Positions 1 through 64,000 of a stretch of DNA of 64,000 nucleotides are shown in pieces. The notes beneath the pieces were generated by a model, which did not search any database, was not told the DNA's origin, and saw only the letters and a program-made list of their open reading frames with translations. Each line of letters opens with the position of its first letter. Positions within the stretch are counted from its first letter, which is position 1. Made by a program: the position numbers and the translations under genes. This stretch comes from Castellaniella sp. MT123 (lineage in GTDB: Bacteria; Pseudomonadota; Gammaproteobacteria; Burkholderiales; Burkholderiaceae_B), in NCBI RefSeq assembly GCF_039614765.1, contig NZ_CP154879.1:868001-932000 (forward strand), read 5' to 3'.

Positions 1-573
1 GGCGCCCGTGAACGCCAGGAACTCGCCGATACCGCGCGGCAAGCGGCTCAACATCCAGGTCCCCGCGACGTCCGGGTACAGGCCGATCGTGACCTCGGGC
101 ATGGCAAAGCGGGTCGTCGGCGTCACCAGACGGTGGCTGGCGCCCAGCATCAGCCCGACCCCGCCGCCCATCACGATGCCGCTGCCCCAGCACAGGACTG
201 GTTTCGCGTAACGATGGATCTGGTAATCCAGCCGATATTCGGTTTCAAAGAAGGTCCGGGCCTGCACATTGGCCCAGGCATCGCCCGCCGGGCTATCCAG
301 CATGCTGCGGTAGAGGTTGTGCAGATCGCCACCGGCGCAGAAGGCCTTGTCACCCGCACCGCGCAGCACCACGGCGACGATGCGGTCATCGTCGGCCCAG
401 GCTTGCAGGCGCTCGTCCAGTAGCCGGCACATAGGCAGCGACAGGCCGTTGAGCGTCTGCGGGCTGTTCAGCATCGCCAGCCCGATGCGACGCCCCCGCC
501 CCGAGGGTACTTCCGTGAACAAAACCGGGTCCTGCGCTTGCGGCTCCGGTGTCGTGGCAGGGTTTGAACTCAT
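1..573 (-). CDS. 3-hydroxyisobutyryl-CoA hydrolase (partial, C-terminus beyond window)
   Basis: Crotonase-fold enzyme expected to hydrolyse 3-hydroxyisobutyryl-CoA in valine degradation. The frame stays open from the ATG at 573 to the window edge, giving the first 191 residues. Visible are FCAGGDL (78-84), which forms part of the oxyanion hole, MGGGVGL (135-141), FAMPE (156-160) with the family's conserved Glu, and GLYPDV (164-169). FAMPE followed by GLxPDV is typical of HIBCH rather than ordinary enoyl-CoA hydratases. The ATG overlaps the TGA of the upstream acyl-CoA dehydrogenase (ATGA), so the two are probably translationally coupled. A generic enoyl-CoA hydratase is the alternative, but the acyl-CoA dehydrogenase neighbour favours the valine pathway. 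Confidence 0.88.
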   Translation of the reverse strand, partial: MSSNPATTPEPQAQDPVLFTEVPSGRGRRIGLAMLNSPQTLNGLSLPMCRLLDERLQAWADDDRIVAVVLRGAGDKAFCAGGDLHNLYRSMLDSPAGDAWANVQARTFFETEYRLDYQIHRYAKPVLCWGSGIVMGGGVGLMLGASHRLVTPTTRFAMPEVTIGLYPDVAGTWMLSRLPRGIGEFLAFTGA

Positions 574-1724
574 CGCAGATCGGCTCCCTGGGTCAGGATG
601 TGGCGGGCGACGATCACCCGCATGATTTCATTGGTGCCTTCCAGAATCTGGTGCACCCGCGTGTCGCGCACCAGGCGTTCCAGCGGGTAGTCCTTCAGAT
701 AGCCGTAGCCGCCATGGATCTGCTGCGCGTCCAGGCAGGACTGGAAACACAGATCCGTAGCAAAGCGCTTCGCCATGGCGCAGTAGGCGCTGGCCTGTGG
801 GTCGCCCTGGTCCAGTTTGGTCGCCGCCAGGCGCACCATCTGCCGCGAGGCCACGATATTGGCGAGCAGGTCCGCGAGCTTGAACTGCAGTCCTTGAAAG
901 TCGGCCAGTGGCTGGCCGAACTGGCGGCGTTCGCCCATGTAGCGGCGCGCGGCCTCGTAGGCGCCCTGGGCCGCCCCCACCGAGCAGGTGGCGATGTTGA
1001 TGCGCCCGCCATCCAGGCCCTTCATGGCGAAGCGGAAACCCTCGCCTTCCTCGCCCAGGCGGTTTTCCACCGGCACACGGACATTTTCGAAGGTGATGGG
1101 GCGAGTGGACTGGCTGTTCCAGCCCATCTTGTTTTCCTTGCGGCCGTAGGTGATGCCCGCGCTGTCGGCCGGTACGACCAGAGCCGAGATCCCGCGCGCG
1201 CCCGCCGCCCCTGTGCGGGCCATGACCACCAGCACGTCGGTATCGCCCGCCCCCGAAATGAAGGCCTTGGCACCGTTCAGGACGTAATGATCGCCCTCGC
1301 GACGCGCGCTGGTGGTCAGCGACGCCGCATCCGATCCCGAGCCGGGCTCGGTCAGGCAGTAGGAGGCGAGTTTTTCGCCGCTGGCCAGCAACGGCCCCCA
1401 GTGATCGCGGACCGCGGGTTGCGCCCAGGTGCCGATCATCCAGGTGGCCATGTTGTGAATCGTGATGAAGGCCGTGGTCGAGGGATCGACGGCGGACATT
1501 TCCTCGAACACCAGCGTGGCATCCAGGCGCGGCAGCCCCAGGCCGCCGATGGATTCCGGCGCATACATCGCGCAGAAGCCGAGTTCACCCGCCTTGGTGA
1601 AGGCCTCGCGGGGGAAAATGTGTTCCTCGTCCCAGCGCGCGGCATTGGGGGCCAGTTCCCCCTGGGCAAATTCGCGCGCGGCCAGTGCAAAGGCCTGTTG
1701 TTCTTCGCTGAGGCGAAAATCCAT
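570..1724 (-). CDS. Acyl-CoA dehydrogenase, isobutyryl-CoA dehydrogenase-like
   Basis: FAD-dependent acyl-CoA dehydrogenase of 384 residues, the usual family length. It carries the TEPGSGSDAA flavin-binding signature, GGRINIA, QMHGGYGY-like IHGGYGYLKDYPLERL, and ILEGTNE near the C-terminus, where Glu362 is the expected catalytic base. The pattern YGRKENKMGWNSQ followed by GGRINIATCSVGAAQGA closely resembles ACAD8-type isobutyryl-CoA dehydrogenases as I know them. Together with the overlapping HIBCH gene this suggests isobutyryl-CoA (valine) oxidation, probably in the cytoplasm with ETF as electron acceptor. Substrate assignment is inference; a 2-methylbutyryl- or short-chain acyl-CoA enzyme is possible. 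Confidence 0.92.
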   Translation of the reverse strand: MDFRLSEEQQAFALAAREFAQGELAPNAARWDEEHIFPREAFTKAGELGFCAMYAPESIGGLGLPRLDATLVFEEMSAVDPSTTAFITIHNMATWMIGTWAQPAVRDHWGPLLASGEKLASYCLTEPGSGSDAASLTTSARREGDHYVLNGAKAFISGAGDTDVLVVMARTGAAGARGISALVVPADSAGITYGRKENKMGWNSQSTRPITFENVRVPVENRLGEEGEGFRFAMKGLDGGRINIATCSVGAAQGAYEAARRYMGERRQFGQPLADFQGLQFKLADLLANIVASRQMVRLAATKLDQGDPQASAYCAMAKRFATDLCFQSCLDAQQIHGGYGYLKDYPLERLVRDTRVHQILEGTNEIMRVIVARHILTQGADLR

Positions 1725-1908
1725 GTGTTTGTCTCCGGATTCGTTGTCGTCGCGGTCGCGGGGCGCTTGTGGCGCCGTCCGAGGCAGCCTGGCCTGATCG
1801 AGGCCCGCCGCTGCGTTGCTGGCTTACTGTAGCACCTGGCGCCGGCACCCGTTTGAGCGAATTGACCTTAGATCAACCCGCGCGCCCTGGCTGTCAAGCG
1901 GACGACAA
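1725..1908. other. Intergenic spacer, no gene seen
   Basis: Stretch of 184 bases between the stop of rnfH and the start of the acyl-CoA dehydrogenase gene, both on the minus strand. It should contain the promoter of the acyl-CoA dehydrogenase-HIBCH pair. I see no convincing hexamers, terminator hairpin with a T run, or small reading frame with a ribosome-binding site. Confidence 0.4.
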
Positions 1909-2181
1909 TCACCGGCGGTGCGCAGCCCGCCGACGGCGCGATTCCAGCGGATCGAACACCAGCGGCCGATAGAGCTCCACCCGATCGTTTTCGTGCAGCA
2001 CGCGCCCTGGGTCACAGCGTTCACCGTATACCCCCATCGCGGGCAAATGATCCGTGAATTCCGGGAATTCCCGTGCGAAACCGCTGAGCGCCACCGCCTG
2101 CCCCGCCGTCGTCCCGACCGGCACGTCCAGCGATTGCCGCCAGATGCGGGTCGGCGCCGCGAATGCAACATGGATGCGCAT
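1909..2181 (-). CDS. rnfH: RnfH family ubiquitin-fold protein
   Basis: Protein of 90 residues of the RnfH/UPF0125 family, a small beta-grasp protein that normally accompanies RatA. The pattern RVxVAFA-like start (MRIHVAFAAP), the central GVYGERCDPGRVL, and the ENDRVELYRPL motif ending in LxxDPxExRRRRA are characteristic. Its function is unknown despite the name. The ATG lies one base after the ratA stop, so the two are co-translated. The basic Arg-rich tail (residues 78-90) is typical for the family. Confidence 0.92.
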   Translation of the reverse strand: MRIHVAFAAPTRIWRQSLDVPVGTTAGQAVALSGFAREFPEFTDHLPAMGVYGERCDPGRVLHENDRVELYRPLVFDPLESRRRRAAHRR

Positions 2182-2182
2182 C

Positions 2183-2617
2183 TCAGCTTTTATAGACCGC
2201 GTAGGCGCGCTGCGTGAAGGAATCGATGAAACTGGTCGCGATGCGGTTGAACACCGGCCCGATCACCGCCGACAGCGCCCGGCTGGAAAAGGCATATTCC
2301 ATGGTGTAGAGCACCTTGCAGCCGTCCTTGCCCAGCGGCTGGAAGGCCCAATACCCCGTCAGGTTGGAAAACGGGCCATCCACCAGATGAAAGACGATCT
2401 TGTGCGGATACTCGTGATCGTTGCGCGTGGTGAAGCTTTGCCGGATGCCGGCAAAATGGATCTGCACCGTCGCCTGCATTCCCTGTTCGTTTTTCCACTG
2501 CACGTGCGCGCCACCGCACCAGGGCATGAATTCCGGGTACTTCGCGACATCGGCGACCAGATCGAACATCTGTTCGCAGCTGAAGGGAACCAGGACGGAG
2601 CGTTGGATGGAGGGCAT
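2183..2617 (-). CDS. ratA: RatA family START-like protein (COQ10-type)
   Basis: Protein of 144 residues with the SRPBCC/START-like fold of the RatA/COQ10 family. Features are MPxIQRSVLVPFS at the start, the Met-Phe-Asp-Leu-Val-AD segment, YPEFMPWC (27-34), and the C-terminal NRIATSFIDSFTQRA helix. E. coli RatA was described as a ribosome-association toxin; mitochondrial COQ10 relatives bind ubiquinone, and which role applies here is open. It heads a two-gene unit with rnfH and is divergent from smpB, the usual arrangement in gamma- and betaproteobacteria. Confidence 0.93.
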   Translation of the reverse strand: MPSIQRSVLVPFSCEQMFDLVADVAKYPEFMPWCGGAHVQWKNEQGMQATVQIHFAGIRQSFTTRNDHEYPHKIVFHLVDGPFSNLTGYWAFQPLGKDGCKVLYTMEYAFSSRALSAVIGPVFNRIATSFIDSFTQRAYAVYKS

Positions 2618-2768
2618 CTGTGAAACGGGCGGTTACGCTAGAATGTGAGGATTTTATCAGTGCCCGCGCCGCAGGCACGGAAACCCGCCATCCCATCCCG
2701 GGAGAATCGGCGGCGCGCCGTCAATCGGGAGCCTATCCCCGATCGATAGGCAGTCCAGGGCAGACAAC

Positions 2769-3224
2769 ATGAGTATTGTAGACAACCGCAAAGCCACCCA
2801 CGACTACTTCATCGAAGAACGCTTCGAGGCCGGCCTGGTCCTGGAAGGCTGGGAGGTCAAGGCGATCCGCGCCGGCCACGTCCAGCTGAAGGAAAGCTAC
2901 GTCATCGTGCGCGACGGCGAGATCTGGATCCTGGGCATGCACATCAGCCCGCTACCCACCGCGTCCACCCACATCCACCCCAACGCCACCCGCACGCGCA
3001 AGCTGCTGCTGAAGGCCGAGGAGATCAGCAAGCTGATCGGCAAGGTCGAACAGCGCGGCTACACCCTGGTGCCCCTGAACCTGCACTACAAGGGTGGCCG
3101 CATCAAGCTGGATTTCGGCCTGGGCCGCGGGAAGAAACTGCACGACAAGCGGGACACCCAGCGCGACAAGGACTGGGCGCGGGAAAAAGAGCGGTTGATG
3201 AAGCACGATACGAAGCGGGGGTGA
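2769..3224 (+). CDS. smpB: SsrA-binding protein SmpB
   Basis: SmpB (151 residues, normal length) binds tmRNA and delivers it to stalled ribosomes for trans-translation. Recognisable are [21 protein letters not shown] near the start, the GWEVKAIR and [10 protein letters not shown] strands of the OB-fold-like barrel, and the basic tail [18 protein letters not shown], which is required for ribosome decoding-centre insertion. The gene is divergent from ratA. No tmRNA gene was found downstream; instead, the cassette-like island begins about 100 bases after the stop. Confidence 0.97.
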
Positions 3225-3326
3225 CGGATCTGAATATCGCGGGAGAAGAAGCACTTCAAGAGTGAGTAGGAAATGGCTGTTAACGGCCATAACCAGCCTC
3301 TGGCGACCGTCCGCTATTGGGGAGGC
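3225..3326. repeat. Intergenic dyad between smpB and the attC-like site
   Basis: Non-coding stretch containing a perfect 9-base inverted repeat, ACCAGCCTC at 3292-3300 and GAGGCTGGT at 3322-3330. Its right arm runs into the end of the attC-like element. No T run follows on either strand, so it is not a classical terminator. It may end smpB transcription by another route or be part of the recombination-site structure. Confidence 0.45.
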
Positions 3327-3382
3327 TGGTAACGCCCAGATTTAACGGCGCGCAGCGCGTCCGCTGGAATAAGTTGTTAGGC
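3327..3382 (-). repeat. attC-like integron recombination site
   Basis: Read on the minus strand, this 56-base element starts with the R'' core GCCTAAC (3382-3376) and ends with GTTACCA (3333-3327), close to the R' consensus GTTRRRY. Between them CCAGCGG and CCG...CTGG can pair, with the unpaired bases and the GC-rich apical hairpin (CGCGCTGCGCG) expected of an attC site. Size and order (R''-L''-loop-L'-R') match integron cassette attC sites as I know them. It lies 12 bases after the stop of the small membrane-protein gene on the same strand, as the attC of a cassette should. Confidence 0.65.
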
Positions 3383-3394
3383 CAACCTGTTGCA

Positions 3395-3706
3395 TTAGCG
3401 GCCTAACCCACCAACAGCGCAAGCAAGCACCCCAGCTACTGCAAGCACCAACGAAAGACGACCACCTATTACTTTGAACTTTCGGTATTTGACGAGGGCC
3501 TGCCCAAATTCTTGGGTAGCGAATGTATTTGGTGTCAGCAGCTCGCAGAAATACGAATGCCTACTTTGTGCAAGCAACGCAAAGATTGCCACCATTGCAC
3601 CGCCTGAAACAATGTATGGCGTGGGCGACGAGCGCCACAGACAGACAAGGACGCCCAACAGGGCCGCGATGGCAATGATCACAGCGCTGCAATTGCCACA
3701 ACACAC
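3395..3706 (-). CDS. Small hydrophobic membrane protein in cassette island, unknown function
   Basis: Unrecognised protein of about 103 residues with predicted membrane segments near 8-24, 32-46 and 83-100 and a polar middle section. I chose the GTG at 3706 because AAGGTGG lies six bases upstream; GTG at 3682 (95 residues) is the alternative. The DNA is visibly richer in A/T and uses codons such as ATA and AAA that neighbours avoid, consistent with transfer. It starts only 16 bases after the GCCTAAC core that ends the glycosylase gene and stops 12 bases before the attC-like site. Cassette genes of this sort are often unique to their array. Confidence 0.55.
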   Translation of the reverse strand: MCCGNCSAVIIAIAALLGVLVCLWRSSPTPYIVSGGAMVAIFALLAQSRHSYFCELLTPNTFATQEFGQALVKYRKFKVIGGRLSLVLAVAGVLACAVGGLGR

Positions 3707-3721
3707 GCCCCACCTTGAGTT

Positions 3722-3728
3722 GTTAGGC
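3722..3728 (-). repeat. Orphan attC R'' core (GCCTAAC) at end of glycosylase gene
   Basis: On the minus strand GCCTAAC overlaps the TAA stop of the pyrimidine-dimer glycosylase gene, the usual position of the attC start in a cassette. A complete attC does not follow: the next gene begins 16 bases on, and the only GTTRRRY-like heptamer (GTTGGGC, 3659-3653) lies inside that gene without a matching inner stem. The site looks truncated, so the two genes may now move as one unit, if they move at all. Confidence 0.5.
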
Positions 3729-4163
3729 GCCACCTTGCGCCCGCTCCCATGATGCCACTTGTCCGGGCCGACGGCAAAACAGTGGGTGGCAAGCCGGAGA
3801 ATCCGTGCCCTGCAGCTGTGCAAACCTCTCGGGGCTGCGCGTTGCCAGCTTGCGTAGCAAGTGCTGCCACTCAAACTCGACTTGGCCAGAGCTGACCGTA
3901 ATGGGCTGTGCAACCCGGGCCGGCCCGAGCTTGGATTTGTTGAATGTATAGCCGCGTGCGACAGCCTCGGCATAGACGCCTGCCAAATACGAATTGATGG
4001 CGACGCGCGGATGTGCGTGAGCCCAGAACCGCTCAAGTTGCGGATGGTGAAGATACCCACGCGTTTCGCCGCGAAGCACTGCCCTGGCAAGTAACGACTC
4101 GCGCCACAAGGCGACCAAACCTTGCGGATCGAGGTACTTGGGATGCAATGACCATAAACGCAT
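3723..4163 (-). CDS. Pyrimidine dimer DNA glycosylase family protein
   Basis: Protein of 146 residues that I recognise as the pyrimidine-dimer DNA glycosylase family (PF03013 type). Signature segments are MRLWSLHPKYLDPQGLVALW at the start, LLARAVLRGETRGYxxHPQLERF (24-46), and YLAGVYAEAVARGYTFNKSK (about 59-78). Family members are related to T4 endonuclease V and are thought to cut DNA at UV-induced cyclobutane dimers; activity here is inferred. The ATG is eight bases after a GTTAGGC core and the stop overlaps GCCTAAC, exactly the placement of a gene in an integron cassette. The C-terminal 30 residues look non-conserved. Confidence 0.82.
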   Translation of the reverse strand: MRLWSLHPKYLDPQGLVALWRESLLARAVLRGETRGYLHHPQLERFWAHAHPRVAINSYLAGVYAEAVARGYTFNKSKLGPARVAQPITVSSGQVEFEWQHLLRKLATRSPERFAQLQGTDSPACHPLFCRRPGQVASWERAQGGA

Positions 4164-4170
4164 TTGTGAC

Positions 4171-4210
4171 GCCTAACTACTGAATATACGAACTCGACGT
4201 TCAGTTATAC
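4171..4210 (-). repeat. Short attC/attI-like site upstream of glycosylase gene
   Basis: Read on the minus strand, a 40-base element ends in GTTAGGC (4177-4171). Its left part contains AAC-TGAA that can pair with TTCA-GTA-GTT on the right (inverted repeat ACTGAA 4179-4184 and TTCAGT 4200-4205). The ATG of the glycosylase gene follows eight bases later. The left core (TATAAC) departs from the consensus RYYYAAC, so this may be a degenerate attC, or the recombined left boundary of the island. Confidence 0.45.
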
Positions 4211-4428
4211 ACTTGGCGGCGCATACCCTCGCGGCAGCACCAGGTGTTTGATTCGATGAGAATGCCGCCTCCCCAGGTCCAGCTGTCCAAGGCGAGTATA
4301 GCCTGACGTCGATGGTGTGGCGCTTGCGCTACGTTGACGTTTTTTCGACGGCATGCGGAGGCCCAGTGTCCGCTATGCAGCGGTGCGATTCGAGCCGCGA
4401 AGGTCCGGTTGGGGTCGCAACCAGCCCC
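4211..4428. other. Non-coding spacer between cassette island and ogt
   Basis: No gene is visible on either strand. On the minus strand TATACT (4300-4295) resembles a -10 box that could drive the glycosylase gene, but no good -35 box lies at the right distance. I looked for an integrase gene, a tRNA and a tmRNA here and found none. Confidence 0.35.
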
Positions 4429-5112
4429 TCACCCCACCCGGAATCCTTCCAGTTCCAGCAACTTCACCTTCCTTCCCAGCCCTCCCCCATACCCGTTCAA
4501 CGTATGGTTGCTGGCCAGGATTCGGTGGCAGGGAATGATGATGCTGATGGGGTTGCTGCCGACGGCGGTACCCACGGCGCGGCCATAACCAGCCCCCAGG
4601 CCCGCTTGCTCGGCTAGTTGGCCGTAGGACAGCGTCGAACCGCAGCGCACCGCCAACAGGGCCTGCCAGACGCGCTTCTGAAAGTCAGTCCCGGGAGGAT
4701 CCAGTGGAACATCAAATACCTGCCGCGCACCGCGCCAGTATTCGTCCAGTTCCTGCGCGGTGCGGTTCAGTACGGCCAATGCGTCATCCGGCGTGTCATC
4801 CTGCAGCATCCGCAGAGATGAAACAATGGATGCCGGCAGCGTGGCAGCGCGAGCCATATCGCCAGCCAGAATCGCATCCATGCCAGGCAGCTGTTCGTCT
4901 GCGGCGTCAGGCCGCACTGCCTTGAAGGATCGGATCGGCTTTCCCTTTGCCATGCCGGCAGAGGGATCGGAAATATCGTCGGCTGTGGTATCCATGCCAG
5001 GAACGGCCGGACAATCCCGCTGATCGGTGAAATGCAGGCCTGTCAGGCTGTAGGCATCGGCAGTCAGCAGGATGTCGCCCAACGGCGACGGGACAATGGC
5101 GTGAAATGACAT
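4429..5112 (-). CDS. ogt: Methylated-DNA--[protein]-cysteine S-methyltransferase
   Basis: Suicide enzyme that removes alkyl groups from O6-alkylguanine in DNA by transfer to a cysteine. The C-terminal DNA-binding domain is clear: FQKRVWQALLAVRCGSTLSYGQLA, the RAVGTAVGSNPI segment with the arginine finger and asparagine hinge, and the acceptor-site motif IIPCHRIL, then GYGGGLGRKVKLLELE. At 227 residues it is longer than the usual 160-180 because of a low-conservation insertion of roughly 60 residues (about 35-95) in the N-terminal domain. The start begins with the family-like MSFHAIVPSPLGDILL. It is monocistronic between the cassette island and the ppsA terminator. Confidence 0.93.
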   Translation of the reverse strand: MSFHAIVPSPLGDILLTADAYSLTGLHFTDQRDCPAVPGMDTTADDISDPSAGMAKGKPIRSFKAVRPDAADEQLPGMDAILAGDMARAATLPASIVSSLRMLQDDTPDDALAVLNRTAQELDEYWRGARQVFDVPLDPPGTDFQKRVWQALLAVRCGSTLSYGQLAEQAGLGAGYGRAVGTAVGSNPISIIIPCHRILASNHTLNGYGGGLGRKVKLLELEGFRVG

Positions 5113-5161
5113 GGAAGCACCTCAAGATCGGCAACCTGTCGACCAGTGTACCGATCCTGAC

Positions 5162-5194
5162 AAAAAAAACCCCAGCCTTCACAGGCTGGGGTTT
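5162..5194 (-). terminator. Rho-independent terminator of ppsA
   Basis: Perfect inverted repeat AACCCCAGCC (5168-5177) and GGCTGGGGTT (5184-5193) with a six-base loop. On the minus strand the hairpin is followed by eight T residues (5169-5162). It sits about 40 bases after the ppsA stop and before the start of ogt, so it separates the two transcription units. Confidence 0.93.
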
Positions 5195-5234
5195 CCATTC
5201 AGACCTCTGAAGAGCGCCGCAGGCGCCCCCGCGA

Positions 5235-7613
5235 TCAGGCGGCGATCTTGGTGTCCGCCAGGCGCTGCCAGGTATCGACCACTGTGTCCGGGTTCAGCGA
5301 CATGGACAGGATGCCCTCGTCGCGCAGCCATTCGGCCAGATCGGGGTGATCGCTGGGGCCTTGGCCGCAGATGCCGACGTATTTCCCGGCCTTCAGGCAG
5401 GCCTGGATGGCGCGGCGCAGCATGAACAGCACGGCGGGATCGCGTTCGTCGAAGTCGGCGGCCAGCAGTTCCATGCCGGAATCGCGGTCCAGGCCCAGGG
5501 TCAACTGGGTCATGTCATTCGAGCCGATGGAGAATCCGTCGAAAAACTGCAGGAATTCATCGGCCAGGATGGCGTTGGATGGGACTTCACACATCATGAT
5601 CAGGCGCAGGCCGTTTTCCCCACGCGTCAGGCCGTGGGCGGCCAGCAATTCGATGACGCGCTGCGCCTGGCCCAGGGTGCGCACGAACGGCACCATGATC
5701 TCGACGTTGGTCAGGCCCATCTCGTCACGCACTTTTTTCAAGGCTTCGCATTCCATCCGGAAGCACTCGGCAAAGTCGTCGGCGATGTAGCGCGACGCGC
5801 CCCGGAAGCCCAGCATGGGGTTTTCTTCCTCGGGCTCGTAGCGCGAACCGCCGACCAGTTTGCGGTATTCGTTGGACTTGAAATCCGACAGGCGCACGAT
5901 GACCGGCTTCGGGTAGAAGGCGGCCCCGATGGTGGCCACGCCTTCGGCCAGTTTTTCGACGAAGAAGGCGCGCGGGCTGGCGTAACCCCGGGCGGCGGAT
6001 TCAACGGCCTTTTTCAAGTCGCTGTCCACGTTCGGGTAGTCCAGGATCGCCTTGGGGTGGACGTTGATGTTGTTGTTGATGATGAATTCCAGACGCGCCA
6101 GCCCCACCCCGCTGTTGGGGATCTGCGAGAAGTCGAACGCCAGCTGGGGATTGCCTACGTTCATCATGACCTTCAGGCCGATGTCGGGCATGTCGCCCCA
6201 GCGGACTTCCTCGATTTCGGTCTCGATCAGGCCGTCGTAGATACGACCCTCGTCGCCCTCGGCGCAGGATACGGTGACCTCGCGCCCGTCGGTCAGCACG
6301 TCGGTGGCGTCGGCGCAGCCCACGACCGCCGGAATGCCCAGTTCGCGGGCAATGATGGCCGCGTGGCAGGTGCGCCCGCCGCGGTTGGTGACGATGGCCG
6401 AGGCCAGCTTCATGACGGGTTCCCAGTTCGGGTCGGTCATGTCGGTGACCAGAATGTCGCCGGGGCGTACCTGGTCCATTTCGGAGGCATCGCCCACGAC
6501 GCGCACGGTGCCCGAGCCGATCTTCTGGCCGATCGCGCGCCCGGTGACCAGGACTTCGCCGGTGGCCTTCAGGCGGTAGCGTTCCTGCACGTCGTGATGG
6601 CTCTGCTGAGACTTCACGGTTTCGGGGCGCGCCTGCAGGATGTAGAGCTTGCCGTCCACGCCGTCGCGGCCCCATTCGATGTCCATGGGGCGCTGGTAGT
6701 GGGATTCGATGATGGTGGCGTAGCGGGCCAGTTCGATGATCTCGTCGTCGGTCAGCGAATAGCGGTTGCGCTCGGACGCGGGGACTTCCACGGTGCGCAC
6801 GGCATGGCCGGAGGCGCGCTGCTCGTCGAATTCCATCTTGATCAGCTTGGAGCCGATGCGCCGGCTGATGATGGGATAGTGCCCGGCTGCCAGCGTGGGC
6901 TTGAAGACGTAGAACTCATCAGGGTTGACCGCGCCCTGCACCACCGTTTCGCCCAGGCCGTAGGACGAGGTGATGAAGACGACGTCCTTGAAGCCGGATT
7001 CGGTGTCCAGGGTGAACATGACACCCGCACTGCCCTTGTCCGAACGCACCATGCGTTGAATGCCGGCCGACAGAGCGACCTCGGCGTGCGCGTAGCCCTT
7101 ATGCACCCGGTAGGAGATGGCGCGATCGTTGTACAGGGACGCGAAGACGTGGCGGATTTTTTCCAGCACGTCGTCGATCCCGACTACGTTCAGATAGGTT
7201 TCCTGCTGGCCGGCGAACGAAGCGTCGGGCAGGTCTTCGGCGGTCGCGGACGAACGCACGGCAAAGGAGCCCTTGCCGTCGGCGTCCAGTTGCGCGAAGG
7301 CATCCCGGATTGCCTTTTCGAATGCGGCCGGAAACGGCGTGTCGATCACCCACTGGCGGATTTCGGCACCTGCGGACACCAGTTCGCGCACGTCGTCGGC
7401 GTTCAGGGCGTCGAGGCGCGCGTTGATGCGGGCATCCAGGCCCGTGGATTTCAGGAAATCGCGGAAGGCATCGGCAGTGGTCGCAAAGCCGCCCGGCACG
7501 CGGACGCCGGCACCGGCCAGCTGGCTGATCATTTCGCCTAGAGAAGCGTTCTTGCCTCCTACCGAGTCCACGTCCGACATGCGGAGCTGCTCGAACGATA
7601 CAACATACGACAT
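5235..7613 (-). CDS. ppsA: Phosphoenolpyruvate synthase
   Basis: PEP synthase (792 residues, normal length) converts pyruvate, ATP and water to PEP, AMP and phosphate for gluconeogenesis. Domains in order: N-terminal ATP-grasp-like nucleotide-binding domain ([11 protein letters not shown] at 19-29; [19 protein letters not shown]), the swivelling phosphohistidine domain with [17 protein letters not shown] containing the catalytic His, and the PEP/pyruvate-binding barrel with [24 protein letters not shown] just upstream of the ATG is a strong ribosome-binding site. It is divergent from ppsR, whose product regulates it by (de)phosphorylation of the Thr next to the catalytic His. Confidence 0.98.
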
Positions 7614-7831
7614 GGTGTCACCTTTGAGATAGAAAAAGCGTGTTTGCCCGACGTACGCCGCATCGTGAAACCCGATGAATCACAACCAGCCCGATCGCTA
7701 CGGCACCTGGATTGGTGCTGTGCAGCAACGGGCGGTCGGCATGCGTCCGGCAAACCAGCCTTGCCTGTCGATCAGGTGACTGGTAACCTTCGCGGATTGT
7801 ACCGTTTCTGACGCCAGCTGGCTCAAAATCC
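7614..7831. other. Divergent ppsA/ppsR promoter region
   Basis: Spacer of 218 bases between two diverging genes that must hold both promoters. I see no unambiguous operator or hexamer pair. No gene is present. Confidence 0.4.
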
Positions 7832-8665
7832 ATGACCGACCCCGCAATCGAACGACCCGTATTCATCGTCTCGGACAGCACGGGGATTACCGCCGAGACC
7901 TTCAGCCACGCGGTGCTCTCCCAATTCGAGGAAATCCCCTTCCAGGCTATCCGCCTGCCCTTCATCGACTCGGTCGAAAAGGCCAACGCGGCGGCGCGGC
8001 GCATCACCCAGCGGGCCGAACTGGGCGGGCCGCCTCCGTTGGTGTTCAGTACGCTCGTCGACCCGGAAATCGCCGACCGCATCCGCGAGTCGCCCTGCAT
8101 CTTTCTGGACCTGTTCGGCGCCTTCGTGCAGCATCTGGAAGGCGTCCTGGGGGTCAAATCCAACCGTTCGGTGGGCCGGTCCCACACCAATGGGCTGAGC
8201 AAACAGTACAACAACCGCATCGAGGCCATCAATTTCAGCCTGGCTCACGACGACGGGCAGTACATCCAGGGGCTGGAACAGGCCGACGTGATCCTGGTCG
8301 GGGTCTCGCGCTGCGGCAAAACCCCCACCAGCCTGTATCTGGCCATGCAGTATGCCGTCAAGGCGGCGAACTACCCGCTGATCCCCGAGGACTTCGACCG
8401 GGGCGCGCTACCGGCCACGCTGCTGCCCTACCGACGCAAGCTCTTTGGCCTGTCGATCCAGCCGGAACGGCTGGCCGAGGTGCGCAATGAACGTCGCCCG
8501 AACAGCACCTACGCGTCCCTGAAGCAGTGCCGCCAGGAAATCGCCGACTCCGAGCGGCTGATGCGCATGGAAAACATCCCCTGGCTGTCGACCACGACGC
8601 GTTCGATCGAGGAAATCTCCACGAAGATCCTGGACGAGGTCGGGCTGGACCGGATGAGCTACTGA
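7832..8665 (+). CDS. ppsR: PEP synthase regulatory protein (kinase/pyrophosphorylase)
   Basis: Bifunctional DUF299 family enzyme (277 residues) that inactivates PEP synthase by ADP-dependent phosphorylation of a threonine and reactivates it by Pi-dependent dephosphorylation. Seen: FIVSDSTGITAETF at 11-24, the SVGRSHTNG segment near 109-117, the P-loop GVSRCGKTPTSLYLA at about 154-168, and the NYPLIPEDF motif. It faces ppsA across a 218-base divergent region, the normal partner arrangement, so the regulatory target is almost certainly the adjacent PpsA. Confidence 0.97.
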   Translation: MTDPAIERPVFIVSDSTGITAETFSHAVLSQFEEIPFQAIRLPFIDSVEKANAAARRITQRAELGGPPPLVFSTLVDPEIADRIRESPCIFLDLFGAFVQHLEGVLGVKSNRSVGRSHTNGLSKQYNNRIEAINFSLAHDDGQYIQGLEQADVILVGVSRCGKTPTSLYLAMQYAVKAANYPLIPEDFDRGALPATLLPYRRKLFGLSIQPERLAEVRNERRPNSTYASLKQCRQEIADSERLMRMENIPWLSTTTRSIEEISTKILDEVGLDRMSY

Positions 8666-8724
8666 GGGCCGGATGAACTGCTGAAGGCAGGATCCACAAC
8701 CGTCGGCCGGGCCATCCGCCGGAT

Positions 8725-9525
8725 TCAACTGGCCTGCTGTCGCCGCTGCTCGAACAGGCAGATCGCGGCGGCCGCTGCGACATTGAGAGATTCCACACCC
8801 GCCGATTGCGGGATGTGCACCCGCCAGTCTGCCTGATCCAGCAGTTCGGGTGCCACGCCACGCCCCTCGTTGCCGAACAGCCAGGCACAGGGTCCGCGCA
8901 GATCCTGTTCATAGACCGACCGTGCCTGCTCCAGCGTGGTGGCCGCCAGCGGCACGGCCAGGCGTTCGTGCAGCGCCAACAGATCGACCCCTTCATGGAT
9001 CCGCAGTGCAAAATGCGCCCCCTGGCCGCTACGCAACACTTTGGATGACCAGGCGGCCGCGCAGCCCGGCGACAGAAATGCCTGTGTCAGCCCTGCCGCC
9101 GCCGCAGTGCGCAACAGGGTGCCCAGATTGCCCGGATCCTGTACCCGATCCAGGCACAAACAGCCGTCGGCGACCTGATCCGGCAAGGCAAAGTGCGGCG
9201 TCTCGACCAGGAAGAACACGGCGGGCCCGTGTTCCACCTGCGACAATAGATGGGCCAGACGATCCTCCAGCACCACGCGCCGCGCCGACTCGCACGCTTG
9301 CCACAGCGGCTTGATCCAGCCGGGCGACTGCGCCTGTACGGCTTCTCCCACGATCAGCGCCAGCGGCGGCCCCATGTGCTCCATCCAGGCGCGGCACAGA
9401 TGCTCGCCTTCCAGGATGACCCGGGTCTCACGCCGGCCGGACCGGCCCTGAGCCAGCCGCAGCCAGAGCCGGTAGTCGGGATTGTCGCGCGAAGCAATGT
9501 GACGAACGGGGGCGGACGATGTCAT
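8725..9525 (-). CDS. TrmH/SpoU family RNA 2'-O-methyltransferase
   Basis: S-adenosylmethionine-dependent RNA ribose methyltransferase of the SPOUT class, about 266 residues. Motif 1 DRVQDPGNLGTLLRTAAAAG, motif 2 WLFGNEGRGV and motif 3 IPQSAGVESLNVAAAAAICLFE, which form the trefoil-knot AdoMet site, are all present in order in the C-terminal half. The N-terminal RNA-binding region starts MTSSAPVRHIASRDNP; I chose this ATG (9525) because upstream in-frame sequence runs into the end of rnhB and has no family character. The target nucleotide (23S rRNA or tRNA) cannot be told from sequence. It follows rnhB on the same strand. Confidence 0.9.
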   Translation of the reverse strand: MTSSAPVRHIASRDNPDYRLWLRLAQGRSGRRETRVILEGEHLCRAWMEHMGPPLALIVGEAVQAQSPGWIKPLWQACESARRVVLEDRLAHLLSQVEHGPAVFFLVETPHFALPDQVADGCLCLDRVQDPGNLGTLLRTAAAAGLTQAFLSPGCAAAWSSKVLRSGQGAHFALRIHEGVDLLALHERLAVPLAATTLEQARSVYEQDLRGPCAWLFGNEGRGVAPELLDQADWRVHIPQSAGVESLNVAAAAAICLFEQRRQQAS

Positions 9526-9557
9526 GACGGCGGAAGCGGCCTGGATCGAGGTTGTGA

Positions 9558-10295
9558 TCAATCGGTGCGGTGTGCTGACGTGAAGTCCGCGGCATCCTCG
9601 GGCAACAGTTTGCGCACGGGGGCGAAGCTGCGCCGATGCGCGGGACACGGGCCGAATTCAGCCAGCCGGGCCAAGTGCAGCGCCGTGCCGTAGCCCTTGT
9701 GCTGGTCGAAGGCGTATTGTGGATATTGCGCGTGCAGCGTCAGGCAGCAGGCATCCCGTGCGGTCTTGGCCAGGATCGACGCGGCGGAAATCGCCGGCAC
9801 CAGGGCATCACCGCCCACCACCGCGCGCGCCGGCGCCGGCAGGCCGGTCGGCAGGCGGTTGCCGTCAACCAGGATTAGCTGCGGCGCGTGCGACAAGGCC
9901 AGGCAGGCCTGGCGCATGGCCAGCAGCGTCGCCTGCAGGATGTTCAGGCGGTCGATGTCCTGGACGTCGACCTGGGCGATCGCCCAGGCGAGAGCCTGAG
10001 CGCGAATTTGTTCGGCCAGCTGCTCGCGCCGCTTCGGGCTGAGCTTTTTCGAGTCGTCCAGCCCATCGATGGGCCGATCAGGATCCAGGATCACGGCGGC
10101 GGCGAACACCGGCCCGGCCAGCGGCCCGCGCCCGGCCTCGTCCACGCCCGCCATCCATGACGGGCGGCTGTGCAGCGCACCAGAATCGCCTGCCGGCCCC
10201 CCGCCGGTGTCCGGTCCGAACAGATCGGGCTGTTCGAACAGATCGGTCTGTTCGAGCGAAGAAGACCGCCTTGACCGATCAGATCGCGTGGCCAT
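9558..10295 (-). CDS. rnhB: Ribonuclease HII with N-terminal clamp-motif-like extension
   Basis: RNase HII cleaves RNA in RNA-DNA hybrids and starts ribonucleotide excision repair. The catalytic core starts at [14 protein letters not shown] (first Asp and Glu) and includes [38 protein letters not shown] and the QHKGYGT motif. The protein is 245 residues, with an N-terminal extension of about 48 residues rich in polar residues. It contains two copies of Q-x-D-L-F (EQTDLF then EQPDLF, residues 15-26), encoded by an 18-base tandem repeat at 10218-10253. These resemble the bacterial beta-clamp-binding pentapeptide. The ATG at 10295 overlaps the lpxB stop by 17 bases; a later start near the core is possible and would remove the extension. 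Confidence 0.95.
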
Positions 10296-11544
10296 GGCAG
10301 ACGTCCAGAATGGCCTGCGCCGCCAGGCCCGGGGTATCCCGGCGTAATGTGCCGTGCAGCGCGGTGAAGCGATCCGAGATGCGCATGCCCAGCGCGGTGT
10401 CGGTCAGCGCCGTCCAGGTGTGTTCGGCCAGGGCCTCTGGCGTGGCGGCTTCTTGCAGCAGTTCGGGCACGACGAAATCGCGTTCCAGGATGTTCGGCAG
10501 GCCGACCCAGGGCAGGCTGGGCGCGGTCTGGCCGGATTTCCAGGCCATGAGGCGCCGCATCCACGGGGTGATGACGTAGGAAATCACCAGCGGCCGCTTG
10601 AACAGGGCGGCCTCCAGCGTGGCGGTGCCGCTGGCGACGAGCACGGCGTCGGCCGCCTCCATCGCGTGCCAGGCAACTGGCCATTCGCGCGTGTCCAGGC
10701 CGTCCGCCCGGCGTGCGGCCCCATCCTGCCCGCCGACAGCGGTCATATCCAGCACGCGGCAGTCCGGCACGGGATGCTGCGCCAGGATGCCGTCGAACTG
10801 CGCCCGGCGCCGGGCATTGACCACCGGCACGACGATCTGCAGGCCCGGGTCCTGGCGGCGTAAAAGCTGCGCGGCCTGCAGGAAACGCGGCGCCAGCAGA
10901 CGCAGTTCGGATTCCCGGCTGCCGGGCATCAACGCCAGCACACGACGGGCGGGATCCAGCCCCAGCAAGGATCGGGCGGCCTGGCGGTCGGGGTGTTCGG
11001 GGATCAGTTCCGCCAGCGGATGGCCGACGTAGGTCACCGGGACACCCTGTTCGCGGTAGAGATCAACCTCGAAGGGGAACAGCACCAGCATATGCGAAAC
11101 GGCGCGCCGGATCTGGTGGATGCGCTCGAAGCGCCAAGCCCAGATTGAAGGGCCCACGAAATGCACGGTGGGGATGCCGGCCGCGCGCACCTTTTCTTCC
11201 AGGCGCAGATTGAAGTCTGGCGCATCGACGCCGATAAAGACGTCGGGACGCTGTGCCAGCACCCGGCGCCGGGTGTCGTACCAGGTGCGTACCAGCCGTG
11301 GCGCCTGCCGCAGGGCATCCACATAGCCGAACACGGACAGCGCATCCATCGGGTGCCAGGCCTGAAAACCGGCGCGCGCCATGGCAGGCCCCCCGATACC
11401 CATCGTCTGTGCGGCCGGATCCCGCGCCAGCAGGCCCCGGATCATGCGGGCGGCCAGCAGATCCCCGGACGGCTCGCCGGCCACGATGGACGCGCGAATC
11501 CCGCCCCCGGATGACAGCGGGCCAGCTGCCCGATCCATCGTCAT
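10279..11544 (-). CDS. lpxB: Lipid-A-disaccharide synthase
   Basis: Glycosyltransferase family 19 enzyme that joins UDP-2,3-diacylglucosamine and lipid X to make the lipid A disaccharide, at the inner face of the cytoplasmic membrane. Diagnostic segments: IVAGEPSGD near the start, [35 protein letters not shown] and the acceptor/UDP region [12 protein letters not shown] chose the ATG at 11544 (421 residues), which leaves a short leader before IVAGEPSGD; an upstream ATG at 11586 adds 14 unconserved residues. It lies between lpxA and rnhB in the conserved envelope cluster. Confidence 0.97.
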
Positions 11545-11602
11545 CGAAAGCCCCGGAGGTGCCCTGGCCTTGCGGCCGAGGGGCACCGAGCCGATGCTGC
11601 GT

Positions 11603-12400
11603 TCATGGACGCGCGATGCCCCGGGTGGAGGCGCGCAGGAAGTCGATCAGGGTTTGCACGACGGGGGCCTCGGACGGATGGGCCTGCTGAAGATCAACCA
11701 GGGCGTCGGCCGCCTGCTCGATGTTGAACTGGCGCCGATACAGGGTCTTGTAGGCTTCTTTCAGCACCTGGATGTCGTCCGGCGTAAAGCCGCGTCGGCC
11801 CAAGCCTTCGGAGTTGATGCCGACCGGCCGGAAAGAATCGCCCGCGCCGATCATGTAGGGCGGCACGTCCTGGCGCACCGAACTGGTGCCACCGATCATC
11901 GCATGCGCGCCGATGCGTACGAACTGGTGCACAGCGGATAATCCGCCGATGATGGCCCAGTCGCCGATGTGGATGTGACCGCCCAGCTGCACGCTGTTGG
12001 CGATCACGATGTGGCTTCCCAGCTGGCAATCATGCGCGATGTGGACGTACGTCATGATCCAGTTGTCGTCGCCCAGGCGGGTGGTCCCCACGTCCTGGAC
12101 CGTGCCGATGTTGATCGTGACGTGTTCGCGGAAGGTGTTGCCGGCGCCGATCTCCAGCGCGGTGGGCTCACCCTGGTATTTTTTGTCCTGAGGAATGCCG
12201 CCGATCGAGCAAAACCGATAGAAGTGGTTGTTCGGGCCGATGGTGGTGTGCCCGTCGATGACGCAATGCGGCCCGACGCGCGTGCCGGCACCGATGCGGA
12301 CGTGTTCGCCGATGATGCTGTAGGGGCCGACACTGACATCGTCACCCAGCACCGCGCCCGGCGCGACGATGGCCGTTGGATGAATCCGCGCCGTCGTCAT
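11603..12400 (-). CDS. lpxA: UDP-N-acetylglucosamine acyltransferase
   Basis: First enzyme of lipid A synthesis, 265 residues, a left-handed beta-helix of hexapeptide repeats. The catalytic base His123 lies in HIAHDCQLG. Gly171 (in HAMIGG) aligns by spacing with E. coli Gly173, the 'hydrocarbon ruler' residue whose glycine form favours a C14 hydroxyacyl chain. The C-terminal helical domain ends in [12 protein letters not shown]. The ATG at 12400 overlaps the TGA of fabZ (ATGA), which fixes the start. Acyl-chain preference is inference from the ruler position. Confidence 0.98.
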
Positions 12401-12852
12401 GCTTCGTCCAGGACGCGCACCGCACACATGATCTTGGCCTCGGCGGCGATCTGGTCGCCGACTTTGGCGACGGCCGTGTACTTGCAGATCGAGCGGCTGA
12501 GCTTGTCGGCCGAGACTTCCATGCGCAACTGGTCCCCCGGCACGACCGGGCGGCGAAAGCGCGCGCCGTCCACGCCGACCAGATAATAGGCGACCTTGGT
12601 GCTGGCCAGGTTCGGGGCCCCCGCGTCGGCGAACGAAAACAAAGCTGCCGCCTGGGCAAGGGCCTCGATGATGAGCACGCCGGGCATCACCGGGTGGTGC
12701 GCGAAATGTCCCTGAAAGAACGGTTCGTTGTAAGTGACATTTTTGATGGCGACGATGCTCTTGCCCGGGTCCATCTCCAGGACGCGGTCCACGAGCAGCA
12801 TAGGCTGCCGATGCGGCAGCCGCTCCATGATGTCTTTAATGTCGAGTTCCAT
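12397..12852 (-). CDS. fabZ: 3-hydroxyacyl-[ACP] dehydratase FabZ
   Basis: Hot-dog-fold dehydratase of type II fatty acid synthesis, 151 residues. The active-site pair His49 (in FQGHF) and Glu63 (in VLIIEALAQ) sits at the spacing known from other FabZ proteins, with HPVMPGVL between. Its gene is in the usual place between lpxD and lpxA, where it balances 3-hydroxyacyl-ACP use between phospholipids and lipid A. The ATG shares one base with the lpxD stop (TAATG). Confidence 0.98.
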
Positions 12853-13997
12853 TATTCTCTGTCCTGCTTGTTGTTCGCGGACTGCCTGGCGATCCCGGTA
12901 GCCGCTTGTCGTTCGGCGGACCGCACGCGCTTGCGTAATTGCGCCAGCTGGCCGATCACCGCCGCATTATGTTGCCAGGCGGCATGTTCAGCCACCGGGA
13001 ATACCCCGGTATAGCGCCCTGGCTTGAGGATGTCGGATGTGACCGCCGTCCCGCCGGAAATGTGCACGTCGTCGCCCAGCGTCAGATGGCCGCCGAACAT
13101 GGCCGCCCCCCCGATCACGCAGCGCTGGCCCATCGTGGTGGACCCAGCCACCCCTACACAGGCCGCCATCGCCGTGTGATCCCCGATACGGCAATTATGG
13201 CCGATCATGATCTGGTTATCGAGCTTCACGCCGTTACCCAGCACCGTGTCCTCGACCGCGCCCCGATCGACCGTGGTATTGGCGCCGATCTCGACGTCAT
13301 CACCAATACGAACGCCCCCCAGCTGGGCGATCTTGGCCCAAGCCCCCGGGGTGCGCGGATCGGGCGCAAACCCGAAACCATCGGCGCCCAGCACCACACC
13401 GGAATGCAGAATGGCGCGCGCGCCCACGGACACCCCGTGATAGAGCGTGACCTGCGCATGCAGCAGACTGTCAGGCCCGATCGAGCAATCCGGACCGATC
13501 ACGCAGCCGGCCCCGATCCGGGTACCGGCCCCGATCCGGGTGCCGGCCTCGATCACGGCCAGCGGCCCGATATGGACGCCGTCTTCCAGGACGGCAGTCA
13601 GTGCAATGATGGCGCTGGGGTGGATGCCCTGCGGCAGGCCGGCCACGCGGTGGCGGTCGAACCACTGGGCGAGCAGCGCATACATGAGATACGGCTGCGG
13701 GCACAACACAGCGGCCCAGGCGGGCGCCTGGGAGTGGCTGTCCTGGAAGGACGCCCAGTCTTCCGGACGCAGGATGACCGCGGCGGCGCGGCAGTCATCC
13801 AGCTGCGAGTGCAGTCGCGGATTGGAGAGAAAGCTGATCTCGGTGGGCCCCGCCGTGTTCAGCGAGCCGAGCCCCGCGATGCGCAGAGTGTCTGCGGCCG
13901 CGGTGCCGGTGATCCTGCACCCCAGCCCGACCGAGTCGGCTGCCTGCAACAGGTGCGGCAAGACTGGAGCCCGATCGGGCGCGAGCAGCACCGGCAT
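12852..13997 (-). CDS. lpxD: UDP-3-O-(3-hydroxymyristoyl)glucosamine N-acyltransferase
   Basis: Third acyltransferase step of lipid A synthesis. The N-terminal uridine-binding domain (about residues 15-125, with ISFLSNPRL) is followed by the hexapeptide-repeat helix and a C-terminal helix of about 40 residues. The ADGFGFAPD and [16 protein letters not shown] segments carry the expected active-site His. At 381 residues it is somewhat longer than many homologues (about 340-350) through its N-terminus and a charged tail. A near-perfect 18-base tandem repeat (13509-13544) encodes two GTRIGA hexads, but the total hexad count matches other LpxD proteins. Confidence 0.97.
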
Positions 13998-14003
13998 CTG
14001 AAA

Positions 14004-14555
14004 TCAGCCACCCAGGGCTTTGATGACCTGGTCGGTGATATCCACGCGCGGACTGACCGTCACGGCGTCCTGGATGATCAGATCATAGTTCTGCTGTTCG
14101 GCGATTTTTTTGATCGCGGTGTCGGCCTTTTCCACGATCGCGGAAAATTCCTCGTTCCGACGGCGGTTGAAGTCTTCCTGGAACTCGCGACGCTTGCGCT
14201 GCAGATCGGAATCGATGTCCTGCAATTGACGCTGGCGTTTGACACGGTCGGCCTCGGACAGCACGGGCGCGTCCTTGTCGAGTTTCTGGGCCTGGGAACG
14301 CAGACTGTCGGCCTGCTTCTGCAGATCCTGGTCACGTTTCTTGAATTCGGCCTCGATCTTGGCCTGGGCGGCCTTGGCCGGCTTCGAGTCGCGCAGAATG
14401 CGTTCCGTGCTGACGAAACCGATCTTCGTTCCCTGGGCATACGAGGGGACGACGAACAGCGCCCCAAGCCCGATCGCAGCAGCCACAGCCAGGGCACGAT
14501 GGCCACGGACGGCGTGTTGCGCCAATGTTGAAACATTCAAACCTGAAAGACTCAT
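14004..14555 (-). CDS. ompH: Periplasmic chaperone OmpH/Skp
   Basis: Skp-type trimeric chaperone for outer membrane proteins, 183 residues. A signal peptide is visible (hydrophobic core about 21-38, cleavage near VVPSYA-QG). The mature protein begins KIGFVSTERILRDS, then a long charged coiled-coil 'tentacle' (about 60-150) and the DLIIQDAVTVSPRVDITDQVI end. It lies directly between bamA and lpxD, the standard order, and hands clients to the neighbouring BamA. Confidence 0.95.
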   Translation of the reverse strand: MSLSGLNVSTLAQHAVRGHRALAVAAAIGLGALFVVPSYAQGTKIGFVSTERILRDSKPAKAAQAKIEAEFKKRDQDLQKQADSLRSQAQKLDKDAPVLSEADRVKRQRQLQDIDSDLQRKRREFQEDFNRRRNEEFSAIVEKADTAIKKIAEQQNYDLIIQDAVTVSPRVDITDQVIKALGG

Positions 14556-14622
14556 GATGAAAAAACCACCTGCGGTGAACGCTGCGATAAAAAGGAACTA
14601 TTGTGCCATTAAACGGAGGGAA

Positions 14623-16995
14623 TCAGAACCCTGTGCCGATCTGGAACTGGAACAGTTGTTTCTCGTCGCCGTCCTTGGCATTCAGAGGACGACCGAACGA
14701 CAATTGCAACGGCCCCAGAGGCGATTCCCAGGACAGGCCGATACCCGCCGAGAACTTCCAGCCGCAAGGATCGGAGACGCCGTTGTTGATGCCTTGTGTG
14801 CAAGGCGAACTGTCGGTGTTGGCGACTTGCCCGGCATCCGTGAAGAGGAACCAGCGCAGGGTGCGGTCCCGGGTGGCGCCCGGGAACGGCAGATACAGCT
14901 GCAAGTTGCCCACGATGCGCCGCGAGCCCCCCAGGTAGGTGTTGGTCAGGGTATCGCGGGGGCCGAGCGACGCGCCCTCGTAGCCGCGCACCGACCCGAT
15001 GCCGCCCGCGTACATGTTCTTGATGACCGGGAAGGCCTTGCCGCTGCTGCCGTAGGTCTTTTCCCAGTCGGCCTGGCCGTTCAGGGCCAGGGTGAACGAA
15101 CGCCCCATCGGCCAGAAGAACTGCTGCTGGCCGCTGAGCTTGTAGTATTTCAGATCCATCGTGGAGACATCCGCCGACAGGCGGGTATAGCTGCCCTTAT
15201 GCGGCGCCAGCGCGCTGTCGCGCGTGTCTTTGGCCCAGCCCAAGCTGCCGATGACTGCGTTCGTGGTGTCGCCGTACTGGTCGACGAAATTCTGATAGGC
15301 CAGCGGCGCCGGATTCAGATTGAGATCCGTGCCCATGGTCATGTCGCGCAGGGAATTGCGCTCGAAGGTCGCGCCGGCGAACACGCGGTCCGTCTCGGAG
15401 ATCGGGACCCCGAAATTCAGGCCCAGGCCCAGGGATTCGACGGCATACCAGCCCAGCGAGCCGCTATCGGCCACGGCATACGGCGTCGTGCGCCGGTAGT
15501 AGATGGACGTGGTCTTGCTGATGCCGTCCTGGGTCCAGTAGGGGTTGGTGTGCGAGATCACGGCAGCGCGGTTGGTGGCGCTGGTATTGACATTCAGCGA
15601 CAGCGAGTTGCCGCTGCCGAATACGTTGTCCTGGCTGATCCCGGCCGAGAGCATCAGCTTGTCGGTCGTGCCGTAGCCAACCCCCAGGTTGATCATGCCG
15701 GTGGGTTTTTCCTTCACGTTCACGTCGACGTCGACCTGGTCGGGCGAGCCCGGCACGGGATCGGTCTTGACGTCGACCTCGCTGAAGTAGCCCAGCCGGT
15801 CGATGCGGTCCTTCGAGGTCTTGATGCTGGAGGAGTCGTACCAGGCGGCTTCCTGCTGGCGCATTTCACGGCGCACGACCTGGTCGCGGGTGCGCGTGTT
15901 GCCGCCCACGTTGATGCGGCGCACGTATACGCGGCGCCCGGGATCGACGTAGAACGTGAGCTTGGCGACATGCGTGTCGTGATCCAGGACCGGGCTGGGG
16001 TTCACATTGGCGAAGGCGTAGCCCAGCGACCCCAGGTAATCCGTCATGGATTTCGCGATCGCGTTGGTCTTTTCCGCCGAGAAGGTTTCGCCTTCGTGGA
16101 CCGTGATGATCGGTTTGAGTTTGTCTTCCAGACCCAGCAGGTCGCCGGCCATGTCCACTGGCCCGAGCTTGTAGGGCTCGCCCTCGTGCACGGTCATGGT
16201 GATGTAGATGCTCTTGCGGTCGGGCGAGATCGTGACCTGGGGGGGTTCCATGGAGAATTCCAGGTAGCCGCGATCCAGGTAGTAGGAACGGATGCGCTCG
16301 ACATCGCCCTCGAGTTTTTCGCGCGAATATTTGTTCGTGCCCGTGTACCAGGTCATCATGCCGCCGGTGGTCAGCTGCATCTGGTCTTCCAGGGTACCGG
16401 CGGAAAAGGCCTTGTTGCCGATGAATTCGATCTTGCCGATCGTGGTGACTTCGCCTTCGAAGATGTCGAAGCTGACACCGACACGGTTGCGCGGCAACGG
16501 TGTGATGACCGGATTGATCTGGACGCCGTACTTGCCTTTGGATAGATACTGCTGCTTCAGTTCGAAGACCGCGCGGTCCAGCATGGCCTGGTCGAAGATC
16601 CGGCCCTGGCCAAAGCCCACCTGGGACAACGATTTCGTCAGGGCTTTGGCATCGAATTCGCGCATGCCGTTGAAGTTGATCGAGGCGATCGTGGCGCGTT
16701 CCTTGACGGACACCACCAGGACATTGCCGCGTGCGTCGATCTTCACGTCGCTGAAGAACCCCGTGCCGTAGAGCTTCTGGATCGCGGTGGCGGCTTCTTC
16801 TTCGGTAAAGGTCTGGCCGATTTTCACCGGCAGATACGTGAAGATCGTTCCCGGATCGACCCGCTCGATGCCCTGCACCTGAATATCGCGCACGACGAAA
16901 GGCGTGAAGGCGGCCGCCACGGCGGGTGCCAGCAAGGCCGCCAGCACCACGGGAATGGCGCGCTTGATCAGACGAGAGTTCCGGAGAGACGACAT
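14623..16995 (-). CDS. bamA: Outer membrane protein assembly factor BamA
   Basis: Central barrel of the BAM complex, which folds beta-barrel proteins into the outer membrane. It has a signal peptide (to about residue 29), five POTRA domains (the first starting FVVRDIQVQGIERVDPGTIF), and a C-terminal 16-strand barrel. The lid-loop VRGYEGASLGPRD (the VRGF/Y motif) and a C-terminal strand ending in Phe (QFQIGTGF, the beta-signal) are present. Length of 790 residues is typical. It is flanked by rseP and ompH in the conserved order. Confidence 0.98.
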   Translation of the reverse strand: MSSLRNSRLIKRAIPVVLAALLAPAVAAAFTPFVVRDIQVQGIERVDPGTIFTYLPVKIGQTFTEEEAATAIQKLYGTGFFSDVKIDARGNVLVVSVKERATIASINFNGMREFDAKALTKSLSQVGFGQGRIFDQAMLDRAVFELKQQYLSKGKYGVQINPVITPLPRNRVGVSFDIFEGEVTTIGKIEFIGNKAFSAGTLEDQMQLTTGGMMTWYTGTNKYSREKLEGDVERIRSYYLDRGYLEFSMEPPQVTISPDRKSIYITMTVHEGEPYKLGPVDMAGDLLGLEDKLKPIITVHEGETFSAEKTNAIAKSMTDYLGSLGYAFANVNPSPVLDHDTHVAKLTFYVDPGRRVYVRRINVGGNTRTRDQVVRREMRQQEAAWYDSSSIKTSKDRIDRLGYFSEVDVKTDPVPGSPDQVDVDVNVKEKPTGMINLGVGYGTTDKLMLSAGISQDNVFGSGNSLSLNVNTSATNRAAVISHTNPYWTQDGISKTTSIYYRRTTPYAVADSGSLGWYAVESLGLGLNFGVPISETDRVFAGATFERNSLRDMTMGTDLNLNPAPLAYQNFVDQYGDTTNAVIGSLGWAKDTRDSALAPHKGSYTRLSADVSTMDLKYYKLSGQQQFFWPMGRSFTLALNGQADWEKTYGSSGKAFPVIKNMYAGGIGSVRGYEGASLGPRDTLTNTYLGGSRRIVGNLQLYLPFPGATRDRTLRWFLFTDAGQVANTDSSPCTQGINNGVSDPCGWKFSAGIGLSWESPLGPLQLSFGRPLNAKDGDEKQLFQFQIGTGF

Positions 16996-17064
16996 CCTGG
17001 CAATCCTTTTCAGCCGTGACGGGGGTTGGAGACAAATGATGCGCGATTGTAAGTCACAACGCGA

Positions 17065-18402
17065 TCACCTGAAAAGCCGCGAAAAATCATTGAACAAGGC
17101 CAGGAACATCAGGCCCAGAATTACACTCATGCCGATGCGCAGTCCCGCGTCGCGGACGCGATCCGGGACCGGGCGGCCGCCACGCAGCACCTCGATCAGG
17201 TAGAACAGCAAATGGCCACCATCCAGCATGGGAATGGGCAGCAGGTTCAACACCCCGATGCTGATGCTGATAAGCGCCAGAAAGCTGAGGTAGGCCTCCA
17301 GCCCGATCCGGGCGGTCTGCCCGGCGTATTCCGCGATCGTCACCGGCCCGCTGACGTTGCGCCAGGATACCGCGCCGACCACCATACGACCCATCATGCG
17401 CAACGTAAAGAGGCTCGTGTCCACCGTGCGCCGCACGCCGGCCCACAGGCTATCCAGGGGACCGAGGCGCACCAGCACCAGGGGTTGGCGCCCCTCGATC
17501 AGAGCGCCGATCCGGCCGATGGTCTTGCCCGCACCCGTGGCCGTCGCCGCAGGCGTGACGCTCAGGGTGACTTGCGTCGACTGGCGCAGGATAGTCAGCG
17601 GCAGCGGCTGGCCCGCATGGTCCTGGACGAACTGAACGAAGGCCTGGACCGAGGGCTGGGTGAGCCCACCCGCCGAAAGAATCACATCGCCAGGCCGCAG
17701 CCCAGCCAGCTGAGCCGCACCACCTGCCGTCAGCGACCCCACGACGGGTTGCGGTGCCTGCAGGACGAGGCCCGCCTGCTTCAGGGGATCGGGCCCGTCC
17801 GGACTCATCGCCTGGGCGGCCAGGCGCAGGTGCAGTTGCCGATCGGCGCCATCCGGTGACTGCACCGTCAGGGCGACCCGTCCGCCTCCGGCCAATGGTT
17901 CGAGCAATTGCCAGCGCGCCTGGGCCCAGGATGCGACGGGCGTGCCGTCAACCGCCTTGAGCGTGTCGCGGGCTTGCACACCGGCCAGTGCTGCCGGCGT
18001 TCCGGCGGGTGGCGCGGCCAGGATAGCGGCCGGTTCCTGTGTGCCCCACATGCCGAGCACCGTGTAGATCAGTGCGGCCAGCACCAGGTTGGCCACAGGC
18101 CCCGCCGCAACCACGGCGATCCGCCGCGACAGCGGCTGCGCATTGAAGGCGGACCGTCTGGTGGCCTCGTCGGCATCGGGCGGCGCGTCATCGAGCATCT
18201 TGACGTAGCCCCCCAGCGGAATCGCCGACAAGGCCCATTCCGTGCCATGGCGGTCATGACGCCGCAGCAGTACCCGCCCGAAGCCGACGGAGAACCGCAG
18301 GATACGGACCCCCGACAGACGCGCGACCCAGTAGTGGCCAAGCTCGTGAAAGGTGATCAGCAAGCCCAGAGCAAGGGCAAAGGCAATCAGGGTCAGCAGC
18401 AT
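17065..18402 (-). CDS. rseP: Site-2 intramembrane zinc metalloprotease RseP
   Basis: Inner-membrane protease that cuts RseA-type anti-sigma factors after DegS and clears signal-peptide remnants. The zinc site HELGHYWVA is in the first membrane segment (His19, Glu20, His23) and the second metal-ligand motif LDGGHL is near residue 395. Two PDZ domains lie between (GTPAALAGVQARDTL and GGAAQLAGLRPGDVIL). Length of 445 residues is normal. It sits between dxr and bamA, so envelope-stress proteolysis is genetically tied to outer-membrane assembly. Confidence 0.97.
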   Translation of the reverse strand: MLLTLIAFALALGLLITFHELGHYWVARLSGVRILRFSVGFGRVLLRRHDRHGTEWALSAIPLGGYVKMLDDAPPDADEATRRSAFNAQPLSRRIAVVAAGPVANLVLAALIYTVLGMWGTQEPAAILAAPPAGTPAALAGVQARDTLKAVDGTPVASWAQARWQLLEPLAGGGRVALTVQSPDGADRQLHLRLAAQAMSPDGPDPLKQAGLVLQAPQPVVGSLTAGGAAQLAGLRPGDVILSAGGLTQPSVQAFVQFVQDHAGQPLPLTILRQSTQVTLSVTPAATATGAGKTIGRIGALIEGRQPLVLVRLGPLDSLWAGVRRTVDTSLFTLRMMGRMVVGAVSWRNVSGPVTIAEYAGQTARIGLEAYLSFLALISISIGVLNLLPIPMLDGGHLLFYLIEVLRGGRPVPDRVRDAGLRIGMSVILGLMFLALFNDFSRLFR

Positions 18403-18414
18403 GAAGGGACGGAC

Positions 18415-19623
18415 TCAGGAAACCGATTCGCAAAACCCGGAGGCCATCCGCCGGGTCCGCGCATCCAGATCCAGGACTTCGTCCAGCGACGTGGGCATCC
18501 GGACGGAACTGGTCGCTGAATCATCCAGGCAGCGTGCGATGATGTCGGGTATCTGAGTATAGCGAATGCGCCCGTGCAGAAAGCCGTCCACCGCCACTTC
18601 GTTGGCGGCGTTCAGGGTGATGCACGCCCCCTGCCCTTTTTCCAGGGCGTCCAGCGACAGCCGCAGGCAGGGGAAACGTCGCAGGTCCGGGGTTTCAAAA
18701 TCCAGCCGGCCCAGGCGGGTGAGTTCCAACAGGCCGACGCCACTGTCGATGCGATCGGGATAGCCCAGGCCATAGGCGATCGCCGTACGCATGTCGGGCT
18801 GCCCGAGCTGCGCCAGGATCGAGCCGTCGGCATATTCCACCATGGAATGGACGACGCTCTGCGGATGAATGACGACCTGGATGCGTTCCAGCGGCATGGC
18901 GAACAGCCAGTGCGCTTCGATGACCTCCAGGCCTTTGTTCAGCATGGTGGCCGAATCGACGGAGATCTTGCGTCCCATGCGCCAGTTGGGATGGGCGCAG
19001 GCTTGGTCGGGTGTGACGTGTTCCAGTTGATCCAGGGCCGTGCACCGGAAGGGCCCACCCGAGGCCGTCAGCAGCAGGCGCCGTACGCCCGGCGCGGGCC
19101 GGTCGGGTGCACGGGCTCGGTCCGTCGACTGGGGCAGGCACTGAAAGATGGCGTTGTGTTCACTGTCGATCGGCAGCAGTTCGGCCCCCGAATCGCGCAC
19201 GGCCTGCATGAACAGAGCCCCGGCGGCCACCAGGGCTTCCTTGTTGGCAAGTAGGACCCGTTTGCCCGCACGGGCGGCGGCCAGTGCGCCTGGCAGGCCA
19301 GCGGCGCCGACGATGGCCGCCATTACGGCGGTCACTTCGGGATCGGCCGCCGTATCGGCCAGCGCCTGTGCGCCTTGGCGGATCTCGGGCAGCGATCGTC
19401 CCGCGGGCCAAGCGGCGATGAAACGTGCCCGCGCGGCATCGTCGGGCACGATCACGACACGGGCCTGGTGCCGCACCGCCTGCGCGGCCAGCGCTTCGAT
19501 CCGGCTGTGCGCGCTGAGCGCGTAAACGGACAAGCGATCCGGGTGACGCGCCACGACGTCCAGGGTGCTCACCCCGATGGAACCGGTGGAACCGAGAATG
19601 CAGAGACGTTGTACGGCAGGCAT
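18415..19623 (-). CDS. dxr: 1-deoxy-D-xylulose 5-phosphate reductoisomerase
   Basis: Second enzyme of the MEP isoprenoid pathway (NADPH- and metal-dependent). The NADPH-binding [13 protein letters not shown] starts at residue 10; [24 protein letters not shown] (metal ligands), [10 protein letters not shown] and [26 protein letters not shown] follow in order. Length of 402 residues is normal. Three bases separate the cdsA stop from the ATG, so it belongs to the same operon; its product feeds the undecaprenyl precursor made by the neighbouring UppS. Confidence 0.98.
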
Positions 19624-19626
19624 GGC

Positions 19627-20466
19627 TTATCCGAGGAGCAGCAAAAGAATGGCGGCCGGTGCGACTGGCAGCACGGCATCGATCCGATCGTACACCCCGC
19701 CGTGCCCGGGCAACAGCTGGCTGGAGTCCTTGACGCCGGCGCGGCGCTTGAGCAGCGACTCGAACAGATCTCCCAGGATGGACCACGCGGCGAGCACGAC
19801 TCCTGTCAGAATCAGCCCGGGCCAGCCCAGGCGATCGACCAGCAAAGCGCCGTAGCTGCCGGGCCACCAGGCTGCGGTGACCACGAGCCAGGCCGTCGCG
19901 GCCACCACGCCCCCGGCCGCGCCTTCCCAGGTCTTGCCGGGGCTGACCCGGGGGGCCAGTTTATGCCGCCCGAGGCTGCGGCCGGTGAAATACGCCGCGA
20001 TGTCGGCGCACCAGATCAGCGCCCACAGGCTGATCAGCGCCGCCGCTCCCTGTTGGACGAAGACCCAGGCCAGGGCATACCAGGTCGCTGCCAGCGTCAC
20101 CACACCGGCCAGCACCAGCCCTGCCGACGGGCAACGCGCCGGCACCTGTGCCCGCAGGACCATGAAAGGTGCGGGTAGCAGCCAGAACAGCACTGCCAGC
20201 GGCAGGACACCGTGCTGGAAGATCCGCGACAGATCGCCCTGCCCGTCGACCAGCAGACGCGACGCGATGACCAGCAGGCAGACGGCCAGCACCGCCCCGC
20301 CGCCCCGGGCCAGCGGATTGTTCCAGACGAGTCGCCACCATTCCCATAAAGCGCAACCCGTCATCAGGCTGAGCAATGCCAGCATGGGCCATGGCGTGGA
20401 CGCGGAGACGGCGCCCGCGACGATCAGCAGCAGGACGATCGCCGTCAGGACTCGTTGGCGAAGCAT
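19627..20466 (-). CDS. cdsA: Phosphatidate cytidylyltransferase
   Basis: Integral membrane enzyme making CDP-diacylglycerol from phosphatidate and CTP. About eight membrane segments are visible, and the C-terminal signature LGDLFESLLKRRAGVKDSSQLLPGHGGVYDRIDAV matches the CdsA family. The ATG at 20466 (MLRQRVLTAIVLL, 279 residues) is preferred because upstream in-frame residues are hydrophilic and overlap uppS. It follows uppS by ten bases. Confidence 0.97.
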   Translation of the reverse strand: MLRQRVLTAIVLLLIVAGAVSASTPWPMLALLSLMTGCALWEWWRLVWNNPLARGGGAVLAVCLLVIASRLLVDGQGDLSRIFQHGVLPLAVLFWLLPAPFMVLRAQVPARCPSAGLVLAGVVTLAATWYALAWVFVQQGAAALISLWALIWCADIAAYFTGRSLGRHKLAPRVSPGKTWEGAAGGVVAATAWLVVTAAWWPGSYGALLVDRLGWPGLILTGVVLAAWSILGDLFESLLKRRAGVKDSSQLLPGHGGVYDRIDAVLPVAPAAILLLLLG

Positions 20467-20476
20467 GGTATGCCCC

Positions 20477-21238
20477 TCAGGTTGGTGTGCGCAACTGCTC
20501 GCTAGTGCGCCCGAAGCGCCGCTCGCGATCTGCATACCAGGCGAAGGCCTGGTCAATCTGCGCCGCGCCGAAATCGGGCCAATAGCAGTCCGTGAAATAC
20601 AGCTCGGTGTAGGCCAGCTGCCAGATGAGAAAATTGGAGATCCGCTGTTCCCCCCCCGTCCGGATGAAGAGATCGGGTTCGGGCGCATAGGCCATCGCCA
20701 GCCAGGGATTGAGCGCGTCCTCGTCCAGTTGTTCGGGATGCTCCGCCATTTCCGGATGCGCCTTCAGCAGCGCCTGCATGGCCTGCAGAATGTCCCAGCG
20801 CCCGCCGTAGTTGGCGGCGATGGTCAGCGTCAGGGTGGATTGCTGCTCGGTGCGTTGCTCGGCCTCGTCGATGAGGCGCCGCAGTTTCGCGTCGAATGCG
20901 CCCAGGTCGCCCACGATGCGCAGGCGCACGCCCTGGGCGACGAGCTTGTCGACTTCCCTTTCCAGGGTGCGCACGAACAGGCGCATCAGCAGGGAGACTT
21001 CCTGGGCCGGGCGGCGCCAGTTCTCGGAGCTGAAGGCAAACAGCGTCAGGTATTCCACGCCGCGGTGTCCGCAGGCCTCGACGGCGCGGCGCACCGCCTG
21101 CACGCCGCGCACGTGACCCGCCGTGCGCGGCAGTTTGCGCTGCGTCGCCCAGCGACCATTGCCATCCATGATGATGGCGACGTGTCGGGGGATCCTCCCC
21201 GTGACAGGGATCGTCCGGGTGGAACTGATCTGGCTCAT
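20477..21238 (-). CDS. uppS: Undecaprenyl diphosphate synthase (cis-prenyltransferase)
   Basis: Makes the C55 lipid carrier for peptidoglycan and O-antigen from IPP and FPP. The active-site signature [11 protein letters not shown] (with the metal-binding Asp) is near residue 25, followed by [30 protein letters not shown], and the C-terminal [27 protein letters not shown]. Length of 253 residues is normal. It is in the operon frr-uppS-cdsA-dxr. Confidence 0.98.
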
Positions 21239-21266
21239 GCCGCTTGAATCGATCGGGATGCCGGGA

Positions 21267-21827
21267 TTAGACCGTCATGATCTCGGCTTCCTTCTGGGAG
21301 ACGAGCTTGTCGATGTCGGCTACGTAGCGATCGGTCAGTTTCTGCACCTCGTCCTGGCCGCGACGCTCTTCGTCCTCGGAAATTTCCTTGTCCTTCAGGA
21401 GCTTTTTCAGGGTGTCGTTGGCGTCGCGGCGCAGGTTGCGTACGGCGACCTTGGCGTCTTCTCCTTCGACACGCACGACCTTGGTCAGGTCGCGGCGGCG
21501 TTCCTCGGTCAACGCCGGCATGGGCACGCGGATGTTATCGCCCATGGCGATCGGGTTCAGGCCCAGGTCGGATTCCCGGATGGCCTTGTCGACAGCGGCG
21601 GCCATGGTTTTTTCCCAGACCTGGACGCTGAGCGTGCGGGCGTCGATCACCGCGACATTGGCGACCTGGCTGACCGGCACCGGCGAACCGTAGTAGTCCA
21701 CGTGCACATGGTCCAGAATACCGGCATGGGCGCGGCCCGTGCGGATCTTGGCCAGATTGGTCTTCAGGGATTCGATGGATTTGCCCATGCGCTCGTCGGC
21801 GGAGCGGCGAATGTCGGATAGACTCAT
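21267..21827 (-). CDS. frr: Ribosome recycling factor
   Basis: RRF, 186 residues, splits post-termination ribosomes with EF-G. Characteristic are [18 protein letters not shown], the [14 protein letters not shown] beta-domain entry, [23 protein letters not shown] and the long C-terminal helix with [22 protein letters not shown]. It starts eight bases after pyrH and continues into uppS. Confidence 0.98.
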
Positions 21828-21835
21828 GAAGGTTC

Positions 21836-22552
21836 CTATACCTGGACCAGAGTGCCTTCGTCCTCGCCGCAGATGACGCGTCGGAGGGCCCCGGGTTTGT
21901 TGATCGAAAAGACCTTGATCGGCAGCTTCTGGTCACGGCACAAGGCGAACGCCGTGGCGTCCATGACCTCGAGGCGGCGCACGATGGCCTCGTCGAAGCT
22001 GATGCGCGAATAACGCGTGGCGCTGGGGTCCTTGTTGGGGTCGGCGCTGTAGATACCGTCGACCTTCGTGGCCTTCAGGACCATTTCCGCACCGATCTCC
22101 GCTCCCCGCAGGGCGGCGGCTGTATCCGTGGTGAAAAAAGGATTGCCGGTGCCGGCCGCGAAGACCACGACCTTGCCTTCTTCCAGGTAGCGCAGGGCTT
22201 TGGGCCGGATATAGCGCTCGACCACCTGATCGATGTTCAGGGCAGACTGGACGCGGGCATCCACACCGTGATTTTTCAGGGCGTCCTGCAGCGCCAGACC
22301 GTTCATGACCGTGGCCAACATGCCCATGTAGTCGGCCGTGGCCCGATCCATGCCCTGGGCGCCGGGTGCCACGCCGCGAAAAATGTTGCCCCCGCCGATG
22401 ACGACGGCCAGCTGCACCCCGAGCGACACGACGCCATGGATTTCTTCCGTCATGCGAAGAATGGTCGCGCGGTTAATGCCAAAGGCATCACCCCCCATCA
22501 ACGCTTCGCCCGAGAGTTTCAGAAGAACGCGCTTGTAGGCCGGATTTGACAT
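21836..22552 (-). CDS. pyrH: Uridylate kinase
   Basis: UMP kinase of the amino-acid-kinase fold, 238 residues. Visible are [14 protein letters not shown] (nucleotide-phosphate loop), [27 protein letters not shown], and [16 protein letters not shown], which binds UMP. It is usually inhibited by UTP and activated by GTP. It lies between tsf and frr, separated from tsf by two strong hairpins. Confidence 0.98.
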
Positions 22553-22586
22553 GCACCAGATTCCTGGAAGGATGTAACTAAGGGAA

Positions 22587-22632
22587 ACGCCCCGAAGGGG
22601 CGTGACACGGCATCGCGCGCAAGCGCGATGCC
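22587..22632 (-). terminator. Two hairpins between tsf and pyrH
   Basis: Minus strand, 5' to 3': first a perfect 10-base stem with a four-base loop (22632-22609, GGCATCGCGC arms), then a compact stem CGCCCC-TTC-GGGGCG flanked by A and T (22603-22587), followed by TTCCCTT. The short T-rich tail makes the second a weak or partial terminator that would reduce read-through from rpsB-tsf into pyrH. Confidence 0.6.
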
Positions 22633-22654
22633 ATCGTACCTGAATCGGCCGGAA

Positions 22655-23530
22655 TCAGGAACCGCTGGCGGCCGCAGCCACTTCGGCGGCGAAGTCCTCG
22701 GACTTTTTCTCGATGCCTTCGCCGACGACGAACAGGGCGTAGCGATTGATGCGCGCGCCCTTTTCCTTGAGCATCTGCTCGACGGACTGTTTGTCGTTCT
22801 TGACGAAGGGTTGGGACAGCAGGGTGACTTCCTTCAGGAATTTCTGCACGGAACCCTCGACCATCTTGGTGACGATCTCGGCCGGTTTGCCGGATTCGGC
22901 GGCCTTTTGTTCGGCGACGGAACGCTCGGCGGCAATCAGGGCGGGATCGACGCCATCGGCATTCAGGGCGCGCGGCTTGGTCGCGGCGATATGCATGGCC
23001 AGGTCCTTGCCGACTTCATCGGCACCGGCATAATCCACCAGCACGCCGATGCGCCCGCCGTGCACGTAGCTGTTCAGACGGTCGGCGGTTTCGAAGCGCT
23101 GGAAACGGCGCACGGACATGTTCTCGCCGATCTTGCCGACCAGCGCTGCGCGCGTGGACTCGACCGTGCCTTCGCCCATGGCGCAGGCGCCCAGGGCGGC
23201 CACGTCGGCGGGATTGCGTTCGGCGACCAGACGGGCCAGGTCATTCACGAAGGCGATGAAATCGTCGTTCTTGGCGACGAAGTCGGTTTCGCAGTTCACT
23301 TCGACCAGGGCGCCGGACTTGCTGTCGTCGGCGATGAACAGGCCCACCAGACCTTCGGCGGTCACGCGGCCGGCGGCCTTGGAGGCCTTGCTGCCGAGCT
23401 TGACGCGCAGCAGTTCTTCGGCGCGAGCCAGATCACCCTCGGATTCCGTCAGGGCCTTTTTGCATTCCATCATGGGCGCGTCGGTCTTTTCGCGCAGTTC
23501 CTTGACCATGGCGGCAGTGATTTGAGCCAT
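22655..23530 (-). CDS. tsf: Translation elongation factor Ts
   Basis: EF-Ts, 291 residues, recharges EF-Tu with GTP. The N-terminal UBA-like domain has [19 protein letters not shown] and the core contains [14 protein letters not shown]. The start is MAQITAAMV at 23530, with AGGAGAA just upstream; an upstream ATG adds seven residues but lacks this site. It follows rpsB after a 102-base spacer with two hairpins. Confidence 0.98.
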
Positions 23531-23555
23531 TTGATTCTCCTGTTCGATCAATGCG

Positions 23556-23608
23556 GATACCGGCGGTCGCCGGTATCGGGCTGGTCGGTCCGGGGCATGT
23601 CCGGACCG
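23556..23608 (-). promoter_or_regulatory. Paired hairpins in the rpsB-tsf spacer
   Basis: Two strong stems lie between the rpsB stop and the tsf start: an 8-base stem CGGTCCGG...CCGGACCG (23586-23608) and a 9-base stem GATACCGGC...GCCGGTATC (23556-23577). No T run follows, so they are more likely to act on mRNA stability, partial termination or relative expression of S2 and EF-Ts than as a full stop. Confidence 0.5.
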
Positions 23609-23632
23609 GCGGAGGCGGCGGGAAACGAGGGC

Positions 23633-24385
23633 TCAGTCCTCGTGCTGGTCCTGCTCGACTTCGATGAATTCCTCGCCTTCGGCCAGTTCTTCGACCAGAC
23701 CGTTGAGGCTTTGCTCACGACCGGCCAGAACGGCGTCGGCCATGCCGCGGGTGTACAACGCGATCGCCTTGGAGGAGTCGTCGTTACCGGGAATGACGTA
23801 GTCGATGCCTTCGGGCGAGTGGTTGGTGTCAACCACGCCGACGACCGGAATGCCCAGTGTGCGGGCTTCGGCCACAGCGATCTTGTGGTAGCCCACATCG
23901 ATCACGAACAATGCTTCGGGCAGGGTGTTCATGTCCTTGATGCCGCCGATCGACTTGTTCAGTTTCGCCAGTTCGCGTTCGAACATGAGCGCTTCTTTCT
24001 TCGTCATGTGCTCGGTCACGCCTTCGGCCTGCTGGGCTTCCATGTCCTTCAGGCGTTTGATCGAGGTCTTGACCGTCTTGAAGTTGGTCATCATCCCGCC
24101 CAGCCAGCGGCTGTCGACGAAGGGCATGCCGCAACGCTGCGCTTCGGCGGCGATGAATTCGCGGGCCGAACGCTTTGTGCCGACGAACAGCACGTTGCCG
24201 CCACGGGCCGCCACCTGGCGCACGAACTGGGTCGCTTCCAGGTATTTTTCAACCGTGCGTTCCAGATTGATGACGTGGATCTTGTTGCGTTGGCCGAAAA
24301 TGTATTCGGCCATTTTCGGGTTCCAGTAGCGGGTCTGGTGACCGAAATGGACACCAGCTTCCAGCATTTCGCGCATAAGGCTCAT
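23633..24385 (-). CDS. rpsB: 30S ribosomal protein S2
   Basis: S2, 250 residues. The start [25 protein letters not shown] is the usual S2 N-terminus; further landmarks are [30 protein letters not shown] and [27 protein letters not shown]. The acidic tail after residue 225 is typical for betaproteobacteria. An upstream in-frame ATG at 24481 is rejected because the added residues lie in the leader and promoter. Co-transcribed with tsf. Confidence 0.98.
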
Positions 24386-24513
24386 GAGATTCTCCAAAGG
24401 GTTTGGTCTTGTACATGGCCAGCATCCCGGACTAACATGGATCAATTCCATCGAACCGATCCACCACCCGCGAACACCCATTGTGGGCCATGCACGCTAT
24501 TTACAGCGAAGCC

Positions 24514-24519
24514 TATAAT
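24514..24519 (+). promoter_or_regulatory. map: Candidate -10 box for map-glnD-dsbB
   Basis: A perfect TATAAT 36 bases before the map ATG. The region at -35 distance (TGCACG) is a poor match to TTGACA. It overlaps the putative -10 box of the divergent rpsB promoter by two bases, so the two promoters may exclude each other. Confidence 0.45.
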
Positions 24520-24547
24520 TCTACTATTCATCCCCCATTTTCAGCAA
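24518..24547 (-). promoter_or_regulatory. rpsB: Candidate rpsB-tsf promoter
   Basis: On the minus strand TTGCTG (24547-24542), an 18-base spacer and TAGAAT (24523-24518) form a plausible sigma-70 promoter. It would give an rpsB leader of about 125 bases, long enough for the S2-mediated autoregulation known from E. coli; that role is inferred. Confidence 0.45.
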
Positions 24548-24555
24548 GCCTCTCC

Positions 24556-25374
24556 ATGACCCAACTCGTTACCGATCCCCAGGAACTCGATCAGATGCGC
24601 GCCGCCTGCCAGGCGGCGGCCAGCGTGCTGGATTATCTTGAACCGCACGTCCGGGTGGGCGTCACCACCGGGGAACTCGACCGCCTGTGCATGGACTACA
24701 TCACCAACGTGCTGCAGGTGAAATCGGCCACGATCGGGTACGCGCCCCCAGGCTACCCGCCCTACCCGGCCTCCATCTGCATTTCGGTCAATCATGTCAT
24801 CTGCCACGGCATTCCGGGCGACAAGGTCCTGAAGAACGGTGACATCCTGAACATGGACATCACCATCATCAAGGACGGCTGGTTCGGCGACACGAGCCGC
24901 ATGTTTCGCGTGGGCGAACCCTCGATCCTGGCGCAGCGCCTGATCGATACGACCTATGAATGCATGTGGCTGGGCATCGAACAGGTGCGCCCGGGGGCGA
25001 CTCTGGGCGACATCGGTCACGCCATCCAAAAGCACGCCGAGAGCGCCGGGTTCTCCGTCGTCCGCGAATACTGCGGCCATGGCGTGGGGCGGCGCTTTCA
25101 CCAGGACCCGCAGGTGCTGCACTACGGCAAGCCCGGCACGGGCGAGCGGCTCGAACCCGGCATGATCTTCACGATCGAACCCATGATCAACGCCGGGCGC
25201 CGCGAGATCCGCACCCTGGCCGACCAATGGACCGTCGTCACCCGTGACCACAGCCTGTCGGCTCAATGGGAACACAGCATCCTGGTGACCAATCACGGCT
25301 ACGAGGTCCTAACCGTGTCACCCGGCATGCCGGCCCCACCCGCGTTCGTCAGAGCCGCCACCACGCCTGCATGA
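24556..25374 (+). CDS. map: Methionine aminopeptidase, type I
   Basis: Removes the N-terminal Met from nascent proteins; 272 residues, pita-bread fold. Metal ligands are recognisable in NMDITIIKDGWFGDTSR (two Asp), EYCGHGVGRRFH (His), FTIEPMI (Glu) and the QWEHSILVT (Glu). The ATG at 24556 begins MTQLVTDPQE; upstream in-frame sequence is promoter. Divergent from rpsB as in many proteobacteria, and its TGA overlaps the glnD ATG. Confidence 0.97.
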   Translation: MTQLVTDPQELDQMRAACQAAASVLDYLEPHVRVGVTTGELDRLCMDYITNVLQVKSATIGYAPPGYPPYPASICISVNHVICHGIPGDKVLKNGDILNMDITIIKDGWFGDTSRMFRVGEPSILAQRLIDTTYECMWLGIEQVRPGATLGDIGHAIQKHAESAGFSVVREYCGHGVGRRFHQDPQVLHYGKPGTGERLEPGMIFTIEPMINAGRREIRTLADQWTVVTRDHSLSAQWEHSILVTNHGYEVLTVSPGMPAPPAFVRAATTPA

Positions 25375-28001
25375 CCCCCCTTTCGCTCGATGGTCTTGCG
25401 GCCCTGCGTGGCCGTCTGCTGGAACGCCGTACCCAGGCCATCGAGGCTTACCGCGCGCATCTTCGGCCCGACACCCTGCTGACGGCGCTGCGCCGCATCG
25501 CCGACGACCAGGTCCACGAACTGCTGCGGATCCATCCCCTGCCAAAGGGCGCCTGCGTCGCCGCCGTCGGCGGCTACGGACGCGGTGAGCTCTACCCGGG
25601 GTCCGATCTGGATGTCCTGGTCCTGCTGGACCGCGGCCCGGATGCAGCCGACCGGGCCCACATCGAGGACTTCGTCGCAGCGCTCTGGGACGTCGGCCTG
25701 GAGCCCGGCCACAGCGTGCGCACCCTGGCGCAATGCCGCCACGAGGCGGCTGCCGACATCACGGTGCAGACCGCCCTGCTGGAAGCCCGCTGGCTGGCGG
25801 GCAGCCGAAAACTGTTCCAGCGCTTCCGCGATCAGATGCAGGCCGACCTGGATCCCCGCGAGTTCTACCTGGCCAAGCGCACCGAGATGCAGCAGCGTCA
25901 CGTGCGGCACCAGGACACGCCCTATGCCCTGGAACCCAACTGCAAAGAAGCGCCCGGCGGGCTGCGGGATCTGCAGGTGCTGCTATGGTTGGCACGGGCG
26001 GCGGGCCTGGGCGCGACCTGGAAGGACGTCGCCCGCACCGACCTGCTGACGTCGGTCGAATTCCGCACCCTGCGGCGCGCGGAGCGTGCCTTCAAGCGCC
26101 TGCGCATCGAACTGCACCTGTTGGCCGGGCGGCGCGAGGACCGGGTCCTGTTCGACCTGCAGCCGCGTCTGGCGCGCATCTACGGCTTCGTCGACCAGCC
26201 GCACCGGCGCGCCAGCGAATTGCTGATGCAGCGCTACTACTGGGCTGCGCGCGTGGTCTGCCAGGTCAACCGCCTGCTGATGCAAAGCCTGGAAGAGCGT
26301 CTGTTTCCGCTGCCCCAGGCCGACACGGACATCGACGACGATTTCTGCATCCGTCGCGACTATCTGGCGTTACGCCGTGACGATGCCTTCGAGCGCAACC
26401 CCGCGCTGCTGCTGCGCGTCTTCCTGGTCATGCAGCAGCACCCCGAACTGCAGGGCATGGCAGCCGGCACCTTGCGGGCCATGTGGCACGCCCGGCGTCA
26501 CATCGATCAGCAATTTCGCGACAATCCCGTCAATCAGAGCCAGTTCCTGCAGATCCTGCAGCAGCCGCGCGGCATCGTCCACGCACTGCGGGATATGACA
26601 ATGTGGAATATCCTGCCGCGCTACCTGCCGGTCTTCCGGCGCATCGTCGGCCAGATGCAGCACGATCTGTTCCACGCCTACACCGTGGATCAGCACATCC
26701 TGATGGTGATCCGCAATCTGCGGCGTTTCACCATGCCGGAACACGCCCAGGAATATCCGCTGGCCAGCCAGCTGATCGCCGACCTGGACGAACACTGGCT
26801 GCTGTACATCGCCGCCCTGTTCCACGACATCGCCAAAGGGCGCGGGGGCGACCACTCGCAACTGGGCGAGGCGGAAGTGCATCGATTCGCGGGACGCCAC
26901 CACCTGCCGCGTGAACAGACCGGCTTCCTGGAATTTCTCGTGCGCGAACACCTGACCATGTCCCAGGTGGCACAGAAACGCGACCTCAGCGACCCCCGGG
27001 TGATCCATGAATTCGCCGCCCGGGTCGGCAGCCAGCGCAACCTGGCCGCCCTGTACCTGCTGACGGTGGCGGATATCCGAGGCACCAGCCCCCGGGTCTG
27101 GAACGCCTGGAAGGGCAAGCTGCTGGAAGACCTGTACCACCTGACGCTGGCCGCGCTGGGCGGCGCCCGGCCGGACACGGGCACGATCCTGGCGCTGCGC
27201 AAGGACGCCGCGGCCGCCGAAATCCGTCGCATGGGGCTGCGCGACGAGAGCCGGGACGCCTTCTGGTCCCAGCTGGACGTTGCCTACTTCCTGCGACACG
27301 ACGCCAACGAGATCGCCTGGCACACGCGTCACCTGTACCACTGCTTCCAGGGGCCGAACCCCGTCGTGCGCGCCCGGGTCCTGGGCCAGAGCGAAGCGCT
27401 GCAGATCCTGGCCTATGCGCCCGACCGCAACGACCTGTTCATGGACATCTGTACCTATTTCGACCGTCATGGGCAGAGCATTCAGGATGCGCGCATCCAC
27501 ACCACACGCCAGGGCTGGGCGCTGGACAGCTTCATCGTGCTGCTGCCCGAGGGCGACCGTGACTACCGGGCCCACGCAACGCTGATCGAGCACGAGCTGC
27601 TGGCCGCCCTGTCGGCGCCGCGCCCGACCCCGCAGCCCCAGCCCGCGCAGCGCCGGGGATCGCGCCGTTCGCGAATTTTTCCCATCATGCCCAGCATCAC
27701 CCTGCAGGCCGACGAGCAGGGCGGCAACTGGCGCCTGTCGGTGACGACGGCCGACCGGGTCGGCCTGCTGCACGACCTGGCCCGGGTGTTCACCCGCCAT
27801 GGTGTCAACCTGAAGATGGCCAAGATCATGACCCTGGGCGATCGGGTCGAGGACATCTTCATCCTGCAGGGGTCGATCCTGGATCAGCCGCGCGGCCAGC
27901 TGCAGTTCGAGCGCCACGTCTTCGACGCGCTGACCACCGAAATTCCCCCGGGGGCGCGTCCCCTGTTCCAACCCGCTTCACCTCCGCTTCCGACATCATG
28001 A
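25371..28001 (+). CDS. glnD: Bifunctional uridylyltransferase/uridylyl-removing enzyme GlnD
   Basis: Senses glutamine and adds or removes UMP on PII proteins, controlling nitrogen assimilation. 876 residues from the ATG that overlaps the map stop (ATGA). Domains: nucleotidyltransferase with GGYGRGELYPGSDLDVLV (67-84); a central helical linker; HD hydrolase domain with AALFHDIAKGRGGDH near 480-495 (uridylyl-removing site); two C-terminal ACT domains (about 685-760 and 785-860) for glutamine binding. Its TGA overlaps the dsbB ATG, so map, glnD and dsbB are translationally linked. Confidence 0.97.
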   Translation: MTPLSLDGLAALRGRLLERRTQAIEAYRAHLRPDTLLTALRRIADDQVHELLRIHPLPKGACVAAVGGYGRGELYPGSDLDVLVLLDRGPDAADRAHIEDFVAALWDVGLEPGHSVRTLAQCRHEAAADITVQTALLEARWLAGSRKLFQRFRDQMQADLDPREFYLAKRTEMQQRHVRHQDTPYALEPNCKEAPGGLRDLQVLLWLARAAGLGATWKDVARTDLLTSVEFRTLRRAERAFKRLRIELHLLAGRREDRVLFDLQPRLARIYGFVDQPHRRASELLMQRYYWAARVVCQVNRLLMQSLEERLFPLPQADTDIDDDFCIRRDYLALRRDDAFERNPALLLRVFLVMQQHPELQGMAAGTLRAMWHARRHIDQQFRDNPVNQSQFLQILQQPRGIVHALRDMTMWNILPRYLPVFRRIVGQMQHDLFHAYTVDQHILMVIRNLRRFTMPEHAQEYPLASQLIADLDEHWLLYIAALFHDIAKGRGGDHSQLGEAEVHRFAGRHHLPREQTGFLEFLVREHLTMSQVAQKRDLSDPRVIHEFAARVGSQRNLAALYLLTVADIRGTSPRVWNAWKGKLLEDLYHLTLAALGGARPDTGTILALRKDAAAAEIRRMGLRDESRDAFWSQLDVAYFLRHDANEIAWHTRHLYHCFQGPNPVVRARVLGQSEALQILAYAPDRNDLFMDICTYFDRHGQSIQDARIHTTRQGWALDSFIVLLPEGDRDYRAHATLIEHELLAALSAPRPTPQPQPAQRRGSRRSRIFPIMPSITLQADEQGGNWRLSVTTADRVGLLHDLARVFTRHGVNLKMAKIMTLGDRVEDIFILQGSILDQPRGQLQFERHVFDALTTEIPPGARPLFQPASPPLPTS

Positions 28002-28486
28002 AAATCACCCGATCCGACCGCATTCTCCGAATGATCGCCCTGCTGTGCCTGGCGGCCGTAGGCTTCGCCCTGATATCCCAGTACGGCTTCAATATGCAGC
28101 CCTGTGCCTGGTGCGTCCTGCAACGGCTGATCCTGCTGGCCATCGCCGCCGTCTGCGGTCTGGCCAGCACCGGCTGGGGATCCATTCTGGTGCGCAGGAT
28201 CGGCGCCGCGGCTGCGGCCGCGCTGGCGATTTCCGGCGTCGTGGCCGCCTGGTACCAGTACAGCGTGGCGTCGCACTCGTTCTCGTGCGCCCAGACTTTC
28301 GCCGACCGATTCATTGCCGGCTCCGGGCTGGACGCCGCTCTGCCCTGGCTGTTTGGCATCTATGCCAGCTGCCTGGACGCGCGGGTCAGCCTGCTGGGTG
28401 TGGAATACGCCCTGTGGGGCCTGATGCTGTTCGTTGCCTGTGCCGTACTGGCCCTCTGGGCGCTGGGGCGCTCGGGACGCGACTGA
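27998..28486 (+). CDS. dsbB: Disulfide bond formation protein DsbB
   Basis: Four-helix inner-membrane protein (162 residues) that reoxidises DsbA and passes electrons to quinone. The first periplasmic loop has Cys36-Ala-Trp-Cys39 and the second has Cys97 and Cys125, the two redox pairs required. Membrane segments are about 11-28, 42-60, 68-86 and 140-158. Overlap with glnD (ATGA) is an unusual pairing, but both reading frames are intact. Confidence 0.95.
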   Translation: MKITRSDRILRMIALLCLAAVGFALISQYGFNMQPCAWCVLQRLILLAIAAVCGLASTGWGSILVRRIGAAAAAALAISGVVAAWYQYSVASHSFSCAQTFADRFIAGSGLDAALPWLFGIYASCLDARVSLLGVEYALWGLMLFVACAVLALWALGRSGRD

Positions 28487-28576
28487 ATCCCTGTGGCAGG
28501 CACGAGGTCAGTCCACGCATGAACAGGCCAGGCCCTGACAGCGCCCGGAAGCTGGCTCGGGCCGGCTTGGTACGAA

Positions 28577-30079
28577 TCAGCCCTCGTCGACCGGGGCCGC
28601 CATCGCGCCCGATAGCGCCGCCATCCCGCGCGTGCGGCTCAGGCGTTCCAGATAGGCCGCATCGATGTCGCCCGTCACGTAGCGGCCGTTGAAGCAGGAC
28701 GACTCGAAGCCATGCAACGCCGGATTCAGATCCCGGAGTGACTGCTCCAGATCTTCGAGATCCTGGTAGACCAGCCCGTCGGCACCGATTTCCCGCGCGA
28801 CCTGTTCGGTATCCCGGCCCGTGGCGATCAATTCCGCCTGGGTCGGCATGTCGATGCCATAGACGTTGGGATAGCGCACGGCGGGAGCGGCGGAAGCGAA
28901 ATAGACCTTGTGGGCGCCGGCGGCCCGGGCCATATCCACGATTTCCCGGCTGGTGGTGCCGCGCACTATGGAATCGTCCACCAGCAGCACGTTCTTGCCA
29001 CGAAATTCCATGTCGATGGCACTGAGCTTCTGACGCACGGATTTCTTGCGCACCGCCTGCCCCGGCATGATGAAGGTGCGGCCCACATAGCGGTTCTTGA
29101 TGAAGCCTTCGCGGTAATTGAGCCCGAGACGGGAAGCCAGCTGCATGGCCGATGGCCGCGAGGAATCAGGGATCGGCATGACCACATCGATGTCGCCCAG
29201 CCGCAGGGTCTTGGCGACATTGTCGGCCAGATACTCGCCCATGTGCAGGCGGGCATCGTAGATGGAAATGCCGTCCATCACGGAATCCGGTCGGGCGAAA
29301 TAGACGTATTCGAACGCGCAAGGGGTCTGCGCCAGCCCGGGGTCGGCACACAGTTCGTGACTGATCTCGCCGTCCTCGGTGATCACGATGGCTTCGCCGG
29401 GGGCGATGTCGCGCACGAGGGTGAAGCCGCTGGCCGTCAGCGCCACCGATTCGGACGCCAGCATCCACTCGGGGCCCGTGTCAGTGTCGTGGCGCCCCAG
29501 GCACAGCGGCCGGATACCGTGCGGATCCCGGAACGCCACCAGACCGAAGCTGCTGATGTTCGCGATGACGGCATAGGCGCCCTTGGCGCGGTGATGGACG
29601 GCGCGTACCGCCTGGAATACGGCATGCGCATCCAGCGTGACGCCATCGGAAGCCTGCTGAAGTTCGTGCGCGAACACGTTGAGCAGGACTTCCGAATCCG
29701 AATTGGTGTTGATGTGGCGCCGGTCGTGCTTGAACAGCGCCTCGCGCAGTTCGCGCCAGTTGGTCAGGTTGCCATTGTGGACAAACGTGATGCCAAAGGG
29801 TGCATTCACGTAGAACGGCTGTGCCTCGTCCACGCTGGCGCTGGACCCTGCCGTCGGATAGCGCACCTGGCCCAGGCCGCTGTTGCCGGGCAGCGCCCGC
29901 ATGTTGCGGGTGCGGAACACGTCCCGGACCAGGCCGTGCGCCTTGTGCATGCTGAAGAACTGATCATGGGCCGTCGCAATGCCAGCCGCGTCTTGCCCGC
30001 GATGCTGCAACAACAACAGACTGTCATAGATCAACTGATTGACGGGGCCCTTGCCCATCACACCCACGATTCCACACAT
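28577..30079 (-). CDS. purF: Amidophosphoribosyltransferase
   Basis: First committed enzyme of purine synthesis. The start MCGIVGVMG exposes Cys2, the N-terminal nucleophile of the glutaminase domain, without a propeptide; an upstream ATG is therefore rejected. The PRPP-binding loop LLVDDSIVRGTTSREIV is in the phosphoribosyltransferase half, and the YFASAAPAVRYPNVYGIDMP segment follows. 500 residues, E. coli-like class without iron-sulfur ligands. Last gene of folC-dedD-cvpA-purF; convergent with dsbB. Confidence 0.98.
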   Translation of the reverse strand: MCGIVGVMGKGPVNQLIYDSLLLLQHRGQDAAGIATAHDQFFSMHKAHGLVRDVFRTRNMRALPGNSGLGQVRYPTAGSSASVDEAQPFYVNAPFGITFVHNGNLTNWRELREALFKHDRRHINTNSDSEVLLNVFAHELQQASDGVTLDAHAVFQAVRAVHHRAKGAYAVIANISSFGLVAFRDPHGIRPLCLGRHDTDTGPEWMLASESVALTASGFTLVRDIAPGEAIVITEDGEISHELCADPGLAQTPCAFEYVYFARPDSVMDGISIYDARLHMGEYLADNVAKTLRLGDIDVVMPIPDSSRPSAMQLASRLGLNYREGFIKNRYVGRTFIMPGQAVRKKSVRQKLSAIDMEFRGKNVLLVDDSIVRGTTSREIVDMARAAGAHKVYFASAAPAVRYPNVYGIDMPTQAELIATGRDTEQVAREIGADGLVYQDLEDLEQSLRDLNPALHGFESSCFNGRYVTGDIDAAYLERLSRTRGMAALSGAMAAPVDEG

Positions 30080-30101
30080 GATGATTGATATCCGAGACTG
30101 A

Positions 30102-30590
30102 CTAATAAGGGAGCAGCTGCGCCACATCCATGGGCAGCAGGAATTTGACTTGCTGGAAACCCTTCACCAGGGCGGCCGACGTGCGTGCTTGCTGCCACCA
30201 GGCTTCCCGGGGCAGTTCGGTGTAGCCGGCCAGACCGATCAGCGCCAGTACCAGCACGGCACCGCGCACCGCGCCGAACACGGCACCCAGGCCATGATCC
30301 GCGGGGGTCAGCCCGGTCCGATCCACTAGCGCGCCCAGCGCCATGTTCAGCAGCCCCACCCCCAGCAGCGTCAGCACGAACACCGCGCCATAGGCTGCCA
30401 GCGTGCGCAGCAGGCCGTTATCGATCACGGTATCCAGCCAGATCGAGGCCGACGGCCCCCACCAGATGGCGGCGACAAATGCGGCAACGTAGGCAACCAG
30501 CGATAGCACTTCGCGCAGGAAGCCCCGCAGCAGGCCGATCAGGCTGGACACCGCCACGATCGTCAGGACGATATAGTCGAAGCTGGTCAC
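30102..30590 (-). CDS. cvpA: CvpA family membrane protein
   Basis: Small inner-membrane protein of 162 residues with four predicted membrane segments (about 4-22, 28-46, 64-86, 102-120). The start FDYIVLTIVAVSSLIGLLRGFLREVLSL is characteristic of CvpA, originally named for colicin V production in E. coli; its biochemical role is unclear. Its ATG overlaps the stop of the SPOR-domain gene and it precedes purF, the classic order. Confidence 0.93.
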   Translation of the reverse strand: MTSFDYIVLTIVAVSSLIGLLRGFLREVLSLVAYVAAFVAAIWWGPSASIWLDTVIDNGLLRTLAAYGAVFVLTLLGVGLLNMALGALVDRTGLTPADHGLGAVFGAVRGAVLVLALIGLAGYTELPREAWWQQARTSAALVKGFQQVKFLLPMDVAQLLPY

Positions 30591-31456
30591 TTGTCGGAAA
30601 TCAGACCGTTCTGATATCCCAGCGCCCGCAGGCGGGTCTGAGCCGCCTGGGCCGCCTCGTGCGAGCTGAAGGGGCCGACTCGCAGCCGATAGACCGTGCG
30701 CCCGGCCGACTGGCCCTGTTCGACGTAGGCATCGGTCACCCCGGACTGGCGCAGGTTGTCACGACGCCGCTGTGCGTCCTGTTCGGTGGTGTACGCCGCA
30801 ACCTGCAGGAAGTAGCGGCCCGACTGCGATGTCGTGGCGGGCGCGGCGCTGCGCGCCGTGGACGGCGATTTCCCCGCCAGCAGCGCCAGCGCCACGGAAC
30901 CGTCATCGGTACGTTCGACAGCGGGTTTTGCGGGCTTTTGGGGCTTGCTGGCTTCGGCCACCGGCTTCGCCGGAGCCGGCGATTCGGGACGAACCGCGGG
31001 TTTAGGCGGCGCCACAGGAGCCGGTTGCGATACCGCGCCGGCGGCCGGCGCATTCTGGGTCACGGCCGGCGCCGCAGCACCGGTTTGCGGCGGGTTGGTG
31101 CCTGTCGTGCCGGCATCACCCAAAGGCGGCTGAACGGTGCCCTGGGCTACGGAACCGCTGGCGGGATTCGTGGCCGCACCCTGCGCGGCGGCATTATCCG
31201 CCTGGTTTGCCATAGGGTCGGGCGCAGCCGGCAGCCCGGCGGGAGCCGCTGGCACAACGACCGGAGCGGGCATGTTGTCCGAGGGCGGTTTTTCGAAGAG
31301 CCAGGGAACAACGATGAAGGCAGCCAGCACCAGCGCGAGCGCGCCGATCAGGCGACGACGCGCCTTGCCGCGAAGTTCCTTGAGCTGGGCCTCGCTGGTT
31401 GCGCTGGAACGTGCCGATGCGCGTTTCCCCGTGTCGGTCCCGTGACGAAAAAACAT
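30587..31456 (-). CDS. dedD: SPOR domain protein (DedD-like)
   Basis: Bitopic inner-membrane protein expected at the division septum. A short basic cytoplasmic N-terminus (AQLKELRGKARRR) precedes one membrane segment (about 37-54), a long Pro/Ala/Gln-rich periplasmic linker, and a C-terminal SPOR domain of about 75 residues (RYFLQVAAYTTEQDAQRRRDNL...YRLRVGPFSSHEAAQAAQ) that binds denuded peptidoglycan glycans. I prefer the ATG at 31456 (289 residues), with GGGTGAG upstream; a GTG at 31468 is possible. Sits between folC and cvpA as in other proteobacteria. Confidence 0.9.
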   Translation of the reverse strand: MFFRHGTDTGKRASARSSATSEAQLKELRGKARRRLIGALALVLAAFIVVPWLFEKPPSDNMPAPVVVPAAPAGLPAAPDPMANQADNAAAQGAATNPASGSVAQGTVQPPLGDAGTTGTNPPQTGAAAPAVTQNAPAAGAVSQPAPVAPPKPAVRPESPAPAKPVAEASKPQKPAKPAVERTDDGSVALALLAGKSPSTARSAAPATTSQSGRYFLQVAAYTTEQDAQRRRDNLRQSGVTDAYVEQGQSAGRTVYRLRVGPFSSHEAAQAAQTRLRALGYQNGLISDK

Positions 31457-31502
31457 CGTGCAGCTCACCCATTACAAAGGGCGGGCCGACGCGCCCGCCC
31501 GG

Positions 31503-32915
31503 TCAAGAGAGGACGTCCCTGCCTTCGAGGCGCAGGACCTGAAGTACCGGGCCGACCGTCGCAAATGACCCGAACACGAGAATTCTATCATTGTCGGTCG
31601 CCAGCTTTCTGGCCTCGGCAAAGGCTTGTTCCGGACTGTCAAATGTCGATACCTGAACATCCCGGCTGGCGACGGCGGGCCTGGGCTTGGCCCGTACCCC
31701 GGGCTTATGGTCGCCCGATGCGCGGGATACCTCGGCCGTCTGGGCGATGAAGGGATCGACCGGCGTCTCTTCGCCGGTGATGCGACGCACGACATCGGCC
31801 AGTTCCTGCGCGCTCGTGCCGCGCGGCCCGCCCAGCGTGACGCACATCCAGCGGTCGACCCGGTTTGCGAGGCGCGACAGAGTCGTTTCGATATCCTTGT
31901 CGTGCAGCATGCCGACCACCGCGTAGGTGTGCGGATAATGGCCCATGCTGTCCAGGTTCTGCCCCAGCGCCGAAGCCGCATGCGGGTTATGCCCCACATC
32001 CAGGATCGTGGCCGGCAGGCCCGGCAGGATCTGCATGCGCCCAGGCAGGCTGACATGCAGCAGGCCATTACGGACGTTCTGCTGCGTCACGACCAGACGG
32101 TCGCGCAAGGTTTCCAGCGCCGCCAGGGCTGCGGAGGCATTGAGCAACTGATTGGCACCCCGCAGCGCCGGATAGCCCAGCGCGTTGCGGCGCTGATCGC
32201 GTCCGCCGTAGGCCCATTGCTGGCGGTCGCCCGAATAATTGAAGTCAGTCCCGAAGCGCCAGAGATCGGCGCCGATTTCCTGGGCGTAGTCGATGACCGT
32301 CTGCGGTGGCACCGGATCGGCGCAGATGGCGGGCTTGCCGGGACGGAAGATGTGCGCCTTTTCCCACCCGATGGCTTCCCGGGTGTTGCCCAGATAGGCC
32401 ATGTGGTCCAGATCCACGCTGGTCAGGATGGCGCAATCGGCGTCGATCAGGTTGACGGCATCCAGACGCCCGCCCAGACCGACTTCCAGCACCACGACGT
32501 CCAGCCGGGCTGCCTGGAACAGCAACAGAGCGGCCAACGTAGTCATCTCGAAGTACGTCAGCGTCACGTCACCCCGGACGGATTCGATGCGTTCGAGCTG
32601 GGCCACGATGTCCGCGTCGCCCGCTTCCTGACCATCGATCCGGATGCGTTCGTTGAAGCGCAGCAGGTGCGGCGAGGTGTATTCCCCGACATGGTAGCCC
32701 GCATCCAGCAGGATGGATTCCAGCATGGCGCAGGTCGAACCCTTGCCGTTGGTGCCCGCCACCGTGATCTTGACGCAATCGAGGGAGAGTTCCAGGCGCG
32801 CCGCCACAGCACGGATGCGATCCAGCCCCAGGTCGATGGCTTTCGGATGCAGGGTTTCCAGATAGGCCAGCCAGTCGGCCAGCGCGGCGTCCCGGGCAGG
32901 AGCAGAAGATGACAT
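31503..32915 (-). CDS. folC: Bifunctional folylpolyglutamate/dihydrofolate synthase
   Basis: Mur-ligase-fold ATP enzyme adding glutamate to dihydropteroate and folates. The P-loop GTNGKGSTCAML lies at about 55-66, followed by TSPHLLRFNERIRIDG, the conserved TYFEMTTLAALLLF segment, LEVGLGGRLDAVN and the C-terminal DVGHNPHAA. I start at MSSSAP (32915, 470 residues). A loop of about 40 variable residues (about 395-435) precedes the last strand. First gene of the folC-dedD-cvpA-purF unit, directly downstream of the PDH terminator. Confidence 0.97.
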   Translation of the reverse strand: MSSSAPARDAALADWLAYLETLHPKAIDLGLDRIRAVAARLELSLDCVKITVAGTNGKGSTCAMLESILLDAGYHVGEYTSPHLLRFNERIRIDGQEAGDADIVAQLERIESVRGDVTLTYFEMTTLAALLLFQAARLDVVVLEVGLGGRLDAVNLIDADCAILTSVDLDHMAYLGNTREAIGWEKAHIFRPGKPAICADPVPPQTVIDYAQEIGADLWRFGTDFNYSGDRQQWAYGGRDQRRNALGYPALRGANQLLNASAALAALETLRDRLVVTQQNVRNGLLHVSLPGRMQILPGLPATILDVGHNPHAASALGQNLDSMGHYPHTYAVVGMLHDKDIETTLSRLANRVDRWMCVTLGGPRGTSAQELADVVRRITGEETPVDPFIAQTAEVSRASGDHKPGVRAKPRPAVASRDVQVSTFDSPEQAFAEARKLATDNDRILVFGSFATVGPVLQVLRLEGRDVLS

Positions 32916-32930
32916 GAGAATGAGAACCAC

Positions 32931-32968
32931 AAAGAAAAACGGCAGGTGCCGATATTAGCACCTGCCGT
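32931..32968 (-). terminator. Rho-independent terminator of the PDH operon
   Basis: Perfect 11-base stem ACGGCAGGTGC (32939-32949) and GCACCTGCCGT (32958-32968) with an eight-base loop. On the minus strand it is followed by TTTTTCTTT. It lies about 55 bases after the lpdA stop and just upstream of folC, so it insulates folC-purF from PDH transcription. Confidence 0.93.
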
Positions 32969-33022
32969 CGAGCCACACGCAGGCAGCCCTACTGCCCGTG
33001 CAGGCTGCGCAGCGTGGGAGGA

Positions 33023-34816
33023 CTACTTCTTTTTTGTTGGTGGCACGTCGGTGCAATGACCGTCCGCGACCTCGGCGGCCATGCCGATCGATTCGCCCAG
33101 CGTCGGATGCGGGTGGATCGTCTTGCCGATATCCACGGAATCCGCCCCCATCTCGATGGCCAGGGCCACTTCGCTGATCAGGTCCCCGGCATGGGTGCCC
33201 ACGATCCCGCCACCCAGCACACGGCCGGTTTCAGCATCGAACAGCAGCTTGGTGAAACCCTCGTCACGCCCGTTGGCGATCGCACGACCCGATGCCTGCC
33301 ACGGGAACAGGCCTTTCTTCAGGGCGACGCCCTGCTTTTTGGCCTCTTCCTCGGTCAGACCGACCCAGGCGACTTCCGGGTCAGTGTAGGCGACCGATGG
33401 AATCACGCGGGCATCGAAGAAGGCCTTTTCGCCAGCGATCGCTTCCGCCGCCACATGCGCCTCGTGCACGGCCTTGTGCGCCAGCATGGGCTGGCCCACG
33501 ATGTCACCGATGGCGTAGATGTGCGGCACATTGGTGCGCATCTGCTTGTCCACGGCGATGAAGCCGCGATCCCCGACGATCACGCCGGCGTTCTCGGCCC
33601 CGATCTTCTTGCCATTGGGCGAGCGGCCCACGGCCTGCAGCACCAGATCATAGCGCTGGGGTTCCTTCGGCGCGGCCTCGCCTTCGAAGGTCACCCAGAT
33701 CCCGTCGTCCTTCGCCTCGGCCGCCACGGTCTTGGTCTTGAGCATGACATGATCGAAGCGCTGGGCGTTCAGCTTGTCCCAGACCTTGACCAGATCGCGG
33801 TCGGCCCCGGTCATCAGGGTCGGCAGCATCTCGACCACGTCCAGGCGGGCGCCCAATGCGGAATAGACTGTCCCCATCTCCAGGCCGATGATGCCGCCGC
33901 CGACGATCAGCATGCGCTTCGGGATGGATTTCAGCGCCAGGGCACCGGTCGAATCCACGATGCGTGGATCGTCGGGCAGGAACGGCAGCTTCACGGACTG
34001 GCTGCCGGCGGCGATGATGGCCGAGGCGAACTTCACCGTCGTCTGCCCGCCGTCGGGCTTGGTCACTGTCAGATGGTGCGGATCGGCAAAAGTGCCCACG
34101 CCCTGAATGACCGTGACCTTGCGCGCCTTGGCCATCCCGGCCAGGCCGCCCGTCAGCTTGCCGACGACGGAGTCCTTATAGCCGCGCACCGCATCGAGAT
34201 CGATCTTCGGTTCGCCGAAGGTGATGCCGTGAGCCGAAAGGGACTTGGCTTCCTCGAGCACGGCGGCCGTGTGCAGCAGGGCTTTGGACGGAATGCAGCC
34301 CACGTTCAGGCAGACCCCGCCCAGAGTGGTGTAGCGTTCCACCAGCACGACCTTCAGACCGAGGTCGGCGGCACGGAAGGCAGCGGAATACCCGCCGGGG
34401 CCCGCCCCCAGCACCAGCACATCGCAATCAGCGTCGGCGGTGCCGGCAAACTGCGCCGGCGCTGGCCCGGCCTGGACGGCAGGTGCCGCGACAGCCACAG
34501 CCGGCTGCGCGGGCGCGGCATTGGTGGCCGCGGCAGGTGCCGGGGCAGCCGGTGCCGGAGCAGAGACGGCAGCCGAGTCGGTGGAATCAATCCGCAGGAT
34601 AGCCATGCCCTGCGACACCTTGTCGCCGATCTTGACCAGGATTTCCTTCACTACCCCCCCCTGATCGGCCGGGATTTCCATGGAGGCCTTGTCGGATTCG
34701 ACCGTGATCAGGCTTTGTTCGGGCTGGATGGTGTCGCCCACGGCGACCAGAATCTCGATGACATCGACTTGATCGAAATCGCCGATGTCGGGAACGTTGA
34801 CGTCCTTGATGCTCAT
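33023..34816 (-). CDS. lpdA: Dihydrolipoamide dehydrogenase (E3) with N-terminal lipoyl domain
   Basis: FAD enzyme reoxidising dihydrolipoyl groups of pyruvate dehydrogenase. The start MSIKDVNVPDIGD (34816) opens a lipoyl domain of about 80 residues with the lipoylated Lys in ESDKASMEI, then an Ala/Pro linker (about 82-118), then the E3 body: GAGPGGYSAAFRAADLG, the redox disulfide GGVCLNVGCIPSK, NAD-binding GGGIIGLEMG, AIGDIVGQPMLAHKA and the C-terminal HPHPTLGES with the catalytic His-Glu pair. 597 residues in total. A lipoyl-E3 fusion is known in betaproteobacteria and Neisseria. Last gene of aceE-aceF-lpdA. Confidence 0.97.
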   Translation of the reverse strand: MSIKDVNVPDIGDFDQVDVIEILVAVGDTIQPEQSLITVESDKASMEIPADQGGVVKEILVKIGDKVSQGMAILRIDSTDSAAVSAPAPAAPAPAAATNAAPAQPAVAVAAPAVQAGPAPAQFAGTADADCDVLVLGAGPGGYSAAFRAADLGLKVVLVERYTTLGGVCLNVGCIPSKALLHTAAVLEEAKSLSAHGITFGEPKIDLDAVRGYKDSVVGKLTGGLAGMAKARKVTVIQGVGTFADPHHLTVTKPDGGQTTVKFASAIIAAGSQSVKLPFLPDDPRIVDSTGALALKSIPKRMLIVGGGIIGLEMGTVYSALGARLDVVEMLPTLMTGADRDLVKVWDKLNAQRFDHVMLKTKTVAAEAKDDGIWVTFEGEAAPKEPQRYDLVLQAVGRSPNGKKIGAENAGVIVGDRGFIAVDKQMRTNVPHIYAIGDIVGQPMLAHKAVHEAHVAAEAIAGEKAFFDARVIPSVAYTDPEVAWVGLTEEEAKKQGVALKKGLFPWQASGRAIANGRDEGFTKLLFDAETGRVLGGGIVGTHAGDLISEVALAIEMGADSVDIGKTIHPHPTLGESIGMAAEVADGHCTDVPPTKKK

Positions 34817-34826
34817 GCGCGCCCCC

Positions 34827-36179
34827 TTACAGGATGATGCGGCGGAAATCCGCCAGCAGGCCAGCCAGATAGGCATTGAAGCGGGCTGCGGACGCGCCGT
34901 CGATCACGCGGTGATCGTAGGACAGCGACAGCGGCAGCATCAGGCGCGGCTGGAAGGCCTTGCCGTCCCACACCGGCTGCATCGCGGACCGCGACACGCC
35001 CAGAATGGCGACTTCGGGGGCGTTGATGATGGGAGTGAAATCGGTCCCCCCGATGCCGCCCAGCGACGAAATCGAGAAGCATCCCCCTTGCATCTGCGAG
35101 GGCGAAAGCTTGCCTTCGCGCGCCTGAGCCGCCAGTTCGGACGTCTCTGTCGCCAGTTCCAGCACACCCTTCCGATCCGCGTCGCGGATGACCGGCACCA
35201 CCAGCCCGTTGGGCGTATCGGCCGCAAAGCCGATATGGTAGTAGTGCTTCAGGACCAGATTGTCGCCGTCCAACGAGGCATTGAATTCCGGGAATTTCTT
35301 CAGAGCCGCGACAACTGCCTTGATCAGGAAGGCCAGCATGGTGACCTTGACGCCGGACTTCTTGTTTTCCGCGTTGAGCTGCTGGCGCAGGGCTTCCAGT
35401 TCGGTGATGTCGGCCACGTCGTTGTTGGTGACGTGGGGAATCATGACCCAATTGCGGTGCAGATTGGCGCCCGAGATTTTCTTGATGCGCGACAGGGGCT
35501 TGCTTTCGATCTCGCCGAATTTGGCGAAGTCGACCTTGGGCCAGCCCAGCACGCTGAAGCCCTCGCCAGCGGGCAGGGTCGAGCCCACAGGGCTTACGCC
35601 GCCGGTGGCCAGCGCCTGCTTGACGTAGCTGCGGATGTCGTCGGCCGTAATGCGGTTTTTCGGGCCACTGCCGGTGACTTGACTGAGATTCACACCCAGT
35701 TCACGGGCAAATTGACGCACCGAGGGCGAGGCATGCGGCAGATTGCGCAGCGGCACATCGGCTTCGGCGAACGCCGCGGTCGGCGACACGCGATCCGGCG
35801 TGGCCGCCACCACGGCGGGGGCCGATGCGGGTGCGGGTGCCGGAGCAGCGGGGGCCGGTGCGGGGGCCGCCTCGGTGGCAGGAGCGGGAGCGGGTGCTGC
35901 GGCGGCGGGCTGAGCCGCCGGTGCGTCAGCCACTGCGTCAGCGGACTCGACCTCCAGGATCACGGAGCCCTCGGCGACCTTGTCGCCGACCTTGACCTTC
36001 AGGGTCTTGACCACCCCGCCCTGCGAGGCCGGAATCTCCATCGAAGCCTTGTCGGATTCAACCGTGATCAGGCTTTGTTCGGGCTGAATGGTGTCGCCGA
36101 CGGCCACCAGAATTTCGATGACGTCGACGTGATCGAAATCACCGATGTCGGGGACCTTGATTTCCACGATAGCACTCAT
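34827..36179 (-). CDS. aceF: Dihydrolipoamide acetyltransferase (E2) of pyruvate dehydrogenase
   Basis: Core acyltransferase of the PDH complex, 450 residues. Order: one lipoyl domain (1-80, Lys in ESDKASMEI), an Ala/Pro-rich flexible linker (about 82-140), a peripheral-subunit-binding domain ([18 protein letters not shown]...RITADDI, about 155-195), and the catalytic domain with [15 protein letters not shown] near the end, carrying the active-site His and Asp. Start [14 protein letters not shown] at 36179. Its first 107-base coding block is almost identical to the matching part of lpdA. Confidence 0.97.
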
Positions 36180-36193
36180 GTTCCTCGTCCTCC

Positions 36194-38902
36194 TCAAGCG
36201 TGGTGCGGGTTGGCCTTATTGGCATCAATCCCGTATTTGGCGATTGCCTCGGCGCATTTCCCGATGTCGATGGTGCCTTCGTCAGCCAGGCTGCGCAGGG
36301 CGGCCAGGACCACGAAATGGCGGTCGATCTCGAAGTGCTTGCGCAGTTCGGAACGGAAATCCGACCGACCGAAACCATCGGTGCCCAGGACCTTGAAGTG
36401 ACGGCCGTCCGGAATGAAAGGCCGGATCATGTCGCCATAGGCCTTGATGTAATCGGTGGAGACCACGATCGGACCCTGGGTGTTCTTGAGCTGCTGGGTC
36501 ACGTAGGGCACCTGAGCCGGTTGGGCCGGGTGCAGCATGTTGTGCCGCTCCACGTCCAGACCGTCGCGGCGCAGTTCGGTGAAGCTGGTCACGCTCCAGA
36601 TGTCGGACGTCACGCCCCAATCCTTTTCGAGGAGTTCCTGGGCGGCCTGCACTTCGCGCAGAATCGTGCCCGACCCCATCAGCTGGACGTGCGCCTTGGC
36701 CGGCTTGGCGCTGGACTGCAGCTTGTACATCCCCTTCAGGATGCCTTCCTCGTCACCCGCCTTCAGGCCAGGCTGAGAGTAGTTCTCGTTCATGACCGTG
36801 ATGTAGAAGAACACGTCTTCCTGGTTGTGCATCATGCGCTGCAGGCCGCTGCGGATGATGACCGCGACTTCGTGCGCGAAGGCCGGGTCGTAGGCCACGC
36901 AATTGGGGATCAGGGAAGCCTGAATGTGGCTGTGGCCGTCTTCGTGCTGCAGACCTTCGCCATTCAGCGTGGTGCGCCCCGCCGTCCCGCCCAGCACAAA
37001 GCCGCGCGCCAGCATGTCGCCCGCCGCCCAGGCGTGATCGCCAAAGCGCTGGAACCCGAACATCGAGTAATAGATGAAGAACGGGATCATGATGGTATTG
37101 CTGACGGAATACGACGTCGCCGCCGCGATCCACGAGCAAAAACCGCCGGCTTCGTTGATGCCTTCCTGCAGCAGCTGGCCGTTGGCCGCCTCGCGGTAGT
37201 ACATCACCTGGCCCTTGTCGACCGGGACGTACTTCTGGCCTTCGGGCGCATAGATGCCGATCTGACGGAACAGGCCTTCCATGCCGAAGGTGCGGGATTC
37301 GTCCACCAGGATGGGCACGACGCGCGGGGCGAGATCCTTGTCGCGCAGAATCTGGTTCAGCACGCGCACGAAGGCTTGGGTCGTGGAAATCTCGCGCCCT
37401 TCGGCGGTCGGTTCCAGCACGGCCTTGAAGACGTCGAGATCGGGCACCGGCAGGGACTGGTCGGCTTTCTGGCGGCGGTGCGGCAGATAACCGCCCAGCG
37501 CCTTGCGATGGTCATGCAGGTACTTCATTTCCGGCGAGTCTTCCGCCGGTTTGAAGAACGGAATCTCGTCGACCTTGTCGTCGGGAATGGGGATGTTGAA
37601 GCGGTCGCGGAACTCGCGCACCGAGTCGATGTCCAGCTTTTTCTGTTGGTGGGTGGGGTTCTTGGCCTGGCCGACGTGGCCCATGCCGTAACCCTTGATG
37701 GTCTTGGCCAGGATGACCGAAGGCTGGCCCTTGTGGCTCGCCGCCGAGGAGAACGCCGCATAGACCTTGTGCGGATCGTGGCCGCCGCGATTCAGGCGCC
37801 AGACGTCCTCGTCGCTCATGCGGCTGACCATCTCCAGCAGCTTGGGATGCTTGCCGAAGAACTTCTCGCGCACGAACTTGCCATCGTTGGCCTTGTAAGC
37901 CTGGTATTCGCCGTCCACGGTTTCTTCCATGATGCGGCGCAGGATGCCGTCCTTGTCGCGGGCAAACAGCGGATCCCAGTAACCGCCCCAGATGAGCTTG
38001 AGCACATTCCAGCCATTGCCACGGAATGCGCCTTCCAGTTCCTGGATGATCTTGCCGTTGCCGCGCACCGGGCCGTCCAGGCGCTGCAGATTACAGTTGA
38101 CGACGAAGATCAGGTTGTCGAGCTTCTCGCGCGAGGCCAGGCCGATCGCGGCCAGGGTTTCAGGCTCGTCGATCTCGCCATCGCCGACGAATACCCAGAC
38201 CTTGCGCTCGGCCGTGTTGGCCAGACCACGGGCATGCAGATACTTCAGGAAGCGGGCCTGGTAGATGGCCATCATGGGGCCCAGGCCCATGGATACCGTC
38301 GAGAACTGCCAGAAACCGGGCATCAGTTTCGGGTGCGGGTAGGACGACAGGCCCTTGCCCTGGCCGCCAACTTCCTGGCGGAACCAGTTCAGGTTTTCCT
38401 CGGTCAGACGGCCTTCCATGAAGGCACGGGAATACATGCCGGGCGAAGAGTGGCCCTGGAAATACACGAGATCGCCGCCGTGATCCGGCGACTCGGCGTG
38501 CCAGAAGTGGTTCTGGCCGCATTCGATCATGGTCGCCAACGACGCAAAAGAGGCGATGTGCCCACCCAGGCTGCCGCCATCGGCGGGCTCGTGCTTGTTG
38601 GCGCGCACCACCATCGCCATCGCGTTCCAGCGAATATAGGAACGGATCCGCTCTTCGAGCACCATGTTGCCGGGATGCGGAGGTTCGAGCCCGGGCGGAA
38701 TGGTGTTGACATACGCCGTATTCAGCGAATATGGGATGTGGGCGCCGGAACGGCGCGCCAGATCGATCAGGTTTTCGATCAGGTAATGGGCGCGTTCGGC
38801 GCCTTCCCGGTCAAGAACGGCTTCGAGCGCGTCGAGCCATTCCTGGGTTTCCTGACGATCGGGGTCCGCCGCGGCGGCGTTGGCTAGATCAAGAGAGGAC
38901 AT
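36194..38902 (-). CDS. aceE: Pyruvate dehydrogenase E1 component (homodimeric)
   Basis: ThDP-dependent decarboxylase of 902 residues, the normal AceE length. The ThDP/Mg motif [13 protein letters not shown]...[16 protein letters not shown] is near 240-285; [20 protein letters not shown] near 115-135 and [15 protein letters not shown] (about 550) are further AceE landmarks. It heads aceE-aceF-lpdA. CCAGGAGA precedes the ATG, and a 7-base dyad lies directly upstream in the leader. A two-component system is transcribed divergently. Confidence 0.98.
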
Positions 38903-38919
38903 GGGGTGTGTCTCCTGGG

Positions 38920-38944
38920 GTGTGGTTCATGGACGCGACCACAC
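38920..38944 (-). promoter_or_regulatory. aceE: Dyad in the aceE leader
   Basis: Perfect inverted repeat GTGTGGT (38920-38926) and ACCACAC (38938-38944) with an 11-base centre, ending a few bases before the aceE ribosome-binding site. It could be a regulator-binding site or an mRNA hairpin. It does not match the PdhR consensus (AATTGGTNNNACCAATT). Confidence 0.4.
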
Positions 38945-39125
38945 ATCGCGCCTGCCAGAAATCGAGCCGGACTTCGAGGGATTCCGGATGCCTGCGCGCC
39001 CGGGTTTCGGGACGAGCGGCACCCAGCCAAGCCGGCACCTGCGCCCATTCTAGGAAAGACCTGGATCCAGCACAAGCAAAATTTCACCTTGTGGTACGTA
39101 TTTTTATTATGTGAAAAATTGAATA
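38945..39125. other. AT-rich divergent promoter region, PDH / two-component system
   Basis: The part from about 39075 to 39130 is strikingly AT-rich compared with the window. TATTAT (39096-39101) could be a -10 box for the sensor-kinase gene. An imperfect dyad TTTCAC (39083-39088) and GTGAAA (39101-39106) flanks the promoter core. No gene is seen. Confidence 0.4.
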
Positions 39126-40922
39126 ATGATTTCGCGTCTAAAATGGCGCAACCGTAAGACCATCATGGCCATGGCACACCCCAACCGCAAGTCCCTGATC
39201 CCGACGACATTCTATGAGCACGCCCGCCATAGCCGTCGTCTGTATTGGCTGACGCCGGCAATCGTGCTGGTGCTCTATCTGTGCGTGATGGGCGCCTTCA
39301 TCTGGCTGCAGCGCCTGCAGAGCGATAGCGTGATGTTCGTCACGATCGATCAGGAAACACGCCAGCAGCGCCTGATGATGGTGGTCTTCGCGTTGTCGCT
39401 GGTCATCGTCTTCAGTTTGCTCGCGCTGTGGCGCTACACGCGGTTCCGCACCCTGGCCGAGGCAGCCCTGATTGCCGAAACCGGCTTCCGCCGCGCCATG
39501 GAAAACTCCATGTCCACCGGCATGCGGGTGTTCGACATGCAGGGGCGCATCGCCTACGTGAATCCGGCGTTCTGCCGCATGATCGGCTGGAACGAGGCGG
39601 ATCTGATCGGCCGCACGGCGCCGTTTCCCTACTGGCTACCCGGGCGCCACGACCACCACCGGGAAACGCTCGCACAATTGCTGTCGGGCCGCACACCCAG
39701 CAGCGGCCTGGAAATCGAAGCCCAGCGCCGTGACGGTTCACGCTTCACCGCGCGCATGTACGTCTCGCCGCTGCGCGACCCAAAAGGGGAACAGATCGGC
39801 TGGATGACCTCCATGACCGACATCACCGAACCCAAGCGCATCCGCGAGGCCCTGACCGCCGCCCATGAGCGATTCATGACGGTGCTTGAAGGCCTGGACG
39901 ACGCGATCTCGGTCGTGGCCGACACCCCCGAAGGCCTGGAGCTGCTGTTCGCCAACCGCACCTACCGGCGCATCTTCGGCGCCCAGACCAGCGGGCACGC
40001 GGAACTGTTGGGCGGGCGCCTGGGGCGCTTCACCGACGAGACGATGGAGCTCTTTTCGCCGACTGCCGAACGTTGGTTCGAGGTCCACCACCGCATGCTG
40101 GCCTGGACCGATTCCCGGCGCGTACGGCTGCAGGTGGCGCGCGACATTACCGAACGCCGCAAACACGAGGAAGAATCCCGGGTCCAGCAGGAAAAGGCGC
40201 AGCTCACCAGCCGCCTGACCACGATGGGGGAAATGGCGTCCTCTCTGGCGCATGAGCTCAACCAGCCCCTGACGGCCATCAGCAACTACAACATGGCGGC
40301 CGTGGCGATGGTCAAATCCGGCAAGGCACCCACGGAATCCCTGCTGCAGGCGCTGGAAAAGGCCTCGCAGCAGGCGGAACGGGCCGGCAAGATCATCAGC
40401 CGCATCCGCGAGTTCGTCAAACGCAGCGAGCCGCGCCGCCAGGCTGTCGGCCTGACGCGCATCGTGGAAAACGCGGTCGGATTCGCCGACATCGACGCCC
40501 GCAAGCGCAGGATCGAGATCATCCAGAGCCTGCCCGACCCCATGCCCGAAGTCATGGCCGACCCGATCCTGATCGAACAGGTACTGCTGAACCTGCTGAA
40601 AAACGGCGTTGAAGCCATGGAGCACAGCGAATACCGCAGCCTGCACGTCAACATCACCGATCAGGACCCCCAGATCGAGATCGCCGTGATCGACCGGGGC
40701 CACGGACTGCGCAATCCCGAACGGCTGTTCGAGCCCTTCTACAGCACAAAATCCGAAGGTCTGGGCATGGGACTGAACATCTGCCGTACCATTATCGAAT
40801 CGCATCACGGGCGCCTGTGGGCCACCCCGAACCCGGAAGGCGGCACCATTTTCCGCTTCACCCTGCCCAAGGCGCCGCCTGATCGGCAAGTCCAGGCAAC
40901 CACGGAGGAAACGCAAGCATGA
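39126..40922 (+). CDS. PAS-domain sensor histidine kinase (FixL/DctB-like)
   Basis: Membrane-bound sensor kinase. From the ATG at 39126 (598 residues): two membrane segments (about 43-62 and 84-101) with only a short loop of about 20 residues between, a PAS domain (about 117-235) ending in the PAC-like MTSMTDITEPKR, a second, weaker PAS (245-345), the phosphoacceptor region SLAHELNQPLTAI with His376, and HATPase motifs NLLKNGVEAM (N box), DRGHGL (G1) and GLGMGLNICRTI (G2). No haem-binding His pattern could be assigned. A start at 39165 (MAMAHPN) is equally plausible. Overlaps the response-regulator gene (ATGA). Signal unknown. Confidence 0.92.
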   Translation: MISRLKWRNRKTIMAMAHPNRKSLIPTTFYEHARHSRRLYWLTPAIVLVLYLCVMGAFIWLQRLQSDSVMFVTIDQETRQQRLMMVVFALSLVIVFSLLALWRYTRFRTLAEAALIAETGFRRAMENSMSTGMRVFDMQGRIAYVNPAFCRMIGWNEADLIGRTAPFPYWLPGRHDHHRETLAQLLSGRTPSSGLEIEAQRRDGSRFTARMYVSPLRDPKGEQIGWMTSMTDITEPKRIREALTAAHERFMTVLEGLDDAISVVADTPEGLELLFANRTYRRIFGAQTSGHAELLGGRLGRFTDETMELFSPTAERWFEVHHRMLAWTDSRRVRLQVARDITERRKHEEESRVQQEKAQLTSRLTTMGEMASSLAHELNQPLTAISNYNMAAVAMVKSGKAPTESLLQALEKASQQAERAGKIISRIREFVKRSEPRRQAVGLTRIVENAVGFADIDARKRRIEIIQSLPDPMPEVMADPILIEQVLLNLLKNGVEAMEHSEYRSLHVNITDQDPQIEIAVIDRGHGLRNPERLFEPFYSTKSEGLGMGLNICRTIIESHHGRLWATPNPEGGTIFRFTLPKAPPDRQVQATTEETQA

Positions 40923-41548
40923 CCGACCCTCAAGTCTCCAGCACCATCTATATCGTCGACGATGACGAAGCCGTCCGCGACTCGTTGCGCTGGCTGCTCG
41001 AAGCCAATGGCTATGCCGTACGCAGTTTCGCCGGCGCCGAGGAATTCCTGGACGCCTACAACTCCGACCAGGTCGGCGTCCTGATCGCCGACGTGCGAAT
41101 GCCCGGCATGAGTGGCCTGGAACTGCAGGAAACCCTGATTGCCCGCAAGGCCCCGCTGCCCATCGTCTTCATCACCGGCCACGGCGACGTGCCGATGGCG
41201 GTATCCACGATGAAGAAAGGCGCGGTCGACTTCCTGGAAAAACCCTTCAACGAAGCGGACCTGCGGCGCATCGTCGCCGGCATGCTCGCGCATGCCACCG
41301 AACGCGTGCGCGAAGCCCAGGCCCAGCGCGACCAGCAGGCCGTGCTCAGCCGCCTGACGGCCCGCGAGCAGCAGGTGCTGGAACGCATCGTGGCGGGTCG
41401 CCTGAACAAGCAGATCGCGGGCGATCTGAACATCAGCATCAAAACAGTCGAGGCGCACCGCGCCAACATCATGGAAAAACTCGAAGTCACCACGGTCGCC
41501 GACCTGATGAAGATTGCATTGACCCGTGCCGAGGAAGCCGGATCATGA
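40919..41548 (+). CDS. FixJ/NarL-type response regulator
   Basis: DNA-binding response regulator, 209 residues. Receiver domain with acidic pocket Asp14-Asp15, phosphoacceptor Asp58 ([12 protein letters not shown]), Thr86 and Lys108 (FLEKPF), the FixJ-class signature. A linker helix leads to a LuxR-type helix-turn-helix (about 143-205: [36 protein letters not shown]). Partner of the overlapping kinase gene. Its stop overlaps the folD ATG, so the pair and folD form one unit. Divergence from aceE suggests the PDH operon as a target, which is inference. Confidence 0.95.
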
Positions 41549-42399
41549 CCGCACGCATCATCGACGGCAAGGCCCTGTCGGGCAAGGTCCGCGCCGAGGT
41601 CGCACAGCGCGTCCATGCCCTGCAAAAACACGGCGTCACCCCAGGCCTGGCCGTGGTGCTGGTTGGCGAAAATCCGGCGTCGCAAGTCTACGTCCGCAAC
41701 AAGGCGGCCGCCTGCGAGGCTGCCGGCATGCTGTCACGCGTGATTTCGCTGGGCGAGGACACGCCCGAAGAGGAACTGCTGAACGTCATCGAAGCCCTGA
41801 ATGCCGATCCGGCCATCCACGGCATCCTGGTGCAGCTCCCCCTGCCCGGCCACATCGACACCGGACTGGTCATCGAGACCATCAGCGCCACCAAGGACGT
41901 GGACGGCTTTCACGTCAGCAACGCTGGCCTTCTGATGACCGGACGCCCCCTGTTCCGCCCCTGCACGCCCTACGGCGTCATGAAGATGCTGGAATCGGAA
42001 AACGTGCCGCTGCGCGGCGCCGAGGCAGTCGTCGTCGGTGCCAGCAACATCGTCGGCAAGCCCATGGCCATGCTGCTGCTGGCCGCCGGCGCCACCGTCA
42101 CGATCTGCAACTCCAAGACCCGCGACCTGGGCGCGCAGACCCGGCGCGCCGACGTGCTGGTGGTCGCCACCGGCAAGCCCGGCATGATCCAGGGCGACAT
42201 GATCAAACCCGGCGCCGTCGTAATCGACGTCGGCATCAACCGGCTGGAATCCGGAAAACTGACCGGCGACGTGGATTTCGATGCCGCCGCGCAGGTTGCC
42301 GCGGCCATCACACCGGTGCCCGGCGGCGTGGGGCCCATGACCATCGCAATGCTGCTGGTCAACACCCTGGAAGCCGCCGAGCGCTCCCTGCGGACTTGA
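41545..42399 (+). CDS. folD: Methylenetetrahydrofolate dehydrogenase/cyclohydrolase FolD
   Basis: Interconverts 5,10-methylene-, methenyl- and 10-formyl-THF (NADP-linked). 284 residues, normal. Visible: [22 protein letters not shown] with the catalytic Tyr and Lys, [23 protein letters not shown], the Rossmann [16 protein letters not shown] and [16 protein letters not shown]. Its ATG overlaps the response-regulator stop, an uncommon coupling of a regulator to a folate enzyme. Confidence 0.98.
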
Positions 42400-42402
42400 A
42401 AA

Positions 42403-42421
42403 ATGGGGGCCTGGCCCCCAT
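42403..42421. repeat. Perfect hairpin between folD and prlC
   Basis: ATGGGGGC-CTG-GCCCCCAT, an 8-base perfect stem with a three-base loop starting four bases after the folD stop. No T run follows on either strand. It ends just before the GTG/ATG choices for prlC and could damp its translation or partly terminate transcription. Confidence 0.5.
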
Positions 42422-42430
42422 GTGGCGCAC

Positions 42431-44512
42431 ATGAAATCAGCACTCCTTGCCGAAAATCCCCTCCTCGTACCGGCCGAGGCCCATGTCGATTATGCTGCTG
42501 TGCGACCGACCCATATCGAGCCGGCCATCCGCGAACTGATCGCGGAAACCCGCGCGGCCATTGATGCCGCCGCCGTTCGCAGCGACCCGCCGGACTGGGA
42601 AAACCTGGTCGAAACCATCGAGGATCCATCCGAGCGCCTGCACCGCGCCTGGGCGATCGCGGGACATCTGAACGGTGTGGTGAACACCCCTGATCTACGG
42701 GCTGCCTACAACGAATGCCTGCCGCTCATGAGCGAGTTTTCCACCTGGGTCGGCCTGCACCGGGGCCTGTACGAACGTTACCGGGCGCTGGCCGCCAGCC
42801 CGGCCTATGCGACGCTATCCGCGACCCGCCGGCGCATCGTCGATCTGGCCTTGCGCGACTTCCGCCTGGGCGGGGTCGAACTCGAAGGCCAGGCCCGCGA
42901 AACCTTTGCGCGCAATGCCGACCTGCAGGCGCAGGTCTCCCAGAAATTCTCCGAAAACGTCCTGGATGCGACCGACGGCTGGACACTGCTGATCTCCGAC
43001 GAGGCCCGCCTGCGTGGCCTGCCGCCCAGCGTCATCGCCGCCGCGCGGCAGCTGGCTCAGTCGGCGGGCGAAGACGGCTGGAAACTGACCTTGCAAATGC
43101 CCTGCTACCTGCCTGTCATGCAGCATGCGCAGGACCGCGATCTGCGCCTGGCCGTCTACCGTGCCTACGGCACTCGCGCCTCCGAGCAGGGGGATTCCGC
43201 CTTCGACAACTCGGAATCCATCGAATCGCTGCTGGCCCTGCGTGCCGAAGAGGCCTCCCTGCTGGACCATGCCGATTACGCGGCGCTGCGACTCGAAACC
43301 CGCATGGCCGACAGCGCGGACCAAGTCCTGCGGTTCCTGCGCGAACTGGCCGCCAAGGCGCGGCCCAGCGCACAACGGGATCTGGACGAACTGCGCGCCT
43401 TCGCCGCCGATCAACTGGGGCTGGACACGCTGGAACCCTGGGATATCGCCTATGCGTCCGAACGGCTGCGCGAGCAGCGCTACGCCTATTCGGACGAGGA
43501 ACTGCGCCCTTACTTCACGGAATCACGCGTGCTGGACGGCCTGTTCGAAGTGATTCACACTCTCTTTGGCGTACGCCTGGAGGCGTGCGACGCCCCCACC
43601 TGGCACCCGGATGCAAAGATCTACCGCGTGCTGGATGTCGAGGGGCAGGAACTCGGCCGCCTGGGCATCGATCTGTATGCCCGCCCCGGCAAACAGGGCG
43701 GCGCCTGGGTGGACAGCGAGCGCAACCGGCGCCGCCACGGCCAGGAACTGCACCGCCCGCTGGCCTGGCTGACCTGCAATTTCGCGGCGCCGCACGATGG
43801 ACGCGAGGCACTATTGACCCACGACGAGGTCATCACCCTCTTCCATGAAAGCGGTCACGCCATGCACACGCTGCTGTCGCGTGTGGACGATCCAGGCGCC
43901 GCGGCTTTCGTCGCGGTCGAATGGGATGCCATCGAACTGCCTTCGCAGTTCATGGAAAATTTCTGCTGGGAATGGGGTGTGCTGAAATCCCTGACCCGCC
44001 ACATCGACACCGGCGAAACACTGCCACGCGCCCTGTACGACAAACTGACGGCCGCCCGCAATTTTCAGAGTGGCCTGCAGACCCTGCGCCAGGTGGAATT
44101 CGCGCTCTTCGACATGCTGATCCACACGCAGAATCACGGGCTGTCGATCAGCGCCGTGCTCGACACGCTAGATCAGGTGCGCCACGAAGTCGCCCTGCTG
44201 ACACCGCCGGCTTGGCACCGTTTCCCGCATGCGTTCTCTCACCTGTTCGCGGGCGGCTACGGGGCGGGCTACTACAGCTACAAATGGGCCGAGGTGCTGT
44301 CGGCCGACGCGTTTGCCGCCTTCGAGGAATCCGCGCGACCCGGCGCGGACGGCACCCGCGACGTGTTCGATCCAGCAACATGCCACCGGTATCTGGATGA
44401 GATCATCGCGGTCGGCGGCGCACGCCCGGCGGCCGAATCCTTCCGGGCGTTCCGGGGCCGCGCCCCGACGCTGGACGCCCTGCTGCGCCACAGCGGGCTG
44501 GTGGAGGAATGA
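42431..44512 (+). CDS. prlC: Oligopeptidase A, M3 family zinc metallopeptidase
   Basis: Cytosolic peptidase degrading oligopeptides, including signal-peptide remnants; thimet-oligopeptidase family. The zinc site HESGHAMHTLLS (HExxH) with the third ligand Glu in the downstream ELPSQFMENFCWE segment is intact. Also FAGGYGAGYYSYKWAEVLSADAF near the C-terminus, the family's substrate-binding loop. About 693 residues, typical. ATG at 42431 chosen (MKSALLAENP); a GTG nine bases earlier is possible. Its TGA overlaps the first in-frame ATG of the next frame. Confidence 0.97.
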   Translation: MKSALLAENPLLVPAEAHVDYAAVRPTHIEPAIRELIAETRAAIDAAAVRSDPPDWENLVETIEDPSERLHRAWAIAGHLNGVVNTPDLRAAYNECLPLMSEFSTWVGLHRGLYERYRALAASPAYATLSATRRRIVDLALRDFRLGGVELEGQARETFARNADLQAQVSQKFSENVLDATDGWTLLISDEARLRGLPPSVIAAARQLAQSAGEDGWKLTLQMPCYLPVMQHAQDRDLRLAVYRAYGTRASEQGDSAFDNSESIESLLALRAEEASLLDHADYAALRLETRMADSADQVLRFLRELAAKARPSAQRDLDELRAFAADQLGLDTLEPWDIAYASERLREQRYAYSDEELRPYFTESRVLDGLFEVIHTLFGVRLEACDAPTWHPDAKIYRVLDVEGQELGRLGIDLYARPGKQGGAWVDSERNRRRHGQELHRPLAWLTCNFAAPHDGREALLTHDEVITLFHESGHAMHTLLSRVDDPGAAAFVAVEWDAIELPSQFMENFCWEWGVLKSLTRHIDTGETLPRALYDKLTAARNFQSGLQTLRQVEFALFDMLIHTQNHGLSISAVLDTLDQVRHEVALLTPPAWHRFPHAFSHLFAGGYGAGYYSYKWAEVLSADAFAAFEESARPGADGTRDVFDPATCHRYLDEIIAVGGARPAAESFRAFRGRAPTLDALLRHSGLVEE

Positions 44513-44514
44513 AG

Positions 44515-44640
44515 ATGTTGCCCCCACGCCGCGCGGGCGTCGCCCGCTTGCTGCCCCCCGAGGGGGCGCTTTTCGCCTTGGGGCGGCCCGGCGGCGAAAA
44601 GGAACCCCCACGCCGCGCAGGCTACGCCGTCCGGCGGCTG
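44515..44640. repeat. GC-rich palindromic intergenic element before the SCO1 gene
   Basis: Composite repeat: direct copies of CCCCCACGCCGCGC(G/A)GGC at 44521-44538 and 44605-44622; a GCCCCCC-G-AGGGGGC-type palindrome at 44553-44567; and an 8-base inverted repeat TTTTCGCC (44570-44577) / GGCGAAAA (44593-44600). The layout resembles extragenic palindromic elements I recall from Burkholderiales genomes, which I cannot verify here. It lies in an open reading frame with the following SCO1 gene. Confidence 0.65.
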
Positions 44641-45198
44641 ATGGCCAGCCTGGCCCTATGGGTGGGCTGTCTGGGCGCGGCCCTGGCGGCTGTCCATCCG
44701 GTGCGCGGCTTCCTGCCGGATCTCCAATTCTCGCTGCAGGGCGCAGGTGGCGCAGTCACCCAGCAGGCGTTCGCCGGCAAGGTCGTCCTGATGTTCTTCG
44801 GCTATGCCAGCTGCCCCGACATCTGCCCCACAACGATGGCGCAGCTGGCCCAGGTCACCGAAGCACTAGGCCCGAAAGCCGAACAGGTCCGCATCCTGTT
44901 CGTCAGTGTGGATCCGCATCGGGACACGCCGGACGTCCTGCAAGCCTATGTGGACCAGTTCGATCGCCATGCCATCGGCCTGACAGGTACCGAATCGGCC
45001 ATCGCAGCCCTGGCGCGTCGTTACCGTGTCGCATATCAGATCGAGAAACCCGAATCGAACGCCCCTGACGCCCCCTACGAGGTCGCCCACAGTCGCGGCA
45101 TCTACGCCTTTGACCAGCAGGGCAAGGCCGTCTGGTTGGCCTCGGACGGCGAATCCCAGGAAGACCTGTTGGCTGCGATCCGGCCGATGCTGCACTGA
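44641..45198 (+). CDS. SCO1/SenC family copper chaperone-like protein
   Basis: Thioredoxin-fold protein of the SCO family, normally delivering copper to cytochrome oxidase CuA. From the ATG at 44641 (185 residues) there is a signal-peptide or anchor segment (about 2-17), then the copper motif GYASCPDIC with Cys58 and Cys62, FVSVDPHRDTPDVL, and a His in the YEVAHSRGIYAF segment that would be the third ligand. The frame is open upstream to 44509, overlapping the prlC stop, but the extra 44 residues are the translated palindromic element and push the signal peptide inward. Convergent with the copper gene cluster. Confidence 0.9.
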   Translation: MASLALWVGCLGAALAAVHPVRGFLPDLQFSLQGAGGAVTQQAFAGKVVLMFFGYASCPDICPTTMAQLAQVTEALGPKAEQVRILFVSVDPHRDTPDVLQAYVDQFDRHAIGLTGTESAIAALARRYRVAYQIEKPESNAPDAPYEVAHSRGIYAFDQQGKAVWLASDGESQEDLLAAIRPMLH

Positions 45199-45214
45199 GG
45201 ATCCGGGCGACACC

Positions 45215-45251
45215 GGTGGGATGCGGCGGGGAATGCCGCCATCCCGCCACC
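45215..45251. terminator. Hairpin between convergent SCO1 and flavoprotein genes
   Basis: Imperfect GC-rich inverted repeat, GGTGGGATGCGGC (45215-45227) against GCCGCCATCCCGCCACC (45235-45251), in the 68-base convergent gap. No T run on either side; a bidirectional pause or mRNA 3'-end stabiliser is likely rather than a classical terminator. Confidence 0.45.
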
Positions 45252-45266
45252 CGCGATCCAGGCCGT

Positions 45267-46658
45267 TTACCCAGGCTGGCGCACGGCTTGCCGCAGCGCC
45301 GTCCGGACCCCTTCTTCGATCGTCGGGTGATAGAACGGCAGATTCAGCATCTGGGGCACGGTCAGTTCCATCTGCAAGGCCCAAGCCAACAGGTGCGCCA
45401 CATGTTCAGCATCCGGGCCGACCATTTCCGCGCCGATGAAGCGATGGTCGACACGCCGCATGTAAACATGCAGCAAGCCCTGGTTGCGCAACATGACCCG
45501 TGAACGCCCCTGCCGCGTCCAGTCGACCGCGCCGATCGCCATGCTGCCGGCGTCATAGGCCCTGAAGCCTCTTCCCACCTGCATGATCTGCGGATTACTG
45601 AACACCACTGCCATCGACGCGCGGCGCGGCAGCGCCTGGACGTTTGGCCAGGCCGCCGCATTGTGGCCGGCCAGCCGGCCATCATCGGACGCCTCGTGCT
45701 GAATCTCGTGCAGCCCGGTGACGTCGCCCGCCAGAAAGACCGGATGCCCCCAGACCTGAAGCGTGCCGGGATCGAAATGCGGCATCCCCCGATCGTTCAG
45801 CGGCATGCTGGTGCGTTCCAGGTGCAGGGATTCCAGGACGGGCTGGCGTCCCGCGGTCAACAGCACCCGATCGAAGCGCTCTTGGGTTTCCGGGCCGTCG
45901 CCCACCGACCAGCCGATCACGGCCTGATCGCCGTCGCGCCGCACGGTCGTGACGCGGGCCCCCTGCACCAGATTCAGTTCCGGCGCCAGGAGTTCCACCG
46001 CGGTCGCCCGCACGGCGGGATCGGCCAGATGCGCAAAACTGCCCGAGCGGTTCAGGACGCGCACCCGCACCCCCAACCGGGCCAGCGCCAGGCCCAATTC
46101 GACCCCGATCACGCCCGAACCGACCAGCAACACGCTGCGGGGCAGATCTCGCCAATCGAAGACATCGTCATTGACGATGGCCAGATCACCCAGCGGCTGA
46201 TAGATGTCGGGAATGTTGGGCCGGGTACCCGTCGACAGGATGATTCTGCCGGCATGGATCTCGTGCCCCTGATCGCTTTGCAGGACGCCGTCGCGCAGGA
46301 ACTCCACCTGCGCGTCCAGCCGGTGTTCCGGCGGCATGGCCTGGACATCGTCGACCACGAAGCCGACGAAGCGGTCCCGTTCGCGGCGCACGCGATCCAT
46401 GACCGCCACACCGTCCACCTGCGGCGCGCCGGACACCGTGATACCAAAGCCAGGGGCATGGCGGATCGCGGCGGCGGCCTCGGCGGCGGCGATCAGCAGC
46501 TTGGATGGCATGCAGCCCACCCGGGCGCACATGGTGCCATGCGGACCGCACTCGATCAGCAAAGGCTTCAGGCCGGCATCCCGCACAACGCGGTACGCCG
46601 GCAGGCCGGCGGAACCGGCCCCGACGATAGCAACATCACAATCGATTCTCTGGCCCAA
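45267..46658 (-). CDS. Dihydrolipoamide dehydrogenase/mercuric reductase-like flavoprotein
   Basis: Class I pyridine nucleotide-disulfide oxidoreductase, 463 residues. Visible: FAD-binding AIVGAGSAGLPAYR (10-23), redox disulfide Cys44-ARVG-Cys49 in MCARVGCMPSK, NAD(P)-binding VLLVGSGVIGVELG, FLAGDVTG, and the C-terminal HPTIEE with the His-Glu pair. It lacks a lipoyl domain, a fused HMA domain and the C-terminal Cys pair of MerA. The copZ gene lies 30 bases upstream on the same strand, so it is probably co-expressed under CueR. A role in copper or thiol redox is inference; the substrate is unknown. Confidence 0.88.
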   Translation of the reverse strand: MGQRIDCDVAIVGAGSAGLPAYRVVRDAGLKPLLIECGPHGTMCARVGCMPSKLLIAAAEAAAAIRHAPGFGITVSGAPQVDGVAVMDRVRRERDRFVGFVVDDVQAMPPEHRLDAQVEFLRDGVLQSDQGHEIHAGRIILSTGTRPNIPDIYQPLGDLAIVNDDVFDWRDLPRSVLLVGSGVIGVELGLALARLGVRVRVLNRSGSFAHLADPAVRATAVELLAPELNLVQGARVTTVRRDGDQAVIGWSVGDGPETQERFDRVLLTAGRQPVLESLHLERTSMPLNDRGMPHFDPGTLQVWGHPVFLAGDVTGLHEIQHEASDDGRLAGHNAAAWPNVQALPRRASMAVVFSNPQIMQVGRGFRAYDAGSMAIGAVDWTRQGRSRVMLRNQGLLHVYMRRVDHRFIGAEMVGPDAEHVAHLLAWALQMELTVPQMLNLPFYHPTIEEGVRTALRQAVRQPG

Positions 46659-46688
46659 CGCGATCTCCTTGACGAGAGTGAACAGGCG

Positions 46689-46889
46689 CTAGGCCGGCTG
46701 GACGTCGTAGCCCTCGTCGGCAATCGCGGCCTGAAGCGTCGGCGCGGCGGCGGTCGACTCGACCGTGACCCGATGGTTTGCCAGATCGGTCGAGACCGTC
46801 GCGTCCGGCGCCACCGCGCGGACCGCCTGGGTGATGGTTTGCACGCAATGATTGCAGGTCATGTCGGAAACAATGAATTCGGTTTTCAT
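46689..46889 (-). CDS. copZ: Copper chaperone CopZ-like HMA protein
   Basis: Single heavy-metal-associated domain of 66 residues with the metal-binding MTCNHC at about 10-15 and a ferredoxin-like beta-alpha-beta pattern. Expected to carry Cu(I) in the cytoplasm to CopA. The ATG at 46889 (MKTEFIVSDMTCNHC) is used; an upstream in-frame ATG would start next to the promoter. Divergent from copA across a 158-base region with two CueR-type promoters. Confidence 0.93.
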   Translation of the reverse strand: MKTEFIVSDMTCNHCVQTITQAVRAVAPDATVSTDLANHRVTVESTAAAPTLQAAIADEGYDVQPA

Positions 46890-46920
46890 GGATGAAGCCT
46901 CGTGAGTGGGAATACCAGAC

Positions 46921-46951
46921 ATGTTAAACCTTGCCACAGGGGAAGACTCAA
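46921..46951 (-). promoter_or_regulatory. copZ: CueR-type promoter/operator of copZ
   Basis: Minus strand: -35 TTGAGT (46951-46946), a 19-base spacer CTTCCCCTGTGGCAAGGTT, and -10 TAACAT (46926-46921). The long 19-base spacer with a CTTCCCC/AAGG dyad is the hallmark of MerR-family activated promoters and closely resembles the E. coli copA site as I know it. Confidence 0.8.
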
Positions 46952-46985
46952 GCGGGCGGCCCAGATATTTCTGTCGAGAACATGG

Positions 46986-47018
46986 CTTGACCTTACCACA
47001 AGGTCAAGCCTGATCCTA
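46986..47018 (+). promoter_or_regulatory. copA: CueR-type promoter/operator of copA
   Basis: Perfect dyad GCTTGACCTT-accac-AAGGTCAAGC (46986-47010). TTGACC (46988-46993) serves as -35, followed by a 19-base spacer and GATCCT (47013-47018) as a poor -10, which is normal for a promoter that needs MerR-type DNA distortion. Transcription would begin around 47025, consistent with translation starting at 47048. Confidence 0.8.
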
Positions 47019-47047
47019 CAATCATCATCATGAATCGGAGTCTCACC

Positions 47048-49315
47048 ATGCCCCCCCTGTCCGCCCAATCCGCCCTCGATCTGGAGGTCGAGGGCATGAC
47101 CTGCGCCTCCTGCGTCCGCCGCGTCGAAACGGCCCTGGCGAAGGTCCCGGGTGTGGCCCAGGCCAACGTCAACCTGGCGACCCGCAGCGCCCATGTCACG
47201 CTGATGCCCGAAGGTGCCGATCCGCAGGCCCTGATTGCCGCCATTGCAAAGCGCGGCTACCAGGCACAGCTGCGCCAGCCGGAAGCCGCGCGCAACGTGC
47301 CGGCCGACGAGGAATATCGGGCGGCGGGCCGGCGTTTCGCCCTGGCGCTACTGCTGACGCTGCCGGTCTTTCTGCTGGAAATGGGGGGGCATCTGATCCC
47401 TGCCCTGCATCACATGATCCAGGCCCGGATCGACATGCAAACCCTGACCTGGCTCGAATTCGCGCTGGCCACCCTGACCCTGGCCGGGCCGGGCCGGCAG
47501 TTCTTCACCCGGGGCTTCAAGGCCCTGTGGCATCTGGGGCCCGACATGAATACGCTGGTAGCCCTGGGTGCCGGCAGCGCCTGGCTCTATTCCACGTTGG
47601 TCACGTTCGCCCCGAGCTTGTTCCCGCCCGAATCCCGCCATCTGTATTTCGAGGCGGCCGCCGTGGTGGTGACACTGATCCTGCTGGGCCGTTGGCTCGA
47701 AGCGCGGGCGCGGGGACAGGCCGGTTCGGCGATCCGCCACCTGCTGGACCTGCAACCACGCACCGCCTGGGTACGCCACGAAGGGGGCTGGTCCGAACAG
47801 CCGCTGGATGCGTTGGCGGTCGGCGACGAACTGCGCGTGCGGCCCGGTGAAAAGGTCCCCGTCGATGGCTCCGTCATCGAGGGAGAATCCTGGATCGATG
47901 AATCGATGATTACCGGCGAACCCATGCCGGTCACACGCGCCATCGGCGACCGGCTGATCGGCGGCACGCTGAACACGCGCGGCAGTCTGGTGATGCGCGC
48001 GACGCAGGTGGGCGCCGATACCGTGCTGGCGCACATCGTCCGCATGGTCGAGCAGGCACAGGGCGCCAAACTGCCCATCCAGCGACTGGTGGACCGGGTC
48101 ACCGGCTGGTTCGTGCCCGCGGTCATGGCCCTGGCGGTCCTGGCCTTCCTGGGCTGGCTTTTCTGGGGGCCGGAGCCCCGGCTCACCCATGCGCTGATCG
48201 CGGGCGTGGCGGTGCTCATCATCGCCTGCCCCTGCGCCATGGGCCTGGCCACACCGATCTCGATCATGGTGGCGACCGGGCGCGCAGCCGGACTGGGTAT
48301 CATCTTTCGTCAGGGTGACGCGCTGCAGCGCCTGCGCAACGCCCGAGTGGTCGCTTTCGACAAGACCGGCACCCTGACCCAGGGGCACCCGGCGCTTGCG
48401 GATGTCCTGGCCTTTGGTGGCCTGGATCGCGTCACCCTGCTGACGGCTGTGGCCTCTGTGCAAAGCGCCTCGGAACATCCCATCGCGCGGGCCATCCTGG
48501 AAGCAGCCACCGCCGAGCAGCTGTCGCTGGCGCCCGTCGAGGACTTCACGGCGCTCACGGGGGCCGGGGTCCGGGGACGGGTCGCCGGGCACGACTGGCT
48601 TCTGGGCAACGAGGCGCTGATGCGCGATCACGGTATCCCGGTCGATGCGGCCGCCCAAGCCCGGACACGAGATCTGGCCAGCCAGGGCAAGACCGCCTTT
48701 CTGGCCGCTCGCGATGGCCGACTGGCTGGCGTGCTGGCCGTGGCGGATCCGATTCGCCCCAGCGCCCGCTCGGCCATCGCACGGCTGCATGCGCTGGGAC
48801 TGAAGACCGCCCTTATCACCGGCGACCACGAGGCGACGGCCCGGGCGGTCGCGACAGAGCTGGGCATCGACATCATCCATGCGCAGACGCTGCCGGAACA
48901 CAAGGCTGCCATCCTGCAGACGCTGCAGCGCGAGATCGGTCCGCTGGCTTTCGTCGGCGACGGCATCAACGACGCCCCGGCACTGGCGACCGCCGACGTG
49001 GGGATCGCCATTGGCCAGGGCACGGACGTGGCGATCGAGTCAGCCGACGTCGTACTGATGAACGAAGACCTGAATTCGGTGGCCAGGACGGTGACCCTGT
49101 CGCGTCTGACGCTGCGCAATATCGCCCAGAACCTGTTTTGGGCCTTTGCCTACAACGCGGCGTTGATCCCGGTGGCAGCGGGTGCCATCTACCCGTTCAC
49201 CGGCGTGCAGCTGTCGCCCATGCTGGGGGCCGGCGCGATGGCGCTGTCCAGCGTCTTCGTCGTCACCAACGCACTGCGCCTGAAATGGCAAACCTTGGAG
49301 CGCGATCATGCTTGA
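47048..49315 (+). CDS. copA: Copper-translocating P-type (P1B) ATPase
   Basis: Inner-membrane Cu(I) exporter. N-terminal HMA domain with GMTCASC at 16-22, eight membrane segments, actuator TGE ([10 protein letters not shown]), membrane Cys-Pro-Cys ([12 protein letters not shown], about 395), phosphorylation DKTGTLTQG (about 437), SSEHPIARA-like His-Pro ([10 protein letters not shown]), and [11 protein letters not shown]. 755 residues. ATG at 47048 chosen because CGGAG precedes it by seven bases; the ATG at 47030 would leave almost no leader after the predicted transcription start. It overlaps cueR by eight bases. Confidence 0.97.
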
Positions 49316-49820
49316 GTCTCATGCACCGGATCTCATCGAGGCCCATGCCGGCCAGGACACCCCTGCGGCGAACGGCCTGCATACCATCGGGGACGCGGCT
49401 GTCCACACCGGCCTGAGTCCCAAGATGATCCGCTATTACGAAAGCCTGGGAATACTCACCCCCCAGGGGCGCAGCACGGCAGGCTATCGGCTGTACAACG
49501 AGGCCGACCTGCATGCCCTGCGCTTCATCCGCACAGCCCGGGAACTGGGATTCTCGCTCAAGCAGATCGCCGAACTGACCGATCTGTGGCGCGACCGCCA
49601 CCGCGCCAGCGCCGAGGTCAAGCGGCTGGCCCTGGCCCATATCGACGCCCTGGAGGCCAAGGCGGCCTTGTTGCAGAGCATGGCCGGGACCTTGCGCACC
49701 CTGGCCCGGCATTGTCACGGGGACGACCGTCCGGATTGTCCGATTCTGGAAGGCCTGGCCGGTGGCATCGAAGTCCCGGGCCTCGGCCCGCACCGGCGGG
49801 CCGGCGGCACCCGCGGCTAA
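49308..49820 (+). CDS. cueR: MerR-family copper-responsive regulator CueR
   Basis: 170 residues. Winged helix-turn-helix (about 24-95: [26 protein letters not shown]...GYRLY), dimer helix (about 100-132) and the metal loop Cys136-x7-Cys144 (CHGDDRPDC), the spacing of Cu(I)-sensing CueR. It has an N-terminal extension of about 23 residues and a Gly/Arg-rich tail. Overlap with copA makes it part of the operon it most likely activates via the two divergent sites, giving autoregulation. Confidence 0.93.
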
Positions 49821-49844
49821 AAGCGGCGGCCGCCGAACGGGCGC

Positions 49845-50426
49845 TCAGCCCTCGATCAAAGGCGCATGCCACTCGTGCACGAAATCCCGATAATCGGGCC
49901 GCTGGGCGGGGCGCACGGTCTCGATCGGCGTCCCCAGGGCCACGTAGCCCATGAAATGGTCATCCAGGGCATCGAATCCCAAGGCTTCACCCAGGCCATC
50001 CAGATAGGTGCCCAGGCCAGTGCTCCAGAATCCAGGAAAGCCCAGCGCGTGGGCCGCATTGAGCATGTTCATGACGGCGGCGGACACCGAAAGTCGGCTT
50101 TCTTCCTGGGGAATTCGGCCATTCGGATCGGGCCGACAGGCAATCAGGATCAGCAGCGGCACCCGCGACAGCCATTTGCGCGCGTTGTCGACCTTGGGCT
50201 GCGGCAAAGGCTTGCCCTCGGCCAGGCCGACACGCACGGCAACGTCGACGACAGCCGGGATGTCGGCGCCGCGTACGATGGCGAAGCGCCAGGGATGGAT
50301 CGCCCCATGGTCGGGCGCGCGAACAGCAGCCTGCAGGATCAGGTCGAGCTGCGCGTCGGTCGGGCCCGGCGCCTGCACGAACTTGATCGATTGGCGGCTC
50401 AGCAGCGAGTCAATGGTGGCGGACAT
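49845..50426 (-). CDS. Nitroreductase family protein (YdjA-like)
   Basis: FMN-dependent reductase of about 193 residues. Segments SLLSRQSIKFVQAPGPTDAQLDLILQAAVRAPDHGAIHPWRF (FMN-phosphate arginine and loop), RLSVSAAVMNMLNAAHALGFPGFWSTG and MGYVALGTP are typical of the YdjA subgroup. Start MSATIDSLL at 50426; seven extra residues are possible. Physiological substrate unknown. Downstream of pdxJ on the same strand and convergent with cueR. Confidence 0.9.
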   Translation of the reverse strand: MSATIDSLLSRQSIKFVQAPGPTDAQLDLILQAAVRAPDHGAIHPWRFAIVRGADIPAVVDVAVRVGLAEGKPLPQPKVDNARKWLSRVPLLILIACRPDPNGRIPQEESRLSVSAAVMNMLNAAHALGFPGFWSTGLGTYLDGLGEALGFDALDDHFMGYVALGTPIETVRPAQRPDYRDFVHEWHAPLIEG

Positions 50427-50456
50427 GGAAACTCCGGAAACAGACAATCGGGGGGA

Positions 50457-51182
50457 TCAAGGCCGCGCGGCCTGGATCATCAGCGCCTTCATGCGCCGGA
50501 TGGCGGGTTCCCAGCCATCGAACACGGCCTGTGCCACGATGGCATGGCCGATATTCAGTTCGGCGATGCCCGGCAGCGCGGCGATGGGCTGCACATTGTC
50601 GTAATGCAGGCCGTGGCCGGCATTGACCCGCAAGCCTTCCCCGACGCCCACCGCGATGGCGGCGCGCAGCCGTTCCAGCTGCGCGGCCTGCCGCGCCGCA
50701 TCGGCCGCATCCGCATATGCGCCGGTATGCAGTTCAATGACCCGCGCGCCGGCGCGCACGGCAGCGGCGATCTGGTCGGCTTCGGGGTCGATGAACAGCG
50801 ACACCCTGATGCCGGCACTGTGCAGGCGGGACACGGCAGAGTGCACTTCGTCGAAGCGGCCCAGGACGTCCAGCCCGCCCTCCGTGGTCAGCTCACGGCG
50901 ATTCTCGGGTACCAGGCACACGTCCTGCGGCCCGATGGCGCAGGCGATCTCCAGCATCTCTGGTGTGATGGCGCATTCCAGATTCATGCGGGTGCGCAGC
51001 GCCGGACGAATGGCGCGCACGTCCGCGTCCTGGATGTGGCGCCGGTCCTCGCGCAGATGCAGGGTGATCAGGTCGGCGCCCGCGTCTTCCGCGCGCAGGG
51101 CCGCTTGCAGGGGATCAGGATAGGTCGTCAGCCGCTGCTGGCGCAGCGTAGCCACATGATCGATATTGACGCCCAGTTCCAT
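50457..51182 (-). CDS. pdxJ: Pyridoxine 5'-phosphate synthase
   Basis: Condenses 1-deoxyxylulose 5-phosphate with 3-amino-2-oxopropyl phosphate in vitamin B6 synthesis. TIM barrel of 241 residues; [60 protein letters not shown] and [12 protein letters not shown] are family signatures. The ATG shares one base with the oprM stop (TGATG), so it is coupled to an efflux operon, which is odd; pdxJ usually follows recO. Confidence 0.98.
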
Positions 51183-52618
51183 CAACCGTTCCCCTTGGTG
51201 GGCAGATCGTCCGCGGACCAGCCGCCGCCCAGCGCCTTATAGAGTTCCACGCGATTGGCCAGCGCAGCGGCACCCAGCTGGATGAACTGCTGCTGCACCG
51301 CGTACAGATTGACCTGCGCCGTCTGCACCTGCAGGAAGCTGTCGACCCCCGTTTCGTAACGAACCTGGGAGAGTTTCAGCGCCTGCAGGGCCGACGCTTC
51401 GGTCGCGCGCACGGCGTCCAGCTGGCGGCTGTAGGTCGCTTCGCCGGCCAGGCCGTCGGCCACTTCGCGAAATGCCGTCTGGATGGCCTTTTCATACGAG
51501 GCCACGGCGATCTTCTGGTTGGCCTTGGCCAGATCCAGGCCGCCCTTGACGCCGCCTGCAAACAGCGGCGTCTGGACCTGCGGCGCGAACTGCCAATACC
51601 GCGTGCCGCTGCCGAACAGGGATCCGAGTTCCGGACTGGCGAACCCCAGCAGGCCTGTCAGGGTGATGCGTGGGAAGAAGGCGGCACGCGCGGCCCCGAT
51701 CCGGGCATCGGCCGACTTCAGGTCGTGTTCGGCACCGATGATGTCGGGGCGGCGCTCGAGCAACTGGGACGGCAGACCTGCGGGAATCGACTGCACCAGT
51801 TGGTCGCGGCCAAACGGCAACGCAGCTGGCAGGCCATCCGGCACCGGCGTTCCCAGGATCAGCGCAAGCGCATTGTTGGCCTGGGACATGGCGCGCTCGG
51901 TGGCCACCAGATTGGCCCGCACGCTATCGACCTGCCCTTTGGCCTGGGCGAGGTCCAGATCGGAGGCCACGCCGGCATTGAACTGGGCCTGCACCAGCTG
52001 CAAGGTGCCCTGCCGTGCCTGCAGCGTCTTTTCCGTGAGATCGCGCAGGGACTGCGCCGAACGCAGCGTGAAATAGGCTTCCGCCGTCTGGGCGATCAGC
52101 CCCAATTGCACGGTGCGCCGCGCTTCCTCGGTGGACAGATACTGCTGATAAGCGGATTCACTGAGATTGCGCACGCGGCCGAAGAAATCCAGCTCGAACG
52201 CGGTCATGCCGACGCCGGCAATGAAGCTGCGGTTGACGGCCGAGGAATCCGGCCCCCCATTGCGCATCTGGGGCGGCAGGTGGGTCGCCGATTCCGTCCC
52301 CTGCAGGCCGATCGTGGGCAGGCGGTCGCTCTGCGCGATGCCGAACTGCGCGCGCGCGGCCTCGACCCGCTGCACGGCGATGCGCAGATCGCGGTTGTTG
52401 TGCAGTGCCAGTTCGATCAGCGCCTGCAAGCGCTGATCGAGGAACACGTCACGCCAGGCCGGCAACGCCGCCGAAGCAGCCGTTGTGGCCGTGTCCGGAA
52501 ACTGATCCGGCACCGGGGTGGCCGGCCGATGATAGGTCGGCGCCAGCGAGCAGGCGCCTAGCGCCAGACACAGGACGGTCATCGCCCCTAGCCGCCCTTG
52601 TCGCATCGAAGTCTTCAT
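51182..52618 (-). CDS. oprM: RND efflux outer membrane lipoprotein (OprM/NodT family)
   Basis: TolC-like trimeric exit duct, 478 residues. Lipoprotein signal with lipobox LALGACS (lipidated Cys23), two outer-membrane efflux repeats, and [26 protein letters not shown] near the C-terminus. Start overlaps the mexB stop (ATGA). Third component of the mexA-mexB-oprM unit. Confidence 0.96.
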
Positions 52619-55600
52619 GTACGGTCTCCCATGCTGGACTCGTCTACAGCAGGAATGTGGGCTGCCTGATGGCCCAGGAGCTTGGGTTTGGTCTTGAACA
52701 ATTTCAGAATCACCACAAAGAATGTCGGCACGAAAATCACGGCCAGCGGCGTTGCTGCCAGCATACCGCCCATCACACCCAGGCCGACTGCGTTCTGACT
52801 GGCGGCACCGGCGCCATTGGCCAGCACCAGCGGCACCACCCCCAGGATGAAGGCAAAGGACGTCATCAGGATCGGACGGAAACGTAGCCGGGCCCCCTCG
52901 ATGGCCGCTTCCTTCAGGCCGGCCCCGCTGGCATACAGATCCTTGGCGAATTCCACGATCAGAATGGCGTTCTTGGCCGCCAGACCAATCACGGTCACCA
53001 TCCCGACCTGGAAGTACACATCGTTGGACTTGCCCATCAGACTACTGAGCAGCACCGCCCCGAGCATGCCTAGCGGCACGGCCAGCATCACCGACAGCGG
53101 GATTGCCCAGCTTTCGTACAAGGCCGCAAGCACCATGAAGATCACCAGCACGGACAGGCCCATCAGGATCAGGGACTGGCTGCCCGCCTGGATCTCCTGG
53201 TAGGACAGACCGGTCCATTCGTAGCCCAGGCCGCCAGGCAACTGGGCGACGAGGCGCTCCATCTCGGTCATGGCCTGGCCGGTGGAATAACCCGGTGCCG
53301 CGGAACCGCTGATCCGGATGGATTCGTAGCCGTTGTAGCGCACCACCTGAACCGGCCCCGAGCTCCAGCTCACGGACACGAATGAGGATAGCGGCACCAT
53401 CCCGCCCTGGGCATTGACCGCATTCAACCTGAGGATGTCGTCGGGATTCATGCGCTCGGCCTGGTCAGCCTGCACCCAGATGTTCTGCACCCACCCCTGG
53501 TTCGTGAACTTGCCCACGTATGCCGAGCCGATCGCGGTGGAAATCAGGTTTGCAGCCTCGGAAAAGTCCACGCCCAGCGCGGCCGCCTTGGCGCGGTCGA
53601 TCTGGATGCGCAGTTGCGGCCCGGCCCCCAGGCCCGTGATCCGGGTCTGGGCCAGGATCGGACTTTGCGCGGCCATCCCCAGCAATTGCTGAGCGGCCGC
53701 CTGCAGGGCGGTGTGCCCCACCCCACCCCGATCCTCGAGGCGTAGATCGAAGCCCGAGGCATTGCCCAGAGATGAGATGGCCGGCGGCGTGATTGCGATC
53801 ACCATCGAATCCGGCAGGCCGAAGAGCAACTTGCCCATGGCGGCCCCGGAAATGGCCTGTGCCGCGTCTCCGGGCGCCTTGCGTTGGGAAAAATCCTTCA
53901 GCGGAACGAAGACGATGGCCGCGTTCAGACCATTGCCATTGAAGCTGAACCCCTGGACCGCGATGACGTTGGCCACCTGGGGCAGGTTCATGAAGTAGTG
54001 TTCGACTTTCTGGATGATGTCCATCGTGCGGCTCGACGTCGCACCCGACGGCAGCTCGATGTTGGCGATCACGTAGCCCTGGTCCTCGTCCGGCAGGAAC
54101 GAACTGGGCAGGCGTGCGTACATCCAGCCCATCACCACGACCAGCAGGGCGAACACCAGCATCATGCGCAGCGACCGCTTCAGGCTGCGCCCCACCCAAC
54201 CGGTATAGCGCTGCGTCCCCCGGTGGAAGAACCGGTTGAACCAGCCGAAGAAACCGCGTTTGGCCTCCTGGTGCCCTTTGGGAATGGGCTTCAGGATGGT
54301 CGCGCACAACGCCGGCGTGAAGCTGAGGGCCAGGAACGCCGAAAACAGGATCGACACGGCCATGGCGACCGAGAACTGGCGATAGATCACGCCCACCGAA
54401 CCGGACATGAAGGCCAGCGGCAGGAACACGGTGGTCAGCACCAGCGTCATTCCGACGATCGCACCGCTGATCTGCGGCATGGCCTTTTTCGTCGCCTCGC
54501 GCGGAGGCAGCCCTTCCTCGGCCATGATCCGTTCGACGTTTTCGACCACCACGATCGCGTCATCCACCAGAATCCCGATGGCCAGCACCATGGCGAACAT
54601 GGTCAGCACATTGATGGAGAATCCCAGCGCCAGCATCACGGCGAAAGCCCCCAGGATCGCCACCGGCACCACCAGTGCCGGGATCAGGGTATAGCGCACG
54701 TTCTGCAGGAAGATGAACATGACCACGAACACCAGCACCATGGCTTCGAACAGGGTATGCACCACCTGCTGGATCGACACATCGACATAGGGCGACGTGT
54801 CGTAGGGGATCTGGTATGTGATGTTGTCGGGGAAGAACTTCGACAGCTCGGCCATCCTGGCTTTGGCCAGTTTCGCCGTTTCCAGCGCGTTGGCGGTCGG
54901 CGTCAGCGACAGGGCGAAGGCCGCCGTGGGCTTGCCGTTCAGGCGGGCACCGAACTGATAATTGTCCGACCCCAGTTCGACACGGGCGACATCCCGGATC
55001 CGCACGGACGAACCGTCCGGATTGGCACGCAGGACGATGTCGCCGAATTCCTCGGGTGTCTTCAGCTGGCCATTGACGATCAGGGGCGCGGCGACCCGCT
55101 GCGATTGGGGATTCGGCGGCGAGCCCAGGATGCCGCCGGAAATCACCAGGTTCTGGGCGGCGATCGCCTGATTGACCTGGGCCATGCTCAGGCCATAGCC
55201 AACCAGCTTCTGCGGATCCACCCAGACGCGCATCGCGCGCGGCGCGGCGAACAGCTGGAACTTGCCCACGCCCTTGACCCGCGACATGGGGTTCTGGATG
55301 TTGCGGGTGATGTAGTCGGCCAGTGCGGTCTGGTTCAGGGAGCCGTCCTTGGACGACAACGTGACCACCATCAGGAAGCTGGAATTGGATTGACTGACCT
55401 TCAGCCCCTGCTGCACGACCGCGGCGGGCAGCTTGGCCGTGACGTTGGACAGACGGTTCTGCACATCGACCTGCGCCAGATCGGGATTGGTGCCCGGTTC
55501 GAACGTCACCGTGATCTGCGCCTGGCCGTTGGAATCGCTGACCGATTCATAATACAGCAGGCCTTTGGCGCCATTGAGCTCGTTCTCGATGATGCTGGAT

Positions 55601-55782
55601 ACGCTGGTGGAGACTTCCGAGGCCGAGGCCCCCGGATACGTGGCGTTGACGTTGACCGACGGCGGCGCCACCTGAGGATACTGCGACACCGCCATGTTCG
55701 GAATGGCCATAGCGCCGGCCAGAGCGATGGCCAGCGCCACCACCCAGGCAAAGATCGGTCGGTCGATGAAAAACAGGGGCAT
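52615..55782 (-). CDS. mexB: RND efflux pump inner membrane transporter (MexB/AcrB family)
   Basis: Proton-driven multidrug exporter, 1055 residues, HAE1 family. Start MPLFFIDRPIFAWVVALAIALAG; 12 membrane segments in two halves; the proton-relay region FAMVLAIGILVDDAIVVVENVERIM with the paired Asp; FLPLAFMSGSVGVIYRQFS; and GLAAKNAILIVEFA in the second half. Porter and docking domains occupy the two large periplasmic loops. Substrates cannot be told from sequence. Confidence 0.97.
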   Translation of the reverse strand: MPLFFIDRPIFAWVVALAIALAGAMAIPNMAVSQYPQVAPPSVNVNATYPGASASEVSTSVSSIIENELNGAKGLLYYESVSDSNGQAQITVTFEPGTNPDLAQVDVQNRLSNVTAKLPAAVVQQGLKVSQSNSSFLMVVTLSSKDGSLNQTALADYITRNIQNPMSRVKGVGKFQLFAAPRAMRVWVDPQKLVGYGLSMAQVNQAIAAQNLVISGGILGSPPNPQSQRVAAPLIVNGQLKTPEEFGDIVLRANPDGSSVRIRDVARVELGSDNYQFGARLNGKPTAAFALSLTPTANALETAKLAKARMAELSKFFPDNITYQIPYDTSPYVDVSIQQVVHTLFEAMVLVFVVMFIFLQNVRYTLIPALVVPVAILGAFAVMLALGFSINVLTMFAMVLAIGILVDDAIVVVENVERIMAEEGLPPREATKKAMPQISGAIVGMTLVLTTVFLPLAFMSGSVGVIYRQFSVAMAVSILFSAFLALSFTPALCATILKPIPKGHQEAKRGFFGWFNRFFHRGTQRYTGWVGRSLKRSLRMMLVFALLVVVMGWMYARLPSSFLPDEDQGYVIANIELPSGATSSRTMDIIQKVEHYFMNLPQVANVIAVQGFSFNGNGLNAAIVFVPLKDFSQRKAPGDAAQAISGAAMGKLLFGLPDSMVIAITPPAISSLGNASGFDLRLEDRGGVGHTALQAAAQQLLGMAAQSPILAQTRITGLGAGPQLRIQIDRAKAAALGVDFSEAANLISTAIGSAYVGKFTNQGWVQNIWVQADQAERMNPDDILRLNAVNAQGGMVPLSSFVSVSWSSGPVQVVRYNGYESIRISGSAAPGYSTGQAMTEMERLVAQLPGGLGYEWTGLSYQEIQAGSQSLILMGLSVLVIFMVLAALYESWAIPLSVMLAVPLGMLGAVLLSSLMGKSNDVYFQVGMVTVIGLAAKNAILIVEFAKDLYASGAGLKEAAIEGARLRFRPILMTSFAFILGVVPLVLANGAGAASQNAVGLGVMGGMLAATPLAVIFVPTFFVVILKLFKTKPKLLGHQAAHIPAVDESSMGDRT

Positions 55783-55826
55783 GAGAGTTCGCCTGTAAAC
55801 CGGAGAAGAATCGAAGGAACCGGCGA

Positions 55827-57101
55827 TCAGCCGGCCTTCGCCTGGGATGAGCCGCCTGCCTCAGGCTTTTGGCCCGAGGATTTTTCGGCTGGCGCGGCCT
55901 GCCCCGCCGGGCCTGCGGCCGCAGGCTGGGCGCCGGGGTGCGCGCCCGTCGGCTCGCCCGCCTTCCAGGGCATGGGCTGGACCGGCGCGCCCGGACGGAT
56001 CTTCTGGAAACCCTCGACCACGACCTGATCGCCCGCCTTCACGCCTTGATAGACGATATAGCCCTGCCCGGAACGCGGACCGACCTTGATGGGAGTGAAA
56101 GCCGCCTTGCCATCCTGCACCAGCACCACGGTATTGTTGCCGTCCGCGGTGCGCTGAACCGCCTGTTCCGGCACGACCAGAGCCTGCGGATCCACGCCCT
56201 GCGCCAGGCGCACACGGACATAGAGCCCCGGCAGCAGGATCTGCTCTGGATTGGGAAACAGTGCCCGCAGATTGACTTGACCGGTGCCGGGGTCCACCGC
56301 GATACCCGAGAACAGCAGCTTGCCCGGATGCCGGTAGACGCTGCCGTCTTCCAGCAGCACGTCGGCCCGGGTATTGCCTTCGGCGTCCGGCTTCACGATG
56401 CCGTCGGCGATCTGCCGCCGCAACGCGGCAATCTGCGCCACCGGCTGGGTGATGTCGACATAGACCTCGTTGAATCGATGGACGGTGGCCAGGGGGGTCG
56501 CCGAGGTGGCGCTGACCAGCGCCCCGACGGTCACGAGGGATTTGCCGATCTGCCCGTCGATGGGCGATGTGACGCGGGTATAGCCCAGATTGATCTCGGC
56601 GGCTTCCAGGGCGGCTTTGGCTGCGGCGACGGTCGCGTCGGTCTGCCGGGCCTGGGCGACGGCGTTGTCGTAGTCCTGCTGGCTGACGGCATGCTGCTTG
56701 ATCAGCGCGGCAAAACGCTGTGCCTGCAGTTTCGCCGTCAGTGCGGCGGCCTGCGCGTTCTTCAGCTGGGCGGCGGCCTGATCACGGGCGGCCCGATAGG
56801 GTGCCGGATCGATTGTGTACAACAGCTGACCGGATTTGACCCGGCCGCCCTGCTCGAACTCGATCGACTGGACAATGCCGTTGACCCGCGCGTGGATCTC
56901 GGCGTCCTCGATCGCGGCGACGCGGCCTGGAAGTTCCGTGTTCACCGTGGCGGACTGAGGCTGGATCTGGACGACACTGACAGGCACCTTCATGCCCTGC
57001 ATACCCTGCTGAGGTTTCTCGCTGCAAGCTGCCAGTAACAACAGCAGCCCCATCGCCATCGGTGTCAAAATCCGACGCGCGGGCAGTCGCGAAAAGGCCA
57101 T
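55827..57101 (-). CDS. mexA: RND efflux periplasmic adaptor (MexA/AcrA family)
   Basis: Membrane-fusion lipoprotein, 424 residues. Lipobox LLLLAACS (Cys26); lipoyl half-motifs flanking a coiled-coil hairpin (about 95-165); ITSPIDGQIGKSLVTVGALV (here VTSPIDGQIG) and the beta-barrel/membrane-proximal domains. The C-terminal 50 residues are an Ala/Gly/Pro-rich low-complexity tail. First gene of the pump operon; no TetR or MarR regulator is adjacent on either side. Confidence 0.96.
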   Translation of the reverse strand: MAFSRLPARRILTPMAMGLLLLLAACSEKPQQGMQGMKVPVSVVQIQPQSATVNTELPGRVAAIEDAEIHARVNGIVQSIEFEQGGRVKSGQLLYTIDPAPYRAARDQAAAQLKNAQAAALTAKLQAQRFAALIKQHAVSQQDYDNAVAQARQTDATVAAAKAALEAAEINLGYTRVTSPIDGQIGKSLVTVGALVSATSATPLATVHRFNEVYVDITQPVAQIAALRRQIADGIVKPDAEGNTRADVLLEDGSVYRHPGKLLFSGIAVDPGTGQVNLRALFPNPEQILLPGLYVRVRLAQGVDPQALVVPEQAVQRTADGNNTVVLVQDGKAAFTPIKVGPRSGQGYIVYQGVKAGDQVVVEGFQKIRPGAPVQPMPWKAGEPTGAHPGAQPAAAGPAGQAAPAEKSSGQKPEAGGSSQAKAG

Positions 57102-57290
57102 GTGAAAGCTCCAGAAATCTTGGTTTCGTTTGAAAAATGTCGTGCCAAATCAGCACCGGCAATACCGCTGATACCACCAGCGTCCACCAGCCAGGATCCC
57201 TCGGAGTATAAGTGGAAAACCCTGATGACCTGTGGGGGAAATGTTCAAGACGCGCTGGCGCACCGTATTCATATTCGTAAAAAAACAATC
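57102..57290. other. Spacer with presumed mexAB-oprM promoter
   Basis: Spacer of 189 bases, more AT-rich than its flanks near 57120-57150 and 57265-57295. It should hold the promoter of the pump operon. I found no clear operator palindrome, terminator with a T run, or gene. Confidence 0.35.
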
Positions 57291-58085
57291 TCAACCGAGA
57301 AGCAACGTATCGTCGGCAAGTTCCTCGCCGCGCACGCGCTCGAACATGGCCAGCAAGTCGGGCACGTCCAGTCCCTGGCGGGCTTCCCCCTGGACATCGA
57401 GCACCACCCGCCCCTGGTGCAGCATTACGGTGCGGTCACCCACGTCCAGCGCCTGACGCATGCTGTGCGTGACCATCATCGTGGTCAGGCCCTGTTCGGC
57501 CACGATCCGGGCGGTGAGTTCCAGCACGAACTGGGCGGTACGGGGATCGAGGGCGGCCGTGTGTTCATCCAGCAGCAGGATACGCGAAGGCCGCAAGGCG
57601 GCCATCAGCAGACTGACCGCCTGACGCTGCCCACCGGACAGCAGGCCGATCCGGTCGGTCAGGCGATTTTCCAGCCCCAGCCCCAGCGCGACCAGGCGTT
57701 CGCGAAACAATACGCGCATTTCCTCGCGCACGGCACGGCGCAGGCTGCGGAACTGCCCCCGCCCCAGCGCCAGCGACATATTTTCTTCGATGGTCAGGTT
57801 TTCGCAGGTGCCGGCCATCGGATCCTGAAACACCCGGGCGACCTTGCGTGCCCGATCCCAGACGGGTTGTCGGGTGACGTCCTCGCCGTCGATCAGGATG
57901 ACTCCGCTGTCGACCGTCTGCTCGCCGGAGATGGCGTTTAGGAAGGTGGATTTGCCCGCCCCATTGGATCCGATCACGGTGACGAACTGGCCGGCCGGAA
58001 TATCCAGCGACATGCCGCGCAAGGCCTGGGTCTCGATCGGGGTGCCCGGATTGAAGGTGAGTTGCAGATTCTGTGCGCTCAGCAT
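57291..58085 (-). CDS. ABC transporter ATP-binding protein (TrpZ-like)
   Basis: ATPase subunit, 264 residues: Walker A GSNGAGKST (39-47), Q-loop RVFQDPMAGT, signature LSGGQRQAVSLLMA, Walker B RILLLDEHTAALDP, switch His in VTHSM. The EHTAALDP variant of Walker B is typical of importers working with TrpX-type binding proteins. Follows its permease gene by three bases. Likely imports tryptophan or another aromatic compound, judged from family and the nearby trpF. Confidence 0.93.
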   Translation of the reverse strand: MLSAQNLQLTFNPGTPIETQALRGMSLDIPAGQFVTVIGSNGAGKSTFLNAISGEQTVDSGVILIDGEDVTRQPVWDRARKVARVFQDPMAGTCENLTIEENMSLALGRGQFRSLRRAVREEMRVLFRERLVALGLGLENRLTDRIGLLSGGQRQAVSLLMAALRPSRILLLDEHTAALDPRTAQFVLELTARIVAEQGLTTMMVTHSMRQALDVGDRTVMLHQGRVVLDVQGEARQGLDVPDLLAMFERVRGEELADDTLLLG

Positions 58086-58088
58086 GGC

Positions 58089-58976
58089 TCAGGCCCTCTT
58101 TTTCAGCAAACGCTGTTTGACCAGCGGGATGACCAGCGCCACCGTGACGAGCACGGCCGTCACCAGGTTCAGGTCCTGGGCCTTCAGCCCCACGAAATCC
58201 GCGTTCAGCGCCAGCGCAATGAAGAAACGGTACAAGACCGCACCAATCACCACGGCCAGCGTGGCGAGCATGAGGCGTCGGGTCGGCAGGATCGACTCGC
58301 CGATGATGACGGCGGCCAGACCGATCACAATCGTACCGATCCCCATCGAGATATCGGCCCCGCCCTGGGATTGGGCGAATAGCGCCCCCGCCAGGCCGCA
58401 CAGGGCGTTGGAGATTGCCATGCCCAGCAGGATCATGCGTCCCGTGTGGATGCCTTGGGACCGCGCCATGCGGGGGTTGGACCCTGTCGAGCGCATCGCC
58501 AGGCCCACCTGCGTGGCGAAGAACCAGTCCAGCAGCAATTTGACTGCGACGACCAGCGCCAGCAGGATCAGGGGCCTCGCGATGTAGTCCTCCATCCCGG
58601 CGGGCTGCAGCTGGGTGAACACGGTGGGGTCGGTGATCAGAGGCACGTTCGGCGCACTCATGACGCGCAGGTTGATGGAATACAGCGCGATCATCACCAG
58701 AATGCTGGCCAGCAGGTCCATGATCTTGAGGCTGACGTTGAGCCAGCCGGTAATCACACCCGCCAGGCCAGCCGCGAGGGTGGCCGCCAGTGTCGCCAGG
58801 AACGGATCCACCCCATGATGAATCAGGATGGCCGCCGTGGCGCCACCCAGGGGAAAGCTGCCATCGACGGTCAGATCGGGGAAATTCAGCACCCGAAAGG
58901 AGATGAGGACGCCCAGCGCGACCAGACCGAAGATCAGCCCGATCTCGAGCGCTCCCCACATGGAATAAATGGACAT
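58089..58976 (-). CDS. ABC transporter permease (TrpY-like)
   Basis: Inner-membrane permease, 295 residues, eight to nine membrane segments, branched-chain/sugar permease superfamily. The start MWGALEIGLIFGLVALGVLISFRVLNFPDLTVDGSFPLG is characteristic of permeases paired with ABC_sub_bind proteins. Located between the binding-protein and ATPase genes on the same strand. Confidence 0.92.
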   Translation of the reverse strand: MSIYSMWGALEIGLIFGLVALGVLISFRVLNFPDLTVDGSFPLGGATAAILIHHGVDPFLATLAATLAAGLAGVITGWLNVSLKIMDLLASILVMIALYSINLRVMSAPNVPLITDPTVFTQLQPAGMEDYIARPLILLALVVAVKLLLDWFFATQVGLAMRSTGSNPRMARSQGIHTGRMILLGMAISNALCGLAGALFAQSQGGADISMGIGTIVIGLAAVIIGESILPTRRLMLATLAVVIGAVLYRFFIALALNADFVGLKAQDLNLVTAVLVTVALVIPLVKQRLLKKRA

Positions 58977-59114
58977 GAAAATCCCTGTGATACGTAAAGC
59001 CGCCAGCCCGGATAAGGATCAGGCCGCCAAGGCGGCCCGCAAGCGGGGAATCCGGCGTTCAGGCCGTCCGGCCGCCGCCCGGTGGAATGTGGCGGACCCG
59101 GCGCAACCGGCTGC

Positions 59115-60086
59115 TTACTGAATGACCTTGGCCGCCGATTTGACCAGGGTGTCGGACAGCGTCACGCCCTGCTTTTTGGCTGCCGACAGGTTCACGTAGA
59201 GTTCCTGTTTGGCGCTGGTTTCCGAGGCGATATCGCCCGGTTTCTCGCCCTTCAGGATGCGCACGACGAGCGCCCCGGTCTGCAGGCCCAGGTCATGATA
59301 ATTGACGCCCATGGCGGCAACCGCGCCGCGCTTGACGCTGTCGGTATCGGAGGCGACCAGCGGGATTTTTGCCGAGTCCCCGACCTTCACCAGCGATTCG
59401 TAGGCCGACACCACGTTGTTGTCGGTATTGGTGTAGATGACGTCGACCTTGCCCACCAGGCTGCGGGCCGCCGCGCCGACATCCACTGTGCGGGCGGCTG
59501 TCGCCTCGATCAGGCTCATGCCGGATTTCGGCAGCAATTCACGCAGCTGTTTGACCACAACCACGGAATTGGCCTCGCCCGGGTTGTAGACCATGCCGAC
59601 CTTTTTTGCGTTGGGCACGACCTTTTTGATGAGATCGATCTGCTTGTCCAGCGACAGCGCGTCGGACACGCCGGTCACGTTGATGCCGGAAGGACCCCAG
59701 GAAGGCACGAGCTGGGCGGCGACGGGATCGGTGACCGCCGAATAGACCACCGGGATGTTCTTCGTCGCGGCCACCACAGCCTGGGCGGACGGCGTGGCGA
59801 TCGCCACGATTACGTCGGGCTTGTCGCCCACGAACTTGCGGGCGATCTGGGCAGCGATCGCGGTGTTGCCCTGCGCGGTCTGGAACTGCCATTTGAGACC
59901 CTTGGCCTCTGTGTAGCCAGCCTTCTTGAGGGCCTCGTGCACACCATCCTTCACGGAATCCAGGGCGGGATGTTCGACGATGGAAGTCACCGCCACTGAC
60001 TGAGCCTGGGCCTGTGACGCTGCCAGCGCGCCCACCAGGGCCGCTGCACCGGCGAGCTGACGAAGGATGGATTGCGGATTCTTCAT
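59115..60086 (-). CDS. ABC transporter substrate-binding protein (TrpX family)
   Basis: Periplasmic binding protein, 323 residues, PF04392-type. Signal peptide with cleavage near SQAQA-QS (about residue 29). The mature start SVAVTSIVEHPALDSVKDGVHEALKKAG and the ITQPVAQxxV-like segment SAVTDPVAAQLVPSW are family hallmarks. Relatives bind tryptophan, tyrosine or other small hydrophobic ligands. First gene of the importer; trpF ends 55 bases upstream. Confidence 0.92.
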   Translation of the reverse strand: MKNPQSILRQLAGAAALVGALAASQAQAQSVAVTSIVEHPALDSVKDGVHEALKKAGYTEAKGLKWQFQTAQGNTAIAAQIARKFVGDKPDVIVAIATPSAQAVVAATKNIPVVYSAVTDPVAAQLVPSWGPSGINVTGVSDALSLDKQIDLIKKVVPNAKKVGMVYNPGEANSVVVVKQLRELLPKSGMSLIEATAARTVDVGAAARSLVGKVDVIYTNTDNNVVSAYESLVKVGDSAKIPLVASDTDSVKRGAVAAMGVNYHDLGLQTGALVVRILKGEKPGDIASETSAKQELYVNLSAAKKQGVTLSDTLVKSAAKVIQ

Positions 60087-60108
60087 ATGAGGTTCCTATC
60101 GGATTATT

Positions 60109-60133
60109 CCGCAGGGATGGGTCCCTGATGCGG
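60109..60133 (-). terminator. Hairpin between trpF and the binding-protein gene
   Basis: Inverted repeat CCGCAGGGA (60109-60117) and TCCCTG-ATG-CGG (60122-60133) with one small bulge. On the minus strand it is followed by AATAATCC, not a T run. It may attenuate read-through from trpF or shape the leader of the binding-protein mRNA. Confidence 0.35.
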
Positions 60134-60141
60134 CAATCATT

Positions 60142-60804
60142 TTACGACAGCCGATCGGCCACGCGTACGGCGTGCATGAAGTCGCGGATCCGGGTCGCGT
60201 CCTTGATCCCCGGCGCGGACTCCACACCGCTGCTGACGTCGACGGCAAACGGATGCCAGTCCGCGATCCCTTGCCCCACACAATCCGCGTTCAGCCCCCC
60301 TGACAGCACCAGCGCCGGCGCAGCGGCGCCCCGGGGAACGGCGGCCAGCAAGGCGGGGTCGAAGCGGCTGCCGCTGCCGCCATACCCGGGACTGAAACTG
60401 TCGAAGAGCCAGCCGCTGGCCCGCTGATAATCCTGACAGCGCGCCGCCAGCCCTTCCGGCGTGTCCAGCCCGGGTGCGCCGACGCGAAAAGCCTTCAGGT
60501 AGCGCACGCCGAACTGTTCGCAAAACGCGGGCGATTCCTCGCCATGGAACTGCAGCAGGTCGGGACGCACGACATCCAGCACGCGCGCCACATCCTGCTC
60601 AGCCGGATTGACGAACAGGACGACAGCGGACACGAATGCCGGCACCTGGGCGCGCAAGGCCGCCGCTTGTTCCAGGGTGAGGACCCGGCGGCTGGCCGGG
60701 TAGAACACCAGGCCGATGGCGTCGGCGCCCGCTGCGACGGCAGCCTGCAAATCCTGCGGCCGCGTCAGGCCGCAGATTTTGACGCGCGTGCGGGCGGCGG
60801 TCAT
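60142..60804 (-). CDS. trpF: Phosphoribosylanthranilate isomerase
   Basis: Third step of tryptophan synthesis, a TIM barrel of 220 residues. RVKICGLTRPQDL (7-19, catalytic Cys11 in KICG), ADAIGLVFYPASRR, the conserved QFHGEES and VSSGVESAPGIKD (catalytic Asp in the VDVSSGVE region) are present. Its ATG overlaps the dctM stop. trpB and trpA, which often follow, are not here; an ABC importer takes their place. Confidence 0.97.
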   Translation of the reverse strand: MTAARTRVKICGLTRPQDLQAAVAAGADAIGLVFYPASRRVLTLEQAAALRAQVPAFVSAVVLFVNPAEQDVARVLDVVRPDLLQFHGEESPAFCEQFGVRYLKAFRVGAPGLDTPEGLAARCQDYQRASGWLFDSFSPGYGGSGSRFDPALLAAVPRGAAAPALVLSGGLNADCVGQGIADWHPFAVDVSSGVESAPGIKDATRIRDFMHAVRVADRLS

Positions 60805-62474
60805 TGGAACGCCCCCGAGCCCTCGCCCGAGCCATACGTATCCTGGCCATAGGCGCTATCCTGCCCAAACTGGATCGAGTCCGGATTGACGACCGGGCCA
60901 CTGCTCTTGTAGTGCGTCACCATGCCCGGGAAGGCCAGCACCGAGATCACCATCAGGATCTGGATGATGATGAAGGGAATCGATCCCCAGTAGATCTGGG
61001 ACGTGGTGACCTTGGCGATCAGTTTGCCCGTGAGACGATCGCGGTAGTCTTCCTTGGGGGCGACCGACCGCAGATAGAACAGGGCGAAACCAAAGGGCGG
61101 GTGGACGAAAGAGGTCTGCATATTGACGGCCAGCAGCACGCCAAACCAGATCAGGTCGATGCCCATTTTGTCGGCCACCGGCCCCAGCAGCGGCACGATG
61201 ATGAAGGCCAGCTCGAAGAAGTCCAGGAAGAAAGCCAGGAAGAAAGTGATCAGGCTGACCACGACCAGAAAGCCGAGCTCGCCGCCGGGAATGTGCAGCA
61301 GCAGTTGCTCGACCCAGAGGTCGCCATTGATGCCCCGGAAGCTGAGGCTGAACACGGTGGATCCGACCAGGATGAAGATCACGAAACAGGTCAGGCGAGC
61401 CGTGCTTTCCATGGCCTGACGCAGCTGCGACGCGGAAAAACGCCGCCGCGACACCGCCATGATCAGGGCGCCGACCGCACCCATGGCGCCGCCTTCCGTG
61501 GGCGTGGCCACGCCGATGAAGATCGTGCCCAGCACCAGGAAGATCAGGGCCAGCGGCGGGATCATCACGAACACGACCTGCTCGGCCAGAGACGAGAGCC
61601 AATGCAGGCGCAGCAGACGGTTGCCCAAGGCCATGGCCAGCGCGCAGGCGCCCCAGATCAGCAGAATGAGGACGACCCGCTCATCCACCGGAATGTCGGT
61701 GTGCGAACGGAAGTAATAGGCGGAGCCCCAATACGCAGCCGCTGCGGCAATCACCGTCAGTACCAGCAGGGAACGCAGGCCGCGCCGGCCATGGGCATCG
61801 ACCTCGCCCCGCGCTTCGGGCGGCAGCGCGGGAACCTGGCTGGGACGAAAGAACGCCACCAGAAAGACATAAGCCATGTAGGCGCCGGCCAGCAGCAGGC
61901 CCGGCAGCATGGCGCCCCGATACATGTCGCCGATGGAACGCCCCAGCTGGTCGGCCAGCACGATGAGCACCAGGGACGGCGGAATGATCTGCGACAGGGT
62001 GCCGGAAGCGGCGATAACGCCCGAGGCCAGCCGGCGGTCGTAGCCGTACCGCAGCATGATCGGCAGCGATATCAGCCCCATCGAGATGACCGAGGCGGAC
62101 ACGACGCCGGTCGTGGCCGCCAGCAGCGCACCCACAAAAATGACGGCAATCGCCAGGCCGCCGCGCAACGGCCCGAAGAGCCGCCCGATCGTGTCGAGCA
62201 GATCCTCGGCCATCCCCGATCGCTCAAGGATCAGACCCATGAAGGTGAAAAACGGCACGGCCAGCAGGCTGTCGTTGCTGACGATACCGAAGATCCGCTG
62301 TGGCAATGCCTGGAACAGCAGCGGGCTCATCAGATTCAGATCGACGGCCACCAGGCCGTAGAGCACCCCGGTCGCCGCCAGGGAAAACGCCACTGGAAAC
62401 CCCAGCAACAGGAACACGATCAGGTTGAAGAACATGATCGGGGCGAGATTGCCGACGAGAAACTCCATGTTCAA
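60801..62474 (-). CDS. dctM: TRAP transporter large permease (DctM)
   Basis: Sodium-coupled importer subunit, 557 residues with about 13-14 membrane segments. Core DctM patterns are GLILERSGMAEDLLDTIGRL...GLAIAVIFVGALLAATTGVVSASVISMGLISLP, ASGTLSQIIPPSLVLIVLAD, GTIFIGVATPTEGGAMGAVGAL and NMQTSFVHPPFGFALFYLR. It exceeds the usual 425-430 residues through a mid-protein insertion of about 100 residues (about 195-300, with extra membrane segments) and a Gly/Ser/Gln-rich tail (SIQFGQDSAYGQDTYGSGEG). Such large DctM forms occur in the mannitol/chloroaromatic-type subgroup. Substrate unknown. Confidence 0.93.
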   Translation of the reverse strand: MNMEFLVGNLAPIMFFNLIVFLLLGFPVAFSLAATGVLYGLVAVDLNLMSPLLFQALPQRIFGIVSNDSLLAVPFFTFMGLILERSGMAEDLLDTIGRLFGPLRGGLAIAVIFVGALLAATTGVVSASVISMGLISLPIMLRYGYDRRLASGVIAASGTLSQIIPPSLVLIVLADQLGRSIGDMYRGAMLPGLLLAGAYMAYVFLVAFFRPSQVPALPPEARGEVDAHGRRGLRSLLVLTVIAAAAAYWGSAYYFRSHTDIPVDERVVLILLIWGACALAMALGNRLLRLHWLSSLAEQVVFVMIPPLALIFLVLGTIFIGVATPTEGGAMGAVGALIMAVSRRRFSASQLRQAMESTARLTCFVIFILVGSTVFSLSFRGINGDLWVEQLLLHIPGGELGFLVVVSLITFFLAFFLDFFELAFIIVPLLGPVADKMGIDLIWFGVLLAVNMQTSFVHPPFGFALFYLRSVAPKEDYRDRLTGKLIAKVTTSQIYWGSIPFIIIQILMVISVLAFPGMVTHYKSSGPVVNPDSIQFGQDSAYGQDTYGSGEGSGAFQ

Positions 62475-63085
62475 CGCCCCGGTTTGGATTCAATGGATTG
62501 GCCCGCCTGCCGCTGAGCCAGGATGTCTTCGACGAGGGCTTCCTCGTCGCTCTTGCCGCTGGAGACCCGCATGGGATTCGCACACGCCCCCCGCAGAAAA
62601 CCGATGCACTTGATCAGATGCGACACCCCCGCCAGGACCAGCAGGGCAAAGCCGACCGGAATCAGCAGCTTGGCCGGCCAGCGGATCAGGCCTTCGGTAT
62701 TCGAGGATAGTTCGTGGGTGATGTACGATTCCCAGAAAAACGGGATCGACAGCCACAGAACCAGACAGGCGGCGGGGAACAAAAAGAACAGAAGACCGAA
62801 GATCTCGATGAAGATCTGCGTGCGCTCGGGCAGCTTTTGCGACAGCACGTCCACCCGGACATGCTCGTTGCGCAGGAATGTGTAGCCGGCCGCCAGCAGG
62901 AAGATGGCGCCAAACAGATACCACTGCAGTTCCAGCCAGGCGTTGGAACTGAGGCTGAACACTTTGCGCATGACTGCATTGCCCGCGCTGATGATGGCGA
63001 CGATCAGCACCAGCCAGGTCACCGCCCGCCCCACCAGGGTATTCAGGGCATCGATCCACCCTGAAAGCTTCAGAAGAATTTTCAT
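62471..63085 (-). CDS. dctQ: TRAP transporter small permease (DctQ)
   Basis: Four-helix membrane subunit, 204 residues, with membrane segments at about 16-36, 48-68, 90-112 and 140-160. WLELQWYLFGAIFLLAAGYTFLRNEHVRVDVL is the DctQ hallmark. Start MKILLKLSGWID at 63085. Its stop overlaps dctM (ATGA). No DctP binding-protein gene is present in the window on either side. Confidence 0.93.
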   Translation of the reverse strand: MKILLKLSGWIDALNTLVGRAVTWLVLIVAIISAGNAVMRKVFSLSSNAWLELQWYLFGAIFLLAAGYTFLRNEHVRVDVLSQKLPERTQIFIEIFGLLFFLFPAACLVLWLSIPFFWESYITHELSSNTEGLIRWPAKLLIPVGFALLVLAGVSHLIKCIGFLRGACANPMRVSSGKSDEEALVEDILAQRQAGQSIESKPGR

Positions 63086-63152
63086 TGCTCGTCCCAGAGA
63101 CAGGAAACACCGGGACACGAGCCTGTCCCGACCGGTAACAAAACGCTCAATT

Positions 63153-63959
63153 TTATCCGATGATGCCGAGGTGGTGGCGCAAGGCCTCGGCGGGCGGGCG
63201 CAGCGGCAGATCGGGCACTCCCGGGTATTCGACATGGGCCAGATACAGGCCGTCGGGCATGAAGGTTGGCGCCGACAGCCGGCGGTTGCGCCGTGCGAGC
63301 AATTCCGCTGCCCAATCCGGTGGACGGCGCCCACGACCGATCATCAGCAGAGTCCCCATGAGATTGCGCACCATATGATGCAGAAAGGCGTTGGCGCGGA
63401 ACTCGAAAATCAGAAAATCGCCCTGACGCACAATGTCCAGAACCTGCAGCGTGCGCACCGGGCTGGCAGCCTGGCACTCCGCAGAGCGGAACGCGCTGAA
63501 GTCGTGTTCTCCGACGAGCAGCGCCGCCGCATCCCGCATGGCCTGATCATCCAGGCGGTCGTGGACCCAGCCTACCCTTCGATATAGGATGGGCGATCGC
63601 ACGGGTGCGCTGCGCAGTACGTAGAAATAGGTGCGCGCCCGGGCGTCGAACCGGGCATGGAAATCCGGCAGAACCGGCCGCGCCCACTGCACGGCCAAGC
63701 TGGAGGGCAACAGGGCGTTGAGCCCCCGCACCCAGGACTCGTCCCGCCGCACCGCGTCGGTGTCCAGATGCACGACCTGCTGCAGGGCATGAACGCCAGC
63801 ATCGGTGCGCCCGGCGCAGATCGTCGCGACCGTTGGGCTGGCCAGAAACCGCGCCAACGCGGCTTCCAGCGTATCCTGCAGCGTGCGTCCGCCCGGCTGC
63901 GTCTGCCAGCCCAGCCAGCCAGCGCCGTCGTAACAGAGCCCCAATGCCATGCGTGCCAC
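63153..63959 (-). CDS. truA: tRNA pseudouridine(38-40) synthase
   Basis: Modifies U38-U40 in the anticodon arm of tRNAs. 268 residues; the catalytic Asp53 is in [10 protein letters not shown], and [27 protein letters not shown] and [15 protein letters not shown] are family signatures. GTG start at 63959 (MARMALGL) preferred over the ATG three codons later because homologues begin with a similar three-residue lead. In many relatives trpF follows directly; here a TRAP transporter intervenes. Confidence 0.96.
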
Positions 63960-64000
63960 GTCCGGCCCTCAGGACGAAAGGACGCGCGGCGGCATCCGAA
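63960..64000. other. Window edge upstream of truA
   Basis: Only 41 bases. One minus-strand frame reads RMPPRVLSS then TGA (stop at 63971-63969), which might be the end of an upstream gene, but this is too short to support a call. Confidence 0.2.

Follow-up and report, generated by a model that had tools for sequence, protein, structure and literature searches.

Anatomy of the cassette block

The window (the whole 64,000-nucleotide stretch of DNA analyzed) contains an 844-bp block on the minus strand (4176-3333), a two-gene integron cassette block lying between ogt, which encodes a methylated-DNA cysteine methyltransferase (4429..5112, minus strand; family profile match) and is the upstream neighbor on the same strand as the block, and smpB, the convergent neighbor (2769..3224, plus strand; family profile match). 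The left edge of the block (4171..4177, minus strand) reads G4177/TTAGGC (the slash marks the junction), with the G read as host from the sequence and the junction analysis. Reading along the minus strand, ...CAGTAG is followed by TTAGGC, seven bases and an ATG at 4163, which opens cassette 1, a gene for a 146-amino-acid pyrimidine dimer DNA glycosylase (3723..4163, minus strand) recognized by a PF03013 match and differing only by synonymous codons from its counterpart at a same-species locus, L007. Its stop codon (TAA, 3725-3723) falls within GCCTAAC (3728-3722). The gene boundaries given in the original prediction, a start just past GTTAGGC (edge at 4177-4171) and a stop overlapping GCCTAAC, were thus both confirmed.

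Alignment with L007 identified positions 3715..3728 (minus strand; GCCTAACAACTCAA) as the first 14 bases of an attC site, attC1, of which only this remnant stands in the window. Cassette 2 (3395..3714, minus strand) is a small membrane-protein-like open frame that, in the translations of the window and L007, stops at 3395, has lost its start and is of unsure exact start. It is followed by attC2 (3327..3382, minus strand), whose R'' (GCCTAAC) occupies 3382-3376, with the cut after G3333 and 3332-3327 (TTACCA) read as host; these assignments draw on a covariance model match at 3382-3329 and on folds of the chromosomal and circle forms. The predicted succession of a small second gene and an attC-like element reaching to about 3327 therefore also held, and the window contains a single complete attC, half of another, and the plain left edge of a cassette.

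Host-side spacers lie on either side, one from ogt to the block (4178..4428) and one from the block to smpB (3225..3332; read from the sequence). The latter carries an inverted repeat, ACCAGCCTC...GAGGCTGGT, at 3271-3332, directly past the block and before smpB. The former (~250 bp) had no long match in 60 relatives, and in sister species the total distance between ogt and smpB is 15-84 bp. G+C content was 0.60 in cassette 1 and 0.54 in cassette 2, against 0.647 for the window, and was also lowered in the two flanking spacers (0.59 and 0.55), so that composition fails to tell block from spacer.

The cassette 1 product belongs to the PF03013 (Pyr_excise) family (74.8 bits against a cutoff of 23; E = 7e-21), with residues 1-77 aligned to profile positions 1-78 of 81; no NCBIfam family was matched at E up to 0.001 and no sequence of a solved structure at E up to 1. 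Its predicted role, judging from the family, would be the incision of DNA at UV-induced pyrimidine dimers. The window and L007 differ at four codons of this gene, all four synonymously, which fits the gene being kept, though four is few. A scan of 3100-4600 registered one promoter-like site, on the plus strand, and terminator-like sites at two places on the plus strand and one on the minus strand inside the second gene; shuffles gave 0.6 and 1.5, making the scan weak evidence either way. Because it placed no promoter-like site on the minus strand and no minus-strand terminator-like site between ogt and the glycosylase gene, it is plausible that the latter is read from the ogt transcript by read-through.

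Recognition of attC sites and comparison within the species

To recognize attC sites we used a covariance model made here (R1; 16 attC sites from 8 loci of other genera, with the window and L007 excluded). R1 matched attC2 at 3382-3329 (25.6 bits; E = 6.3e-5 in the 64-kb window), upholding the attC predicted at 3327-3382. In the strain's own genome this was the best of three matches at E up to 1 (E = 0.0034; 150 of 2482 first-look candidates scored), and in the same search matches at E up to 1 were found in 5 of 10 Castellaniella genomes (own, three; G101, two; G006, three; G005, two; G001, one). Rfam gave no match at the gathering threshold anywhere in the window. As it stands, attC2 folded no better than shuffled sequences (92 of 200 shuffles were at least as stable on one strand and 54 of 200 on the other), an argument against its being fully functional as now present. 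The GTTAGGC of the 4177 edge is not a further attC: a third site there was ruled out, with no R1 match at E up to 10 and with 47 of 200 shuffles folding at least as well. The exact pattern GTTAGGC...GCCTAAC occurred at one place in the own genome (window 3376-3407, covering the tail of the second gene together with R''), and was given no weight because a backwards control also gave one match.

L007, from a Castellaniella sp. metagenome-assembled genome (MAG) of the same species, carries the same block in the same place between ogt and smpB. It was taken to be genome G101, which is of the same species by genus search and in which the place of the glycosylase agrees with the contig range of L007. 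Its neighboring proteins are 98.6-100% identical to those of the window, apart from the second-cassette product and an RnfH-like protein (93.8% identity over the aligned part). Between the two cassette genes L007 has a complete 69-bp attC1 (L007:4436-4504; 53.5 bits with R1; E = 5e-11 genome-wide in G101), whose fold, on either strand, was equaled or bettered by a single shuffle in 200; with a further R1 match at 4887-4940, L007 carries two attC sites. In the alignment, the window lacks 90 bp, comprising the last 55 bases of attC1 plus 35 bp where the second cassette begins. The two also differ by 1 bp and by a 14-bp tandem unit present in two copies in L007 and one in the window. What had been proposed as an attC cluster or its remains is therefore both, the remains in the window and a two-attC cluster in L007. 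A further R1 match in the window (3728-3653; E = 0.036) was ruled out as a whole attC because the true right half of the site can be seen in L007. The comparison limits the attC part of this match to its first 14 bases and shows its right core to be a coincidental resemblance within the following gene.

The second gene has no start in the window and no single open frame across it in L007; it looks disrupted in both strains, its true frame being unsure without relatives. The membrane-protein gene of the original prediction thus stands as an open frame, but an apparently disrupted one for which no relative was found: its product had relatives in 0 of 273 other genomes (class sample), and plasmids yielded nothing at E up to 1. 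Among viral contigs, 24 pattern matches were obtained and none was confirmed.

Distribution in the genus and origin of the glycosylase gene

The interval between smpB and ogt varies among relatives, as would be expected of a mobile insertion of the kind first proposed. Cassettes occupy it in the own genome and L007, whereas in four other Castellaniella species the two genes are adjacent, 84 (G002), 33 (G004), 72 (G006) and 15 bp (G007) apart. The block was also absent past smpB in G001, G003, G005 and G008, where no ogt lies within ~1.4 to 1.5 kb past smpB; these genomes are uninformative on this site beyond the absence of the block there. PF03013 was found in 4 of 10 Castellaniella genomes, namely, the own genome, G101, and, as lower-scoring copies at other places, G002 and G006.

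The lack of an integrase first noted for the 64 kb holds for the entire one-contig, 3.37-Mb own genome (G000), in which none of five matches to the integron integrase family TIGR02249 exceeded the cutoff; all 14 of 14 control genomes also gave weak matches of this kind. Integrons have nevertheless reached the genus. In G005 (L135 6806-8772), a complete integron integrase lies beside a Sul1-type dihydropteroate synthase with an IS6-family transposase nearby, the best R1 match within 15 kb reaching only an E of 0.47. In G006 (L125 2128-4580), two attC sites and three cassette-like genes adjoin an integron integrase fragment; here a sister species carries a small integron that has decayed. The own genome also holds a lone attC-like site at ~730.6 kb of C1 (L124 6604-6663, minus strand; R1 E = 2.1e-4 in 35.7 kb and 0.02 genome-wide), directly upstream of an ApeA/HEPN-type defense gene (L124 5199-6587) and among TrwB-like and TrwC-like conjugation genes.

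Homologues of the glycosylase were found at 55 loci in a scan of genome contigs, 52 of them near full length (L007 included). An attC call lay directly beside the gene at 12 of these 52 loci (11 of 51 without L007), upstream in nine cases and downstream in six; some attC-flanked loci had contributed sites to R1, but L007, L011, L013, L016, L019 and L041 had not. The spacing resembled that of the window, with the upstream attC ending 9 positions before the ATG at 6 of 9 loci (8 in the window) and the downstream attC, like that of the window, starting within the last codon at 5 of 6 (4 of 5 without L007). Phylogenetically, the window glycosylase grouped with L007, L008 and L009 (support, 100/99), the last two being Rhodanobacteraceae MAGs. 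L008, the nearest homologue outside the species (87% identical), stands in a stretch with seven attC calls, and L009 had no attC call. The label “attC-flanked” called for 9 changes across the phylogeny (11.8 on average after shuffling; 16 of 500 shuffles were as low), suggesting either that the gene often changed context or that sites went unrecognized. From these relationships we infer that the glycosylase cassette was transferred from a Rhodanobacteraceae-like integron. The sole plasmid record of the glycosylase was one from Tsukamurella (49% identity), and so no plasmid donor was found.

Junctions and route of insertion

Both edges of the block read G/TT (left, G4177/TTAGGC; right, G3333/TTACCA). 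This is the form of attG-type junctions, which have a G/WT triplet (GWT), while the consensus of attC cores is GTTRRRY. The R'' of attC2, GCCTAAC, is perfectly complementary to GTTAGGC, the left edge of the block itself, but not to GTTACCA. When attC2 was rejoined as a free circle it folded at −12.2/−12.4 kcal/mol (z = −1.8; 32 and 27 of 500 shuffles as low, a modest signal), compared with −9.0/−8.7 kcal/mol for the chromosomal form (z = −0.65 and 0.0; 124 and 240 of 500 shuffles as low). Because R'' complements the left edge of the block and the circle form folds better, the imperfect R' of attC2 is probably host sequence at the cassette/host junction, G/TTACCA. Of the attC with a near-consensus R' first proposed at 3382-3327, the attC therefore stands, and the R' itself probably does not.

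Cassette anatomy, the same-species comparison, the absence of the block from four sister species and the lack of an integrase over the cutoff allow us to state with high confidence that the block consists of two integron gene cassettes without a resident integrase. The inference with which this work began, of an integrase-less cassette cluster or its remains carrying a UV-repair gene, is supported by the attC search and the variation of the interval. As to how the cassettes arrived, an attG-type insertion is the route that we moderately favor, because the outer edges read as a host G/TTACCA split by TTAGGC...GGGCG. In an ancestor of this Castellaniella species, an integron integrase acting from elsewhere, and now absent from the genome, would have placed two cassettes between ogt and smpB, more likely through recombination of a cassette attC with an ordinary GTT-containing chromosomal sequence serving as an attG-type target. 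In the window strain, a later 90-bp deletion took away most of the inner attC and joined the cassettes as a single unit, which would no longer be separable by an integrase. The glycosylase would cut DNA at UV pyrimidine dimers, and its transcription probably continues from ogt. The full chain of events (an integrase from elsewhere, attG-type insertion of two cassettes behind a host repair gene, deletion of the inner attC, and retention of the repair gene while its neighbor decays) is put forward tentatively, its chances falling slightly short of even.

No empty site was found, the two flanks having no match longer than ~50 bases in 60 relatives. Without the block, 360 bp of spacer remain, compared with 15-84 bp in four sister species, such that some 300 bp are unexplained; this excess length could be accounted for by a decayed integron or by the import of a larger piece. 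For the former, a complete integron would once have stood here, losing its integrase gene and attI and keeping its last two cassettes. Such a history, which we regard as unlikely if far from negligible, is consistent with the ~300 bp of extra spacer beside the block and has a parallel within the genus in G006, where an integrase fragment sits beside two attC sites; it is opposed by the lack of an integrase remnant here among own-genome matches at E up to 0.001, and by edges that both fit a single insertion at G/TT, with a host-side TTACCA departing from the GTTRRRY consensus. That the cassettes were passengers of larger imported DNA, spacers included, brought in by homologous or illegitimate recombination, appears improbable: the spacers do lack long matches in 60 relatives and exceed those of sister species in length, but they end at core genes in normal order, and the interval from ogt to smpB showed no mobile-element gene. 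Inverted repeats arising by chance around ordinary genes, for which the weak fold of the standing attC2 and its moderate R1 score (25.6 bits) might speak, are a highly improbable explanation given the complete attC1 of the same-species L007 (53.5 bits; 5e-11 genome-wide) and homologues flanked by attC sites at almost identical distances.

Small clusters of cassettes that lack an integrase occur commonly, and it is debated whether they arise by decay of integrons or by direct insertion at ordinary sites. At this locus, two strains that differ in the inner attC can be compared, the likely donor group is Rhodanobacteraceae-like, the junctions are readable, and the cargo gene looks kept beside a decaying neighbor, so that the sequences of a few further strains could settle which route was taken. 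Should the attG-type insertion and subsequent loss of the inner attC be correct, a mobile cassette pair would have been locked as a resident unit, its cargo gene apparently kept while the neighbor decays, and caught in the course of becoming a resident gene.

Comparison with known systems

Cassette 1 has the arrangement of an integron gene cassette, in which a GTTRRRY edge precedes the gene and an attC lies at or close to the stop codon, judged here by the edge at 4177, the stop inside R'' and the complete attC1 of L007. Within the PF03013 family, the window member differs in being cassette-borne; no literature on an integron cassette with a pyrimidine dimer glycosylase was found among open-licence papers. 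Cassette insertion at attG sites was described by Loot et al. 2024, as cited in passages of PMC12901181 and PMC12444791. As far as those passages describe it, attG insertion resembles this locus in its G/TT edges, set in chromosomal sequence that counts neither as attC nor as a recognized attI; it differs in that the insertion here would be one read from anatomy in nature, known without its empty site. Small CALINs between core genes are reported for Xanthomonas in sections of PMC12444791, including two cassettes in X. citri pv. citri without intI. These are alike in their few cassettes and lack of intI, but belong to another host order, and the sections concerned make no mention of a strain pair losing an inner attC. 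CALINs in general are common (2961 in a RefSeq survey) and, by the default of IntegronFinder 2.0, require at least two attC sites, according to excerpts of PMC9024848. Like a CALIN, the locus has cassettes with attC, recognized in the window by the R1 covariance model, and no integron integrase in the genome. L007, with two attC sites, reaches the CALIN count; unlike a CALIN, the window strain has one complete attC and one half, the other having been cut by the 90-bp deletion. The locus is a CALIN remnant, and as such an example of a known phenomenon rather than a new kind of system.
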